This document shows, piece by piece, positions 1 through 64,000 of a stretch of 64,000 bases of DNA (positions within the stretch are counted from its first letter, which is position 1; each line of letters opens with the position of its first letter). Under the pieces are notes generated by a model that searched no databases, was not told the origin of the DNA, and worked only from the letters and a program-made list of their open reading frames with translations. A program made the translations under genes and the position numbers. The DNA is from Tridacna crocea (lineage: Eukaryota; Mollusca; Bivalvia; Cardiida; Cardiidae), in NCBI GenBank assembly GCA_943736015.1, contig OX031073.1:26873210-26937209 (forward strand), given 5' to 3'.

Positions 1-808
1 AAAGAAATTTGGTAGACAACCAACATAGGAACTTACCTGCAAAACAACAATAAAACCCAATGAATAGTTTGAGAGAGGAAATTTTTCAAAGATTTTACTT
101 TATACCATAAAAAGGAAAACGAGTCTCCCATGAAAGCCATGTTTTTGGGCGGATCATTTTTTTTTAAAGAATTCTGTAAACCTCTATCTAAGGAACATTC
201 CTTTTCTTTCAGCCTGTAACTGTATGAATACAACTTTTTTACCACATGTATTTGAAAGATTTGGGAAGCACAGTGTTAACAAGCAATTAATTGTTTTCCC
301 ACAATGTTTACCAAAACGTTGATACAGGGCGGTTTTTCTTGCCTACATAGAATTCTGCGAATGTATTGACGGCTTGTACACAACATTAACTGCTACCGTA
401 TAACGGGGTTTTTTAACGTGCTGCCAATTTTTACTAATTCTTACGCATGAAAAGGATTCGTAAAAATTCGACGCGTACATAATTACAGCGTAAAACCGTA
501 GTATTCTATCGATATGAAATAAAGGGTTATCAGTATGTAATTTCTGTGCACTAAATACACGCAGTATAAGAATTTATTCACTTGTGTTCTGATTATGTGT
601 GATGTGGCTTCCCTCAATCAGTCAACTCTATTTGGATATTTTAAGCCCCGGCTTCCATGCCCAAACGGAAAACTAACAGAGAATTCAAACCCAAACTATC
701 AACCCAAACTATACGTGAATTGAATATTCAGGTTAAAAATGCTTTGACACCACGTAAACGAGGCACCCTCATGAAACTCGACACGTTGATTATGGCGGTG
801 ATCAGAAT
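1..808. other. no gene recognised
   Basis: AT-rich DNA with short ORFs only. No convincing exon, RNA gene or repeat was recognised. If the guanylate kinase gene continues to the left of the window, this stretch is part of its last long intron. Confidence 0.4.
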
Positions 809-1006
809 TTGACTCGGCATTGTGCCGCTTCAATAATGTCACGAATGGGACTTGTGAAAAGATGTGGCTGTACAACTGCAAAACCCGAGGTTAAAAATTT
901 CAATGAGTTAAAGGAGGGCTTTCTAATCAGGGTGAAAAAAGTAATGACAGATGTTAATGTGCCTCCACAGTTAGTTATCAATTATGACCATACATGTATC
1001 TGTTAA
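809..1006 (+). pseudogene. DDE transposase fragment
   Basis: An open stretch of 65 codons with no good start ends at a stop. Its end reads VPPQLVINYDHT, like the strand carrying the first catalytic Asp in pogo/CENP-B-like DDE transposases, where an Ile-Asn-Trp/Tyr-Asp-X-Thr pattern is typical. The preceding SRMGLVKR and FNELKEGFL stretches fit the helical region upstream of that Asp. Only this piece survives: the second Asp and the third acidic residue are missing and nothing matching continues beyond 1006. It lies antisense to the guanylate kinase gene, beyond its last visible exon. The family assignment comes from recognising the motif, without an alignment. Confidence 0.45.
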
Positions 1007-1256
1007 AACAGTTATTCGCACGGCAAAATAATTACCGCTATTCGCACGGCAAACAAAGAGTGACACTTTTCTTTCAGCCTGTATTTAAAACAAACAATAC
1101 ACTTATAATATTAAATGAAAGAGTGGACAATGCACTGATATTTTCAATGCTGTAATTTTTTAGGCATGTTTAGAATTAGTAAAAAATGAAATCGTAAAAA
1201 TTTAAATCACGTGTTTTTAGCCCAAATCTGTAAATTTTTACAGCAGTTATACGGTA

Positions 1257-1495
1257 TTTACTACCCTGTATCAGACCATTTCCATTTTTCAGCTATATTT
1301 GTTGTCTGTAACTGCTTTCAATTTGGACGAGTGTAAAATTTTGTCATGTGGTAAACAGTATAACATTCAATCTTCGAGTCTGTTGCACATGTCCAGAAAT
1401 TACCAGTATTGATATAGGGTTCAAGTGAAATGTTTTGTCACTCAGAATTCATTGAAATAAGTTCTTCATCAGAGTATTAGACCCTTACAATTTCA
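1257..1495 (+). repeat. direct repeat, copy 1, left of LINE tail
   Basis: About 239 bp running from TTTACTACCCTGTATCAGACC to GACCCTTACAATTTCA. The same sequence recurs at 2668-2914 with scattered substitutions and small indels (roughly 90% identical by eye). The two copies exactly bracket a LINE 3' fragment. The repeat contains half of the common TTAA MITE family (the CTTTCAATTTGG...TGGTAA arm). Confidence 0.85.
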
Positions 1496-2667
1496 ATTTT
1501 GCAAAAAGGTTTTATCTAAAAAAACTGTTCAATGCCGGTATTCACTACATTGGAGATATACTTGATATCAATAGTTGTTTTCTAACTCTGAATCAGTTAA
1601 ACACAAAATACAACATATCTGCAAATTACTTACATTACATGTATATACAGATAAAATGTGCTATTAATGAATACTTTAGAAAATTGTTGATAAAACCTGA
1701 AGACATAACCTTACATCAAAAACCACATCTGCCACCATACCTTCAGATCATTCTCAAAGATTCGCAGGTTTGTAAACTTATCTACCAATGTTTAAATAGA
1801 AGTAAAGATGAGCCCGCCTGCATAAAAACTTGGATAAAAATAAACATTGATATTGACAAAGATAGATGGAAACTGATTTTTTCTTTAATATTTTTAGCAA
1901 CAAGGAACACATACATACAGTGGTTCCAGTTCCATATAAATCATTGTATTCTTGGAACAAACTCTTTTTTGTATAAAATAAAATATATTGATTCTGCGAG
2001 CTGCACCTTTTGTTCCAATGATCAAGAAACAATTGAACATTAATTGTGGAATTGTCCCAAAGTTCAACAATTAGTTACAAATTACTTGAAACATAATTAT
2101 GCCATTTACATGGATCTTAACAGTAAAATGTTATCTTGTTACACAAAAAATTCAAAAAGCGCTAAAAACATCCGTCTGAATCCTTTTAAACTGTATATTT
2201 ATGTCGAACATAAAAAAACACACCCACTCCAGCTGGTGTTGGAAACGTTATATCTTATAAATATAAAGTTTTGAAAAAAAGTTGTTATTGAAACAAGAAA
2301 ACTAGAGGAATTTGAAAGAAACTGGAATAGTTTTGGGTCTTTTCTAAAACAATAATAGGCAATTAACAACTTTATTACTGTTCTATTGTATTTTCAAATG
2401 CTGGGAAGATTCGAACCGTTATTATCAATACTTATTCTTTACATCTTTTCTTCGCCATTCTATATTCTCATTTTTTCTTCACATTCCAGTTTTTTTTTCC
2501 AATTTTTTTTCCTTCACTTTTTTTTTATCACATAAAAATGTTGTTTGTTCCTGGTTAGGTGTATTAATGTCAAATGTCAGAGATTGTCAGGTATGGAGAA
2601 GGATAGATCCCCGACTCTCCTACATCATTAAATGGGGACAATAAACATTAAGAAAGAAAAACTGATG
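1496..2667 (+). mobile_element. Tx1/L1-like LINE, ORF2 C-terminus and 3' end (decayed)
   Basis: One reading frame from about 1501 to 2355 encodes the C-terminal part of an L1-superfamily ORF2 protein, beyond the reverse transcriptase. It has GIHYIGDILD and NQLNTKYNI blocks, a hydrophobic FQFHINHCILGTNSFLYK stretch, then the zinc-binding CTFC...H...C cluster. The cluster is broken by TAA at 2041-2043, between its His and last Cys, and a TGA lies at 2272-2274. The frame resumes after each stop, so both are point mutations. The 3' UTR runs to about 2667. Endonuclease and reverse transcriptase are absent, as in a 5'-truncated insertion. It lies opposite to the guanylate kinase gene. The assignment to L1/Tx1 rather than another LINE clade rests on this C-terminal domain. 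Confidence 0.75.
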
Positions 2668-2914
2668 TTTACTACCCTGTATCAGACCATTTCCATATTT
2701 CAGCCCTATTTGTTGTCTGTAACTGCTTTCAATTTGGTCAAGTGAAAAGTTTTGTCATGTGGTAAACACTAAAACGGTATAACATTTAATCTTTGAGTCA
2801 GCTGCACATGTCTTGAAATTACCGGTATTGATATGGGGTTCAAGCGAAATATTCTGTCACTCAGAATTCAGTGAAATAAGTTCTTCATCAGAGTATTAGA
2901 CCCTTACAATTTCA
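2668..2914 (+). repeat. direct repeat, copy 2, right of LINE tail
   Basis: Second copy of the 1257-1495 sequence, 247 bp, ending at the same TTACAATTTCA. The DNA beyond the two copies is unrelated. It is either an unusually long target duplication or a tandem duplication into which the LINE fragment went. Confidence 0.85.
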
Positions 2915-3317
2915 CTACAAAGAAAAAAGAGCATCCATCCCCTCTCAACTCTCTCACTACAAACTAAAGATATTCAACTTTTTTTCTTCAGAAAACAGCA
3001 GATTTCTACTACCACTGAAGATGGCCTAGGGTACAGTCTAGAATCAGGTTGTATATGGTGTATTCTGATCTTGATCAACATCAAGTGCAAAAGCAGTTTT
3101 CATTAGTAGTAAAAGAGTTAAAGTAAATTCTGAGCAAGGAATTATGTAATACAAGAGGCCTGTGCATCATTGACGTACCTAATTACAAGAAATACATCTG
3201 TATAACACAAAATTCAATAGTTTCACTGCAGACTTTTGTGTCCAATAGTTATATATTTTCTATTTCTTACATCAAAACAAGCAAAAAAAAAAATATCCTT
3301 CATACAAAAGTACTTAC

Positions 3318-3402
3318 AATGAGCAATAGATTCTGGTGCCGAGTCTAATCTTCGTTGTAAACTTTCAGGAGTTTCTGTTTTCCGTCCCTCTAAGCGTTTT
3401 TT
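3318..3402 (-). CDS. GUK1: guanylate kinase, fifth visible coding exon
   Basis: Eighty-five bp with an AG acceptor (TTCTTGCAG) on its upstream side and a GTAAGT donor. It encodes 28 codons plus one base and starts in phase 0 after the exon at 3803-3941. It reads KKRLEGRKTETPESLQRRLD..., the lid region of guanylate kinases in which R-x-T-E-T/S-x-E-S-L...R-L follows the core sheet. It ends within the alpha helix before the usual FDxVIVNxD strand. No later exon was found between 1 and 3317, so roughly the last 40 residues should be encoded to the left of the window. Confidence 0.92.
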
Positions 3403-3802
3403 CTGCAAGAAATGTTGCATGCTTAAGATTCTGTTCCATACTGAAAACAAACTTTGGAAAATATTTTTTATACTAACTACGTTTTCAACATTCGGAGTAA
3501 ATAACTATTACAGATGTAGGACATTCCAGAAGCAACAGCTTTCTCCCTAACAATATGTTTCATTCATTGCAAGAAAACAACTGCCTACATATCAGTTTCA
3601 AAAACAATCTATTTGGCAACTTTATCATAATAGAAAGTCATTTATATCCTAAAACAGACAAACTGAAATGCAGTGACAAGGAAGATCTTGTTGTTGCAGA
3701 GTAAAAAAATTGGTTCTTTTATGTCACTTTTCTTTTCTATTGAAAACATACATGTACCATCAAATGGCACTGCATCAATTGAAAAAGAATTCATAGACTT
3801 AC

Positions 3803-3941
3803 CAACTCTTTCATATTTGGGGGCTGTATGAATATGTAGCGTGCATTCAGATCGGTCTTTTTAATACTTTTCAGACCGTTAATCTCAACATCAAACACAC
3901 AAATTTTACCAGTTGATTGCACATTCTTCACTGCCAACTTA
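3803..3941 (-). CDS. GUK1: guanylate kinase, fourth visible coding exon
   Basis: The exon is 139 bp, with acceptor TTAATTCCAG and donor GTAAGT. One base completes the Ser/Thr codon from the preceding exon, followed by 46 codons ending in phase 0. It encodes SKLAVKNV, then KICVFDVEINGLKSIKK, then ARYIFIQPPNMKEL. This is the central strand of the kinase fold, equivalent to the usual CILDIDxQGVxxIK and YIFIxPPS. The canonical D-x-D reads D-V-E here, a conservative change at a residue near GMP and magnesium. Splice phase and the uninterrupted frame argue that it is functional. Confidence 0.94.
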
Positions 3942-4057
3942 CTGGAATTAAAAGAAAAATTTCCCCTAAAGCTGCTTAATTAAACTTTAGATATCCAGCC
4001 AATAGTGAAAACAATTAGTCTACATCTAAAATTTTTGTTCTGCACAGAAATCTTATA

Positions 4058-4135
4058 GTATTGGACAGGGTAGATCTAAGATCAGACTGCACAATCTGTG
4101 CAGTCTGATCTTAATCTACATTGTCCACAATTTCC
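4058..4135. repeat. family-2 palindromic MITE core (GATCAGACTGCAC)
   Basis: Two arms, GATCAGACTGCACA and TGTGCAGTCTGATC, flanked by GGTAGATCT and AATCTACATTGTCC, form a near-perfect hairpin. Related cores occur at 17.3, 47.0, 49.3, 55.6, 57.4 and 59.85 kb. It lies in a guanylate kinase intron. Confidence 0.75.
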
Positions 4136-4378
4136 TGAAAAGTTAAGCTGAGCAGCCTAAGTGTTCAAATATAAAGGCCCACCAGCCACCAAAAATAGTT
4201 TCAGCGCCAGTTTGCTGAGAAATTTAATTTATACCAATTAAAAGTGTGCACTGTATAAGAAGAAATTTTTGCAACATGGAAGCAGCATTTTCTACTGTTT
4301 TAAAAAGTTTTATTCTTCTGTGCCATTGTTATTTAGTAAAAGGTCTTTTTCAATAGTCAACAAATAGTTTTGAATTAC

Positions 4379-4475
4379 CTTGTTCCATAGCGGTTACCGG
4401 AAAACTCTGTATGTTCAAGGAAACCACCTTCTTCTACAAGTTTTTGGAAATCTTTTTCCTCAACAAAATGGTAAT
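4379..4475 (-). CDS. GUK1: guanylate kinase, third visible coding exon
   Basis: Ninety-seven bp with acceptor TTCGTATAG and donor GTAATT. Two bases complete the Asp codon left open by exon 13714-13755; 31 codons and two bases follow. It encodes YHFVEEKDFQKLV, then FLEHTEFSGNRYGT. This is the GMP-binding lid: the Glu of FLEH and the Ser/Tyr of SGNRYGTS match the substrate-contacting residues of known guanylate kinases. The intron between this exon and the preceding one (4476-13713) is 9.2 kb and contains the I-type LINE. Confidence 0.95.
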
Positions 4476-4749
4476 CTATACGAAAAGAAATATATTTTCC
4501 AATCTTCAAAAAAAAAAAAAAAAAGGCATCAGTTTTGATGGCACATCAATATTTTACAAAAATATTTACTACATGAAATAATTTTGTAATTTATCAAATA
4601 GAAAGTATTTGCATTCAGGTCTTGATGATCTGTATTATCTGGAAAAGAGCTGCATTGTAAAAAAAAAAAAAACACCTAAAGTTAGTGTTCTTTGGGTTAA
4701 CATATTTAGGACGTACTTCCCCACAGGCCTTTGATTTTCTTACATGTAC

Positions 4750-4990
4750 ATGTATTCTGGTAAATGATCAACACTATATATCCAAACAACAAAATTTTAG
4801 ATTGGTCCAAATTGAAAGCACTTGCAGACAACAAAATAAACGTAACTCATAAACAGAAATTTGTTTCCAGCAGGATTTATTGAAATAATGTTTAACCCTC
4901 TGAAATAGAAAAATTGAAAATAAAGGCAAAAATAGACCTATATGAAATACTATTAAAAAGAAAATACGTTTACTTGAATATCTAATCTTG
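4750..4990. repeat. family-1 TTAA MITE, half copy
   Basis: The segment TTTAGATTGGTCCAAATTG with AAAGCACTTGCAGAC matches the left arm of the MITE family defined at 53246-53475. The central palindrome is absent. It is diverged and its ends are unclear. Confidence 0.5.
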
Positions 4991-5282
4991 TTCAATAACC
5001 TATGCACATCCAAAAAGTGGCCGCGTAACTTGTCACCAATGTTTCAGTTTGACATTAATCTTAACCCATGGTGCATGAAGAATATGCTAATTGTGTAGAT
5101 ATAGATCAGACTGAAAATAACATAATGTTTCGTCTTGGATTTAAACTACTGCTATTTACAATAAGCCCTCTAAATGATGTGTACTTCTTACTTCCTCACT
5201 AAGAGAAGATTTCAATTTTATGTTTTGTACTGGTGGAAGTTTAGCTCAATGGACATGTTAATTTTCTCTCGACTCAGTTTTT

Positions 5283-5512
5283 TCAACCATTTATCACATA
5301 AACCCGAGTTTTAACGACCCATAGAAAGCTGTTAAAAAGATCGCGGAAAAAGGAGAAAATGCTTGTAACATCCATTTTCTCCTTTTCTGACAATGTTTTG
5401 TGCTCTTTCAAAAACAAATTTCAATTTTTGAATCATTTCTTTTGTTGTCTACAAATTTTTGAGGTTGGATTGTTCTAAAAATGTTGTCATTTGGTGAAGA
5501 GTTTGATTGGAT
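5283..5512. repeat. family-1 TTAA MITE copy
   Basis: An eroded palindromic core (AAAAAGGAGAAAATGCTTG and CATTTTCTCCTTTTCTG) with both flanking arms, including the right end TTGTCATTTGGTGAAGAGTT. The centre has lost pairing on one side. It lies in a guanylate kinase intron. Confidence 0.65.
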
Positions 5513-6179
5513 TACCACATCTGCACATTAGCACAAAGGGTGTTTTAGTAAACTGTCAATTGATAGGAAGCGTGTTTGATTGCAAAACAATTTGCCGCTC
5601 TAATCAACTTGATCACCCGTTGTCATAAGATAAAGCAAACTACCGTCAATGTTATCAACAATTTTTATAACTGATAACACACAACACATTTTATAAACAT
5701 CAGACAACCCTTTTCCCCCTAACCTGATATTGAAAATTTTCATTAACTTAAACCTCTCTGTTGAATCAGATAGTCTATGAATTTTTTGAAATGTTTGTAA
5801 TTTGTTATTTAATTTGGTATGATGCTGAAATGACTTTACTAGCAAAACGAAAGCAATCAGTATATGTAATTCTATCATTCTGTTGCAGAACGGATTTGTT
5901 GATTTGTTGAATTTTTTTCTTTCGCATTGGAGTTCGAAATTTTGTTTAAACATATAATCTGTAACATTGTCCGTTACCCCGATAATTCTCCCTTTTAATA
6001 CATATCCGTGTGTCAATTCGTTCAAGCATCTTTAAATTACTTACCGCGAAATTATCATCGATAGAAATATACGAATAAAATATTTTTTCCGAAATTTTAT
6101 TGAGAGAAACATTCATGACAGCACGATTTAAGTAGCCTATCTGCTATACTGTTTATGTATTGACTGCGTTTGTTTGTGA

Positions 6180-6601
6180 GTCCTTGGCAACAGTAACTAA
6201 GGTAGTCGATTTATCTTATCACCACAGATCCATGTATATGGCTGGGGAGCCAGCAGAAAACTACATCAGCTCCTTCGTATAATCTGGACAATTTCTCAAG
6301 GAGATTGACTACAAGCGGATTATCTGTTTTCTCGCCCTCAAGTGCTTGCATAACAGATAAAGAATTGGTATATATAATGTATCTCCAATAGCATCTTGTT
6401 CAATATGGTTGAGGCAAAGTCAATCGCTTTTGGCTCCGCAGAGAAAATACACGAATTACTATGTAATCGGAACTGATACAATTCACCGTCAAGGATGGCA
6501 GCTGAAGCAACTTTTTCCCCATCTTTTGAACCATCTGTATAGATTTCTTCACGAGTATAATATTGTTCTTTGACTTCAAGGAATTCAGTTTTGAAAATCA
6601 T
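6180..6601 (-). pseudogene. LINE ORF2 RNase H domain
   Basis: Reads EIYTDGSKDGEKVASAA, then IFSAEPKAID, then VVFCWLPSHI. The first catalytic Asp (YTDGS), the Glu (SAE) and the WxPSH motif of RNase H are recognisable. The last Asp block (usually GNExAD) has eroded past a stop. It continues the frame region downstream of the reverse transcriptase at 7058-8132. Confidence 0.8.
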
Positions 6602-7057
6602 CGGATCTGTAGTAGCTTTCTTATCTGAAGCAAGATTGTAAAGATAAGTTGGACTTTTGGAAGTCCATAAAGGAACTTCAGAAATGTTATGGCTTGCTAC
6701 ATCCTCAAGATCGCAATCAAGGCAATTAATATCCGCTTCACAGCGTAAACCAAAAAGAGGTATAAATTTCTCTCTTTTTAAAAATTCATGCTTGTACAGT
6801 GGTTCAAATACTATTTCATGAGTTGGGTTGTCAGGATTTGATTTTAACTTTAAGTAATATTGTAAGGAGAGTTTCTTCTAGTGTAAATTTAGAGATGGTT
6901 CATTAGCTTCAGCATATAAGCTATTAACGGGAGATGTCCTGAAAGCGCCAAGCGCTAATCGCAAACCTTGGTCGTGGATAGAATCCAACTTGCGAAGGTA
7001 CGATTGTCGGGCTGAGCCATATACGACACAGCCGTTATCTAACTTGGATCAGACAAG

Positions 7058-8132
7058 TCATCTATATAGTTTTAGTAAGACTTTTCTGTCAGCTCCCCAG
7101 TCCATGCTGGAGACAAGTCGTAAAAGATTAAGGGCTTTCTGGCATTTATTACTTAAGTAATTGATGTGGGGAATAAACGACAGTTTAGAGTCAAATAAAA
7201 GACCTAAAAATTTGAATTCAGGAACGACTTCAATTTGTACCCCATCCAAAATAAGCTCAGGATCCAAGTGTAATTTTCTTGATTGGCAGAAATGCATACA
7301 TTTGGTCTTGGTTTTAGAAAATTTGAAACCATTTTCTCTTGACCACTTGCTTAAATCATTTAAGTACTTGCTGTAACTGCCGCTCTATTGTATGCATATG
7401 CTTGGATCTATAGCAAATACAGAAGTCGTCAACATACAAAAAGCATTCCACGCAAGGGCACACAGACTTCACAATATTGTTGATTTTGACACTGAACAGT
7501 GTAACAGAGAGAATGCTTCCCTGGGGAACGCCCATTTCTTGTTCATGAGGGTTTGAGTGAGTATCTCAAACCCGGACTCTGAACTGACGTTCATTAAAAA
7601 AAAAAAGCCGAAATGAAGTAAGCAAGGCGACCTCTTATACCGAAATCATGGAGGTCGCTCATGATTCCATACTTCCATGTGGTATCGTAAGCACTTTCGA
7701 GGTCGAAAAATACAGAAACAACATGTTCCTTTTTTTTATAAAAGATCCGCGAATAAAAGTTTCGAAGCGAACTAAATGGTTGAGAGTGCCTCTTTGTTTG
7801 CGAAAACCGCTTTGAACGGTAGCAATAAGTTCGTTTTTCTCTAGAAACCGAACAAGCCGGTCATTGACCATCCTTTCCATTGTTTTGCAAATACAACTTG
7901 TTAAGGCTATAGGACGATAATTGGTAGGATTTGTCGAGTCTTTACCCGGTTTTGGTATGGGAATTACAATGGCCTCATTCCAGGAATCTGGGAGAATACC
8001 AGTATGCCAGACTTGATTAAATATGCGAAGTAAGCAGTCGAGGGATAGAAATGGTAAATGTTTCAAAAACTGGTAATGGATGTCGTCACATCCAACAGCA
8101 GTGTCATGACCTTTCTTTAATGCATTCGTCAT
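7058..8132 (-). pseudogene. LINE ORF2 reverse transcriptase domain
   Basis: Fingers and palm: WNEAIVIPIPKPGKD, NYRPIALTSCICKTMERMV and QSGFRKQRGT (7659-8132). After frameshifts come FFDLESAYDTTW near 7690 and the catalytic YVDD at 7426-7437. The thumb/connection block FKFLGLLFDSKLSFIPHINYL is at 7058-7297. All are hallmark RT motifs in the right order. At least two frameshifts separate the pieces, and poly-A/T tracts mark some of them. Confidence 0.88.
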
Positions 8133-8331
8133 TTCTTTTATAGTGAAATCTTTATTGTAATATCCATTGTTATTCGACTTAAAATTTAACTTTGTTTTTT
8201 TCTTTAGTATTTTGAAATTTCTGAAATGCTGTCGAATAATTTAAAGAAGAGGATTCCTCTGCAAAGGTGTCAGCTAAGATATCTGCAATGTCTGCATTGG
8301 TGGTGACGACATCATCACCAACATTTAAGTG

Positions 8332-9498
8332 TCAAATATTTAATGAGGAGTTTTTGCCGTTAATTTTCCGGATCATGTCCCATGTCTTTTTGACAGACGA
8401 TCTAGAATTTAATCTGGACACGTACTGTCGCCAAGACGCACGTTTACTTTGCTTGATAGTCCGACGTGCTTTTGCACGAGCAATTTTAAACTTTGAAAGA
8501 TTTTCTTTGGTTGGTCTCAGGTTAAATTGTCTCAGAACAGATTTTCGTTCTGTTATAGCCTTTTTGCAATCATCATTAAACCATGGCTTGTTTGGGTGCT
8601 TTAGATTTGTCGAAGTTCGAGGAATTGACTTTTCAGCAGCCGAATAAATCAAGGAAGTGAAGAGCTCGGCAGGATTTTCACAATCTTCAAAAGCACTGGG
8701 ATGAATTGCCTGCTCGCAACGAATTCTGAATTGTTCCCCATTCGCTTTGTGAAGCTGCCAGCGTTGAGGACGTTGTTGTACTGAAGGCCCTACTTCCGAT
8801 ACTTTTATAGGGAAGTGATCACTTCCATGAAGGTCATCACAAACCTTCCAGTTAAAATCTGGAACAATTCCAGAGCTGCATATTGTTAGATCCAATGATG
8901 ATTAAGAACCAGTAGCAGGATGAAGATAGGTTGAGGACTTATCATTTAGCAGAACAAAGTCGTGCTTCGTGATAAAATCCTCAATGATTTGACCCTTGCC
9001 ATTAGTATCTGAACATCCCCATAATGTATGATGGGAATTAAAATCGCCCATTAAAATGAAAGGCTTCGGCAACTGAGCCACAAGATCATCAAGTTTTCTA
9101 ACATCAATTGGTAAACTAGGTGGAAGATAAATGGAACATAAAGTAATGGTCTTGTTGAGAGTAATGTTTACTGCAACGGCTTGTAAGGTAGTGTTAAGCT
9201 TTACACAATGGTGTGGAACACTGTTTTTCACAATGACAGCAACACCTCCTGAAGCTTTATAGTTATCAGTAAAGTTTTTCAAGTAACAAGAGTGATACTT
9301 CAAAGAAAACTTGTGCGAGTCTTTAAGAAATGTTTCCTGTAAACAAAGCACTACTGGCTGCTGTTCGTTAGGTAAGAGATTTAATTCCTCGACTTTAGCT
9401 TTAACGCTTCGACAATTCCATTGCAGAATATTGTTAGTCATAAGAAAATTGAGAATTAGGATAATACCACAGAGTTTTGGAAGTACGTGTTTGTTCAT
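8332..9498 (-). pseudogene. LINE ORF2 APE-type endonuclease and linker
   Basis: Starts near NILQWNCRSV, then CLQETFLK (catalytic Glu), ILMGDFNSHHTLWG (Asp/Asn pair) and GSDHFPI (terminal His motif). That is a complete endonuclease/exonuclease/phosphatase-fold signature. A single in-frame stop at 8902-8904 interrupts it; the frame continues to 8332 through a basic linker rich in Arg/Lys. A frameshift then separates it from the RT domain. Confidence 0.88.
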
Positions 9499-9914
9499 TT
9501 TTTGTTATTCAGTTTGATGATTCGGCCTTGCCTATTTGTATTTGACTCTGATTGCGAGTCTTCCGCCTCCATGTCTTCATCAAGACATTGGAAGCGGTTA
9601 TGCTGTTGAATTGGGTCATCAGATCCCTTTGGAAAGCGATCTGATGAAATATGTGGAGATTTATTTCTACTTCGGCCAGGGCTGCTTGAAGCCTTTGCCT
9701 GTGCAATATTTGACTTTTTTGTTACAACTTGGCTGAATGCAGTATTCTGGTTGCTTTTGCTGGATGTTGTAGACCTCTCTTGCATATTTTCATTACTTGT
9801 AGATGATTTTTCTATTGTTTGTACACCAGTATCTGTTGTTTGGGTATGAGGATCCCTGCGCTGAACAAGTTTTTGTGTATTTGCTTTTGATGCTGACGCA
9901 TATGAAAGACCCAT
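9495..9914 (-). pseudogene. LINE ORF1 C-terminal part
   Basis: A Ser/Thr/Gln-rich low-complexity tail beginning LSYASASKANTQKL and ending NNKK. Its frame is shifted by one relative to the upstream ORF1 portion (9979-10732). Between the two, the sequence still suggests a KEKEI...SFPEA-like motif seen in I-lineage ORF1 proteins. It overlaps the ORF2 start by 4 bp, a common arrangement in LINEs. Confidence 0.65.
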
Positions 9915-9978
9915 GTTATTTCTAGCTTCTACAATTTCTTCGCTTCAGGAAAAGAGAGACCTTCAGTGTATTTGATGG

Positions 9979-10732
9979 TTACAATTTCTTTTTCTTTCTT
10001 CCATACAGGACATGACCTTGACGTGGCAACTTGCTCTCCTTTTCAATTCTTGAAAGAAATGCCAAATTCACATTTTTCGCTTGGGTGCACCAGGTTTGAA
10101 TTGCCACATTGTCGGCAAATTCTTCACCTTGATTGTATTTGCATTTACTCTCATGGCGCCCGAGTTTGAAACAACAATAGCACAGAAGTGGATTGGGTAT
10201 ATATAGGTCCACTGCAACTTTAAGATATCCTACCTTTAAATATTTAGGCAGGATAGCCGTGTTGAAAGTTAGTACTATTGTGTTGGTAGGTTTCCTGATT
10301 CCATCTCTGAAAATTGTAATTCGTCTAGCAGCCGTAACATTTTGGTTTGAAAGTTTTGACGTAATTTCTTGTTCAGAAATACCTGCAAGGTCTGGGCAGC
10401 GTATGATGCCCTTTGACGTATTCAAGCTACCGTACGGAACACATTTGGCAGGAATGTTAAAGAAGTGCTTAATCTTCAAAAGAGTCCTAGCATGCACAGC
10501 TTTGTCTACTTCAATGAGAAGGCTACCTGATTTTAGCTTTTTCACCGACTTCGGCGATCCAGCAAGTCCGACTAATACCTTTTCGATCACAAAAGGAGAT
10601 AATTTTGAAAGTTGCTGGTCAGGTACAGTTGACTCGATAAGCAAGAAGCGAGGAAAGGCTGTGTTTGTCGATTGAACATTTTCCAGGTCTGCATCTAGCT
10701 GATCACGGTTTCGTTTTTTGTTTTGGCGATCC
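9979..10732 (-). pseudogene. LINE ORF1, RNA-binding gag-like part
   Basis: From the Met at 10732 (MDRQNKKRNRDQLDADLE) it encodes about 250 residues. These have a FPRFLLIES strand, a KSGSLLIEVDKAVHARTLLKI segment typical of RRM-like LINE ORF1 domains, and a degenerate Cys/His knuckle (LLCYCCFKLGRHESKCKY). It ends in a poly-Lys run where a frameshift has occurred. An open frame extends upstream to 10881, but the residues there look like translated leader. Confidence 0.72.
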
Positions 10733-11427
10733 ATGTTTGGGTTTTTAATGTTCATCATCCGTGGTCCCCACCCACCGCTGAGCCCAACTGGGGGCATGGA
10801 GTACGGAGCGGATATCCAGCTCCCCATGCCAGGGTTACCCAGATCATATACTCGGACGGCAAGGATAAGGCAAGGCGACAAACAGCAGACATGACCAATT
10901 CCTGGGAATCAGAGAAAAGTCATGGAAGTTACTGCCTCAATCACGAAATCCGTACCACCCAATTAGCCCATCAGCCTATATTAGACTAGGGACTAAAACC
11001 TGTTAAACAAAGTAAAAACTGGTAATTTGAACAAATTGACAGTGTATGAATACATGCAATAACTTGAGTGTTTAGGATACATGCAGCATTAAAAAGAACT
11101 TTTCAAGTTCGTGCAGTGAGCATAGATTTTGAAACCATTCGAGGTATTTACCAAGTCTGGGTATAAACTTAAAATGCCCAAATCTAAAAACGACCAGCCG
11201 ATTGCTCTAGACCGGGCCAATCTAGGCTCTCGTTTACGCCGAGGCCGAAGCAGTGTGTTGAAGAGCCGGGGATCCCTGGGCTCCCCTCAACTCCAGGACC
11301 CTCTTTTCCGGCTTACGAGTCTCCACCCACGGCAAACAGGCGGGTCCATTGGTGGGGTCTTACCACTCTGCAGGACGGCAGCCGGCGAATTCTATCCCCC
11401 GTCCAGCTAGGGAAGGGGGGGGGGCTA
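10733..11427 (-). promoter_or_regulatory. LINE 5' leader, probable internal promoter region
   Basis: This segment is much richer in G+C than the surrounding intron. It lies directly upstream of ORF1 and ends at a long G-run. LINEs need an internal promoter downstream of their start, so this is its expected place. No specific promoter element could be assigned. Confidence 0.45.
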
Positions 11428-11439
11428 ATTCGTAAAAAC

Positions 11440-12515
11440 ACTACAAGCCAAACATTACATTATTTGGCCAACTGGTTTCAAACTTGAGGACATACAATTT
11501 TTTTCCATAAAATCCTACGAAAAGTTGTGACCCCCTGGGCAAACCCAATTTTGACCGCAAAGCTACAATTACTAATGAATCCTGGTGGAGGGCTACAAGA
11601 TAAAGCCCCATACCAAATAATACAGGTCTACAATGTGTGGTTATGAACAAGAAGATTTTCAAAGTTTTCTCAATAAAAGGCCCTGTAAAACATAAAACCC
11701 ATGAGACAGGGGTAAAATTAATAGCCCTAGTCTTTATTATGGTTAGTAACAAGATGACTTAGAAAGTTTTCACCACAAAAGCCCATGTAAAACTTGTGAC
11801 CCCTGGTGTGGGGACAAACTTGACCCTAAGGCTGAAATTTGGGCCCTCCTGGTAGAGGCCTACTAGATAAAGCCACATTCAAAATTTGGTAGCCCTAGGC
11901 TTTATGGCTAGGTACAAGTAGATTTTTAAAGAATTCCCAATATGAGCCCATGTAAAACTTTTGACCCCCAGGACGGGGCCAAATTTAATCCCGGGGCTAC
12001 AATTTGGGCACCTTTGGTAAACAACAATTTGATAAAGCTAGATGCAAAATTGAGTAGCCCTAAGCCTTATGGCTTGGTACGAGAATATTTTTAAAGTTTT
12101 CCCTATATAAACCCATATAAAACTTGTGACCCCCGGGGCGGGGCCAATTCTGACCCCATGGCTATTATTTGAAGGAACTTGGTAGAGGTCCACTAGATAA
12201 AGCCAAATTTGGTAGCCCTAGGCCTTATAGTTTCAGAGAAGAAGATTTAAAAAGAAATCAAAATTTTTCAGTTTTGTAGCCATGGCAACCAGAGTTTTTG
12301 AAGGAATAAAATTCTTTCAATAAATTCTGAAGAGAACCATGGCAGAATTATTTCTGTGAAGTTTCATCAAAATTGGATGGGTAATTTCAGAGAAGAAGAT
12401 GTTTGAAGTAAAAGTTAATGCACGCACGCACGGGCGGACGCACGGACGGACGCAGGACGGACACCGGGCCATGACATGAGCCCGCTGGCCTTCGGCCAGT
12501 GGAGCTAAAAATGAA
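11440..12515 (+). mobile_element. tandem-array element A
   Basis: About five diverged units of ~165 bp (recurring GTGACCCC...GGGGCCAA..., TAGATAAAGCC and TAGCCCTAGGCTTATGG) occupy 11480-12240. A CACG/GGAC-rich microsatellite follows at 12419-12465. The right end is a perfect hairpin CTGGCC-TTC-GGCCAG (near 12485) followed by TGGAGCTAAAAATG. This layout, an array plus microsatellite plus terminal hairpin with CTAA, resembles bivalve 'pearl'/Helentron-type non-autonomous elements. That family name is inference. It lies in a guanylate kinase intron. Confidence 0.6.
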
Positions 12516-13412
12516 GGTCAAAGGGGGAGTAAGTCAAAATTTGTGCTAGGAACAGTTATGGTTCTTGTGCAATGCACCCCATAATTTTTCAACAATCACG
12601 CATATCAAATTTGAAGAAGTTCAGGCTGTAGATGACAAAGTTATATTCCAGACAAGCAGAAAATGCTGTAAAAATTTCAACCAAAGGGAAATAACTCATA
12701 GACAGTATGAAGTAGAGATATGGTTCTTTCACACTGGACTCCGTATTATTGCAACAAACACAAATGCCAAGTTTCAAGTCAATGGGACTGGAGATGACAA
12801 ATTTGTGCTCCTGACTAAGAACTATTCTAAAGAACTTTCTAATTCAAGGGCAAATAACTCCAGTTGTTCTGGTCTGATTACACCTATAATCGAACTCATC
12901 TGAGATCTTAAAGTCATGTATCTTCTGACCAAGTTTGGAACTAATTGGTTGATATTTGTGAATGCTAGAGTGTAAACAAAGTGAAATATTGCAGTTTTTC
13001 GAATTCAAGGGCAAATTACTCCAGTTGTTCTAATCCGATTACACCCATAATCAAACTCATCTGAGATTTTAAGGTCATGTATATTTTGTCCAAGTTTGGT
13101 TAATAAAGTGAAAACAAAGTCAAATATAGCAATTTTTTCTAATTCAAGGGCAAATTACTCCGGTCGTTCCGGTCCGATTAAACCCATAATCGAATTAATC
13201 CGAGATCTTATGGTCATATATATTTTGACCAAGTTTGGTGCTGATTGGTTGATATTTGTAGATGCTAGAGTGTAAACAAGGAAATGTGAACGGACGACGG
13301 ACGGACGGACGGACGGACGGACGACGGACGGACGACGACGGACGACGACGGATGGTGAGTGATCACTATAGCTCACTCTGAGCACTTCGTGCTCAGGTGA
13401 GCTAAAAATGCT
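12516..13412 (+). mobile_element. tandem-array element B
   Basis: At least three units contain TTCAAGGGCAAAT(A/T)ACTCC, a CCGATTA...ATAATCGAACT segment, and GACCAAGTTTGG. They are followed by a pure GGAC/GACG microsatellite (13290-13352). The right end carries the hairpin GAGCAC-TTC-GTGCTC then AGGTGAGCTAAAAATG. It is built like element A directly to its left, with a different array. Confidence 0.6.
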
Positions 13413-13503
13413 GATTACCAGCATTCTCTCTTTTTCCCACAATGTTTTCAAAAAGTTTTTTTCTCAGGGTAATTAAAAGTCAGGATTGTGTGGTAAAAGG
13501 TTA
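13408..13503 (+). repeat. family-1 TTAA MITE, right half
   Basis: Begins inside the palindromic core (ATGCTGATTACCAGCAT) and runs to GTGTGGTAAAAGGTTAA. The left half is missing where array element B ends, so element B may have inserted into or truncated it. Confidence 0.7.
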
Positions 13504-13713
13504 ATTGACAACCGATCAATCTATTGTCTGTTCTCACTCATGGTTCTGGGTTTTTGCTGGATTGTTCTTGGGCAAGACTTCATAACCCTAGCCTAGTACT
13601 GATGAAACCAAGAAGATATATGCGAACAAGTGCCCTATTGCAGCAATATCACAGAGAGCAGAGTAAACCATCAATCAATCGATAAATAATCAATCTTATA
13701 TCTCTACAATTAC

Positions 13714-13755
13714 CTTTCCCATTTGTTTCTCCAGATCTTGGTTTCCTAGTTGTAT
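13714..13755 (-). CDS. GUK1: guanylate kinase, second visible coding exon
   Basis: A 42-bp micro-exon with acceptor TTTTTTTCAG and donor GTAATT. Two bases complete the His codon opened at 18963; 13 codons and one base follow. It encodes TTRKPRSGETNGK, the GMP-binding loop of guanylate kinases. The Arg residues and the Glu of SGE match the conserved substrate contacts (family pattern S-x-T-T-R-x-P-R-x-G-E-x-x-G). It is too short to appear in an ORF scan and was found from the expected protein sequence and splice phase. Confidence 0.95.
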
Positions 13756-13952
13756 CTGAAAAAAAAAATTACTGAAGGTTAAGAAGGGCGTATGTATTGG
13801 GGGCACAGGGGAGAGAGAGGGCCTAGGAAGAAGTGGTGTCATAAAAGTGTATGTATGGAAGGGTTGGGGGAATGGGCACAGGAAGAGGCAGTGTCATCAT
13901 ACTCTTGATACTTTTATTCCTTCACTGAAACTTATGTTATTGGTACAGGTTA

Positions 13953-14177
13953 CCTGTTTACCAAACTACAAAACTTTAGACTGGTCCAAATGGAAAGCAT
14001 TTACAGAATAACAACATAAACGTAACTTAAAAATTGAAATTTGTTTTTAACAGGGTAGAAAACATTGAGGAAAAGGAAAAAATGCTGGTTTCCAGCATTT
14101 TCTTCTTTTCCCACCATGTTTTCAAAAGGCTTCTATCTTAGGGTCGTAAAAACCACAGATCATTTGGTGTAAGATTA
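13953..14177 (+). repeat. family-1 TTAA MITE copy
   Basis: Left arm TTTACCAAAC...AGACTGGTCCAAATGGAAAGC, core ATGCTGGTTTCCAGCAT flanked by GGAAAAGG and CTTTTCCC, right end TTTGGTGTAAGATTAA. Its left-to-right order is opposite to the copy at 14285. Confidence 0.82.
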
Positions 14178-14284
14178 AAACTGTCTCATAAGAATTTTAA
14201 TGAATAACCACATTTTTTTTTTTGTGAAGAACTGCAGGAAAAAAAGTCCCCTTTTTGAGATTTTAAACCCAAAAATACTCCCCT

Positions 14285-14513
14285 TCACCCATTACACAGA
14301 ATCCCTACTTTTGACCACCCTGAGAAAGAAGCCTTTAGAAAACATTGTAGGAAAAGGAGAAAATGCTGGTAGCCAGCATTTTCTCCTTTTCCCACAATGT
14401 TTTCTGCCCTTCACAAAACACATTTCAAATTTTCAGTCACTTTTATTTTTTCGTATGCAAATGCTTTCGATTTGGACAAGCCTAAGATATTGTCGTTTGG
14501 TAATGAGTTAAAT
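14285..14513 (-). repeat. family-1 TTAA MITE copy
   Basis: Core ATGCTGGTAGCCAGCAT inside a long uninterrupted stem (GGAAAAGGAGAA / TTCTCCTTTTCC). The outer arms end at TCGTTTGGTAATGAGTTAA. It faces its neighbour at 13953. Confidence 0.85.
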
Positions 14514-14604
14514 GTACCTTTAACTCAAAACAAAATTATAAATTAAAAAAAAAAAAAGAAAATACCTGGAATGCAGCCAGATGCTTCAAATCTACATATT
14601 ATAC

Positions 14605-14757
14605 ATAGAGAATACGTACCTAGTGTTGTAGAATATCAAAAATATCTAATGAGGTTGGGAGAATTGATAATTGTCGAGCCTTAGCGAGACAATTATCAAT
14701 TCTCACAACCGAGTTAGATATTTTTGATATTCTACAACACTAGGTACGTATTCTATT
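14605..14757. repeat. 150-bp palindrome heading copy A
   Basis: Outer arms ATAGAGAATACGTACCTAG... and ...CTAGGTACGTATTCTAT pair over about 45 bp. Inside them an inner pair GAGAATTGATAATTGTC / GACAATTATCAATTCTC closes a short loop. The whole could form one cruciform or RNA hairpin. Confidence 0.9.
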
Positions 14758-16479
14758 TATCTTTCAACGTCTGATTTGTCGATTTTTGTTATTCCTGTTT
14801 ATTATTCAACAAGAAAAACACAAATTTATCACTATATGCAAATTAGCTAATGACACAGCACGCGCTTTTAAAAAATCTATTACACGAACAAATTAGTCAT
14901 AGACGTATAATGCCTGCACAAAGACAGAAGTTCAAGATGTTTATTCGTTTTTGTACTCAATCAAACGTTTTCAAAAAAACAAACCGACAGAAATTGAATT
15001 TCTGTCAATATTGTAACAGAAATCAAGTGTGCATTTGACCAGAAATACGTTGAATAAGACGTCGCCTAAAAAAAATATATCACGGGTAACCGGCAAACTG
15101 TTTGTGTACTTTCAAACGGTCGTGTAGTGCAAATCAATGAAATTTAAACGCAGGAGAAAAGTACATGGAGTTTTTGACAATTCTATTGATCAGATAGATC
15201 CTGATATGGATAAACATTTAATCTGCCTACGTTTAATACGGTTCCGTAGAACATTGGAGTTGTCACACTACTATTCCTAGTGGAGTTATTCAAGTTTGGA
15301 ATATGCAGCTGTTCGGGTGTGGCGGGTGGAGTTACTTGGGCTTCGCACACCGGATTTTCTTGAGCTCTAGCTTCATTTGCAAATGCGAATTGATTGGAAA
15401 GCTGAGATGGGGCTGTGGAGATTTGAGACACGCTATAACTGCGTGGGGGACAGTGATTTTCAAGACCTGAAAGCCAGTGAAAGATACGTGTCACCGCTGC
15501 CTGTGTTTGCCAAAATATCTGACCATATTTTATCCCGTTTCCACAATATTTTCTACCCGTTTCAAAACTAATTTCAAGATGCAAGTTGAATTCGTCATCT
15601 GCAAATGATTTCAATTTGGACTGTTGTATAATTTTTGTAAAGAGTTACATTACGTAGTTTTTCTCCGATATATTGAAAACAATGTGGGAAATGGATAAGA
15701 TGTGCATAACAAAATTTTTTCATCCTCCTCCTCGTACTGTTTAAAAACCTTTCTTCCCTATGGTGGATAATTTGGAATTGTGTGCTAAAGGGATAAATTG
15801 TTTTGAAGTATGTACGAGAAAGAAAATCAAATATGCCAACATATATCAAGGAAACTCTTCTCCTTGAGTAGATTTGCCACTCTCATGGTCACTGTGCTAT
15901 TCTGTAAAACTTCATTCAGAAAATCAAGAAAATGTGCTCATTACAAGACAATTTTCTATAATGTTTTCTACTGTAAAAGTCTGCTTACTCTGAAAAAGAC
16001 ATAATTATGATGTAAAGGGTTACTCTGCTGATTTTCTTTCTCATAATTAGGCATTCAATTTATAATTTCTTTTTTTCTGATTTCAGTGCAAGACAACTCA
16101 AAATTATAACTGAAATAAGGCATGGAGTTATGGAAGAAGTTTAAGTAAAGATTTTGAAGACAGTCAGCATTTTACCTGCCTACAGAACTACACCAGACCT
16201 GCAGTGTGACATATTCTGTATTTGTTTAATTTAAATAAAGACAGCAAAAGTTATGTTTTTGTTCTATAGATTTTTTTTATAGCGACTGTTGTCTTGCTTG
16301 GATTTGTGTATTGACAAATTTCAACAAGAGGTCATGTTTTAGGTCGAAAGTAGTTCTGGCATGTTCTGTTCTATAAATATCCGTGGTATATCATTGTTCT
16401 AAAAATAACCGTGGTATATCAAAAAAATATATCATAGGTGATATTGCATGGATATTTGCGTAGTTGAAAGATAAAAATA
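14605..16479 (+). mobile_element. 1.87-kb palindrome-headed element, copy A
   Basis: The left end is a ~150-bp palindrome (14605-14757); the right end is GTAGTTGAAAGATAAAA. The motif TTTATCTTTCAAC next to the palindrome is the inverted partner of the right end, so the unit has short inverted ends. A second copy, by eye about 95% identical, is at 20910-22780 with unrelated flanks on both sides, which fixes the boundaries. Internally it carries the right half of a family-1 MITE (15530-15655). A 143-codon minus-strand open frame (15183-15614) is partly made of that MITE and is shortened by a stop in copy B, so it is probably not a gene. No transposase was recognised. Confidence 0.8.
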
Positions 16480-17019
16480 GATACTGACTTCTTATTCAAG
16501 CTATACTTTCAAATGATTCACGCATTTCTCTGTAAATGTCACTTTTCCTTTTACTTTCCAGACCTTTACTTTTCCTTTGGTGTATCCCTATCCCTGCTAG
16601 GAACACTCTGAACATGTTCAAGATCAACTGAGTATTTCGTTGCATGGTGCTGTGATCTTCAAAATATGTTTCAACTGTTCTTAATAAAATAAGGTGCAGC
16701 ACAGCTGCTGCATCTGTAGTCATGTGTTACAAGATGGCTAAAAGGCATCCTATTTTTGAAGTGGAAGTGCAGATGTGCAGGGTGCTCTAGATCCATGCTG
16801 AATGCAAAGCCATTTTACTGGTTTCAATTGTTTTCTCATTTTCTCATGTCTTGGCACAAATGTACATTCAAAAAACTTAGAATACTCCAGTCCATATGGC
16901 CAGAGTACAAATCAAAGTGCTGTTAGCACTGTAATCAAGTGATATCCTATCAGTTGCATTGCAAAAAAGAACTCTGTAACAAATCAGATGTTGTTATAAT
17001 CCAAATATAGGTAAAATAG

Positions 17020-17192
17020 TATTTTGAAAACACTGTGAGAAAAAAAAAGGAGAAAATGCTGGCAAATCAGCAATTTCTTCAATGCTCCCACTGTTTTCTA
17101 CCCATCCCAAAACAAATTCCAATCTAGGAATCACAGTAATTTTGTCATCCGCAATGCTTTCGACAAGTCTAAATGCTATTGTTCGTTAAAGA
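17020..17192 (-). repeat. family-1 TTAA MITE copy, eroded
   Basis: GAAAACACTGTGAG, GGAGAAAATGCTGG and the right arm TTGTCATCCGCAATGCTTTC...AAAGAGTTA are recognisable. The core pairing is damaged. It lies in a guanylate kinase intron. Confidence 0.6.
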
Positions 17193-17239
17193 GTTAGGTG
17201 ACTGTAACAACTAAACCTCAGCATGTTGTCTTGGGTTGA

Positions 17240-17455
17240 TTTAACCCTTTGGCTGCTTATCGCGACCCGCTGACCTTTTGCGGACAGTGTAGATCAAGAT
17301 CAGACTGCACAGAACGTGCAGTCTGATCTTTGATCCACACTGTCCGATAAGGAAATATCATTCCCCGAAATAGAACTTTGAAACAGCAATATTTGCATTA
17401 TTAGTGTCAAATTGAAAATTTATTTTTAGTTTTTCAGCAGGAGAAGGGCTAATAT
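17240..17455 (+). repeat. family-2 TTAA MITE, near full length
   Basis: Starts TTAACCCTTTGGCTGC, ends GAGAAGGGCTAA. Near its left side is the hairpin GATCAGACTGCACAGAACGTGCAGTCTGATC-like core within GGACAGTGTAGATC...GATCCACACTGTCC. The ends fit piggyBac-type TTAA/CCC termini. It is the best reference copy of this family in the window. Confidence 0.78.
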
Positions 17456-18236
17456 GTCTGTACCATTCCCTTATTTTCAAGAAAATTTTGCGGGAGCTTT
17501 AAAGATTAATTATGACAGGCTTTAGAATAGCTTTCTAATTGTTAACAATAGATCGAAAACGGGGTGAGACACAATATTATAGACCAGCGATGCTGTTATC
17601 AAGTTTAGAACAAACGAAAAACATTTTTAAAGTGTGTGTTTAGGATGACAATATTCCAAAAATGTTCCATTCAGAACATAATTCCAGAACACTGTACATG
17701 TGCCAAAATATTACTTTCACCCATTCCAGAATATACTAGTAGTACATCAAGCTAGAACAGATTAACAGAATACATCCCTTACAGACGCTATCGAGACAAT
17801 ATTCAGTGGTGACAGAGGAATGAACCTTGTTGCCATGACTATCATCTGCAAGAATCTTTTGTCCAACTTAGGATCAAATCAAGACCCCTAGATAGTTGGT
17901 TTCAAGTAGTGTATGTTACCAAAGTTTTGTGTTACAGGACTCTAAAAGCTTCTGTGTACCAATTTATGAAAACATCAGTAAGGGAGAAAGGGACACTGCT
18001 GGTATGCTAGTAGATATACATATAACATGCATACTTCAGATTTTTTTCCTAGGATTTTCAAATATCATCCCATAGAGACATGAGACATATGATTCTTATT
18101 TGGAGAATGAAAGTGCTTCTTGCGTTTGTTTGATACTCAAAAGGTTAAAGACTTGCATCAAAATGAATATTCACAGACACTTTTTGATTATGCTAGAGAG
18201 TGGTTAGCCCAAATAAAAGCTAAAATATCATTGCCT

Positions 18237-18456
18237 TAACCCATTACCACACGAAAAATTTCTAGATATGTTCAAACTGAAGCACCTGCATATGACATTT
18301 TAGAGATGGATCAAATGGCAGAATTTATCCTTAACAGAGGAGAAAATGTTGTGGGGAAAGGGACAAACTGCTGGTTACCAAATATTCCAACAAGATTTTC
18401 AAATGCCTTTACTCCAATGGTTGTCAAAACCAGGGATTGTTTGGTAAAGACTTAAG
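18237..18456 (+). repeat. family-1 TTAA MITE copy, strongly eroded
   Basis: Ends TTAACCCATTACCACAC and TTGTTTGGTAAAGACTTAA are clear, but the core palindrome has decayed. The copy is older than its neighbours. Confidence 0.6.
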
Positions 18457-18598
18457 CCTTCTACCAATCAGTCAAGTGTTTTTAATGATCACAAGGAAGA
18501 CAGATTTCAAACACATGGCTGGAAATGGAAAAAATGCTTAAAGTCGGCATTTCTCCTATTTTCATGTTTCCTACCCTTTCATAAACGAATTCCACTAA

Positions 18599-18830
18599 TT
18601 AACCCTTTATCAAACAATCCCAGGTTTTCACAATCATGAGAATGAAGCCTTCTGAAAACATTGTTAGGAAAGGAAAAAATGCTGGTAACCAGCATTTTTT
18701 CCTTTTCCAACAACGTTTTCTACCAATCCCAAAACCAATTTCAATTTTTGAGTCACATTTATTTTCCTTTCTGCATAATTATGCTTCCAATTAGGGCTGG
18801 TCTAAAATTGTGTCATTTTGTAAAGAGTAG
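18599..18830 (-). repeat. family-1 TTAA MITE copy
   Basis: TTAACCCTTTATCAAAC at the left, core ATGCTGGTAACCAGCAT in a long stem, right end ATTTTGTAAAGAGTAG. It lies just downstream of the donor of the first visible guanylate kinase exon. Confidence 0.82.
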
Positions 18831-18962
18831 TGACATCATATTTTTCTGTTTCTCTTCATATACTTTCAATCCAAATAAATCTAACATTTTACTGTTTGGT
18901 GAAGAGTTTAACATGCTCAGCTTGGATGGCTAGGTGATGAAAACAGAAGCAAACAAACATAC

Positions 18963-19080
18963 GTGACACACTAAATTCAAAGCATCCTGGGAATTCTGCA
19001 AACAATTTCTTTAATAGCGTACTTTTTCCGGCTCCAGAAGGTCCACTCACCACTATATGTTGGAATTTATCCATGGTTGA
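18963..19080 (-). CDS. GUK1: guanylate kinase, start-codon exon
   Basis: Guanylate kinase transfers phosphate from ATP to GMP in the cytosol. Acceptor CTTTTCTTTCCAG lies before six untranslated bases (19075-19080); the ATG is at 19074-19072 and the donor GTATGT follows the open His codon. It encodes 37 residues beginning MDKFQHIVVSGPSGAGKST, with the P-loop GPSGAGKST and then FEFSVS. Five exons (19.07, 13.7, 4.4, 3.9, 3.4 kb) join with matching phases 1, 1, 2, 0 and give about 158 residues of a family near 200. The upstream untranslated exon and the C-terminal exon(s) were not found. No lesion is visible in what can be read, so the gene is probably active. The spliced layout over more than 16 kb also rules out a processed copy. 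Confidence 0.95.
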
Positions 19081-19857
19081 CTGGAAAGAAAAGGATCTCA
19101 CTGAAATGACAAGTTAAAAAATCCAGACCTTGGATTAAGATTAGACTGCAAGGAACACATTGTTTACTTTATAATCAGATTCAATGTGCAGTAAAATCTT
19201 GTACCTACCTTGTCAAACGAGTCCTATTAAAATATGCCATGGAGAATTTATACACCATGGATACGCCATGGGAGTTTTTGCACGCCACAGCTGTTCCACA
19301 GCAGTGAAATAAGTTATTACCCAATTATATATATATTGAGATGTTTATATTATGTCATATATTTAAGTTTCATCGGTGGGAAAATCGTACTTTGCAAGAT
19401 ATTTGCATTCAAAAATTTGATTTATAACAAAGGGAGGGGTATGACTAGATACCGAAAGTAGCCTATTTTCTGCAAAATACAAAATAAATCTTATTGAAAT
19501 TTAAAGATGCAGAAATCAATAAGCAATAACACAAGTATATATGGTTATTTATATGTTGTATTTGATTTGAAATGCTGTGGCGAGGGAATTCTCCCATGGC
19601 GTGCCGTACCACCAATCTTCAAGAGTAAAGAATAACAAATTACAAAGTAGTTATGATGTATTACATATTGCAATTGAAACAAAGTGGTAATAAAATATAT
19701 TTACACAATCTGACAGTGTTTTTGTCCTTTTTAATCGATAATTTATAGCTCTGGTGAGCATAGATTGATATACTTGTGTTACGGGAGACCACTCCTTCAT
19801 GCATGGCTTTGTCCCAATCTAAAAACAATACCTAACTACTGCGCTGGGGAGATATAT

Positions 19858-19919
19858 CTTTGGTTAAGGTATTGGCCTTTCGTCCGGGAGTTCTGGGGTT
19901 CGAATCCTGCCCGGTCGCT
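19858..19919 (+). repeat. tRNA-like SINE head
   Basis: Contains a box-A-like TGGTTAAGGTATTGG and a box B GGTTCGAATCC with the usual spacing, followed by a T-run (19919-19924). The T stem and acceptor do not pair well, so this is a tRNA-derived repeat rather than a working tRNA. Confidence 0.5.
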
Positions 19920-19983
19920 TTTTTTCTGTCATGCATTTATTCATTTGTTTCTTTGTTACGGACTCTGTCCGTAAGACTTGTCA

Positions 19984-20244
19984 TACTTAAGTCACAAGAG
20001 TTGCCTCCCCGGTCTTACGAAAATACGCGATGGAGAATTTATGCACCATGGATACGCCATGGGAGTTTCTGCATGCCACAGCTATTCCATAGCCGTGAAA
20101 TAATTTATTAACTGGTAAAATATTGACATCTGCATTCAACAGCATATAAGTATGTTTCATCAAGGGAAATAACATACTTTGCAAGATATTTTCCTTTAAA
20201 ATTTTAATAAATAACAAAGGGAGGCGACTCTTGTGACTTAAGTA
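19984..20244. mobile_element. small MITE with 26-bp inverted ends
   Basis: Left end TACTTAAGTCACAAGAG + TTGCCTCCC; the right end is its reverse complement with one mismatch. The inside repeats the start of the fold-back arm (AATACGCGATGGAG...AACAAAGGGAGG), so the two elements are related. Confidence 0.72.
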
Positions 20245-20909
20245 TAACATGTCAAACTATGCTTGCTAGAGCTACAAATTATTGATTAAGATTCAAAAAG
20301 GACAAAAAGTCTGTCAGATTGTGTAAATATATTTTATTACCACTGTTTCAATTTCAATATGTAATACGTGTATATCATAATTACTGTGTAGTTTGTTATT
20401 CTTTATTTGGAAGAATTTCCTCACCACAGCATTTCAAGTCAGATATACCAAGTAAACAACCATAAATACTTGTTTTATTGCTTATTGATTACTACATCTT
20501 TAAATTTCAATGAGATTTATATTGTAATATGCAGAAAATAGGCTACTTTCGGTATTTAGTCATACCCATCCCTTTGTTATTTATCAAATTTTTTAATGCA
20601 AATATCTTGCAAAGTACGATTTTCCCCATCGGTGATACATAAATGTATGATGTAATATACTCATCTCAATATATATACCTAGGTTATGAATTTTTTCACT
20701 GCTATGGGACAGCTGTGGCGTGCATAAATCTCCAATGGCGTATCCATGGCGTATAAATTCTCTATGGCGTATTTTAGTAAGACCCGTTGCCTCCCTTTGT
20801 TATTTGTTAAATTTTTAAAGGCAAATATCTTGGAAAGTATGTTATTTTCCTCAATGAAACATTATTATATAATTTCTTATCTAATTTCTCTGAATGAAAC
20901 ATTCTGTAA

Positions 20910-22780
20910 ATAGAGAATACGTACCTAGTGTTGTAGAATATCAAAAATATCTAACGTGTTGGGAGAATTGATAATTGTCGAGGCTTGGCGAGACAGTTAT
21001 CAATTCTCTCAACCGAGTTAGATATTTTTGATATTCTACAACACTAGGTACGTATTCTATTTATCTTTCAACGTCTGATTGGTCGGTTTTTGTTATTCCT
21101 GTTTATTATTCAACAAGAAAAAACACGAATTTATCACTATATGCAAATTAGCTAATGACACAGCACACGCTTTTAATCTAATACACAAACAAATTACTCA
21201 TAGACGTATAAAGCCTGCACAAAGAAAGAAGTTCAAGATGTTTATTCGTTTTTGTACTCAATCAAACGTTTTCAAAAAAAAAACAAACCGACAGAAACTG
21301 AATTTTTGTCAATATTGTAACAGAAATCAAATGTGCATTTGACCAGAAATACGTTGGATAAGCCGTCGCCTAAAAAAATATGTCACGGGTAACCGGCAAA
21401 CGGTTTATGTACTTTCAAATGGTCTAGGAGTGCAAATCATTGAAATTTAAACGCAGGAGAAAATTACATGGAGTTTTTGACAATTCTATTGATCAGATAG
21501 ATCCTGATATGGATAAACATTCAATCTGCCGACGTTTAATACGGTTCCGTTGAACATTGGAGTTGTCACACTACTATTCCTAGTGGAGTTATTCAAGTTT
21601 GGAATATGCAGCTGTTCGGGTATGGCGGGTGGAGTTACTTAGGCTTCACACACTGGATTTTCAAGGGCACTAGCTTCATTTGCAAATGCGAATTGATTGG
21701 AAAGCTGAAATTGGGCTGTGGAGATTTGAGACACGCTTTTACTGCGTGGGGGACAGTGATTTTCAAGACCTGAAAGCCAGTGAAAGATACGTGTCACCGC
21801 TGCCTGTGTTTGCCAAAATATCTGACCACATTTTATCCCGTTTCCACAATATTTTCTACACGTTTCAAAACTAATTTCAAGATGCAAGTTGAATTCGTCA
21901 TCTGCAAATGATTTCAGTTTGGACTGTTGTATAATTTTTGTAAAGAGTTACGTTACGTAGTTTTTCTCCGATATATTGAAAACAATGTGGGAAATGGATA
22001 AAATGTGCATAACAAAAGTTTTTCATCCTCCTCCTTGTACTGTTTAAAAACCTTTCTTTCCTATGGTGGATAATTTGGAATTGTGTGCTAAAGGAATAAA
22101 TTGTTTTGAAGTATGTACGAGAAAGAAAATTAAATATGCCAACATATATCAAGGAAACTCTTCCCCTCGAGTAGATTTGCCACTCTCATGGTCACTGTGC
22201 TATTCTGTAGAACTTCATTCAGAAAATCAAGAAAATGTGCTCATAACAAGACAATTTTCCATAATGTTTTCTACTGTAAAAGTTTGCTTACTCTGAAAAA
22301 GACATAATTATGATGTAAAGGGTTACTCTGCTGATTTTCTTTCTCATAATTAGGCATTCAACTTATAATTTCTTTTTTCTAATTTCAGTGCAAGACAACT
22401 CAAAATTATAACTGAAATAAGGCATGGAGATATGGAAGAAGTTTAAGTAAAGATTTTGAAGACAGTCAGCATTTTACCTGCCTACAGAACTACACCAGAC
22501 CTGCAGTGTGACATATTCTGTATTTGTTTAATTTACATAAAGACAGCAAAAGTTATGTTTTTGTTCTATAGATTTTTTTTCTGGCGACTGTTGTCTTGCT
22601 TGGATTTGTGTATTGACAAAATGTCAACAAGAGGTCATGTTTTAGGTCGAAAGTAGTTCTGGCATGTTCTGTTCTATAAATATCCGTGGTATATCATTGT
22701 TCTAAAAATAACCATGGTATATCAGAAAAAATATATCATGGGTAATATTGGATGGATATTTGCGTAGTTGAAAGATAAAA
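20910..22780 (+). mobile_element. 1.87-kb palindrome-headed element, copy B
   Basis: Same content and order as 14605-16479: palindrome head (20910-21062), half MITE, right end GTAGTTGAAAGATAAAA. Flanks differ from copy A. Small indels and substitutions separate the copies. The minus-strand frame that is open for 143 codons in copy A ends after 82 here. Confidence 0.8.
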
Positions 22781-22795
22781 TGTGTATCTAAATAT

Positions 22796-22890
22796 CTTTA
22801 ACTTGGTAATAAATTATTTTATTGCTATTGAACAACTGTGGCATGCAATTTTCCATGTCGTATTTTAGTAGGACTGGGTCAAACTAATAT
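22796..22890 (-). repeat. fragment of fold-back arm
   Basis: AACTGTGGCATGCAATTTTCC and GTCGTATTTTAGTAGGAC match the outer end of the 20257-20783 arm in the same direction. It is short and diverged. Confidence 0.5.
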
Positions 22891-23207
22891 ACGCAAAAGA
22901 TACTCTGGAAAAAACATATGGATATTCACCATCTCTAGGAGGCTTTTCCTGCGCCCCCGTTTCTTTGAACTAGGAGACGGTCTGACCAAAATCATACCCC
23001 CTCTAATTTCAAATATTTGCCTACTTATATTCATTTTAATGGGTCATTATGACACCCTCCACCCAGGGAAAACCCTGTTTAGTCTTTCTGGTATGTTAAG
23101 TAATTAGGCCTAAAAAAATAGTTTGTTTAGGGTGACATCTCCAAGAATGTTAGGTAGGGCAGGGGCGAATTTTTCTTTTTACCCCCCCCCCAGCATTTCA
23201 AAAGCGC

Positions 23208-23400
23208 TTAAAATCTTAACAACATGAAAAAATGTAGACTTGTCCAAACCTAAGCATTTGTAGTCAACATATACATTAAGGATGAAAAGGTGGTATTTGC
23301 CTTTGAAAATGGAAAAAATCTTGCAGAAAAAAGAGAAAATGGTGGCTACCAGCTCTGAGTCATTTTCCCATTATGTGTTCAAAAGACCTCAAGTCTATCA
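23208..23400 (+). repeat. family-1 TTAA MITE copy, strongly eroded
   Basis: GTAGACTTGTCCAAACC, GCATTTGTAGTCAACAT, AAAGAGAAAATGGTGGCTACCAGC and TTTTCCCATTATG survive. The ends are not definable. Confidence 0.45.
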
Positions 23401-23828
23401 CTAGTAGTAGTAGTAGTAGTTTTATTCAGTTAAAATGTACATACATGTAACATGGTAACAATAAGACATGTGTAACATTAAAAACATATTGACATGAATA
23501 CTAAAACCATATAATGGACACCAGCACCAGGGATAACACAAAAAAGAGATAAACTCTTATTTCCATCGTCGTCCCTTAGTGTTGGCGTCATGACATAGAG
23601 CGGCAAATTAAAACAAATCTATCACGTTAAGCCCGACATACAGTAAAGTTAAAATTGATAGGCACAGAGGATCACAGAATGCTTTATATATCACACGATT
23701 TTAAAGACTATCAATCAGAAGTGTTTTTATAGCACGCTTAAAAGTATTGAGTTTGTCCAGTTTGGAAATATGGTTTGACAACTTATTCCATAATGAATCA
23801 AAGTGCTGTAAGCACTGTAATCGGTCGT

Positions 23829-23841
23829 CACTGAATGATTA
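23829..23841 (+). repeat. SINE target duplication, left
   Basis: CACTGAATGATTA, identical to 24107-24119 across the SINE. Confidence 0.9.
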
Positions 23842-24106
23842 TTGGTTGGTTGGTTGTATTGGAGTTCACTTTCACAGCTAAGGTCACATCATGGCGATCA
23901 ATGACGCACATGTGTTTCCTAACTTTCTCACACCAGTACTAACACAACTTTTCTTTCCAAAGCCACCGACTACTTTTCTCACATGCTTCTGCAGAGGTGA
24001 GAGGTGAAAATTACTCGGAAAGAAAGTTCGCCTCAACCAAGGATAGAACTCACAACCACCAGGTCATGAGTCTAACACGCTCACCACTGAGCCACCCGGA
24101 CGGAGC
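23842..24106 (-). mobile_element. tRNA-derived SINE
   Basis: On the minus strand the head reads GGTGGCTCAGTGGTGAGCG (box A), then GGTTGTGAGTTCTATCC (box B), with normal spacing. A tRNA-unrelated body and a simple TTGGTTGG-derived tail follow. It is bounded by a perfect 13-bp duplication, CACTGAATGATTA, and so was mobilised by LINE machinery. Confidence 0.85.
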
Positions 24107-24119
24107 CACTGAATGATTA
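24107..24119 (+). repeat. SINE target duplication, right
   Basis: CACTGAATGATTA, the partner of 23829-23841. Confidence 0.9.
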
Positions 24120-24150
24120 AGCAATGCGAATATTTTCTAGGGTATAATTG

Positions 24151-25280
24151 TTGTTTTTTGAAAATTACTTAAGTTAGTTTAAAATTTGACTCGAGAAAAG
24201 CATTTCACCAATTACTAGTGTACATATATAATACTTGCTGTGAGTACTACTTCTTGGAGGCGAGTTAGAGTTTGTTCAAAATTTTCTGGTCATTTTTGCA
24301 AATAGATCTACTGCTGACATAGGCAATGCCAATAAATGTCTGAGATAGTCAAATAGTAAGCTTAAAAGGGTCTTTGAAGCTTTCTGTCCTTATTTTGAAC
24401 CTTAAATGAGCATCACATTGTATGATTGAAAGAATTCCCAAAACTTTTTACTTCCCTGTACCTCTTCTTAATTTGACAAATGAAAACCGTAAAAAACATG
24501 AAATGTCATTTTGAGAGTTCTAAACCAAAAATGGCTTTCTTGGCAAAATGATTTGTGAAAATGAAAATATTAAACTTCTATTTTTCAGAGTTGTATTTTG
24601 TTAAGTCTATTGAATGCACATGAAGGTTTCTTTTATGGATTTTGAATAGCTGAGCATTTGATTCTGAATGGGAAGAAATATTTTTTATCCCGTCGAAAAT
24701 ATATAAGAACCTGTGCTAAATCTAAATTATCAAATGACCGGTTACGACTTCTTACTAGTTAAAAAAGTAAGCAAGGAATACTAACTCTAATAAAACATTT
24801 CAGTAGTACAGATAGATATCAAATAGAGTACTCGTATACAAATTTCTCAGAAATCAGCTCTATACACATGAAGTAAAATAATTGGTAAGTTTCCTTAGAT
24901 GACTAGCTCTAAATGGCAGTCCCCCATTAAATTTTCCCCATTTCTAGACAGACTGATTCTCTTTTCAACAGATCTACAAACTTATACTTTTGTGGGTTTG
25001 AACATATTGCCGATGGATGCACAACTTATATCCGTGCAACGAAGATGCGTCCTTGATTACACACATCAAACCTTGCCGTCTACTTAAATTTAAAAATAGT
25101 AGAGGGGGGATACAGCATAAACGAAATCGATCCACGGGAATGCCAAGCTAGCCCAAAGTGTACAAGTTCTGTCTCTTAAAAATTCAAAGGAATCAATTCA
25201 GATAAAGTACTTGCATACAAGAATCACATGAAAACTTAGATTTCAGTTGTTGTTGCTTCTTATTTAGATTTTATCTCGTT
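24151..25280. other. no gene recognised
   Basis: AT-rich unique-looking DNA. No exon, repeat family or RNA gene was recognised on either strand. Confidence 0.4.
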
Positions 25281-25288
25281 CTCTCTGA

Positions 25289-25289
<1 letters not shown>

Positions 25290-25332
<43 letters not shown>
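25290..25332 (+). repeat. (CT)n microsatellite
   Basis: About 21 CT units, nearly pure. Confidence 0.97.
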
Positions 25333-25336
<4 letters not shown>

Positions 25337-25386
25337 CCTTCTTCAAAATGACGACTATTGTGGACTTCAAAGCGTCAGTAATCGAT

Positions 25387-25489
25387 CACGTGATACACAC
25401 AGAAGAATTTGATTCGTTCTCCGCTCAGTTCTCACTTGTGTCATGTGACTTCTATTTCGCCAGAAACCTCCACCTAAATACATCACGTG
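25387..25489. promoter_or_regulatory. E-box cluster, possible promoter
   Basis: CACGTG at 25387-25392 (GATCACGTGAT), CATGTG at 25442-25447 (GTCATGTGAC) and CACGTG at 25484-25489 (ATCACGTGAC) lie within 103 bp of otherwise non-repetitive DNA beside a CT tract. Such sites bind bHLH-zip factors of the USF/MITF/TFEB type. It lies 6 kb upstream of the guanylate kinase start exon and could be its promoter or that of an unseen plus-strand gene. That link is speculative. Confidence 0.3.
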
Positions 25490-26009
25490 ACTAGTTCTTC
25501 CCTTTACGTCGGAAATTTTCAATTTGTTGACCAGTTTTTAGAATCTATGCAATAACGTGCAGGTATTTAGTAGACGAGTGTCATAATAATATTCGCCATT
25601 CGAAGAAAACAAAAACAAATCTGATGTCCCTAGAATATTAACTAATCTAACAGTCCTTCTACAAATTACGTATAGTTTGTATGCGTCCATTCCTGTAAAG
25701 GGGATTTCGGGAATTGGGTCAGTTTGGATTGTGGAAAACGCAGTCTCTAATCGGTCTAATGACCGATTAAAAACCTATAACGTTAAAATTGGTAGTGCCT
25801 CACTTTAGTTGGCGGTGTACACAGAGATAGTCCTACATAGAAATGTAGTCTGATCTTGGCCTACACCGACACCAAATCAGTTTACGTCAGTTACAAGTCT
25901 TCTTCTTTTAACGGCTCTAAAGTTAAATACATGTATTGCTGGACAAAAGTATCATTGCATAAAATTAATAAACGACCTGTTGTTGTGAACTCTATCTATC
26001 TTTTCGACA

Positions 26010-26210
26010 AATAAGAAAAGTTCAGACTGATCCCTACTGAAAACTTTTGCAGACGACAAATTTTGTTTAACTTCAAACGTGATTTTTGTCCTTGATGGTG
26101 GAAACAATATGGTGGCAAAGGTAGAGAATGACATTTACTGACATTCTCTTATTTTCCCTAAATGTATCCACAAGTTGGAAATCATTGAATGTTTGGTAAG
26201 GAGTTACAAA
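26010..26210 (+). repeat. family-1 TTAA MITE copy, eroded
   Basis: TTCAGACTGATCC, TTTTGCAGACGACAAA and TTTGGTAAGGAGTTA are recognisable around a decayed core. Confidence 0.5.
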
Positions 26211-26533
26211 GATTACCGTATCTTACTCTTGCTTGTTTTTAGTCGCCGCGCAGTATTTTTAATAGTTTTTCGAGTTAGGACATGGACTATGGGAATTTCT
26301 TTCATATAAGGGTGTTAAGGTTAACAAGGAATCTTTCTACTTCGCCTTAAACTGGCTTTTTAATTTATTCTTAAACTACGAAGTTTATACAATACGATAC
26401 TATTTTTGCTCTGTTAATACTTACAACATCAAAAAAATCCGCCCAAGTATTACTTTTATCTTCGCTATTCGTGAGAAATGGACTCATCCAAAAAAAATGC
26501 CTTGTCTCCATTGGTCAAGGTTGTACAGGTTTC

Positions 26534-26690
26534 CAGTCATTTCGTACCTAGTTAATTTCGTACCTAGGTCATTTCGTACGATTTTGGTCATTTCGTACCT
26601 ACCTATACTTTCTATTTTGGTCATTTCGTACCCAGTTGGTCATTTCGTACACAGGTTTAATTATCATTTTGATTATTTAGTACCTAGGTT
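26534..26690 (+). repeat. short tandem array GTCATTTCGTACC
   Basis: At least six units built on GTCATTTCGTACC(T/C)AG, spaced irregularly by 14-35 bp with T-rich spacers; the last unit is TTATTTAGTACCTAGG. It encodes only a low-complexity frame and is not coding. Confidence 0.8.
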
Positions 26691-27114
26691 TTCCTTTATT
26701 TGTGTGTTGTTGTTTTTTTGTTGAATGACCACCGCTAAAATTGTACATTGCTGTGTTAAATTCCGCCGAAAAACGAGTATGATGGTTATGATTGTATCAA
26801 ACCATTATTGGTTACTTCTTTCTAAGTTTAGTTTTTAAAACAAAGATTGCTTAGAACCCTTTGTTTATTTCTCACTGAGTTCTGGATGAATTTACCTTGT
26901 GGGAAAAATCAGGAGAGAGACCAGTATTTCGCTGTGTTGTTCATAAATCGCAATGCAAAACCATTATTCTTTATTAACACTGTTCACCAAACAGTATAGT
27001 TTTAGACTTGTTTAAATTGAAAGCACACCTTGCAAACTTACGTTCACTTGAATCATACTTTCCTAGGACAGCAACATTTTAGTAACTTGGCCCTGTTTTC
27101 AACACTTTCCCAAA

Positions 27115-27330
27115 CAAACACGGGTTATCACGTGTACTGTCAAATTCTTTTGGAAAAAAACATGTTGGATAAGGAGAAATTGCTCGTTATAAGCAGTTTC
27201 TCCTTTATCAAATACTATTTCCCAACTACTAGCGAATTTTCCACCATTTTTGCAGCTTTTTAAATTGTCGTCTGCCAACTCTTTGAATTTGGAAGAGTCT
27301 GATATTTGTCGTTTGGAAAAAGAGTTAAGA
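27115..27330 (-). repeat. family-1 TTAA MITE copy
   Basis: Core TTGCTCGTTATAAGCAG inside AAGGAGAAA / TTTCTCCTT, right arm TTGTCGTCTGCC...TGTCGTTTGGAAAAAGAGTTAA. Another half copy lies just to the left (about 26985-27090). Confidence 0.7.
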
Positions 27331-27430
27331 GAGCGCTATGCGAGGGTTTTAGATACTGTAATAGAAGAAAAGTTTCGATTCACAGTCACATCAATTTCAT
27401 TATGTGTTAAAAAATCTGCTGATGAAAACT

Positions 27431-28037
27431 GACATTTACTAACTTGCCCTGGCTTTCTTGAAGCATTAAATAATTTTTTTTTGCGGCGATTTGATGCTTT
27501 GCATCAACTTTTTTCTTATACTGTAATATAGTCTTCATTCATTCTATATCTGTACATTGCATTCTGCCACTCTACCAGCATCCAGTATGGGTACTTGATA
27601 GAGGAGCATCATGTTTCATTGTCGTAATTTATTTATCAATTTCAGATGACGCGAAAATGTACTTACCCCAAATTGTTTTTATGTAGTGGACACTAACTGC
27701 AAAATCCAAATAATCTTTTAGTAAACACGCCCCCTAGCGGGTTTTTTTCCCTCTTACCAGACTACTGACTGAATGAAACACAATGTGATATTCTTATGTA
27801 AAAACTTTCGACTCTTGTCTCCTTTCCTTCCTTTTTCCTTTAGCCTTTACCTCTCTCGTTTACCGGAATTGTTTTTTTTTAACGATATTGTTCTCAAATC
27901 CTCTAGTTGTACTTTATGTACCTTTTGAGTGTAGTAAAGAAATGATTTGTCGATACACAATCATTGAAGATTACAGCGTAATCAGTAACATTTATACTTT
28001 CTCTTTCGTTTTCGATGAGGAGATATAGAAAAAGGGG
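27431..28037. other. no gene recognised
   Basis: AT-rich intergenic DNA without a recognised feature, lying 3' of the RING gene. Confidence 0.4.
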
Positions 28038-28655
28038 TTAAAGGTGATTAACATGAGGAATGTCAAATTTTATTTCACGTTTTATGGATGTAATTGTCTT
28101 GCACACAGGACAAGCATTTAACGTTGATAGTTGGTTACAGTCTCCACAAATGCATATGTGACCACAACTACAAAACATTACATTTGGTTTCTCATCGAGA
28201 CAGATAACACATTTTTCTTCTTGGAATGATTCTTCATCATTAATATGTATATTTTCCATGCTTTCTTCTTCGTTTTCTTCGTTTTCTGAATGTAGGGGAG
28301 TCAAAGATAAATCATAACCTAAATATTTTTCTTCAAAAGAATTTATTTTTGTAAAATCATGTAATGCACCCCAATATTCACCATAATATTCTATAAAAGA
28401 TCTAGAGACAACATCACTTCGACCTTCAATTTCAGGTATAAGAGATTTAAATGTTAAGACTGGATATAAATGAAAATTATCTGGTTCTGGTTCTCTATCA
28501 TCATTTTCATTTAATTCTAACAAAGCATTTTTATAATCACCTAAAAAATTATTACTTCGATGAAAGGGTATCGTAATACCGGTAAACATAGCTCTACCAT
28601 AATAACGATATGGATCTTCAGGGTCGGGGTTTAGACATAAATCTGGCCAAGACAT
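28038..28655 (-). CDS. small RING-finger protein, intronless, possibly of viral origin
   Basis: A 205-residue frame with no lesions. The N-terminal 120 residues are not recognised. An acidic Glu/Asn-rich linker (about 121-147) leads to a C-terminal C3HC4 RING: C149, C152, C164, H166, C170, C173, C182, C185, reading CVICLDEKP...CSCGHICICGDC...CPVC. This IAP/Mib-type spacing usually marks E3 ubiquitin ligases. Only 18 bp separate it from the stop of the next ORF upstream, and codons are very A/T-rich. Tight packing, lack of introns and small size suggest a gene block from a large DNA virus or a Maverick-like element; that is inference. A host RING gene cannot be excluded. It starts at the first Met after a stop. 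Confidence 0.65.
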   Translation of the reverse strand: MSWPDLCLNPDPEDPYRYYGRAMFTGITIPFHRSNNFLGDYKNALLELNENDDREPEPDNFHLYPVLTFKSLIPEIEGRSDVVSRSFIEYYGEYWGALHDFTKINSFEEKYLGYDLSLTPLHSENEENEEESMENIHINDEESFQEEKCVICLDEKPNVMFCSCGHICICGDCNQLSTLNACPVCKTITSIKREIKFDIPHVNHL

Positions 28656-28673
28656 AAAAACAGTTGTTTCAAA

Positions 28674-28889
28674 TCAAGATTCATTTAACTTATGCTCACT
28701 ATGTAAATAATAAATAAATGGCATTAATCTGCTAAGTAGGAAAAAAGAATCCTTCTTACCTCTTCTTTCCCATTCAAAATAGAATTTTAATAGTTCTTTA
28801 TCAGAATTATAAATGTAAAACATACAGTTTTTTTTATTTACTATGGTATTTACTAAATCATGTAGAGCTTTATAATGTAGTTTATCAAG
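28674..28889 (-). pseudogene. small ORF split by the LTR retrotransposon, 3' part
   Basis: The minus strand is open from the LTR junction to a TGA at 28676-28674, rich in Lys, Leu and aromatic residues. Its start codon and first few codons lie on the far side of the retrotransposon, at 35080-35068. The 4-bp target duplication CAAG is the junction. Without the insertion it would be an intact frame of about 70 codons between the RING gene and the ORF at 35113. Function unknown. Confidence 0.6.
28886..28889 (+). repeat. LTR retrotransposon target duplication, left
   Basis: CAAG, repeated at 35068-35071. Confidence 0.8.
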
Positions 28890-29447
28890 TGTTACGAGTC
28901 AGGCGTAACTAGAAAGAAGAAGCCAGCAACAAACGATAACAATTAACAGAATTTATTAACAAAAATATCAAATAAACAGTGACAATATTACAATAGTACA
29001 AAACAATACCTTAGACGTTAAATTCAAAAGACAAATTATTCCAGTCTTAATTCCAGTCTGATCCTGATCCAAACTGAATGTAATCCAAGCACACGAAATA
29101 ATCCTCACTTTGGTCTAGTCTGATCGTAATCCAAACTGAATATAATCCAAGCACTTATGACACAAACACAAGATAATCCCCACTGTAGTCTGGCAACCAT
29201 GTATTAACTAGTGAACCCTGAGATGTAAAAAGCTTTTCCCTTTATAATAACAGGGAAACTTCCAGAAAATTCATGTTAAAATCAGTTGCATAATTTTCTA
29301 GTAAACAGATTGTAAAAAGGCCTGGAAACTTCCAGCACAATATTCCACCAGAGAGAATCCAGTTCTAAAAATAGCAAAAGGGGAAAACCATTCAAATATA
29401 GATACACACATGAACAAAGCTAGGAATAACTGGGTATGTACATAACA
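28890..29447 (-). repeat. 3' LTR
   Basis: 558 bp, bounded by TG and CA on the element strand, no difference seen from 34510-35067. It contains several GTAATCCAAACTGAAT-type internal repeats and a TTTATAATAA stretch that may serve as a TATA/poly-A region. Confidence 0.95.
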
Positions 29448-29458
29448 CTTCCCCCCTT
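29448..29458 (-). other. polypurine tract
   Basis: AAGGGGGGAAG on the element strand, directly abutting the 3' LTR. This is where plus-strand DNA synthesis is primed. Confidence 0.88.
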
Positions 29459-29671
29459 GAAAAGAAAAAGAAAGGTTTATGAAATAAATCTTTCTTTTTT
29501 GCAATATTATTTATATACATGTATATAATACTTTAACTGAAGTATTACAGAGGAAATGGCAAACTCAAATATTAATTATTTCAGACTAATGAAAATAATC
29601 CAGGTAATGAAATCACAATTTAAAAGAAAAACAGTTTAAACTTGATTTAGGGAAAAATGACTATTGGAATT

Positions 29672-32600
29672 TCAAACTCTTGAAAGAGCATCTGGTATAA
29701 TGTTATCTTTCCCTTTTATGTGTCTTATGTCAAGATTAAACTCTTGAAGCAATAAACTCCACCTCAGTAATCTTTGATTCTTATTCTTAAGTTTGTGTAG
29801 AAAACTTAAAGGGTTATGATCACTGAATACAACAATTGGTGAAGTTGAAGAGGTTAAATAAACTTCAAACTGCTGGATTGCCAGAATTAAGGCAAGACAC
29901 TCTTTTTCTATGGTAGAGTAATTTTTCTGATGTTTGTTTAATTTCTTAGAAAAGTAACAAACTGGGTGATCAATACCATTATTATCTTCTTGTAAAAGAA
30001 CAGCACCAATACCAACATCACTTGCATCAACAGCTAATTTGAAACATTTGTCAAAATCAGGTGCCAAGAGAACTGGTGCGCTCTTTAGTATGGCTTTTAG
30101 ACGATCAAATGCATCTTGACATTTGTCATTCCATTTGAACTTTGTGCTTTTCTTAAGTAAATTTGTTAAAGGTTCAGCAATACCCGAGAAATTTTTACAG
30201 AATTTCCTATAGTAGCCAGCCATACCAAGAAATCGCATCAGCTGTCTTTTACATTTAGGCACAGGAAACTCAGAGATAGCATTGACTTTAGCCTCTAAAG
30301 GTTTAATTTGACCCTGTCCCACAAGATGTCCTAGAAATGTTACAGTAGCATGACAAAATTCAGTTTTTGCAAGATTCACAGTCAGTTTCGCTTTACTGAG
30401 TCTGTCGAAGAACTTCCTGATTCTTTGAAAGTGGTCACTCCAACTGTCTGAGTAGATGATGACGTCGTCAATATATGCATCACAGCCATCTAATCCACAT
30501 ATAACGTTGTTTATAAGCCGCTGAAACGTTGCAGGAGAATTTTTCATCCCAAACGGCATAACTTTGTATTGGTACAGACCGTTTGGAGTAGCAAAGGCTG
30601 ATACTTCTTTTGCTCTATCAGTCAGTGGAACTTGCCAGAATCCTTTTAGCAGGTCAAATTTGGTGACATATTTAGAATTTCCAACTTTGTCAATACAGTC
30701 ATCAATTCTTGGTATTGGAAAAGAGTCTGTTTTTGTCACAGAGTTCACTTTACGATAGTCAGTACACATTCTATAAGTTCCATTTGATTTAGGTACTAAT
30801 ATACATGGTGAACTGTAATTACTCTGGCTAGGTTCAATAAAGTCATTTTCCAGTAAGTATTTTACTTCATCTTGGAGGTATTTCTGTTTCAAAGGATTCA
30901 TTCTATATGGATGTTGCTTTATTGGTTTAGAATCTTCCACAATGACATCATGATAGATTTTATCTGTTCTTGTGGGGATATCAGGAAATAAATGTTCATA
31001 TTCATGTATCAACTGTTTCAGCTCTTCCTGCTGCGATGGTTCCAAGTGAGAAAGTTTGTTGTCGAGGTTTCTCAAAATATCCGAATTTTCAAGTTTAGAT
31101 GGACCAGGATCAGATTTATCAATAAAGTCAGAATTTACTTCAAGATCAGATACATTTGATTCTTGTGGGACAGTGTTTATAACTGTAATTGGTTTTGAAA
31201 TAGAGCTATCTCTGTCAAAGTATTCCTTTAACATATTTACATGACACATTTGTTTGTTTTTACGCCTTCCTGGAGTATTAATTATATAGTTTAAATCACT
31301 TGTTTTCTTGTCAATAGTGTAGGGTCCAAAATATCTTGCCTGTAGAGGTCTGCCAGGTATTGGTAAAAGAGCAAGGACTTTATCACCTGGTTTAAATTTT
31401 CTATCAATAACATGCTTGTCATATCTTGCTTTCATTTTGCCCTGAGACGTTTTAAGATTAGACCTAGCAACCTCACATGCCCTAGACAGTCTATTTCTGA
31501 AGTCAGAAACATACTGCAGTAAATTCAAGGGTGTTTCGTCATTTGAGAGAAATTTCTCTTTCAAAAGTTTTAAAGGTCCACGAACAGAATGGCCAAAAAC
31601 TAATTCAAAAGGACTGAAACCAAGAGATTCTTGCACAGATTCTCTGACTGCAAATAGTAACAAATGGATGCCCTCATCCCAATCTTTTTCCGTGTCAAAG
31701 CAATATGACCTTATCATATTTTTTAATGTCTGATGAAATCTTTCTAAAGCACCTTGACTTTCAGGGTGATAGGCGGATGACCTATATTGCTTGATTCCTA
31801 ATTCATGCATAACCTGTTGGAATATACCAGACATAAAATTTGACCCTTGATCAGACTGAACTGATTTTGGAAGACCAACAAATGTGAAAAACTTTATAAG
31901 AGCTTTGACTATGGACTTTGTTTTGATGTTCCTTAAAGGAATAGCTTCAGGAAAACGTGTAGAAGTACACATAATTGTTAAGAGATACTCATTTCCTGAC
32001 TTGGTTCGAGGTAAAGGACCAACACAATCTATAAGTATCCTACTGAAAGGTTCATCAAAAGCAGGAATAGGTTGTAATTGAGCTTTGGGAATGGTTTGGT
32101 TGGGTTTACCTACCATTTGACATGTATGGCAAGTTTTACAATATTTAGAGACATCTGATTTGAGACCAGGCCAATAAAAATGATTAATAATTTTGTGATA
32201 GGTCTTGTTTATACCTAGGTGACCTGACATAGGACTTTCATGGGCTATACTTAGTATTTCATGACGATATGACTTTGGAACCACAATTTGGTGGTAAACA
32301 GCCCATTCATCATCAGCTGGGACATCAAATGGTCGCCATTTTCTCATAAGAATCCCATTCTTTATATAGTAACACATTGGGACCTGTGAAATTTCATCTT
32401 CAGGTAAAGCCCTAAAAATTAATTTTGAAATCTCAGGATCAGTTTGCTGTTCCTGGATAAGCTGTGACTTTGACAGCGTGTCGTGACCTTGGTCAATAGA
32501 CCGTGGTGGTGAATGACAAGACATTGACAAGTCTGTCTGAGTATCAGACAAACTGGGATCAAGAGACTTTTTAATCTCATTATTAAAATATTGACCGATA

Positions 32601-33019
32601 AAAGTATCCGTCAAGTCAATGTCAGAGTTTGAGTTTTTCAAAATGGCCTTTTTAGCCATAGCTCGGGTAACTGCACAAGAGGGATACAAATCAGGAATTT
32701 CCTGCTCGATAGGGTCATCTGTTTGACCTATATTTGGTGTGTCAGTTACAAGTGGATTAACCACAACCTTATCTCCAGCTAAGTCATTGCCTAGCAATAA
32801 ATGGACACCTTTAAATGGTAAGGAAGGTTTAATACCAATAACCACAGGCCCAGTAACCAAATCTGATGACAAATTAACATGATGGAGAGGGATATTAACA
32901 GTTCCACACTCTACACCCTGAATAAGGACACTAGTACCGGAAGAAGTCTTCTCAGAAAAAGGCAGTATATCTGCTAAAATAAGAGATTGAGAAGCTCCTG
33001 TGTCTCTTAAAATTTTAAT
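29672..33019 (-). CDS. pol: Pol polyprotein: protease, integrase, reverse transcriptase, RNase H
   Basis: The open frame starts at 33064, but true pol sequence begins about 33019, just past a C-run. Numbering from 33064: protease ILRDTGAS (Asp21); integrase zinc site H275, H282, C312, C315; catalytic D346, D405, E441 with exactly 35 residues between the last two; a GPY-like RYFGPYTI at 577-584; RT from about 700 with TDYRKVN, FDLLKGFWQ and YIDD (864-867); RNase H D1013, E1053, D1082, D1125, ending DALSRV. All active-site residues are present over 1115 codons without a stop. The integrase is upstream of RT, with the C-terminal GPY module intact, so a whole-domain rearrangement at the origin of the clade fits better than local damage. 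It has to be expressed from gag by a +1 shift, or a one-base homopolymer change has separated them. Confidence 0.95.
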   Translation of the reverse strand: MKILRDTGASQSLILADILPFSEKTSSGTSVLIQGVECGTVNIPLHHVNLSSDLVTGPVVIGIKPSLPFKGVHLLLGNDLAGDKVVVNPLVTDTPNIGQTDDPIEQEIPDLYPSCAVTRAMAKKAILKNSNSDIDLTDTFIGQYFNNEIKKSLDPSLSDTQTDLSMSCHSPPRSIDQGHDTLSKSQLIQEQQTDPEISKLIFRALPEDEISQVPMCYYIKNGILMRKWRPFDVPADDEWAVYHQIVVPKSYRHEILSIAHESPMSGHLGINKTYHKIINHFYWPGLKSDVSKYCKTCHTCQMVGKPNQTIPKAQLQPIPAFDEPFSRILIDCVGPLPRTKSGNEYLLTIMCTSTRFPEAIPLRNIKTKSIVKALIKFFTFVGLPKSVQSDQGSNFMSGIFQQVMHELGIKQYRSSAYHPESQGALERFHQTLKNMIRSYCFDTEKDWDEGIHLLLFAVRESVQESLGFSPFELVFGHSVRGPLKLLKEKFLSNDETPLNLLQYVSDFRNRLSRACEVARSNLKTSQGKMKARYDKHVIDRKFKPGDKVLALLPIPGRPLQARYFGPYTIDKKTSDLNYIINTPGRRKNKQMCHVNMLKEYFDRDSSISKPITVINTVPQESNVSDLEVNSDFIDKSDPGPSKLENSDILRNLDNKLSHLEPSQQEELKQLIHEYEHLFPDIPTRTDKIYHDVIVEDSKPIKQHPYRMNPLKQKYLQDEVKYLLENDFIEPSQSNYSSPCILVPKSNGTYRMCTDYRKVNSVTKTDSFPIPRIDDCIDKVGNSKYVTKFDLLKGFWQVPLTDRAKEVSAFATPNGLYQYKVMPFGMKNSPATFQRLINNVICGLDGCDAYIDDVIIYSDSWSDHFQRIRKFFDRLSKAKLTVNLAKTEFCHATVTFLGHLVGQGQIKPLEAKVNAISEFPVPKCKRQLMRFLGMAGYYRKFCKNFSGIAEPLTNLLKKSTKFKWNDKCQDAFDRLKAILKSAPVLLAPDFDKCFKLAVDASDVGIGAVLLQEDNNGIDHPVCYFSKKLNKHQKNYSTIEKECLALILAIQQFEVYLTSSTSPIVVFSDHNPLSFLHKLKNKNQRLLRWSLLLQEFNLDIRHIKGKDNIIPDALSRV

Positions 33020-34385
33020 AGGGGGTAGGTGGGCAATTATCACCTGAAAGTGATACAAAACCATTCAACATAAATGGTTCAAAAATCTCCATAGTAGAAT
33101 CAGACTTGGGTTTTGTGACTATGTCAATTGTATCGGATTTAATAGAAGACTGTGGCCTTGGTCTAAGAGTGGTGAGCCCTGTTGGTTTGGTTTCATCACT
33201 TTCTAACTTCCTTTTTAGTTTCAAACATTCAGAAACAAGGTGACCAGGTTTCTTACAATAGTTACAAGTGGGTCGAGATAAGGGATATTGACTTTTGGTT
33301 TCACTAGTAGAATTGGGTTTGGGTGTATTGGATTGACTGGGCATGCCAGATGAATTACCAGACATAGATTTATTTTGGGGATGTGAGGAAGTAGGTTTTG
33401 GTTTAGCAATAAAAGAAACTTTATGTGTAAGGTAGTAGTTATCAGCCAGACGAGCTGCTTCTTGTAAAGTTTCGACTTGTTTTTCGTCTAAGAATGTCTT
33501 AACATCAAATTGAATACAACGTTTGAATTCTTCAACTAACATAAGTTGTCTTAGTTTATCATAATTTTGGTCTATTTTCTTAGAACAGCACCATCTATCA
33601 AATAACTGTTCTTTGTTTCTAGCAAATTCAACATGAGTCTGGTTAGAATCTTTTTTACAATTTCTAAATTTTTGTCTATATGCTTCTGGGACCAGCTCAT
33701 AACCTTTGAGAATAAGTTCTTTAACAGTCTCATAATGATGACATTGTTCAACACCTAATTGTGTATAAATTTCACGAGCTTTGCCTATCAAAACACTTTG
33801 CAAAAGCAAAGTCCAGTGCTCTTTTGGCCAATTTAAGTTTTCTGCAACTTTTTCAAAATGTAGGAAGTATTTATCAACTTCTTTTTCTTGAAATGGAGGA
33901 ACAAGCCTAATATGTTTTGTTACATCGAAATTGTATTCAATCTTTTGCTTGGGCTGATTTGCTCTTTCTTGCATTTCTATTTCCCTCATTTTTAATTGAA
34001 ATTCTCTCTCTTTCTCTCTCTCTTCTCTTTCCCTTTCTCTTTCCCTCTCTCTCTCTTCCCTTTCTTCTCTCTCCCTTTCTCTTTCCCTTTCCCTTTCCTT
34101 CTCTCTTTCCTGAATTTCTAATTGTCTGATCTGAAATTTTAATTCAAGGTCTTTCGAACTTGAAACTGACTGAACGTCAACTATCAGGGAAAGAGCATTT
34201 TCATTGAAAATCTCCTCATCAACAAAATATTGTACCAAAATGTTCTTAATTTCATGTTTACGCATTGAAGATTTTATTTCAGACAATTTATAGTGCTTAG
34301 CAAGATTAAGCAAATCAGTCTTTTTACCTAAATTCAGTAACTCCACAGACGGTTCAGCCGTAAATTTATCTAAGTCAAAAGACAT
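33015..34385 (-). CDS. gag: Gag polyprotein with SAP-like N-terminus, coiled coil and zinc knuckle
   Basis: Made of 456 residues. Residues 20-55 (LLNLAKHYKLSEIKSSMRK) resemble a SAP/LEM-type helix pair. Residues 90-140 are an almost pure Arg/Glu coiled coil. Residues 150-320 form a capsid-like helical domain resembling the SCAN/retrotransposon gag fold (HFEKVAENLNWP, WTLLLQSVLIGKA, LILKGYE). A CCHC knuckle, C374-X2-C377-X4-H382-X4-C387, binds RNA. The start is the first Met, about 100 bp after the primer-binding site. It ends in PPTPY-stop, 50 bp into the open pol frame. The Arg/Glu tract is encoded by a (GA)-rich purine run that is length-unstable. Confidence 0.93.
   Translation of the reverse strand: MSFDLDKFTAEPSVELLNLGKKTDLLNLAKHYKLSEIKSSMRKHEIKNILVQYFVDEEIFNENALSLIVDVQSVSSSKDLELKFQIRQLEIQEREKEREREREREREEREEREREREREREEREKEREFQLKMREIEMQERANQPKQKIEYNFDVTKHIRLVPPFQEKEVDKYFLHFEKVAENLNWPKEHWTLLLQSVLIGKAREIYTQLGVEQCHHYETVKELILKGYELVPEAYRQKFRNCKKDSNQTHVEFARNKEQLFDRWCCSKKIDQNYDKLRQLMLVEEFKRCIQFDVKTFLDEKQVETLQEAARLADNYYLTHKVSFIAKPKPTSSHPQNKSMSGNSSGMPSQSNTPKPNSTSETKSQYPLSRPTCNYCKKPGHLVSECLKLKRKLESDETKPTGLTTLRPRPQSSIKSDTIDIVTKPKSDSTMEIFEPFMLNGFVSLSGDNCPPTPY
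33020..33026 (-). other. candidate +1 frameshift site between gag and pol
   Basis: ACCCCCT on the element strand. Gag reads ACC CCC TAT TAA; pol requires the frame one base further on (CCC CCT ATT AAA). Protease homology starts immediately after. Either a programmed +1 shift works here or the C-run has gained one base in this copy. Confidence 0.55.
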
Positions 34386-34486
34386 GTTTGTTTGTTGCTG
34401 GATTCAAGTACAAAATTGTATTATAATTAGTGATTAGTAGACGAATGCGTTAGTCTTATTTTTCAATCCCGTTAGTCTATTTTCCA

Positions 34487-34504
34487 ATCCCGGACGAGCC
34501 CCCA
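34487..34504 (-). other. primer-binding site, tRNA-Pro
   Basis: On the element strand, TGGGGGCTCGTCCGGGAT starts five bases after the 5' LTR. It is complementary to the 3' 18 bases of animal tRNA-Pro including CCA. This is from knowledge of tRNA-Pro-primed retroelements, without a tRNA from this genome. Confidence 0.85.
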
Positions 34505-34509
34505 ATTTC

Positions 34510-35067
34510 TGTTACGAGTCAGGCGTAACTAGAAAGAAGAAGCCAGCAACAAACGATAACAATTAACAGAATTTATTAACAAAAATATCAAATAAACAGT
34601 GACAATATTACAATAGTACAAAACAATACCTTAGACGTTAAATTCAAAAGACAAATTATTCCAGTCTTAATTCCAGTCTGATCCTGATCCAAACTGAATG
34701 TAATCCAAGCACACGAAATAATCCTCACTTTGGTCTAGTCTGATCGTAATCCAAACTGAATATAATCCAAGCACTTATGACACAAACACAAGATAATCCC
34801 CACTGTAGTCTGGCAACCATGTATTAACTAGTGAACCCTGAGATGTAAAAAGCTTTTCCCTTTATAATAACAGGGAAACTTCCAGAAAATTCATGTTAAA
34901 ATCAGTTGCATAATTTTCTAGTAAACAGATTGTAAAAAGGCCTGGAAACTTCCAGCACAATATTCCACCAGAGAGAATCCAGTTCTAAAAATAGCAAAAG
35001 GGGAAAACCATTCAAATATAGATACACACATGAACAAAGCTAGGAATAACTGGGTATGTACATAACA
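34510..35067 (-). repeat. 5' LTR
   Basis: 558 bp, no difference seen from 28890-29447. It carries the element promoter. Confidence 0.95.
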
Positions 35068-35080
35068 CAAGGACATTCAT
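35068..35080 (-). pseudogene. split small ORF, 5' part with start codon
   Basis: ATG at 35080-35078 followed by three codons and the CAAG duplication (35068-35071). The rest of the frame is at 28674-28889, across the retrotransposon. The start lies 32 bp after the stop of the ORF at 35113. Confidence 0.55.
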
Positions 35081-35112
35081 TTTTTAATATAATTTTTTTT
35101 CTTTATATTAAA

Positions 35113-35640
35113 TCAAATTCTTTCTTCATCTTCCCTATTTAATATTTTCTGACTATAAAAATGTAAATATGGATAAAACCCTTCAAAATCTATAAAAGGA
35201 TATATTTCACTTTTCCCAAACGTATTATATACCTCTTTAATAATTTTTTCACTTCTTTCATCTAAAAACATCCTGTTAAATTCTTTAATGTAACTTTCCT
35301 CATCTAATGAAAACGAATTTAATACTATACAACCTATATGTAACATTTCTTCAGGTTTCTCTAAGGATACAATAAAAAAATACATATTAATAAACATTAT
35401 ACCATCATCGTTTTTCCAACCATCATATTCTTTATAATCAATAGCAACTGGAAGTCCAAAAGCAACTTAAACGATAATAAGAAGCGGCTCGAATTTTTTC
35501 CATTACTTCTATATAATTGTTAGATTTAACTTTATCAAAAGGTGTCTCTTTAAAGAGGCCAGACAATATGTTTTTGTAAGAGGTGTAGTACAACATAATT
35601 TATTTTTAAAATTTTTCTCAATTAGTGTATAATCTCTCAT
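35113..35640 (-). pseudogene. unidentified intronless ORF with frameshifts
   Basis: The last 94 codons (35397-35113) are open and encode a hydrophobic start then a charged, Glu-rich tail ending REDEERI. Upstream to an ATG near 35640 the same kind of A/T-rich coding sequence continues but needs two frame changes. It lies on the same strand as, and closely packed with, the split ORF and the RING gene. No family recognised. It is probably a decaying member of the same block. Confidence 0.45.
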
Positions 35641-35839
35641 TTTATATATATTTTAATTTTATTATAGCCAAAATTAAGTTAAATAATTATTTCTTATTGT
35701 AGACATTGTGTGGTAAACACACCTTAGCATTGTTGTATATTCTGCCATCTATGTTGGTGGATAAAAGTAGTTAGTAGACTGAGGCCACCTAGCAGCGCAA
35801 AGCGCTGCGCTGCGCAATAGAGCAGTGGGCTAAGCGATT

Positions 35840-36045
35840 GGGGACGCATTATGCGCTGATGAAGTGATTGGGGGATGCATTATGCGCCGATGAAGCGATT
35901 GGCCTAGTTTTTTTTTTTCATAAGTGACCTAGTTTTTCATAAGTGACCTAGTTTTTTCATAAGTGACCTAGTTTTTCATAAGCGATTCGCTTGCAATGAG
36001 GCGATTAGGGGACGCATTATGCGCTGATGAAGCCATTGGCCTAGT
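35840..36045 (+). repeat. tandem repeat GCGATTGGGGGACGCATTATGCGC
   Basis: Two kinds of short unit: GGGGACGCATTATGCGC + TGATGAAG and CATAAGTGACCTAGTTTTT, each three to four times. It lies at the truncated 3' side of the LINE that follows. Confidence 0.8.
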
Positions 36046-36059
36046 TTCAGCATTTTTCA

Positions 36060-37818
36060 TACTACTTGTATAAATGTTTGAAAATAATTCTCTCCAAGAT
36101 TTTACCACAACAACATAAAAGAGAAACCGGTCAGTAAGTAGATGGTAAAGATTTGTCGCCTTTTTTATATAATGGTGTAATAACTGCCCTCTTCCATGTT
36201 TCCGGAAAAACTCCTTCCTTAAGCAAACGTTTAAATAATATACAGAGTGGCTTAACAGATAGTACTTATACATCCTTTTAGCATCCTATGACTTATATTG
36301 TCTGGACCACTAGCCTTATTTATGTCTAAAGAATTAATAATGTCTTTAATTTCGGTTATGGTTATTTCATTAATATTTAGTTTGTTGAGGGTTTTGTATT
36401 GACATTGAGGAAGTACAGTGTTACTATCGTTAACGGCTGATATTTCTGCAAAGTAACTATTCAAGTAGTTCGCCTGTTCTTTTGGAGAAGTATGCCAAAT
36501 TTTGCCCCATTTGGAAGCGTCTCGCTCAAAGGTGGAAAACAATAAACAGAATTGTGTTTTTTGACAAAATGTTTAATAATTTTCCAAAACCCCTTTTTGT
36601 CATTGCAATTGAGTTCCGTTAAATTATTTTCTAACTTTAAAAAAAAAATTTCTTTGGCGTATTTTTTCATATTGCTAACGGTATTTCTTATGTTTTTGTA
36701 TTTTACCCAAAGAGCGGGTTTTCTGAAGCTTTAGCTAAGCCTTTTGTTCGATCTCTTTTGCTGGAAAGTCTTCCAATTGCACTGTCATACCATGGCTGGT
36801 CGTCCGGTCGAACATATACTTTTTTACAAGGAATACATTGTTTAACTATTTCAATAAAAGTATCTGTAAAAAAAATCACATGATTCGTCAACAGAACCAT
36901 TGACCAAAATATTCCAATCATAATTAAAGATCTTTTGATTTAACGTTTCAAAATTTGCTTTTTATATAGCCAAATAGCTCTCTCATAACTTTGTTGAACT
37001 TCATAGGAAAAAGGTATTGACACATAAGTGGCGGAATGGTCACTTATTTCTTGTGGTAATATAACTATGCCCGAGTCTGAAACTTCCATATCGCTTGGGA
37101 CTAGAATGGGGTCAAGAATAGCATTTTGTCTAGTTGGGTTATTAATAACATTAATCATAGAATTTAGAATTAGAATATCCCTTAGGTTTTGGAAACTGAC
37201 GTTCAGAAAGTCTTCGTTTAAATCACCTCGTATAATAACATTTTTCGAGATATTAAATGCTGCTTCAATATTAAGATTGATATTTCTAAAAAAAAATCAA
37301 CATCGGCCGTTCTGGGACTGTAAAAGGTACAAATTAAATAAAGCTCTTTTTTTATAGTAACTTTCAGCTAAACTGACTCATTGCAATACACCTCGAGATC
37401 AGCAACTCTTGAATGAACAAGATCCTTATTCAGGTAGACAAGAACCCCATCTCCATGGCTGGTTCTGTCTTTTCTATAGAGTTTGTCAAATGAATCTGAC
37501 AAACATAAGAAGTCATCTGTAATTGCATTATTAAGATGGGTTCTGTAAAGCACAATAGATTATAATCTAAAAACTCATCTTTGATAAAGTTTAACTTATT
37601 TCTTGCACTCCTTATGTTACAATGCAATATTGATAATAAAAAGATTTTCCAGAAGATAGAGGACCAGGGTTTCGCTCAAAATCCCCAGCTTGTAAAATGA
37701 AAAGTAAAATGAGAAGAAAAAATTGGACTGAGCATAAGTTCTCTTTTATTTTTCTTTCCCCATAGATAAAAACGAACCAATACACAGTAACAATCCTTTT
37801 ATTATAGATGAGAGACAA
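36060..37818 (-). pseudogene. LINE ORF2: 2A-like peptide, endonuclease, partial RT
   Basis: FILQAGDFERNPGP at the start (2A-like), then HCNIRSARNKLNFIKDEF and LLCFTE (endonuclease first strand and Glu). SHGDGVLVYLN, ILDPILV and EISDHSATYVSI (SDH motif) follow. After a linker come LNSYFAEIS, INSLDINKASGPDNISHRMLK and, in another frame, FPETWKRAVITPLYKKGDK (RT fingers). Several frameshifts and stops. The pattern fits the CR1/L2 group. Confidence 0.8.
37660..37686 (-). other. 2A-like ribosome-skipping motif
   Basis: GDFERNPGP, matching the D-x-E-x-N-P-G-P consensus, preceded by a hydrophobic FFLLILLFILQA. 2A-like peptides at the N-terminus of ORF2 are known from CR1/L2-type LINEs of sea urchins and molluscs. 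Cleavage would fall between the last Gly and Pro. Confidence 0.8.
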
Positions 37819-38889
37819 CGGGTCTTACCAAGTCGTATGTAAGGCTGAAATGCTATGTAACAGTTATAAAACTTACGATGAAACAAACCGATGGATACGC
37901 TCCATGCAGACAGGTCACTACCCATTAGGAGGCAGAATGACCTGTCCACTCAGAGCATCCATCAAGAATGCATCATTCAAAGCATCATGCCCAGAAACAC
38001 CACCATAGTCAGAACGAGAAAGGGAAGATAAGGAATACATAAAATATATACAACGCGAACTTAATCTGTACAGCAGCATCTAATTTGGAAAGGTGAGAAT
38101 GTGAGATAGCTAGTCAAGTATTTTAAGTAATATTATGTTATTAAAGTAAGGGAAACCATATAAGAAATAGAGTTATACTGGAGTCTGCTTACCAAATTTT
38201 CTTTACAAATGTTAGAAATAGAAGGTAGAAGCAGCTTATAAAGGCTACATCTTCCCTTACCACAAATGCTTTCACAGATAAACAATGCATCTTATTACAA
38301 AAAATGTACCAGTAGCATGAAAATCCAAGATAAATACATTACTTAAGAGCCGATTTCATTTTATAAAAACAACACCAACAATTATCGGAAAATGTGGAAG
38401 ACTTCGGCCTACAAGCAGGAAAAAATAGGAAAGTAACAACACACAATATAAAAAAAAAATCAAATAAAAACACGTAGACGACTGAACGTATCAAAAGATC
38501 TCAAGAAATGAAAAGGGAAAGACCCTTTTCAATAGGGAAAAGTTTCAAAAATTCTTTTTGCGGACAGCTTCCAGTCAGGATACGACTGCGCTTTATGCAC
38601 ACAGTCCGATCCTGCTCGACGCCGGGCGCAAATGTTTCCTCATTTGTATTCAGCGTTTAAAGTGCTAAGCACAAATCAAACTAACAACACTTACACAAAA
38701 CTTACAGAGTATATGATCAGACGGAAATTAACGTGGTTTCAGGTGTTTGAAAAGTTACAGTTTAACCGAGTCGATGCTCTACGTCGTCAGCTTGATATAC
38801 ATGTATCCTGATCGGATTACCGTTTTGAGATTTCTTTGCAAAGATTCTGCCATTTGATGTCCAGAAGCTATAGATAGCACAAGCCTTCT

Positions 38890-39810
38890 TCAATGGCTAC
38901 AACTTCTTAACAAGGGAATAGTTCATGCGAGTAAGATCTTCACTTACAAACTCTCTGGAATTACGGAGACGGGATTTCGTGCCAAATACACGTTTTTTTG
39001 TATGGTAACTTGAAAATTTCACTATGATTTGGGAGGAAGAGTTGTTCCTTGGTCGACCAATAGGGTGACATCGCTCTATATCAGACTCGGACAGGATCGG
39101 ACCATTTACCAGCATGCGATCATTGATAAACTTCGTTACTTGTTTGGTTAGTTAAACTTAAGGCAGCTCAGGATCCAACTCCAGATTAGAGAAACGAAGC
39201 GAGTTGCGACGGCCGTATTGTTCCACCTCATTTAATGAAGATTTCACTTTGGTCAGCTCAGTTGACATGTTATCAATTTTCTTCTCTAGTTCAGCTATCT
39301 TTTTTTATTTTCTCTGAAGTTGTTCAGCCTGCTCTTTAATGATTCTGTTTTGATATTCCGACAGTTTTTTCTGCTGGTCAACTGTATTTTAAGTTGCGAA
39401 TTGCTGTCAGTAATATCATTCAATACAGTGGAGCGTAAAATCTCCACAACCGAGTCGACGGCCTTTTCTATCGCCGATTGGATTGTGGGTGCGATCATCG
39501 TTTGTAATACAGGGACTATAGCTGCTACAAAATCGGGATCCTTGAAAGCACCAATAAGCGATTCAGGAGGAGGCTGACATTTCTCATGAGATGTTTTTCT
39601 GGCGGGAGTGTTTTTTTTGGAGGTGGTTTTGAACAACGGTGATGCCTTACGCTTACCACTCGCAGATTTTCCTTGACTTCCCTGGCTCGCGCCGGAGGGG
39701 CTAGATGTACAAGGAAAGTGTATGTCAAGAGACAACGGAAATTCTTTACCATTATCAACTTTCTCACCATCAAAACAGTCAATATTGTCCTCGCTTGTTA
39801 TGGAAGCCAT
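38890..39810 (-). pseudogene. LINE ORF1
   Basis: 39810-39295 encodes a Ser/Lys-rich N-terminus then AIVPVLQTMIAPTIQSAIEKAV, an amphipathic coiled-coil-like region. 39115-38897 encodes IERCHPIGRPRNNSSSQIIVKF and EDLTRMNYSLVKKL, the nucleic-acid-binding ERxHRxG...IIVKF pattern of LINE ORF1 proteins. A frame change lies between the parts. Confidence 0.72.
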
Positions 39811-40437
39811 TTTCGGGCAAACAGTAACGACACAACACTATGCACACTGTATATTTGAAAATGTTACCTATCAGCCAAAACATAATAAGTTATAAATAGC
39901 GTCTAAACACGTGCGCGTTAATTATGCCCGTGCAAAGTTTATATACCTGGGTATGTAATGTTAGGAGAATTTCGAATTGAAGTAAAATTTACCACCAAAA
40001 TTTCTCAATATACCTCCAAAGCCGGTGAAGAATCCCAACAATTATTTCATAAAGCACTCCAGTATCCTATCTAAACTACTACAACGAAAAAGTCCATCAC
40101 TTTGATAGTCAAAACGCATTAATCTCACATTTTACTCAGAGCTAATTTTCACGTGTGTGTTCATCTAACCGCCATTGCTGTTAATGAAGTGGTAGAAACT
40201 CGCACGGCAATAAACTTTGTGTAAACTTAAGGTATAGTTCGTCTGAACCGTTTAACTTATTCAAAGAGCTTGGTTGAAGCTACCATTGAAAGTGTCTGCA
40301 GTGTGCAAGTGGCATGCGCAGTTTTAAAAACGATATTTGCGTATTGAAGATGATTCGACAGAAAGCATCGACATGACATTTAATAATATCCTACATGTGG
40401 TTACATGGCAATACCTAACGTTATAGTGTCCTTCGGG

Positions 40438-40593
40438 TACCCGCTTGATCGTTGTAAAAGGAGTTCTCACAATTACCTTTTTGCGATCAATTTATCTGAA
40501 GCTTTCAATTTTGTCCGATATGAATGAGCCTTAAACATATGAAAATTTACGGAGAGATTTTTTGTAATAAGAATAAGTTCGAAAGAACATTTT
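40438..40593 (+). repeat. TLR 5' flank, duplicated block
   Basis: CCCGCTTGATCGTTGTAAAAG to GAATAAGTTCGAA...ACATTTT matches 62853-63006 at about 93%. With 41450-41735 and 42284-42426 it forms the ancestral upstream region shared by the two receptor copies. Confidence 0.85.
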
Positions 40594-41446
40594 AGCTCAC
40601 CTGGGCGCAACGTGCTCAAGGGGGAGCTTTTAGGATCAGGCCACGGGGCCGATCTTTTACCAAACTTGGCTGAAATGTTCCTTGGGAGGTCCTCTTTAAA
40701 AGTTGCCATGGCAACCAAATGGAATTTTCTAAAAATTGTTTAAAAAATATCTTCTCCTCTGAAACCACTGGTCAGATTTTAAAATAATTTCACAGAAATG
40801 TTCCTTTGGTGACCCTTTTCAAAAAGTGGTCGTGGAATTTTGATCCGTCGCGAAACATGGCTCTGGTGAGTGGGGGCTACTTGCACCATACGGAAATGAA
40901 GAAATTCTTAAAAAATATTCTTTTCTGAAACGGCAGGTCAGTTTTTAAAATAATTTCACTGAGATCATCCTTGGGTGACCCTTTTCAAAAACTGTTGATG
41001 AAATTATGATCGGCGTGATTGAATATGGCTCTGGTGAATGGGGTCTACTTGCACTATACGGATATGAAGAAATTCTTAATTTGTTTTTCTTCTCTGAAAC
41101 GGCTGGTCAGATTTTAAAATAATTTCACAGAGATGCTCCTGTGGTGGTCCTTTTCAAAAATTGGTCATGGAATTTTGATCCGTCAAGAAACATTGCTCTG
41201 GTGAATGGAGGAGGGGTGGGGGGGGGGCTACATGCACTACACGGAAAGGAAGAAATTCTTAAAAATTCTTCTTCTCTGAAACAGCGGGTCAGATTTTAAA
41301 ATAAGATGTTCCTTGGGTTACCCTTTTCAAAAATTGTTAGGGAAATTTTTATCCCTCGATAAACTACAGCTTATTGTTGGCACCTAAGGTCCTCTCAAAA
41401 ATTCAGGTGAGCGATCTAGGGCCATCTTGGCCCTAGATCAGGATAG
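40594..41446 (-). mobile_element. tandem-array element C
   Basis: Four units of ~168 bp containing CTGAAAC, GGTCAGATTTTAAAATAATTTCAC, GGTGACCCTTTTCAAAAA. The left end TAGCTCACCTGGGCGCAACGTGCTC is the reverse complement of the right end of element B at 13.4 kb; the right end has CAGGTGAGCGATC then the hairpin TAGGGCCA-TCT-TGGCCCTA. It is absent from the corresponding place in the second receptor flank, where about 50 other bases stand, so it is an insertion with a small target change. Confidence 0.72.
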
Positions 41447-41739
41447 GATCTGGATTGTTTTATCTAGCGTATAGAGTTACGTATAAAAGCGGCAGACGAT
41501 CCTTAGTTTGTCATTTGCTTTATTGAGGAACAAAAACTTAAAGGAAGTGTTATCATTTCTAATATGTTTTGTTTTAATGAACTATGTCCACAAACGTTTT
41601 GTTTAGCCCTCGTAGAATAAACAGTTATTTGGTGTCAAAATTTTTTTTTATCTGTGACATGAATTAGCACGTTAAATATCAATGCAACAAAATACCCAGG
41701 GTTGGCGAATAATTCAAACCCGGAAGGTATCACCGTTAA

Positions 41740-42279
41740 AGGTGGGTATTTAGAATTTTTTTCATCTCGCCAAATTAAATAATATATATATCACTGAAAT
41801 TCGTATGAAAAATTAATACAAATCATTAATAATTAAGATTCGTAAAATTACAAAAATTTTTTTTTTGATGGTATTCCCTTAAAAGGCTACGTATCCTCTT
41901 AAGGTATTTTTAGATTTTGCGCCAAAAATCGATAAAGCATTTTGGGAAGGTCAAGTGACTGGCACGTGACTCATAACGCTTAAATTCCATTACATAACAA
42001 AGATGTAATAATTATATTCCATAATATCTTCTTCGGACGCCATGTTTGAAACTTCGTCTGTGTATTTCTGTATGTAAATGAGCGAATTAGCCATCTAAAA
42101 ATAGAACGTGTCCCCCGTTGGTGTAAACCTGGGCCGTAGTAAATCTTTAATTTCTCGTGTCATCGGATAGGTTTTGACTCCTGGGGTTTTATGAATGAAA
42201 ATTAAAAGGCTTTGGGAGTATTAGGATGACTTTTTTGCATTTTTGTAAAATTTTCGTTCCAAAATCTGAAGGGCCACCT
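41740..42279. mobile_element. 540-bp TTAA-inserted element
   Basis: Bounded by TTAA at 41736-41739 and 42280-42283. Ends AGGTGGGTATTTAGA and the reverse complement of TCTGAAGGGCCACCT form imperfect inverted termini. The second receptor flank has the empty site (ACCGTTAAAGGGTAG) at about 63368, which proves the boundaries. No ORF. It is a non-autonomous TTAA element distinct from families 1 and 2. Confidence 0.85.
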
Positions 42280-42426
42280 TTAAAGCGTAGTTTCCTTTCT
42301 ATTTTTGTGCATACGGTTATTTTTGTTATTGTATAGAATCGAAATAGATTGATAGAGGTAGCTCTCTATGCTGTTACAGTGTGTCAATATCTTTAGTATC
42401 ACAACTCAATCTTTCTATCAGTGATA

Positions 42427-44520
42427 ATGAAACAAAGCGGCATTAAAAATTTTGTTCAAGTGTTATTATTCTTTATTTTGGCAACACTTCTAACTGTGAG
42501 GTGAGGGATGCTACACTAAGCTGCAAGTCTGTCGTTCCAAAGAACATTCCAGCCGGAGTAATAGAAGTTCTTGTACACGATTTCGTAGAAGAACAGTTGG
42601 ATATATCTATGTTTGAGGATTAAAGCTGGAAATTAGTGAAAATACTGGACATTTCTGTTGCAGACATAGTCGACTTTGAAATATTAAATGGAAGTCTATT
42701 TCACCAACTAGAAAGTTTAGAAAAACTCCGAAAAGCGTTTCGATTGAAGCCCCCAAAGGGCTTGTGCGTCTTCAGCAACTCGAGTTTCAAGAGTGTGCCT
42801 TTTTGGATGTACAAAGCTTAGCACGGGCATTGTTGATGACCAGCCAGCTATTTAGTCTCCACACCCTAGTACTCAGAGACAAACAATCTGTGTATCCAGA
42901 GTTAACATACATAGATAAAATTTTCGTAGATAGTATTATTGAAGGAAACAAATTGATTCTTAGTGGACAAATTGTGCTTTGTACCAATATAGTAAACATC
43001 AAAAGTCCACTTCCAGTAGTACACCTAGATATATCTAATTTAATTTACACTGCGGACAGTATGCTTTCGAAATCGGAAATCAGTGCTTTATTTATCAACG
43101 TCCAGGTTTTAAATTTGAGCGGCACCGCCTATTTTATGAACGACAAGTCACTCGACATAGTAACTTGTCCGGAAGACTGTTGTTTCTATTACCAGACTGA
43201 AGATGCTTTACGCAGACTATTTTAAGAGAGCAATTGGAAAATGGCGTTTGAATGCAGACTTAACATCATGTAAAATAAATTTGAAATTTATAAGTATTGC
43301 ATCATCTGGTATAGAATCTATTGATTGGCAAGTGAAATGGCTGATAGACAGTCCTAAGTGTGAAGTCGATTTTTCTTCGAATTAAATAACAACCTTCAAA
43401 GTTTCTGGATATACCCCAATTTTCAAACCTAACCTCTCTGACAAGTTAAGTGCCATGGAAGACACAGACCATTTTCCTAGAATGTTTCAAGCATTTCAGC
43501 TGTTGGAATATGTCGATTTAAGTTGGGATGGTTTAAGTTATCTTCCATATGATGTCTTCTCAAACAGTACGTTCTTGAAACAAATCCGTTTAGTCGGGAA
43601 CTTTCTCACAGATATTGGGTTTTATGTGAGGAAGTTAGTTCATCTTCGATGGGTAGATCTGAGTAACAACGGCATACAATACTTAAGCCAGGTACGATAT
43701 ATGAAATGCGCGTTGTTGAGAGCACGGAGTCAAGAAATAAAAGCAACGGGACGCTCGTTTTGAATTTGCAATTCAACCCCTTGAAATGTTCATGTGAAAA
43801 TTCAAGCTTTGTTGCATGGATAACTACTAAACAGCGCGAATACAAACATGATAAACCTAGGAAAGTGTTTTATGATTTGAATTGTGATATGGAAAGAAAT
43901 GACGTACAAATCGATACCAACACGTTAAAAACGTGCTATTTTCTTTGCATCAGAGCAACCGTTTTTGCTTTAGTTTCGGTATTTCTGGTCGTTGTTTTTG
44001 TTGCGTTTTTATTTATAGTGTTAAGGAATCGGAAAAGGAATATAGAAAAATTGAAAGAAAGTCTAATTGAAGACTTTCAGATGAAAGCAGAAGGAGACCA
44101 GTATCTTGTTATGTTATCTCACAGTCAAATCGATGACAACGTTGTTTTTCATCGAATGGTGAAGAATTTCGATAGGGCTCTCAAAAACATAACTCGAGTG
44201 GATAAAGAAGTAATTTGTATAGGAGATATCCATTTCAAACCTGGAATGGTCATTGTTTTTTTATATTTCTGGAAGAAATTCCAACAGATGACATGTCGCC
44301 CTTAATGAAGGAAATTTTCAATCGATATCGAGTAAAGATGGTTAGAGAGAACGGACATCTTGTTGTGAGACCGGATTGGGATGCCGTCGCTAAATCCGTC
44401 TTAACTTTATCCGCAAGGGAATGGGACAGAATTTCGGGCTTCCGTGGGTTTTGTTACTCTGTTGGACATCTTTGTTGTTTTGTGAAATATTACGGTTTGA
44501 ATGAGAAGGCCATCAATTAG
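42427..44520 (+). pseudogene. Toll-like receptor pseudogene
   Basis: An intronless receptor: signal peptide, leucine-rich repeats, C-terminal cap cysteines (CSC...C...C, 43787-43936), transmembrane helix (about 43940-44024, followed by NRKRN), then a TIR domain (from 44096: YLVMLSHSQIDDN, CIGDIHFKPG). Compared with the intact copy at 63519 it has a 28-bp deletion after the signal peptide (frameshift), GAT TAA for GAT AAA near 42621 (stop) and a 19-bp deletion near 42731 (frameshift). Further breaks lie at about 43225 and 43385-43450. The TIR core after KPG is frameshifted, and box 3 residues are missing before EEIPTDDM. It would have recognised a ligand outside the cell and signalled through TIR adaptors; this copy cannot. 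Confidence 0.88.
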
Positions 44521-44694
44521 ACCACAAGCCTTTGAAACACTATTGGTCTATCACAGAACACCAAAATTGGCCTTTCTTGATCATCGAAAACTAATAGCAC
44601 ATTGGTACATCGCCTGTATATCACGGATTATATTTTCTTCAAACACCGTTTCTATAAATAGCACATTGCCGACTCCCTCCATATATTGTAGCGA

Positions 44695-45350
44695 TCTGGT
44701 TTTGTGGTATTTGTCGAAGACAGTGCCACAATGAGTTCAAGATTGAATTTTGATAACCATGTATCTTATTTTGTACCGTGAATCTAATACTCCATCGCCT
44801 TTAGGTACACAGCAGTAGAAAGAGATTGAGTTCAAGTAGTTCCCGCTTAAATTTTGCCGGATTATCCCGGATATTTGAAGCTTGAAAATGCTTCAAACGC
44901 TTTGGAATATCATTACTACGTTCTCTGTCCTAACCACATACAAACAGAAAAAGAAATGATTATATGCTCTTTTATCGCAAAAAAAGCCAGACGGGATGAA
45001 AAACGTAATTTCAAGTGTAATAACTCAACCGAGGCTATACAGAGACAGCGTACCCAAACTTTGTAGAGTTTAAGTTCAACCATTTTGTGCAAAACCGAAG
45101 GAAATAAACCCAGTTAAATTCATTTTTTCTCAGGCAAATGACTTTTACGGTGTCACTCAAATATGTAATTTGAAATGGCATATTAAAATACATTGGGCAA
45201 GGCTATCGATCGTTGAGATACTTATTTTTGATTGAAACTAGCTTCTCGCGAAATGATACAAATTTGCCAACTAACGTTGGGCTTTTTCGTGCCAAAACCA
45301 ATTCGCTCCATGGCTTGTTGGTCCTATGATTGCACGCTACTCCATTTGAT
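44695..45350 (+). repeat. TLR 3' flank, duplicated at 58.6-59.3 kb
   Basis: TTTGTGGTATTTGTCGA...AATGAGTTCAA, CGAAGGAAATAAACCCA, TCAGGCAAATGA, and GGGCTTTTTCGT...CCATGGCTTGTT recur in the same order at 58630-59290. That second block has lost a segment present here and gained a SINE. Confidence 0.78.
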
Positions 45351-45477
45351 TGCTCATGAATATTTACAGATCGAGGTAATAGACCATTTGCCAAATACCG
45401 TTACTGACGCGTCAACACTAGTTACTTCCCTTTCCACCCGACAATTTTTCCCAATCCTGTATACAAGGCCGTCGGAA

Positions 45478-45835
45478 GCGGTCCGGCCATGGCCGGACCA
45501 AATTTTCGGCCGAAAATGAAAAATGGCCATAAACCTAAAAAAAAATGCGCCAGAATGCACCAAAAAGCGTCTTATTTTCAAATTTTTTTCCGGGGGAGCA
45601 TGCCCCCGAACCCCCCTAGCATGGCTTAAATGCGTAATATAAACCTCAAGAAATGCGCCAGAATGAAACAGGGAGCGTCTTATTTTTTTGAAAATTTGTC
45701 TGGGGGAGCATCCCCCCCAGCATGGCTTAAATGTGTAATGTAAACCTAAAAAAAATGCGCCAGAATGCACCACAGAGCGTTTTATTTTCATACTGGCCGG
45801 ATCAAATGAAATTTCCTTCCTACGGGCCTGGTATA
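45478..45835. repeat. array of AATGCGCCAGAATG units
   Basis: Three units of ~120 bp with AATGCGCCAGAATG, GCGTCTTATTTT, CCGGGGGAGCAT(G)CCCCC and AGCATGGCTTAAATG. It is bounded by GGCCATGGCCGGACCAAAT and its partial inverse ACTGGCCGGATCAAAT. Probably a mobile element with GGCCGG inverted ends. Confidence 0.65.
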
Positions 45836-46067
45836 TACCCGAATTGTGAAAGTGTCATATTCTTTAAATGGATTACACACTAAACGCGATAAATAAACAA
45901 CCTAAAACGGCCGTGCCGTGAGTTTTATTAATTATCTTTTTCGAAGACACACACAAAAAAGAACTGTTGTTTTATCAATTTTTCGGTAGACTTCAGAGAG
46001 TAAAGCGGTATCGGAAGCGCTGTCTTCTGCCGGGCGTGTTGATAGAGCTTTTTGTGTGCAGACTGCA

Positions 46068-46180
46068 TTAACCCTTTGGCTACCAAGTGCGACTCAACGA
46101 CCCTTTTCAGACAATATAGATTCATATCACACGTATAGCACGTATTCGCGTCCTGAAAATGAATCTGTAACATCTTTTCT
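46068..46180 (+). repeat. family-2 MITE, left half, eroded
   Basis: TTAACCCTTTGGCTACCAAGTGCGAC matches the family-2 start; the hairpin is largely gone (ATTCATATCACACGTATAGC). It lies just left of the fold-back element. Confidence 0.55.
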
Positions 46181-46224
46181 TTTAGAGGGAATGGAAAGTT
46201 TGAAATTTGAATTAAACTTTGTTA

Positions 46225-46232
46225 TTACGATA
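46225..46232 (+). repeat. target duplication of fold-back element, left
   Basis: TTACGATA, identical to 50123-50130. Confidence 0.92.
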
Positions 46233-47119
46233 CTACAGTAGGGCCACTTTGGAGGCAAAACAGGAAATGACTTAAATGGTTCTTAAGTGGTTATTGACGT
46301 CATCAGCGTCACGTGGTCGTGAGTCATTGTTCTTCGATGACGTTGATAATGTATATGTAAGTTGAGAACAATGGCCAAGATCATACGATTCGAGAACAAT
46401 GCCTTTTGTTTCCGTTGTTTTAAAATGTCGACCAATGGCGAATCAACACGCACCATACTAATGAACAATAGACTTTTCCTGTCATTGTTCTTCGATGACG
46501 TAGGTAATGTATTTGTAAGTTGAGAACAATAGACAAGACGATACGATTCGAGAACAATGCCTTTCGTTTCCGTTATTTTAAATTGTTGACCAATGGTGAA
46601 TCAACACGCATGATGCTAATGAACAATAGACTTTTCCTGTCATTGTTCTTCGATGACGTAGGTAATTTATATGTAAGTTGAAAACATAGACAAGACCATA
46701 CAATTCGAGAACAATGTCTTTCGTTTCCGTTATTTTAAAATACCGACCAATGGCGAATCAACACGCATGATACTAATGAACACTAGACTTTCCCTATCAA
46801 AGTTCTTCGATGACGTAGGTAATGTATATGTAAGTTTAAAACAATAGACAAGACCATACGATTCGAGAACAATGCCTTTCGTTTCTGTCAATCACTATCG
46901 GGTGAGTTCTGAAAAGAAATTATTCAAACTATACGTTTAAATGAAAAGAATTTCTTTTATTTTATTTGGACAGTGTGGTTTAAAGATCAGACTTTACATT
47001 CTGTGTAATCTGATCCTGATCTACGCTGTACACAGCCTAGGAATTAATAAAAAGAAAAACTGACAAAATTGTGCCTTGGTTAAAAGATCAGACTCCACAT
47101 TCTGTGCAATATGATCTCG
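46233..47119 (+). repeat. fold-back arm, left
   Basis: Contains TGACGTCA near its outer end and four ~158-bp units starting at 46325, 46483, 46641 and about 46798. It is the inverse of 49236-50122. Confidence 0.93.
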
Positions 47120-47123
47120 GTTG

Positions 47124-47645
47124 TTGTCCGGCTGGTTGTTGTTGGTTGTAAATTGGTTGTTGTTGATTGGTTGGTGGTTGGTTGTTTGTTGTTGGTTGGT
47201 TGGTTGGTTGTTCGTGGTTGGTTGATTGTTGGTTGGTTGTTGTCAGTTGGTTGTTTGTTGTTGGTGGGTTAATTGTTGTTGATTTGTTGATTGTTGGTTG
47301 GTTGTTGGTTTGTTTATTGTTGGTTGGTTGTTTGTTGTTGGTAAGTTGGTTGTTGGTTGGTTGTTAGTTGGTTGTTGTTGGTTTCTTGGTTGTTGTTTGT
47401 TGTAGCTTAGTAGTTGTTGTTGCATGGTTGTTTTGAATTCGATACATGTTCAGTTGTTGTTCTTGGTTGGTGGGTTGTTGTTTTTTTATTTAGTAGGTTA
47501 ATTGGTTGATGGCTGTTGGTTGGTTGGTTGTTGGTTGGTTGGTTTGGGTTGTTGTTCATTGTAGGTTCGTTGTTGTTGTCAAAATGTTGGTTGATTGTTC
47601 TGGGCTGGCTGGTTGTTTAGTTGTTGTTGTTGGTTGCTTGATGTT
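47124..47645 (+). repeat. GTTG/GTT-rich low-complexity tract 1
   Basis: Almost entirely GGTTGGTT/GTTGTT units with strong G/C strand asymmetry. Open frames here are meaningless repeats. A shorter version is at 48262-48605. Confidence 0.93.
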
Positions 47646-48050
47646 GGTCCTTTTCGAAAAAAAAAAAAAGTTCCATAGACAAATTTACAGTTGCACTTAG
47701 TTGACATTCTAAGAAGAAAATTGCTCTTTCATCAAAGTTAAGAAGCTTCGCCGTCAAAATAGAGAAGCATTATGCAAACGACAAAATAAAATGTGACTCA
47801 TTACTTAAAATTTGTTTTGGGAACGGTTGAGAACAATGTGGGAAAAGAAGAAAATGCCGGTTACGGGCAGTTTCTCCTTTTTCCCACAATGTTTTTCAAA
47901 GTTCTTTTCCATCAGCATCGTTCGACAGTAGATCATAATCTTTTTTAAAAGGAGGATCTTAATCCACTAACAATGAAATCCGGTTTATTGTTCATTTTAT
48001 TGTACTAACCTTCCAGGATACTTTCGATCTTGTCTTCAATTTATTGAATC

Positions 48051-48139
48051 TATATAACGGCCCAATAAACCTTTTCGCTTTCTGTTTGGTGAAAACGTTT
48101 CGCGTTCCAAGACAAAGAAAAATGGCCAGTGGTGTAAGT
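48051..48139 (+). promoter_or_regulatory. captured promoter and first exon, copy 1
   Basis: TATATAA at 48051-48057; a pyrimidine-rich CCTTTTCGCTTTCTG about 20-30 bp on (start-site-like); then AAGAAAA ATG GCC AGT GGT at 48122-48133, immediately followed by GTAAGT, a perfect donor. This reads as a TATA promoter, short leader and a four-codon first exon (MASG) ending in phase 0. MASG followed by Val begins many animal ADF/cofilin proteins, so capture of a cofilin gene start is possible. That identity is a guess from four residues. Confidence 0.5.
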
Positions 48140-48261
48140 TGTTCTTTTCCTTAAATATATAACTGTTTTTTTTTCACAATTTACTTTCTTACTTTAAAAA
48201 AATGCTTTTCGTACTTTTAGAAAATAACTTTTGCAACTTTTTCTTTCATTAATTCTGTTGT

Positions 48262-48605
48262 CCGGCTGTAAGTTTGTTGTTGTTGATTGGTTGGTGGTTG
48301 GTTGTTTGCTCTCCGTTCTTGTTGGTTGGTTGGTTGTTGTTGGTTGGTTGTTTGTTGTTGGTTGGTTACTTGTTGTAACTTGGTAGTTGTTGTTGGATGG
48401 TTGGTTGTTCTGAATTGGTTACATGTTTAGTTGTTGCTGTTGGTTGGTTGGTTGTTGTTTTATTATTCCGTAGGTTAATTGGTTGATGGTTGTTGGTTGG
48501 TTGGTTTTGGTTGTTGTTCATTGTAGGTTCGTTGTTGTTGTCAAAATGTTGGTTGATTGTTCTGGGCTGGCTGGTTGTTTAGTTGTTGTTGTTGGTTGCA
48601 TGATG
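48262..48605 (+). repeat. GTTG/GTT-rich low-complexity tract 2
   Basis: Second, shorter copy of the tract at 47124-47645, in the same orientation, heading the second internal duplicate. Confidence 0.9.
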
Positions 48606-49009
48606 TTGGTCCTTTTCGAAAAAAAATAATTCCATAGACAAATATACAATTGCACTTAGTTGACATTCTAAGAAGAAAATTGCTCTTTCATCAAAGTTAA
48701 GAAGCTTCGTCGTCAAAATAGAGAAGCATTATGTAAACGACAAAATAAAATGTGACCCATTACCTAAAATTTGTTTTGGGAACGGTTGAGAATAATGTGG
48801 GAAAAGAAGAAAATGCCGGTTACGAGCAGTTTCTCCTATTTCCCACAATGTTTTTCAAAGTTCCTTTCCATCAGCATCGTTCGTCAGTAGATCAGAATCC
48901 TTTTTAAAAGGAGGATCTTAATCCACTAACAATGAAATCCGGTTTATTGTTCATTCTATTGTACTAACCTTCCAGGATACTTTCGATCTTGTCTTCGATT
49001 TATTGAATC

Positions 49010-49098
49010 TATATAACGGCCTAATGTACCTTTTCTCTTTCTGTATGGTTCAAACGTTTCGCGTTCCAAGACAAAGAGAAATGGCCAGTGGTGTAAGT
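49010..49098 (+). promoter_or_regulatory. captured promoter and first exon, copy 2
   Basis: TATATAA at 49010-49016, ATG GCC AGT GGT at 49081-49092, GTAAGT from 49093. All three elements are conserved relative to copy 1 although the leader between them has several changes (for instance CTTTTCGC to CTTTTCTC). Confidence 0.5.
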
Positions 49099-49235
49099 TG
49101 TTCTTTTCCTTAAATATATAACTGTTTTTTTTTTTTCACAATTTACTTTCTTCCGTTAAGAAAATGCTTTTCGTACTTTTAGAAAATAACTTTTGCAACT
49201 TTTTCTTTCATTAATTCTATGTTAACAGCTTAGAT

Positions 49236-50122
49236 CGAGATCATATTGCACAGAATGTGGAGTCTGATCTTTTAACCAAGGCACAATTTTGTCAGTTTTT
49301 CTTTTTATTAATTCCTAGGCTGTGTACAGCGTAGATCAGGATCAGATTACACAGAATGTAAAGTCTGATCTTTAAACCACACTGTCCAAATAAAATAAAG
49401 GAAATTCTTTTCATTTAAACGTATAGTTTGAATAATTTCATTTCAGAACTCACCCGATAGTGATTGACAGAAACGAAAGGCATTGTTCTCGAATCGTATG
49501 GTCTTGTCTATTGTTTTCAACTTACATATACATTACCTACGTCATCGAAGAACTTTGATAGGAAAAGTCTAATGTTCATTAGTATCATGCGTGTTGATGC
49601 GCCATTGGTCGGTATTTTAAAATAACGGAAACGAAAGACATTGTTCTCGAATCGTAGGGTCTTGTCTATGTTTTCAACTTACATATACATTACCTACGTC
49701 ATCGAAGAACAATGACAGGAAAAGTCTATTGTTCATTAGCATCATGCGTGTTGATTCGCCATTGGTCGACATTTTAGAATAACGGAAACGAAAGGCATTG
49801 TTCTCGAATCGTATGGTCTTGTCTATTGTTCTCAACTTACATATACATTACTTACGTCATCGAAGAACAATGACAGGAAAAGTCTATTGTTCATTAGTAT
49901 CATGCGTGTTGATTCGCCATTGGTCGACATTTTAAAACAACGGAAACGAAAGGCATTGTTCTCGAATTGTATGATCTTGGCCATTGTTCTCAACTTACAT
50001 ATACATTATCTACGTCATCGAAGAACAATGACTCACGACCACGTGACGCTGATGACGTCAATAACCACTTAAGAACCACTTAAGTCATTTCCTGTTTTGC
50101 CTCCAAAGTGGCCCTACTGTAG
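49236..50122 (-). repeat. fold-back arm, right
   Basis: Reverse complement of 46233-47119; same four-unit structure. Confidence 0.93.
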
Positions 50123-50130
50123 TTACGATA
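50123..50130 (+). repeat. target duplication of fold-back element, right
   Basis: TTACGATA, partner of 46225-46232. Confidence 0.92.
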
Positions 50131-50439
50131 GTCAACTTATAAGGTAGTTCAAACAGGAACATGGCAAACATGCAACTATACAGATTTTTAAAAATGTTAT
50201 TTCAAAGTTAAGATTTTTGCTATAAATTCAAAATGTTTGATGTCCCAGTTTTTTTGTTAGTAAACTGTATCTTCTTTTAGCAAATACTGGAACGATTTCT
50301 TGGAAAAAATTATCACATTAATAGTTTAAATAAATCAAACCACAGATTCCTGGACTTCGAGCCTGTACGTTACAAACTTAGCTACAGAATTACGCAAACA
50401 TTGGTTGAATAATCAGACATAAAATTAGGAAAGGTTTAT

Positions 50440-51600
50440 TAGTTTAAACATATTTTATTCATGAACTGAATGGGGTCGGGCCACAAGTTCTTACAACTTA
50501 GATTCGGCCCTTCCCCTACAATCAAATTAACAATAGTTGAAAGATAATGGAAACAAAGCACATAAAGAAATAGTGTAAATAACTAAATAAAGAAGGAAAA
50601 AAAAAGAAAAGAAAATGTACACAAAAAGCAAAGACAGAAATAAGGAGAAATTGATAAAGAAAGAGGGAAAATGAACAAATAGAAAAAAAAAAAAGTAAGA
50701 TAGAAATAGAACTAATAAGTAAAGAAAAAGGAAGAATTTGAAACTAGATGTGATGCTCTGTGATGAATGCCTGCCATTTTAGTAAAAGGCTGTATGTATT
50801 TTAATTGAACATGTTATGGTTACTCAAAACGGCCCGACTGTTTAATATATAAATGAACTGATTCAAATAATAGGCAGTTTTCATCATCATTCAAGTTTTC
50901 ATCGCCAAATAACAGCTTCTTTATGTTTAGAGGATGAAGAGCCCTTGTTGACTGAAAAAGCGTGATTCTGATATCAGAATACCTTCGACATAGGAAAAAA
51001 TAGTGTTCTGCATTCTCAACGCCATTTCTGCAGTCGCAGATCGGATTTAATATCAAGTGATTCCTAAAAAGATCATTATTTAAATTACTGCAGTTATTTC
51101 TTATTCTAGCATGAGTGACAGATAATCGTCTATTTCCAATAAGGTAGATACTAGGTATTCTGTCTGGTTTTGACAAGCTACGTAATTTTAACTTAAAGGA
51201 ACCAAATGTGGTGCAATTTCTAATTTCTTGCTCTAGATTATTCCAAAGAGATATTGATGAAGGAATACAGGACTTTTGAAACAATCGTGTTCTTGCATGT
51301 ACATTTTCATAATTTTGACTGTTTCTTAGTTGGTATTGAGACCTATCGCCAACCACTGGAGGTATAAGATCATCTATATATTCAGGAACAAAATTATTTG
51401 ATACTTTATACATGAAACATAGTTTTGCATTTTTCCTTCTAGAAGATAATGTTTCCCAACCACATTCTTTATACAGATTTTCAAGAGATACTGATCTTGT
51501 AAGACCTGTTACGATACGCGCTGCTTCATTTTGAAGCTTTTCTATTGAAAAGGTCTATTGCAGGTATATCGATGTTATCCCTCCACACCCCATTTTTTAT
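50440..51600 (-). mobile_element. CR1/L2-like LINE 3' fragment
   Basis: The minus strand encodes the C-terminal region of ORF2. Upstream is IEKLQNEAARIVTGLTRSVS (near 51540-51480, in another frame). Then a 197-codon frame (51413-50820) carries YQLRNSQNY, SISLWNNLEQEIR, RRLSVTHARIRNNCSNLN and a CDC...ENAEHYFFLC zinc-like motif. The 3' UTR ends about 50440 in an A-rich tract. It is 5'-truncated as usual, with at least one frameshift. Confidence 0.82.
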
Positions 51601-51832
51601 AACACTGAATCTTTCACCAACTCTTTACTAAACAAAAATTTGAGACTTGCCCAAATTGGAAGTCTTTACAGAGAACAATTTGAATGTGGCTTAAAAATGA
51701 AGTTTTCTTTAGGAAGGATAGCAACGGAAAAGGACAAAAGGTTGGTTACTAGAATTTTAACCCTTTTCTGCAACATTTTTAAAAAAACTATATTCGTAAA
51801 AAACTTGGGTTATGTGGCATAGGGTTTTAAAT
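51600..51832 (+). repeat. family-1 TTAA MITE copy
   Basis: CAACTCTTTACTAAACAAA, GAGACTTGCCCAAATTGG, core with GGTTGGTTACTAGAA (pairing damaged), right end TTATGTGGCATAGGGTTTTA. A more eroded copy follows at about 51850-52060. Confidence 0.62.
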
Positions 51833-52101
51833 AGTTACTGCGAATGTTTTCGCCCGACAACAATACTTTGGACTCGTCCAGATACTTAGCATATGGAGAC
51901 GATTGAATAAACGTGGGTCAAATGGTTGTAATTGTCTTTTAAAAAGTACAAAAAAACCTTGTTGAAACAGGAGAAAATGCATGTTGCAAGCCCTTCTTTT
52001 TTTCCTTAAATATTTTCGCTCACACTTTGAAAATTCGTTTTTTTTCACAAATGTTTATGAACTACATATTAATTACTTTCAGTTTTCTGTTTTTTGAAAG
52101 A

Positions 52102-52133
52102 GTGTGTGTGTGTGTGTGTGGGGGGGGGGGGGG
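52102..52133 (+). repeat. (GT)n-(G)n microsatellite
   Basis: Nine GT units running into 14 G. Confidence 0.97.
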
Positions 52134-52804
52134 TTAAGGTTGACAAAGTGAGACAAATAACAAACAGTGGGACAACTCAGCACGTCTGCCCCCTTTTTAA
52201 ACGGGTCGCTTGAAATACTGTGGTAAAAGGTTGATTAGCTGTTTAGTGTCTTCAGAAAGACAGGGACAGTTTATTTAGTGATTTTAAAGTACTGTTATCA
52301 AACATCCTTGTTGCACTTTCAGGCATGTACCTATTGACGAATAACTTATGTTATCGATCATGAACAACAGAAACGTGGCTTCAGATCAAAATTCAGAACT
52401 TCCATAACTTCTTTTAAGCTTCATTTTGAGTATAAAAAATATGTATCTAATGAAGTCTTACAAAAAAAAAATGGATGAAGGGTTAAATCGGTTTTCCTTT
52501 GACCTCAGTATCGCATTGCAGAGTGGGTGACCTTTAGAACAGCTGTAATGTACTTGCTTCTTACAGATTAGCACACACCGTCACGTGTCACATTGAATTG
52601 ACTCTTCTTATCTTTTGTTTCATATTAATTTACCCCTTTGGTTATCATAAATGGTCAGGATTATGAATTTTATACAGGTTTCAGAGGCTATGTCCGTTCT
52701 TAGTATCTACATGCTCTTTATTTAAATACGATTTTATAAAATGCATATTTTGTCTGTTTGTGATTTTCTTTTTCAAAGGCAATATCATAAAATATGTTTG
52801 AACT
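52134..52804. other. no gene recognised (intron of the gene ending at 53038)
   Basis: No repeat or exon recognised. If the exon at 52855 is real this is its upstream intron. Confidence 0.35.
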
Positions 52805-52854
52805 GTGTTAGATTTGATTTCCATAGATTTCTTGCTATGTCATTTTCTTTTCAG

Positions 52855-53038
52855 TTATGAATGTGTCCAAATTCAAAGGATTTGCGAACGGGACATACGG
52901 CATTTGTTACTGAAATATGAACTGGCCACCGTTGTATACCGTGTATTACAACAGGCACAAGCTAAACGTACCGTGCCCTGTGATTGGATTATTGATACGA
53001 CCAATGAAACGGCTCGATACAGATATCGACTAACCTGA
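52855..53038 (+). CDS. terminal coding exon of an unidentified gene
   Basis: A strong acceptor (TGTCATTTTCTTTTCAG) precedes 60 codons, entered in phase 2 and ending at TGA 53036-53038. The frame reads YECVQIQRICERDIRHLLLKY, then VVYRVLQQAQAKRTVPCDW..., with no low complexity and balanced codon use. No domain was recognised. The helical, basic character and the short distance from acceptor to stop fit a last exon. Upstream exons were not found. Without them a spliced transcript is unproven. Confidence 0.5.
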
Positions 53039-53245
53039 CAATGTGCTCAGTTGACTTTATTTCATTCTTACTTTGATTATAATGTTATAAGTAAATAATA
53101 GAATACAGGTATTCATACAGCATAATTTATAAATGTCCGATAAAAAGACCTTTTCCATCTAGAATGATCTTTTTTTTAATAAAAAGGAGAGGGAAATCTG
53201 AACATTCCTTTTGATAAATTAAAATAACAGTCATATTCACCATTA

Positions 53246-53475
53246 TTAACCCATTACCACACAATACCGCATTTTGACGCACTAAAATATTTAACTGTGG
53301 AAAACATAGTGAGAAAAGGAGAAATTGCTTGTAACAAGCAATTTCTCCTTTTCTAACAATGTTTTCTACGTCCGTATACGGTACTTATTTTCATTTTAAA
53401 TGCTCTTTAAAATTTCGTCTGCAAATTGTTTCAATTTGGACCGGTCTAAAATTTGGTCGTCTGGTAATGGGTTAA
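53246..53475 (-). repeat. family-1 TTAA MITE, reference copy
   Basis: A clean 230-bp copy: TTAA + CCCATTACCA at the left, TGGTAATGGG + TTAA at the right (perfect 10-bp inverted ends). The core TTGCTTGTAACAAGCAA lies inside GAGAAAAGGAGAAA / TTTCTCCTTTTC. TTAA targets with CCC/GGG ends are the piggyBac signature. Confidence 0.92.
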
Positions 53476-54359
53476 TTAGATCTAGATATTTTTATTTCAA
53501 ATCCTCTCTAAATTCTTCATTCATTTAATTTTTTTTACTCTTAGACATCTGAACAACAGAGTAATACGTATACATGTATATTCGGCAAGTAATTTTCACC
53601 CCTTTTGATTTTTTTCCCCAAACACTTGTTAGTAAATGTTGAAACATGCTTCTTCATTTCTTACAAAACAAAGAAGTTAAATGTTAAGGGAAAATTAATG
53701 ATAATTAGACACAACATGTATTTTATTGCCCCTAGGCTTATCTCTGCAGGCTTCTTCAAAGGGACAACAGACTTAAATCTTTGAGAATTGCAACCTACAA
53801 TTCAATTAATGAGATAATTGATTACTTTATTACTCTATCTGCTTAACAAGTACAAATTTGTGCATTATATTTGTTATTTTGATGTTATTTTTTTAAGTAA
53901 AAAATCAACGTCAGCACTTGAAAATTTTTCATGTATACATTAATTTAGCTTTTATTATAAACATAATAATCAAATAATAATCTTATAATCATTAACATTT
54001 TTTTTTTCAATTAAATTTTAGACATTCAGCTGAGCATTGTTTGTTGAAATGATTCCATGCATAAGTAATAATATTATGGTCACAAAACAATCACTTTAAA
54101 AGACAGTAATACTGAACATTATTTTCATACCTATATTTCTTTACACCCACCAAAAACAACATACACATTGTCGAATCAAGAGACGCTACTCTAAGTAACT
54201 TCTTGCACAGTTACCTCGCCTAATACGGGCAGAATTTTAACCGTATCGATTAGCCTGTACAGGTTCCTATACACGTAGTGGTATCAGGGGCGGTAACCAG
54301 TCTAACTGAAATTATGCTTTGATTGTCCGGTGTCACGTGATACTGCTGGTGCGCCACTC
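53476..54359. other. no gene recognised
   Basis: Very AT-rich DNA; part may be the 3' UTR and downstream region of the gene ending at 53038. No repeat family recognised. Confidence 0.35.
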
Positions 54360-55205
54360 ACGATAAAATGGAAATATCGCTCAAAGGGAGACCACCAATA
54401 CACAAGTTATGCAAATTTTGGCACCAGTAATCTCCCTTTAACCAGAGACAGTTTTTGTTTGCCAAGCTGAGCACAATATGTTTACTCGGTTTAAAATTGG
54501 GTCACCTGGGGTCATAAAGTAGGTCTCAAGGTCAAAATAAAACAATACCTTGTGGGCACTCTAGATGCCTCCCTTTAAGCTCAATTGACTAGAAAATTGA
54601 TCAGAATGTTTGTCTTGATAAAATCTAGAATGATTTCAAAATTGGGTCACCTGGGACCATAAGTTAGGTCACTAGGTCAAATTGAAGAAATTCCTTGTGG
54701 GCAGTCTAAAGGCTACATTTCCTGCTCATTTGACTTGAAAACTGTTCAGAATGTTTGTCTTAATAATTTTTTAATGCGTTGTTATAGGTTGGGTCAGTCG
54801 GTTGATGAATTAGGTAAACTTTAGGAAATAAGGAAATTGGTCAGAATGTTTGTCTTGATGAAATGTTGAGTGAGGGTGGAATTGGGTAACCTGGGGTCAA
54901 GAACTAGGTCACTTTGTCAAATTTAGGAAATACTTTGTGGGCACTCTAGAGGCCACATTTATCGCTTGATTAACTTGAAAACTGTTCAGAATGTTTGTCT
55001 TGATAATTTTTTATGAGTTCTAAATTGGGTCAGTCGGGTGATAAATTAGGTGAACTTTTGGAAATTCCTTGTGGACGGACTAGAGGACGCATTTTATGCT
55101 CAATTGATCGGACAATTGGTCAGAAATTGAATTACGCATTTGGGTGAATTTCGCCTATTTGCTCAGGTGAGCGATCCAAGGCCATTATGGCCCTCTTGTT
55201 TTTAA
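54360..55205 (+). mobile_element. tandem-array element D
   Basis: Five diverged units with AATTGGGTCACCTGGGGTCA, TAGGTCAC...GGTCAAA, CCTTGTGGGCACTCTAGA and CAGAATGTTTGTCTTGATAA. The right end, GCTCAGGTGAGCGATCCAAGGCC-ATTAT-GGCCCTCTTGTTTTT, has the same GGTGAGCGATC plus GGCC hairpin as element C. It belongs to the same class as elements A-C. Confidence 0.65.
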
Positions 55206-55561
55206 ATTGTTAATTCCACTCAGTGGCTTCCTTTTTTTTTCGGAATACAGGTTAAAACAGGAAATTTGTGATAAGAGAATATAAACATTATCGAGTTTTT
55301 TTCCGTAAATCATCTAGTCATTGTATACATAGGTGATTTTAACCTGTTATCCCAAACACAAACAATAGCAGGAAAGGATATTAAAATTTAGTATTTAATG
55401 AATGGTATTTTAAGTCGCTTTCAATATTATTTCAGTTATATCATGATAATGAACTGTTTATTGTGTGAAAGCTATAAAACAAGTAAAAAGACATCCAAAT
55501 AGACAGACAAAGCGCTTTAAACTTTGTAGTGGCATGAGCGTAAAGAGGGGGCTTTTAGCGG

Positions 55562-55633
55562 ACGGCATAGATCAAGATCAGACTGCACAGAATGTGCAGT
55601 CTGATTGTGCAGTCTGATCTTAGATCTATACCA
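55562..55633. repeat. family-2 palindrome with a duplicated arm
   Basis: GATCAGACTGCACAGAATGTGCAGTCTGAT followed by an extra TGTGCAGTCTGATC arm, within ATAGATCAA...TAGATCTAT. The spare arm suggests slippage or unequal repair at the hairpin. Confidence 0.8.
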
Positions 55634-55975
55634 CCTGTTTTTTTAGTGAAACATGTATATATGTGTCCTGATTCAAGTAGATTATTTCCTGCAGTCGTGG
55701 AAACAGGCAGAGGTCATGTATTTGACACTGAAAGAGTAGGCAGAAAAATGCAATGAACGATCAATTTTTTACCTCTATAGATCTGTTTAATCCATATATA
55801 AGGGCTGTATTTTGACTCAAAGAGGTAGTTAGCGTTTTGCTTATGTCACAGATACGCGTTCGTAAACTGATAGTTTTTTTCTTATTCTTCTTAACTTCCT
55901 GATATACATATAGGATACACTTTTTACTCAAAATGAGATTTTGTTGTCATATAAAAATATGGGAAGGAAGGAAAC

Positions 55976-55980
<5 letters not shown>

Positions 55981-56028
<48 letters not shown>

Positions 56029-56106
56029 AAGACAGACAGACAGACAGACAGAGTAAGAAATTCGAGAGAGAGAGAGAGGGGGGCAAGGCAGGCAGGCAGG
56101 CAGGCC
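55981..56106 (+). repeat. compound microsatellite (GA)n (GACA)n (GGCA)n
   Basis: GA run at 55981-56024, GACA run at 56029-56051, a second GA run at 56063-56078, then GGCA at 56085-56104. Open frames of Arg-Glu repeats across it are artefacts. Confidence 0.96.
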
Positions 56107-56182
56107 TATAAGTACTGTACAAGTTTAACTATAAACATTGGCGAAGGAAGTGGGACAAGTCGGAAGCAGTCCCTTCCATTCT

Positions 56183-56411
56183 TTAACTCTTTACCAAAAC
56201 GACAAAATTTTAGACTGATCCAAATTGAAAGCACTTGCAGACGACAAAATGAATGTGACTAAGTAATTGAAATTGTTTTAGGAAGGCAAGAAAACGTTGT
56301 GGGAAAAGGAGAAAATGCTGATTACCAGAATTTTCTCCTTTTCCCACAACGTTTTTCAAAGGCTTCTTTCACAAAGGTGTTAAAAGTCGGGATAATGTGG
56401 TAAAGAGTTAA
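56183..56411 (+). repeat. family-1 TTAA MITE copy
   Basis: TTAA + CTCTTTACCA and TGGTAAAGAG + TTAA ends; core ATGCTGATTACCAGAAT in a long stem GTGGGAAAAGGAGAAA / TTTCTCCTTTTCCCAC. 229 bp. Confidence 0.92.
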
Positions 56412-56579
56412 ACACCTAAACGCCGAGACCAAGTGGTGTAGACCTTTGGCTAGATTGTCACTTTTTGTAATAAAACGGCTTTCATATTTGTTGTCTTGTT
56501 AGGAGTCTAGGATGAAGAAATTTGCTTTCATGGGCAAATTCTGTATCTGTTAAATGTCGTTTTTATACAGAACGTGATA

Positions 56580-56866
56580 CCATATGACTTGCAACACGCG
56601 AAAAGGGGCAGTCGGACATTTGCGTAAAACGTCGTCTCAGATCAGCCTGGGCATTCCTTACAGACTAATCCGAGACGGCACTTTACGACTAAGTTAGATT
56701 TTGTGCTACAGTAGACTTGCACAAAACATAAAATCACAAAAAAAAAACCGGAAACTGTCATTTCGGATAAGCCTGCGCGGACTGCAGAGGCTGGTCCGAG
56801 ACGACAGTTTACGAAAATGTTCAAATGCCCAAATGCCCCTTTTCGCGTTTTGCAAGCCATATTGAA
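56580..56866. repeat. family-3 MITE (CGCGAAAAGGGGC ends)
   Basis: Inverted ends TTGCAACACGCGAAAAGGGG and its inverse at 56838-56866. Inner inverted blocks GATCAGCCTG / CAGACTAATCCGAGACGGCACTTTACG and ATAAGCCTGCGCGGAC / TGGTCCGAGACGACAGTTTACG give nested hairpins. GC-rich compared with surroundings. Confidence 0.8.
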
Positions 56867-57017
56867 TGTTACAACTACAAAAAAGCGTCATTGAATTTGA
56901 GCTTGCTGTGCAACAATACATATGAAACTTTATCCTACAGGTACCTTATAGTTAGATCAAGAAATACCCTTCTGAAATAAATTCAATCTAGTCATAGTCA
57001 AATGAGAACAAGTCCAT

Positions 57018-57290
57018 CTGACAACATTGAAAGTGACGTCACATCTTGTGTTGTACACATACCTGGTTTGTCTTGTGACATTTCTCTTCCTTTGTAACAT
57101 TCAAAATGACGTCACGGCTTGTGCTGTACCGGGTTTTGTCATGTGACAATCCTCTTCCTTCGCATCATTCAAAGTGACGTCACAGCTTGCTCTGTACCAA
57201 ATTTTGTCTTCTGACTATCCTCTTCCTCCACATCATTCAAAATGACATCACATCATGTGCTGAACCGGGTTTTGTCTTGTCGTTTTGTGT
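57018..57290 (+). repeat. four ~70-bp repeats, each with a CRE-like site
   Basis: Units share ATTCAAA(A/G)TGACGTCAC, TTGTGCTGTACCGGGTTTTGTC and CTCTTCCT. TGACGTCA palindromes stand at 57034-57041, 57107-57114 and 57175-57182; the fourth unit has TGACATCA at 57243-57250. TGACGTCA is the CREB/ATF site. It may be a regulatory array or only a minisatellite. Confidence 0.75.
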
Positions 57291-57329
57291 CGCGGAAATT
57301 CCAATTTATGTACCAAACGTGTCACTTGA

Positions 57330-57540
57330 TCCATGGGCTGCTAAGCGCGACTAATGAACCTTTTGCAAACAATGTAGATTAATACCAGACTGCACAGAAC
57401 GTGCATTCCGAACTCAAATCTAAACTGGCCGATACGGACATTTTTTTCTGTCAAACTATACCCTTGAAGTCATGAACAACATTTGAGTTTACCGTCGGCT
57501 TGAAAATTCATTCAAATTTGTTCGGCAGGTTAAGGGTTGA
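57330..57540 (+). repeat. family-2 MITE copy, eroded
   Basis: GGGCTGCTAAGCGCGACTAATG...CCTTTTGCAAAC, hairpin remnant AGACTGCACAGAACGTGCATTC, right end GGCAGGTTAAGGGTTGA. Confidence 0.65.
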
Positions 57541-58535
57541 AATTTGATACTGATTTAGCTTTGAATTTTATAGACCAGCTTTAATTCGGCACATGTTGCA
57601 AGATGAATGGAATATTACGCATGCATAAAAAAACAATTCAATATTATCTTATTGGCTTTAGAGAAAAAATCCTGGCTCGGCAAGCCTCGTCTAGATAAAT
57701 TCTCCCAACTTCAATAGATGACATTGATATCTTTAGACACTGACATAACGAACTATATTACATGTATATTTCATGCTCATATCTTTAGAAATGTTATGGG
57801 TAAAGAAATGTCGTAATTTAAGCCGGGGGTGGTTAAATATTTCCCCGTCACAGTACTGAATATTTTCTTTCCGCCGAAAATCTGGAACTACTTTTCGGTT
57901 ATCCGGTTATTTGACCTGAGATCGCTAGTTTTAAAATGGCATTCGTTGACAAATAATCAGGGAAAATATAATATATAATTTATTTAATCAGCTTGGGGTT
58001 AATAAGCGGAATTGTTTGCCTCAAAATGGAAAGATCCGCGAAAATAACTTGTGCCTTACGGCACTCGTTATTTTGCCATTACGATGTTAGTGCGTAACTG
58101 GAACAAAAATCAAATGAAAACTTAATGCATATTAAAAAGCCAAAAGCAAAAATGGGCGACTCTAAAAAAATGTAATTTCATAAAGGGAATGACCGAATCT
58201 AAGTTGAGAGAACTTGTGGTCAAACCCTTTTGCCTTGTCCTTTGATTGTGTATATTGTTCTATGTTGTAAATTATATTCTTGTAAAATACTTGGCAATAA
58301 AATATGTTTAAACTAAACTCGTTATTTTCGCACACCTTTCCCTTTTTCAGCAAATATCTCGCCATTTTAACAACAAGCTAATGAAATAAACTCCATTTAT
58401 CTTTTCTGAATGACAGTAGTTATACAGGGTCTATATTCACCAACCCTTCTTATGAAGGTTCTCGGTTTTAATCTCCAAGATCTTCTAATTTGAAAGTAAC
58501 GCAACTTCTGATTGGCCAAACCAATCCTGAGATAC
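57541..58535. other. no gene recognised
   Basis: AT-rich DNA with no exon or repeat family recognised. Confidence 0.4.
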
Positions 58536-58539
58536 AAGC

Positions 58540-58640
58540 ATTTTGAAAACACTGTGGGGAAAAGAGAAAATGCTGGTAACAAGCATTTTCTCCCTTTCCC
58601 AGAATGTTTTCTACTTTGCTGAAAATAAATTTCATTTTTG
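58540..58640 (-). repeat. family-1 TTAA MITE, truncated
   Basis: GAAAACACTGTGGGGAAAAGAG, core ATGCTGGTAACAAGCAT, TTCTACTTTGCTGAAAATAAATTTCA. Its right arm is cut where the duplicated receptor 3' flank begins. Confidence 0.75.
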
Positions 58641-59300
58641 TGGTATTTGTCGAGGACAATACCAATATGAGTTCAATTTTGAATTTTGAAGACCATTTTT
58701 CGTATGCTGTGCAAAGCCGAAGGAAATAAACCCAATTAAACTCAATTTTTCTCAGGCAAATGAATTTTTTCGGTAGCACTCAAATTTGTAATTAAAAATA
58801 GCATGTTAAAATACACCGCGTGAGGCTATCGTGGTACTACCAGTTTTCCATTTGAAACAGCTTCGGTAGTTAATAATTGATTGATTGATTATTTTCGTTT
58901 ATTTATCGTCGCTACCGGTTGCCCATCTGAGCGACGCCTCCAGAAGATGGTTAGTTGTTACGGGGGATAGTGCAAGGATACAGGACGAAACTACTGAGAA
59001 TTCCGCCTGGTTCTTTAACGTGCTCGGTGTGTAGTACCGTCACACGGGACCTCGGTTTAACGTCTCATCCGAAAGACTATTAGTAATTTTTAGTTAGCCA
59101 GCCGGGGATTCGAACCCACAACCTGTAGGACATTGTGTTCACAAGTCCTAAGCTCTACCTACTGAGCTATATCGGCTAGTTAATAACCCTATATTGACGC
59201 AATTATACAAAATTTCTCTATCGATCGCTTGGTCCTGGGCTTTTTCGTTCTAGAACACATTCGTCCCATGGCTTGTTCAACCCATGATTCTCAAGAATAA
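58630..59300 (+). repeat. second copy of TLR 3' flank, interrupted by a SINE
   Basis: Matches 44700-45350 in order (TTTGTGGTATTTGTCGAGGAC; CGAAGGAAATAAACCCAAT; TCGATCGCTTGGTCCTGGGC; CCCATGGCTTGTTC). No receptor coding sequence is attached, so the receptor copy that belonged to it has been lost. Confidence 0.72.
58877..59176 (-). mobile_element. tRNA-derived SINE with conserved central domain
   Basis: Minus strand: CCGATATAGCTCAGTAGGTA (box A), GGTTGTGGGTTCGAATCCC (box B), then a body containing CTTTCGGATGAGACGTTAAA and CACGTTAAAGAACC, and a GATT-repeat tail. It is flanked by TAGTTAATAA at 58867-58876 and 59177-59186. The central block resembles ones shared among invertebrate SINEs (from memory). 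It is absent from the paralogous site near 45.2 kb. Confidence 0.9.
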
Positions 59301-59393
59301 CTGGTAGTACGGGCGCCGGTGAAAGACTTTAAGGGGAGATAAAGGAAGATGAACATATCAGAAATGATAACACATCCTTTAATTTAACCCTTT

Positions 59394-59612
59394 CCCAAAC
59401 AATCCCTGGTTTTTACGGGTCTGGAATAGAAGCCTTTTGAAAACATTGTGGGAAAAGGAGAAAATACTGGTAACCAGCATTTTCTCATTTTCCCACAGTG
59501 TTTTCTACCATATCATAGATAGAAATCATCTTTTCAGCAAGAGTTGAATTGTCGTCTGCAAATGCTTTCAATTTGGTCTAGTTAAAACATTTGCCGTTTG
59601 GGAAAAGGTTAA
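59394..59612 (-). repeat. family-1 TTAA MITE copy
   Basis: TTAACCCTTTCCCAAAC ... GTTTGGGAAAAGGTTAA. Core ATACTGGTAACCAGCAT with one mismatch in a ~25-bp stem. Confidence 0.9.
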
Positions 59613-59828
59613 ACTTTATTTCCTCAATGAAGCAAATGACAAATCAAAGATCGTCTGTCGCCTTTTTACATAACTCTATATAGACAAAACAAATTTACAC
59701 GTTTAAATTCTTACCCTGCTACAGAAACTGAACGAAACTTTCAAACCAATGGTAACCGCCCCCCAGTCCCCCCCCCCCAAAAAAAAAATATTATTTCGAA
59801 CTTATTCTTATGACAAAAATATCTCCAT

Positions 59829-59940
59829 ATCAGACTGTGTAGATCTACGATCAAATTGTACGTTCTGTGCAGTCTGATCTTAATCAACGCTGGCCGCAAA
59901 ACGTCAACGTGTCGCGCTTAGCGGCTTAAGGATTAACAAC
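59829..59940 (-). repeat. family-2 MITE fragment
   Basis: GATCAAATTGTACGTTCTGTGCAGTCTGATC hairpin remnant, then GCAAAACGTCAACGTGTCGCGCTTAGCGGCTTAAGG, the inverse of the family-2 left end. Confidence 0.65.
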
Positions 59941-59957
59941 CTTGGAGGAAAGGGCTT

Positions 59958-60198
59958 TTAACCCTTTCTCAAACAGTCCCTAGTTTTTATGGGTCTAAAA
60001 TAGTAACCTTTTAAAAACATTGTGGGAAAAGGAGAAAATGCTGGTAACCAGGATTTTCTCCTTTTCCCACAATGTTTTCTATCCTATCATAGACAGAAAT
60101 CATCTTTTCAGCAAAAGTTGAATTTTCGTCTGCAAATGCTTTCAATTTGGTCTAGTCCAATAGTTTGTCTTTGGTGGCAGCAAAGAATTTTCTCTTAA
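59958..60198 (-). repeat. family-1 TTAA MITE copy
   Basis: TTAACCCTTTCTCAAACAG left end; core ATGCTGGTAACCAGGAT; right end degraded after TAGTTTGTCTTTGGT, reaching TTAA at 60195. Confidence 0.82.
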
Positions 60199-60410
60199 CC
60201 CTTTCCCAAACGATAAATTTTGGACCCTTCCAAACCGAAAGACAATTTTAGATTTGGAGAAAATGGCAGAATGTTCTCAAAAAGGGTAGAAAACATTGTG
60301 GGAAAAGGAGAAATTGCTCGTAACGAGCAATTTCTCCTTTTCCCACAATGTTTTCAAAAGACTTTTACTGCAGACACGTAAAAACCAGGGCTTGCTTGGG
60401 AAAGGGTTAA
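60195..60410 (+). repeat. family-1 TTAA MITE copy
   Basis: Perfect 15-bp ends TTAACCCTTTCCCAA and TTGGGAAAGGGTTAA; core TTGCTCGTAACGAGCAA inside GTGGGAAAAGGAGAAA / TTTCTCCTTTTCCCAC. It abuts the next copy at a shared TTAA. Confidence 0.92.
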
Positions 60411-60640
60411 CTCGTTATCAAACGACAAAATTTCAGGTTTGTCCAGATTGAAAGCATTTGCAGACCACAAAATAAAAGTGACTGAAAATTTGAAATTTGT
60501 TTTGTGAAGGGTAGAAAACATTGTGGGAAAACGAGAAAATGCTGGTTATCAGCATTTTCTCCTTTTCCCACAATATTTTTTAAAGGCTTCTTTCTCAGGG
60601 TCGTCAAAAGTATGGATTGCTTGGTAATGGGTTGAAGTAT
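60407..60640 (+). repeat. family-1 TTAA MITE copy sharing TTAA with its neighbour
   Basis: TTAACTCGTTATCAAACGAC ... TTGGTAATGGGTTGA; core ATGCTGGTTATCAGCAT. A partial copy (right arm only) follows at about 60640-60755. Confidence 0.88.
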
Positions 60641-60779
60641 TCCCACAAAGTTTTTTTGCTCTTTCGAGGGGAAATTTATCATCGTAATCGCCTGTAATCT
60701 GTCGTCTACAATTACAGTCAATTTGAATGAGTCTGAAAGTTTGTTGTATTGTAAGGCGATAATTGGCTTAAAACACGCG

Positions 60780-60984
60780 AAAAGGGGCCTTCGGATAGTT
60801 GCGTGAAGTGTCGTGTCGGATCCGCCTGTGCAGTCCGTACAGGCTAATCCGAAACGACACTTACTATTTTATACTGTTGGAAAAATCTAATGAAATCGTA
60901 AAGTGCCGTCTAAGATTAGCCTGCGCGGTCCGCGCAGGCTGATCCGAGACGACACTTTACACAAATGTCTGAGTGGCCCTTTTT
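60780..60984. repeat. family-3 MITE, right end truncated
   Basis: ACACGCGAAAAGGGGCC left end; inner hairpins CCGCCTGTGCAGTCCGTACAGG and AGCCTGCGCGGTCCGCGCAGGC; right end GTGGCCCTTTTT passes directly into the next element, so that element replaced or cut the terminus. Confidence 0.8.
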
Positions 60985-62385
60985 ATACGCCCGAAGGGTC
61001 GTATAATGTTATACCCCCGGTCGTCCGTCCGTCCGTCCGTTAGCAATTTCTTGTGTGCGCAACTCCTCCTACAGTTTTCATCGGAATTATTTGAAACTTG
61101 CCACAATGAATCTCCATGATGTCTAGTTGTGAACCTGGGTCTTAGAATTTTGATTGCTGTTTCCGTTCCAAAATTATCTGCCCTTGATTTCTGAAATAAA
61201 CAACTTTTCACTTTGAATTTTTGTTCAGGCCATAACTTCCATACCATAAAAGGTATTAAATTGAAACTACATACACTGATAGAACACATTATGGAGAAGT
61301 GCAGTGCACATGAAACATAACTCTGCCACTTTTATTTTTTGACTTATTGCCCTTTGTTAATTTTCAGTATGAATTTTTGTCCAAGCCATAACTTTATAAC
61401 TATAAAAGCTAATAACTTGCAACTTCATACACTGATAGAACACATTATGGAGAAGTGCAGTGCACATGAACCATAACTCTGCCACTTTTATTTTTTGAGT
61501 TACAGCCCTTTGTTGATTTTCAATTTGAATTTTTGTCCAGGCCATAACTTCTAAACTATAAAAGCTATTAACTTTGAACTTCATACACTGATAGATAACA
61601 TTGTGGAGAAGTGCATCGTACATGAACCATAACTCTGCCACTTTTATTTTTTGAGTTATTGCCCTTTGTTAATTTTCAGTTTGAATTTTTGTCCAGGCCA
61701 TAACTTCCAAACTATAAAACCTAATAACTTGCAACCTCATATAGTGATAGAACACTTTATGGAGAAGTGCACTGCACATGAACCATAACTCTGCAGCCTT
61801 TATTTTTTGAGTTATTGCTCTTTGTTAATTTTCAGTTTGAATTTTTGTCCAGGCCATAACTTCCAAACTATAAAAGCTAATAACTTGCAACTTCATACAC
61901 TGATAGAACACATTATGGAGAAGTGCACTGCACATGAACCATAACTCTGCCACTTTTATTTTTTGAGCTATTGCCCTTTGTTAATTTTCAGTTTGAATTT
62001 TTGTCCAGGCCATAACTCCCAAACTTTAAAACCTATCATCTTGAAACTTCAAAGACTTATAGAACACATTATAATGAAGTGCACTGCACAAGAACCATAA
62101 CTCTGCCATCCTTCTTTTTTAGTTATTGCCATTTGTTAGTTTTCTCTTTGAATTTTCGTCTGGGCCATAATTTCTAAAATATAAAAGCTATGATCTTGAA
62201 CCTTTCAAAACTGGTAGAACACCTTGTGGAGAACAGCAATTCACAAAATTTGTAACTGTGCCACCCTTTCTTTTTTTAGCTCTTGCCCTTTAATATTTTT
62301 CACATATCATGGAGATTAACTATTCTTCATTCATGGCCCTTCCGTCATTTCAACTCATTTCACTGACAAGCCCCTTCGGGCATAT
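60985..62385 (+). mobile_element. tandem-array element E with seven ~156-bp units
   Basis: Inverted ends ATACGCCCGAAGGG (60985-60998) and CCCTTCGGGCATAT (62372-62385). A CCGT microsatellite follows the left end (61020-61040). Seven units starting near 61224, 61379, 61536, 61691, 61847, 62004 and 62160 share GGCCATAACTTCCAAACTAT, CACTGATAGAACACATTATG and CCATAACTCTGCCAC. No ORF. It is the cleanest of the array elements in the window. Confidence 0.82.
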
Positions 62386-62852
62386 ATGCGCCGCTTTGCA
62401 AAGCTCAAAATTCCTTGCTCAAGGCCTTGGCAAAGAGTTCGTGGAATTTGTTAACACTCTTTTAATTTGAGGTCAGAATGTTTTCAGATTTTCACCTGTG
62501 TAATCATGGTCTTATATATCAATTTCCAAGTAAAAAAAATCACCTGTTTCATTTGACCATGGATATATCTATTTCACCTTAAAAAGAAAAAGGTTTCCTG
62601 CCTGTCCCGGAGGTAAGATCACTGTTGTCATCTATTAACAACGATGATATTCCAAAATTGTCGGATTCAAATCTCGTTAAAATAGGTCAACGTAATAGAT
62701 AACTCTATTTGACGTTCTGTGCGAAATTCATGATATTACTTTCGAAAAACAACTTTAGTTTCATAGTTTTTGAGAGACGTATCGAAGGAGCAAAAGTCGA
62801 CTCCTTTGTAGGTGCCCGATCACGTGTGATCTGCTACTTCTGAATTCTGAGT

Positions 62853-63518
62853 GCCCGCTTGATCGTTGTAAAAGGAGTCCTCACAATTACCTTTTTGCAA
62901 TCAATTTATCTGAAACTTTCAAATTGTCCGATATGAATGAGTCTTAAACATATGAACATTTACGGAGACATTTTTATCATAAGAATAAGTTCGAAATTAC
63001 ATTTTAGGGTTTTATCATTGGCTTGAAAGTTTCGTTCAGTTTATTTAGTATATGTAGGATAGGAATTAAAACATCTGGATTGTTTTGTCTAGCGCATAGA
63101 GTTATGTAAAAACGCGGTAGACGATCCTTGATTGGTCATTTGCTTAATTGAGGAACTAAAACTTATAGGAAGTGTTATCATTTCTGATATGTTTTGTTTT
63201 ATAAACAAATTCCACCAACTTTTTGTATAATATAGCCCTAATAGAATAAACAGTTATTTGGTATCAAATTCATTTTTGCTTTTTCATTTGTCATATAAAT
63301 TAGCGCGTTAAATGTCATTGCAACAAAATACCCAGGGTTGGCGAATAATTCAAATCCGGAAGATATCACCGTTAAAGGGTAGTTCCCTGTCTATTTTTGT
63401 GCATGCGGTTATTTTTGTTATCGTATAGAATCGAAATAGATTGAAAGAGGAAGATCTTTATTCTGTTACAGTATGTCGATATCTTTAGTATCAAAACTCA
63501 ATCTTTCTATCAGTAATA
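62853..63518 (+). repeat. TLR 5' flank, second copy (empty-site reference)
   Basis: Collinear with 40438-42426 but without array element C and the TTAA element. It probably contains the receptor promoter; no TATA box stands out immediately before the ATG. Confidence 0.85.
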
Positions 63519-64000
63519 ATGAAACAAAACAGCATTAAAAATTTTATTCAAGTGTCATTAGTTTTCTTTTTGGCAACAACTACGTCTAGCATCAAAGTTT
63601 CAGACACTTCTAACTGTGAGGTGAGGGATGCTACTCTAAGCTGCAAGTCTGCCGTTCCAAAGAACATTCCAGCCGGAGTAATAGAAGTTCTTGTACACGA
63701 TTTCTTTGAAGAACAGTTGAATATATCTATGTTTGAGGATAAAAGCTGGGAATCAGTGAAAATACTGGACATTTCTGTTGCAGACCTAGTCGACTTTGAA
63801 GTATTAAATGGAAGTCTATTTCACCAACTACACAGTTTAGAAAAACTCCGACTGAAAGCATTTAGTTTAAAAAGCGTTTCGATTGAAGCCTTCAAAGGGC
63901 TTGTGCGTCTTCAGCAACTCGAGTTTCAAGATTGTGCCTTTTTGGATGTACAAAGCTTAGCACGGGCATTGTTGATGACCAACGAGCTATCTAGTCTCCA
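63519..64000 (+). CDS. Toll-like receptor, N-terminal part (runs off the window)
   Basis: Open for all 160 codons to the edge, with no stop. Start ATG at 63519-63521. A basic/hydrophobic leader FIQVSLVFFLATTTSS is a typical signal peptide. CEVRDATLSCKSAVPKNIPAGV follows, an N-terminal LRR cap, then leucine-rich repeats: VKILDISVADLVDFEVLNGSL, LEKLRLKAFSLKSVSIEAFKGL and LQQLEFQDCAFLDVQSLARALL. It is about 93% identical at DNA level to the pseudogene at 42427, whose deletions and stop are absent here. That pseudogene shows the expected remainder: more LRRs, a transmembrane helix and a TIR domain. It is likely a functional immune receptor, but the 3' part is not seen. Confidence 0.88.
   Translation, partial: MKQNSIKNFIQVSLVFFLATTTSSIKVSDTSNCEVRDATLSCKSAVPKNIPAGVIEVLVHDFFEEQLNISMFEDKSWESVKILDISVADLVDFEVLNGSLFHQLHSLEKLRLKAFSLKSVSIEAFKGLVRLQQLEFQDCAFLDVQSLARALLMTNELSSL

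Follow-up and report, generated by a model that had tools for sequence, protein, structure and literature searches.

Within the Ty3/Gypsy LTR retrotransposons, the group with the integrase encoded ahead of the reverse transcriptase (RT) is the Gmr1 clade. In 2002 Goodwin and Poulter reportedly described this clade from deuterostomes, with Gmr1 of cod as its namesake. The integrase-first order of Gmr1-like elements is also stated elsewhere (PMC2582038), and members outside the deuterostomes have already been published: Gmr1-like elements are reported in crustaceans (PMC3587641) and, as family LGF3, in an annelid (PMC8220671), while the Gmr1 clade was not recovered in a wider annelid study (PMC8556966). 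The clade is also linked to the SCAN domain. According to a frog study, more than half of Gmr elements, and no other class, carry SCAN (PMC4131045). A zebrafish study describes five elements in which SCAN coding sequence separates the LTR from pol, with no mention of Gmr1 (PMC8672886). The vertebrate SCAN domain, according to a review, arose from the gag of a Gmr1-like element (PMC3424704). For molluscs, a survey of LTR elements from 2018 lists six known Gypsy clades, Gmr1 not among them, and proposes 16 new MolGy clades; Gmr1 is named once, in the introduction (PMC6238403). Our search of the open-licence literature found, among the matches listed, no report of a Gmr1-like element from a mollusc.

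Here we analyzed a stretch of 64,000 nucleotides from the bivalve Tridacna crocea (contig OX031073.1), referred to as the window. It holds what is, with high confidence, a recently inserted LTR retrotransposon of the Gmr1-like Ty3/Gypsy group, an assignment made with trees that do not contain Gmr1 itself. Like cod Gmr1 and other Gmr1-like elements, the family combines the order protease, integrase, RT and RNase H (PR-IN-RT-RH) with Gypsy-type RT and integrase, a SCAN-type gag, no env and a similar element size; unlike them, it lives in a bivalve mollusc. Pufferfish Gmr elements, described as 6058-6465 bp long with LTRs of 337-518 bp, one gag-pol frame of 1506-1634 aa and no env, resemble it in size (6.1-6.5 kb), in the single frame as seen in sibling copies and in the youth of the copies, but differ in host and in LTR length, which is 558 bp in the window element (PMC11117352).

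Anatomy of the insertion

The element lies on the minus strand and spans 6178 bp, from position 35067 down to 28890 (Table 1). Its two LTRs match each other without a single mismatch, and a 4-bp target duplication flanks the whole. Since the LTRs are identical, the window copy is a young insertion. The putative primer-binding site presumably resembles that of a tRNA-Pro primer, and its core follows the 5' LTR in 11 of 11 LTR pairs from the same genome. The mere 224 nt left between pol and the 3' LTR hold no ORF of 100 aa, and the element therefore lacks env. For a RING ORF adjoining the element, no homologue was found at 0.001 among 37 candidates.

Compared with solved structures, gag gave no match at 0.01, thus the SCAN assignment depends on Pfam. 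The preliminary description of the locus mentions neither this gag nor that it lies in another frame than pol; the SCAN-type domain of the gag indicates the same Gmr1-like group.

Table 1 Features of the retrotransposon in the window, listed in the direction of its transcription.
Feature	Position	Strand	Details
Target-site duplication CTTG, 5' side of element	35068..35071	.	
5' LTR	34510..35067	-	558 bp, ends TGTTA...TAACA; exact repeat of 28890-29447
Primer-binding site	34487..34504	-	5 nt past 5' LTR; read from sequence
gag ORF	33015..34385	-	456 aa
SCAN-type capsid domain in gag	33423..33689	-	PF02023, Pfam 6.3e-11, 42.4 bits, cut-off 27
CCHC zinc knuckle in gag	33225..33269	-	PF00098, 0.003, 18 bits, cut-off 20.8 not reached; CCHC spacing intact
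gag/pol ORF overlap	33015..33064	-	50 nt, different frames
pol ORF	29672..33064	-	1130 aa, PR-IN-RT-RH
Protease active-site motif DTGAS	32990..33004	-	
Integrase zinc-binding domain (H2C2)	32108..32281	-	Integrase_H2C2, PF17921, 4.3e-23
Integrase core, D-D-35-E	31763..32050	-	rve, PF00665, 9.3e-13
Integrase C-terminal domain, GPY motif	31226..31327	-	Integrase_p58_C, PF22938, 1.4e-10
Reverse transcriptase, YIDD	30326..30796	-	RVT_1, PF00078, 7.9e-36
RNase H	29738..30058	-	RT_RNaseH, PF17917, 1.9e-36
Polypurine tract	29448..29458	-	ahead of 3' LTR; read from sequence
3' LTR	28890..29447	-	558 bp, identical to 5' LTR
Target-site duplication CTTG, 3' side of element	28886..28889	.	

Domain order and placement of the element

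The pol ORF was scanned against Pfam in three pieces (32465-33064, 31166-32464 and 29672-31165). All integrase families were found in the second piece and the RT and RNase H families in the piece downstream of it, hence the integrase comes first. The protease piece matched no Pfam family at 0.01, and the protease was called from its DTGAS motif, with DTG at residue 21, and its position in pol. In the integrase we assigned H275, H282, C309 and C312 to the HHCC motif, and the catalytic triad consists of D346, D405 and, with 35 residues in between, E441. The RT motif YIDD is found at residue 864 of pol. For both enzymes the nearest solved structure comes from Ty3, namely its integrase (7q5b, 2.9e-34) and its RT (4ol8, 7.2e-90); judged by these matches, both enzymes are of Ty3/Gypsy type. 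Yeast Ty3 has the same types of RT and integrase, but its integrase follows RNase H (in chain 7q5b, the RT-RNase H match covers 584-1008 and the integrase match 1078-1449), whereas that of the window element precedes it. This anatomy, with the LTRs and the target duplication, is far beyond chance.

These ORF, Pfam and motif data bear out the preliminary description, which had read a protease, an HHCC/DD35E/GPY integrase, an RT with YIDD and an RNase H in that order in one open frame. Of the bounds it gave, 29672..33019, the first is correct, while the ORF reaches 33064 and its first ATG precedes 33019 by 15 codons. A conventional Ty3/Gypsy element was rejected, given that the integrase precedes RNase H and that eight conventional families fall outside the clade of the window element.

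Relatives with this domain order are found in several animal phyla. The RT-RNase H query matched 7682 proteins at 1e-10 and a profile built from three deuterostome relatives matched 2478 at 1e-20; the best 120 of each were taken. Combined, the two lists hold 178 different proteins, with the integrase before the RT in 177, after it in none and absent from one; gag is visible in 114. Named hosts among these listed relatives include a coral, a hemichordate, a brittle star, sea cucumbers, a sea urchin and the bivalves Pinctada imbricata and Pecten maximus. Compared with elements of the coral, the hemichordate and the echinoderms (sea urchin, sea cucumber and brittle star), the window RT and integrase show 63-72% identity, and gag is likewise present in several of these elements. 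Four listed relatives with 75-84% RT identity stand under bacterial names, including a Lucinoma symbiont and Candidatus Thiodiazotropha, both inhabitants of lucinid clams; the best reading of these four entries is that DNA of the host was assembled with that of the bacteria. A prokaryotic or viral source was set aside after 52 stretches of prokaryotic contigs and 2 of viral contigs fitted our search patterns, which reach close relatives only, and no relative was confirmed among them.

Trees were built separately for RT and integrase from 32 rows: the window element, 22 relatives picked from 120, eight Gypsy families of conventional order taken from the T. crocea genome, and Ty3. The eight families, which are unnamed, were chosen from 150 places by their differing open-frame lengths and served as an inner control, with the RT before the integrase in all of them. 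In both trees one branch (RT 100/100, integrase 98/97) separates the integrase-first rows from all others, the eight conventional families included. Quick trees of both domains with four more named rows recovered this branch again, as did trees from which Ty3 and three long conventional rows had been removed (RT 95/96, integrase 98/97, with L070 as the one long row left in). The tree program flagged long branches in the 32-row and enlarged trees. In these trees the sister of the window element is protein P0025 for both domains, and in the reduced trees P0025 is the nearest row. The integrase-first rows were found with the window RT or its close kin, so that their separation from the far more distant conventional families is in part a product of the search. 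The trees consist of rows other than a Gmr1 reference, copia, BEL or named Mag, CsRN1, Cigr-1 and MolGy members, and no Gmr1 sequence was among the best 120 of 7682 or the best 120 of 2478 protein matches. RT and integrase have the same elements as neighbours and do not fall into different families, indicating that the two domains have a joint history.

The SCAN gag, the single gag-pol frame of nine of 15 sibling copies and the integrase-first Gypsy order together place the element in the Gmr1-like group. This is the group named in the preliminary description, which also finds support in the Gypsy-type RT and integrase and in their joint grouping. With trees made without cod Gmr1, one could instead think of an independent Gypsy lineage, unrelated to Gmr1, that relocated its own integrase ahead of the RT. 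We consider this very unlikely, as both the order and the level of RT and integrase identity are common to echinoderm, hemichordate and coral elements, several with gag, and as element size, LTR length and gag-pol length are near those given for pufferfish Gmr elements (PMC11117352). A mosaic of a Gypsy RT and the integrase of copia, BEL or another family would fit the copia-like domain order but is hardly conceivable, and it was rejected together with a Ty1/copia origin. Ty3 provides the nearest solved structure for the integrase as well as for the RT, the integrase has H2C2 and p58 C-terminal domains, the Pfam scan of pol reported RVT_1 and no copia-type RT (RVT_2), and the integrase tree agrees with the RT tree, both built from rows other than copia and BEL.

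Sibling copies and the gag-pol frame

The assembly searched comprises 1.049 Gb in 31 contigs. A COX1 query matched it once, on a contig of 29,009 bp; this COX1 reads AGA/AGG as Ser, AAA as Lys, TGA as Trp and ATA as Met at sites consistent with a solved COX1, an invertebrate mitochondrial code that suits a mollusc, annelid or arthropod and does not suit vertebrates, tunicates or echinoderms. An LTR query gave 1850 candidates, and 40 of them were scored; among these are 16 LTR pairs, so that the genome holds at least 16 pairs spaced 5.6-5.8 kb apart, window included. The 11 pairs with both LTRs fetched all have a 4-bp target duplication, and the LTRs within a pair are identical in seven and differ by 1-2 mismatches in the other four. 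The window LTR is 95-97% like the LTRs of 28 other loci fetched. When the SCAN model was run against the genome, 150 of 929 candidates were scored and all 150 lay above the cut-off, with open frames of at least 1500 aa at 72 of these places. The same model had no match in 14 control genomes; the eight named ones are prokaryotes, which makes the control of little weight for animals. The genome contains many copies similar to the window element.

As siblings we took the internal parts of the other 15 LTR pairs, a non-random sample of those nearest to the window LTR. Each of the 15 has the domain order GAG-PR-IN-RT-RH, and in none does the integrase follow RNase H. Neither such a copy nor a split of RT and integrase between families, the two outcomes named as refuting in the preliminary description, was thus observed. 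An uninterrupted gag-pol frame of 1558-1601 aa is present in nine and the frame is interrupted in six; the genome therefore does hold copies with an intact frame. A single frame of about 1500-1630 aa, as in pufferfish Gmr elements, is present in these nine siblings; the window copy has gag and pol in different frames.

The split into two frames most likely reflects damage to the window copy and not the design of the family, because gag and protease share one frame in 14 of the 15 siblings and the exception, L043, differs at the junction. Thus, of the preliminary claim that the element is complete and young, the youth holds, as evidenced by the identical LTRs, while completeness fails for the coding frame. 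The copy is young and probably broken, and its own frame probably could not yield a normal Gag-Pol. It would either have been moved by the proteins of its siblings or have broken during its latest copying cycle or later.

Gag-pol frameshifting is common in other LTR elements, and a programmed frameshift could join gag and pol here too, which would make the two frames intended and the window copy fully working. The short overlap of the two ORFs and the second copy with two frames at the junction, L043, are consistent with this. However, L043 has a junction of a different length and a further break in gag, gag and protease are in one frame in all other siblings, and the first 14 residues of the window pol ORF find no match in 14 of the 15. 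We regard a frameshift as highly improbable and a lesion as the better reading of the window copy.

Movement, spread and mollusc hosts

The family would move by the ordinary LTR cycle. An LTR-driven transcript would be translated into a Gag-Pol polyprotein that is cut by its own predicted protease, a particle would be built with the SCAN-type capsid, and tRNA-primed reverse transcription would be followed by integration via a 4-bp staggered cut, in keeping with the 4-bp duplications observed. With the integrase encoded ahead of RT-RNase H, the domains of the polyprotein are arranged differently, but the steps of the cycle should be the same. The order may go back to a single ancient move of the integrase in front of the RT.

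The two named bivalve relatives, Pinctada imbricata P0133 and Pecten maximus P0143, carry GAG-PR-IN-RT-RH in one protein, and their RT and integrase are 64-71% identical to those of the window element. In both enlarged trees they fall outside the 19-row group of the window element, while an element of the coral Paramuricea lies within it (SH-aLRT 98 and 99). With the coral row inside and the Pinctada and Pecten rows outside, the histories of hosts and elements disagree. The integrase-first clade may have crossed between animal phyla by horizontal transfer, although on these trees we think it rather unlikely; several old lineages that persisted together within a host could give the same tree picture.

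With the annelid LGF3 (PMC8220671) and the crustacean elements (PMC3587641), the present family shares its place among protostome members of the clade. The crustacean elements are partial sequences (PMC3587641) and LGF3 counts fewer than 25 elements (PMC8220671), whereas the T. crocea family consists of full-length copies that are more numerous. The odd integrase-first clade of Gypsy elements thus forms a young, numerous family in a mollusc, and the SCAN-type capsid of the clade is the proposed source of a large vertebrate gene family. Given that the 2018 mollusc survey did not list the Gmr1 clade (PMC6238403), mollusc repeat libraries and clade counts may miss it. Proteins of the same order in public bivalve genomes carry uninformative names, P0133 and P0143 being annotated merely as hypothetical or uncharacterized.

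Neighbors of the Gmr1-like element

A single-exon ORF adjoins the Gmr1-like element and encodes a protein with a C-terminal RING finger (Pfam, 7.6e-10), for which no homologs were found among 37 candidates at an E value of 0.001. The window further contains fragments of a LINE-like element and a tandem repeat.

Other features within the window
Feature	Position	Strand	Remarks
LINE-like element, fragments	7659-9498	-	RT fragment and endonuclease
RT fragment of LINE-like element	7659-8132	-	
Endonuclease of LINE-like element	8902-9498	-	
Tandem repeat	26567-26670		2 units of 52 nt, with GGTCATTTCGTAC
Single-exon ORF	28038-28655	-	205 aa; adjoins 3' end of Gmr1-like element

Related loci elsewhere in the genome

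Adjoining a sibling copy of the element, a second, inverted LTR-like stretch with 84% identity (L006:470-964) may be an older relative or a nested insertion. The family LTRs of two other LTR-matched loci, L029 and L030, lie just 1.56 kb apart and further LTR matches occur at the locus ends, an arrangement that may reflect a tandem or internally deleted copy. Some matches to the SCAN model sit in short open frames, including those of L053 (177 aa) and L065 (261 aa).

Database labels and the COX1 contig

Among the RT-RNase H matches listed, P0033, P0049, P0051 and P0061 are animal retroelement proteins that carry bacterial names in public databases (Campylobacter, Thiodiazotropha and a Lucinoma symbiont), and likely stem from host DNA within bacterial assemblies. 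The contig bearing COX1 in the source assembly (G000:C31) measures 29,009 bp, which is long compared with the usual animal mitochondrial genome.
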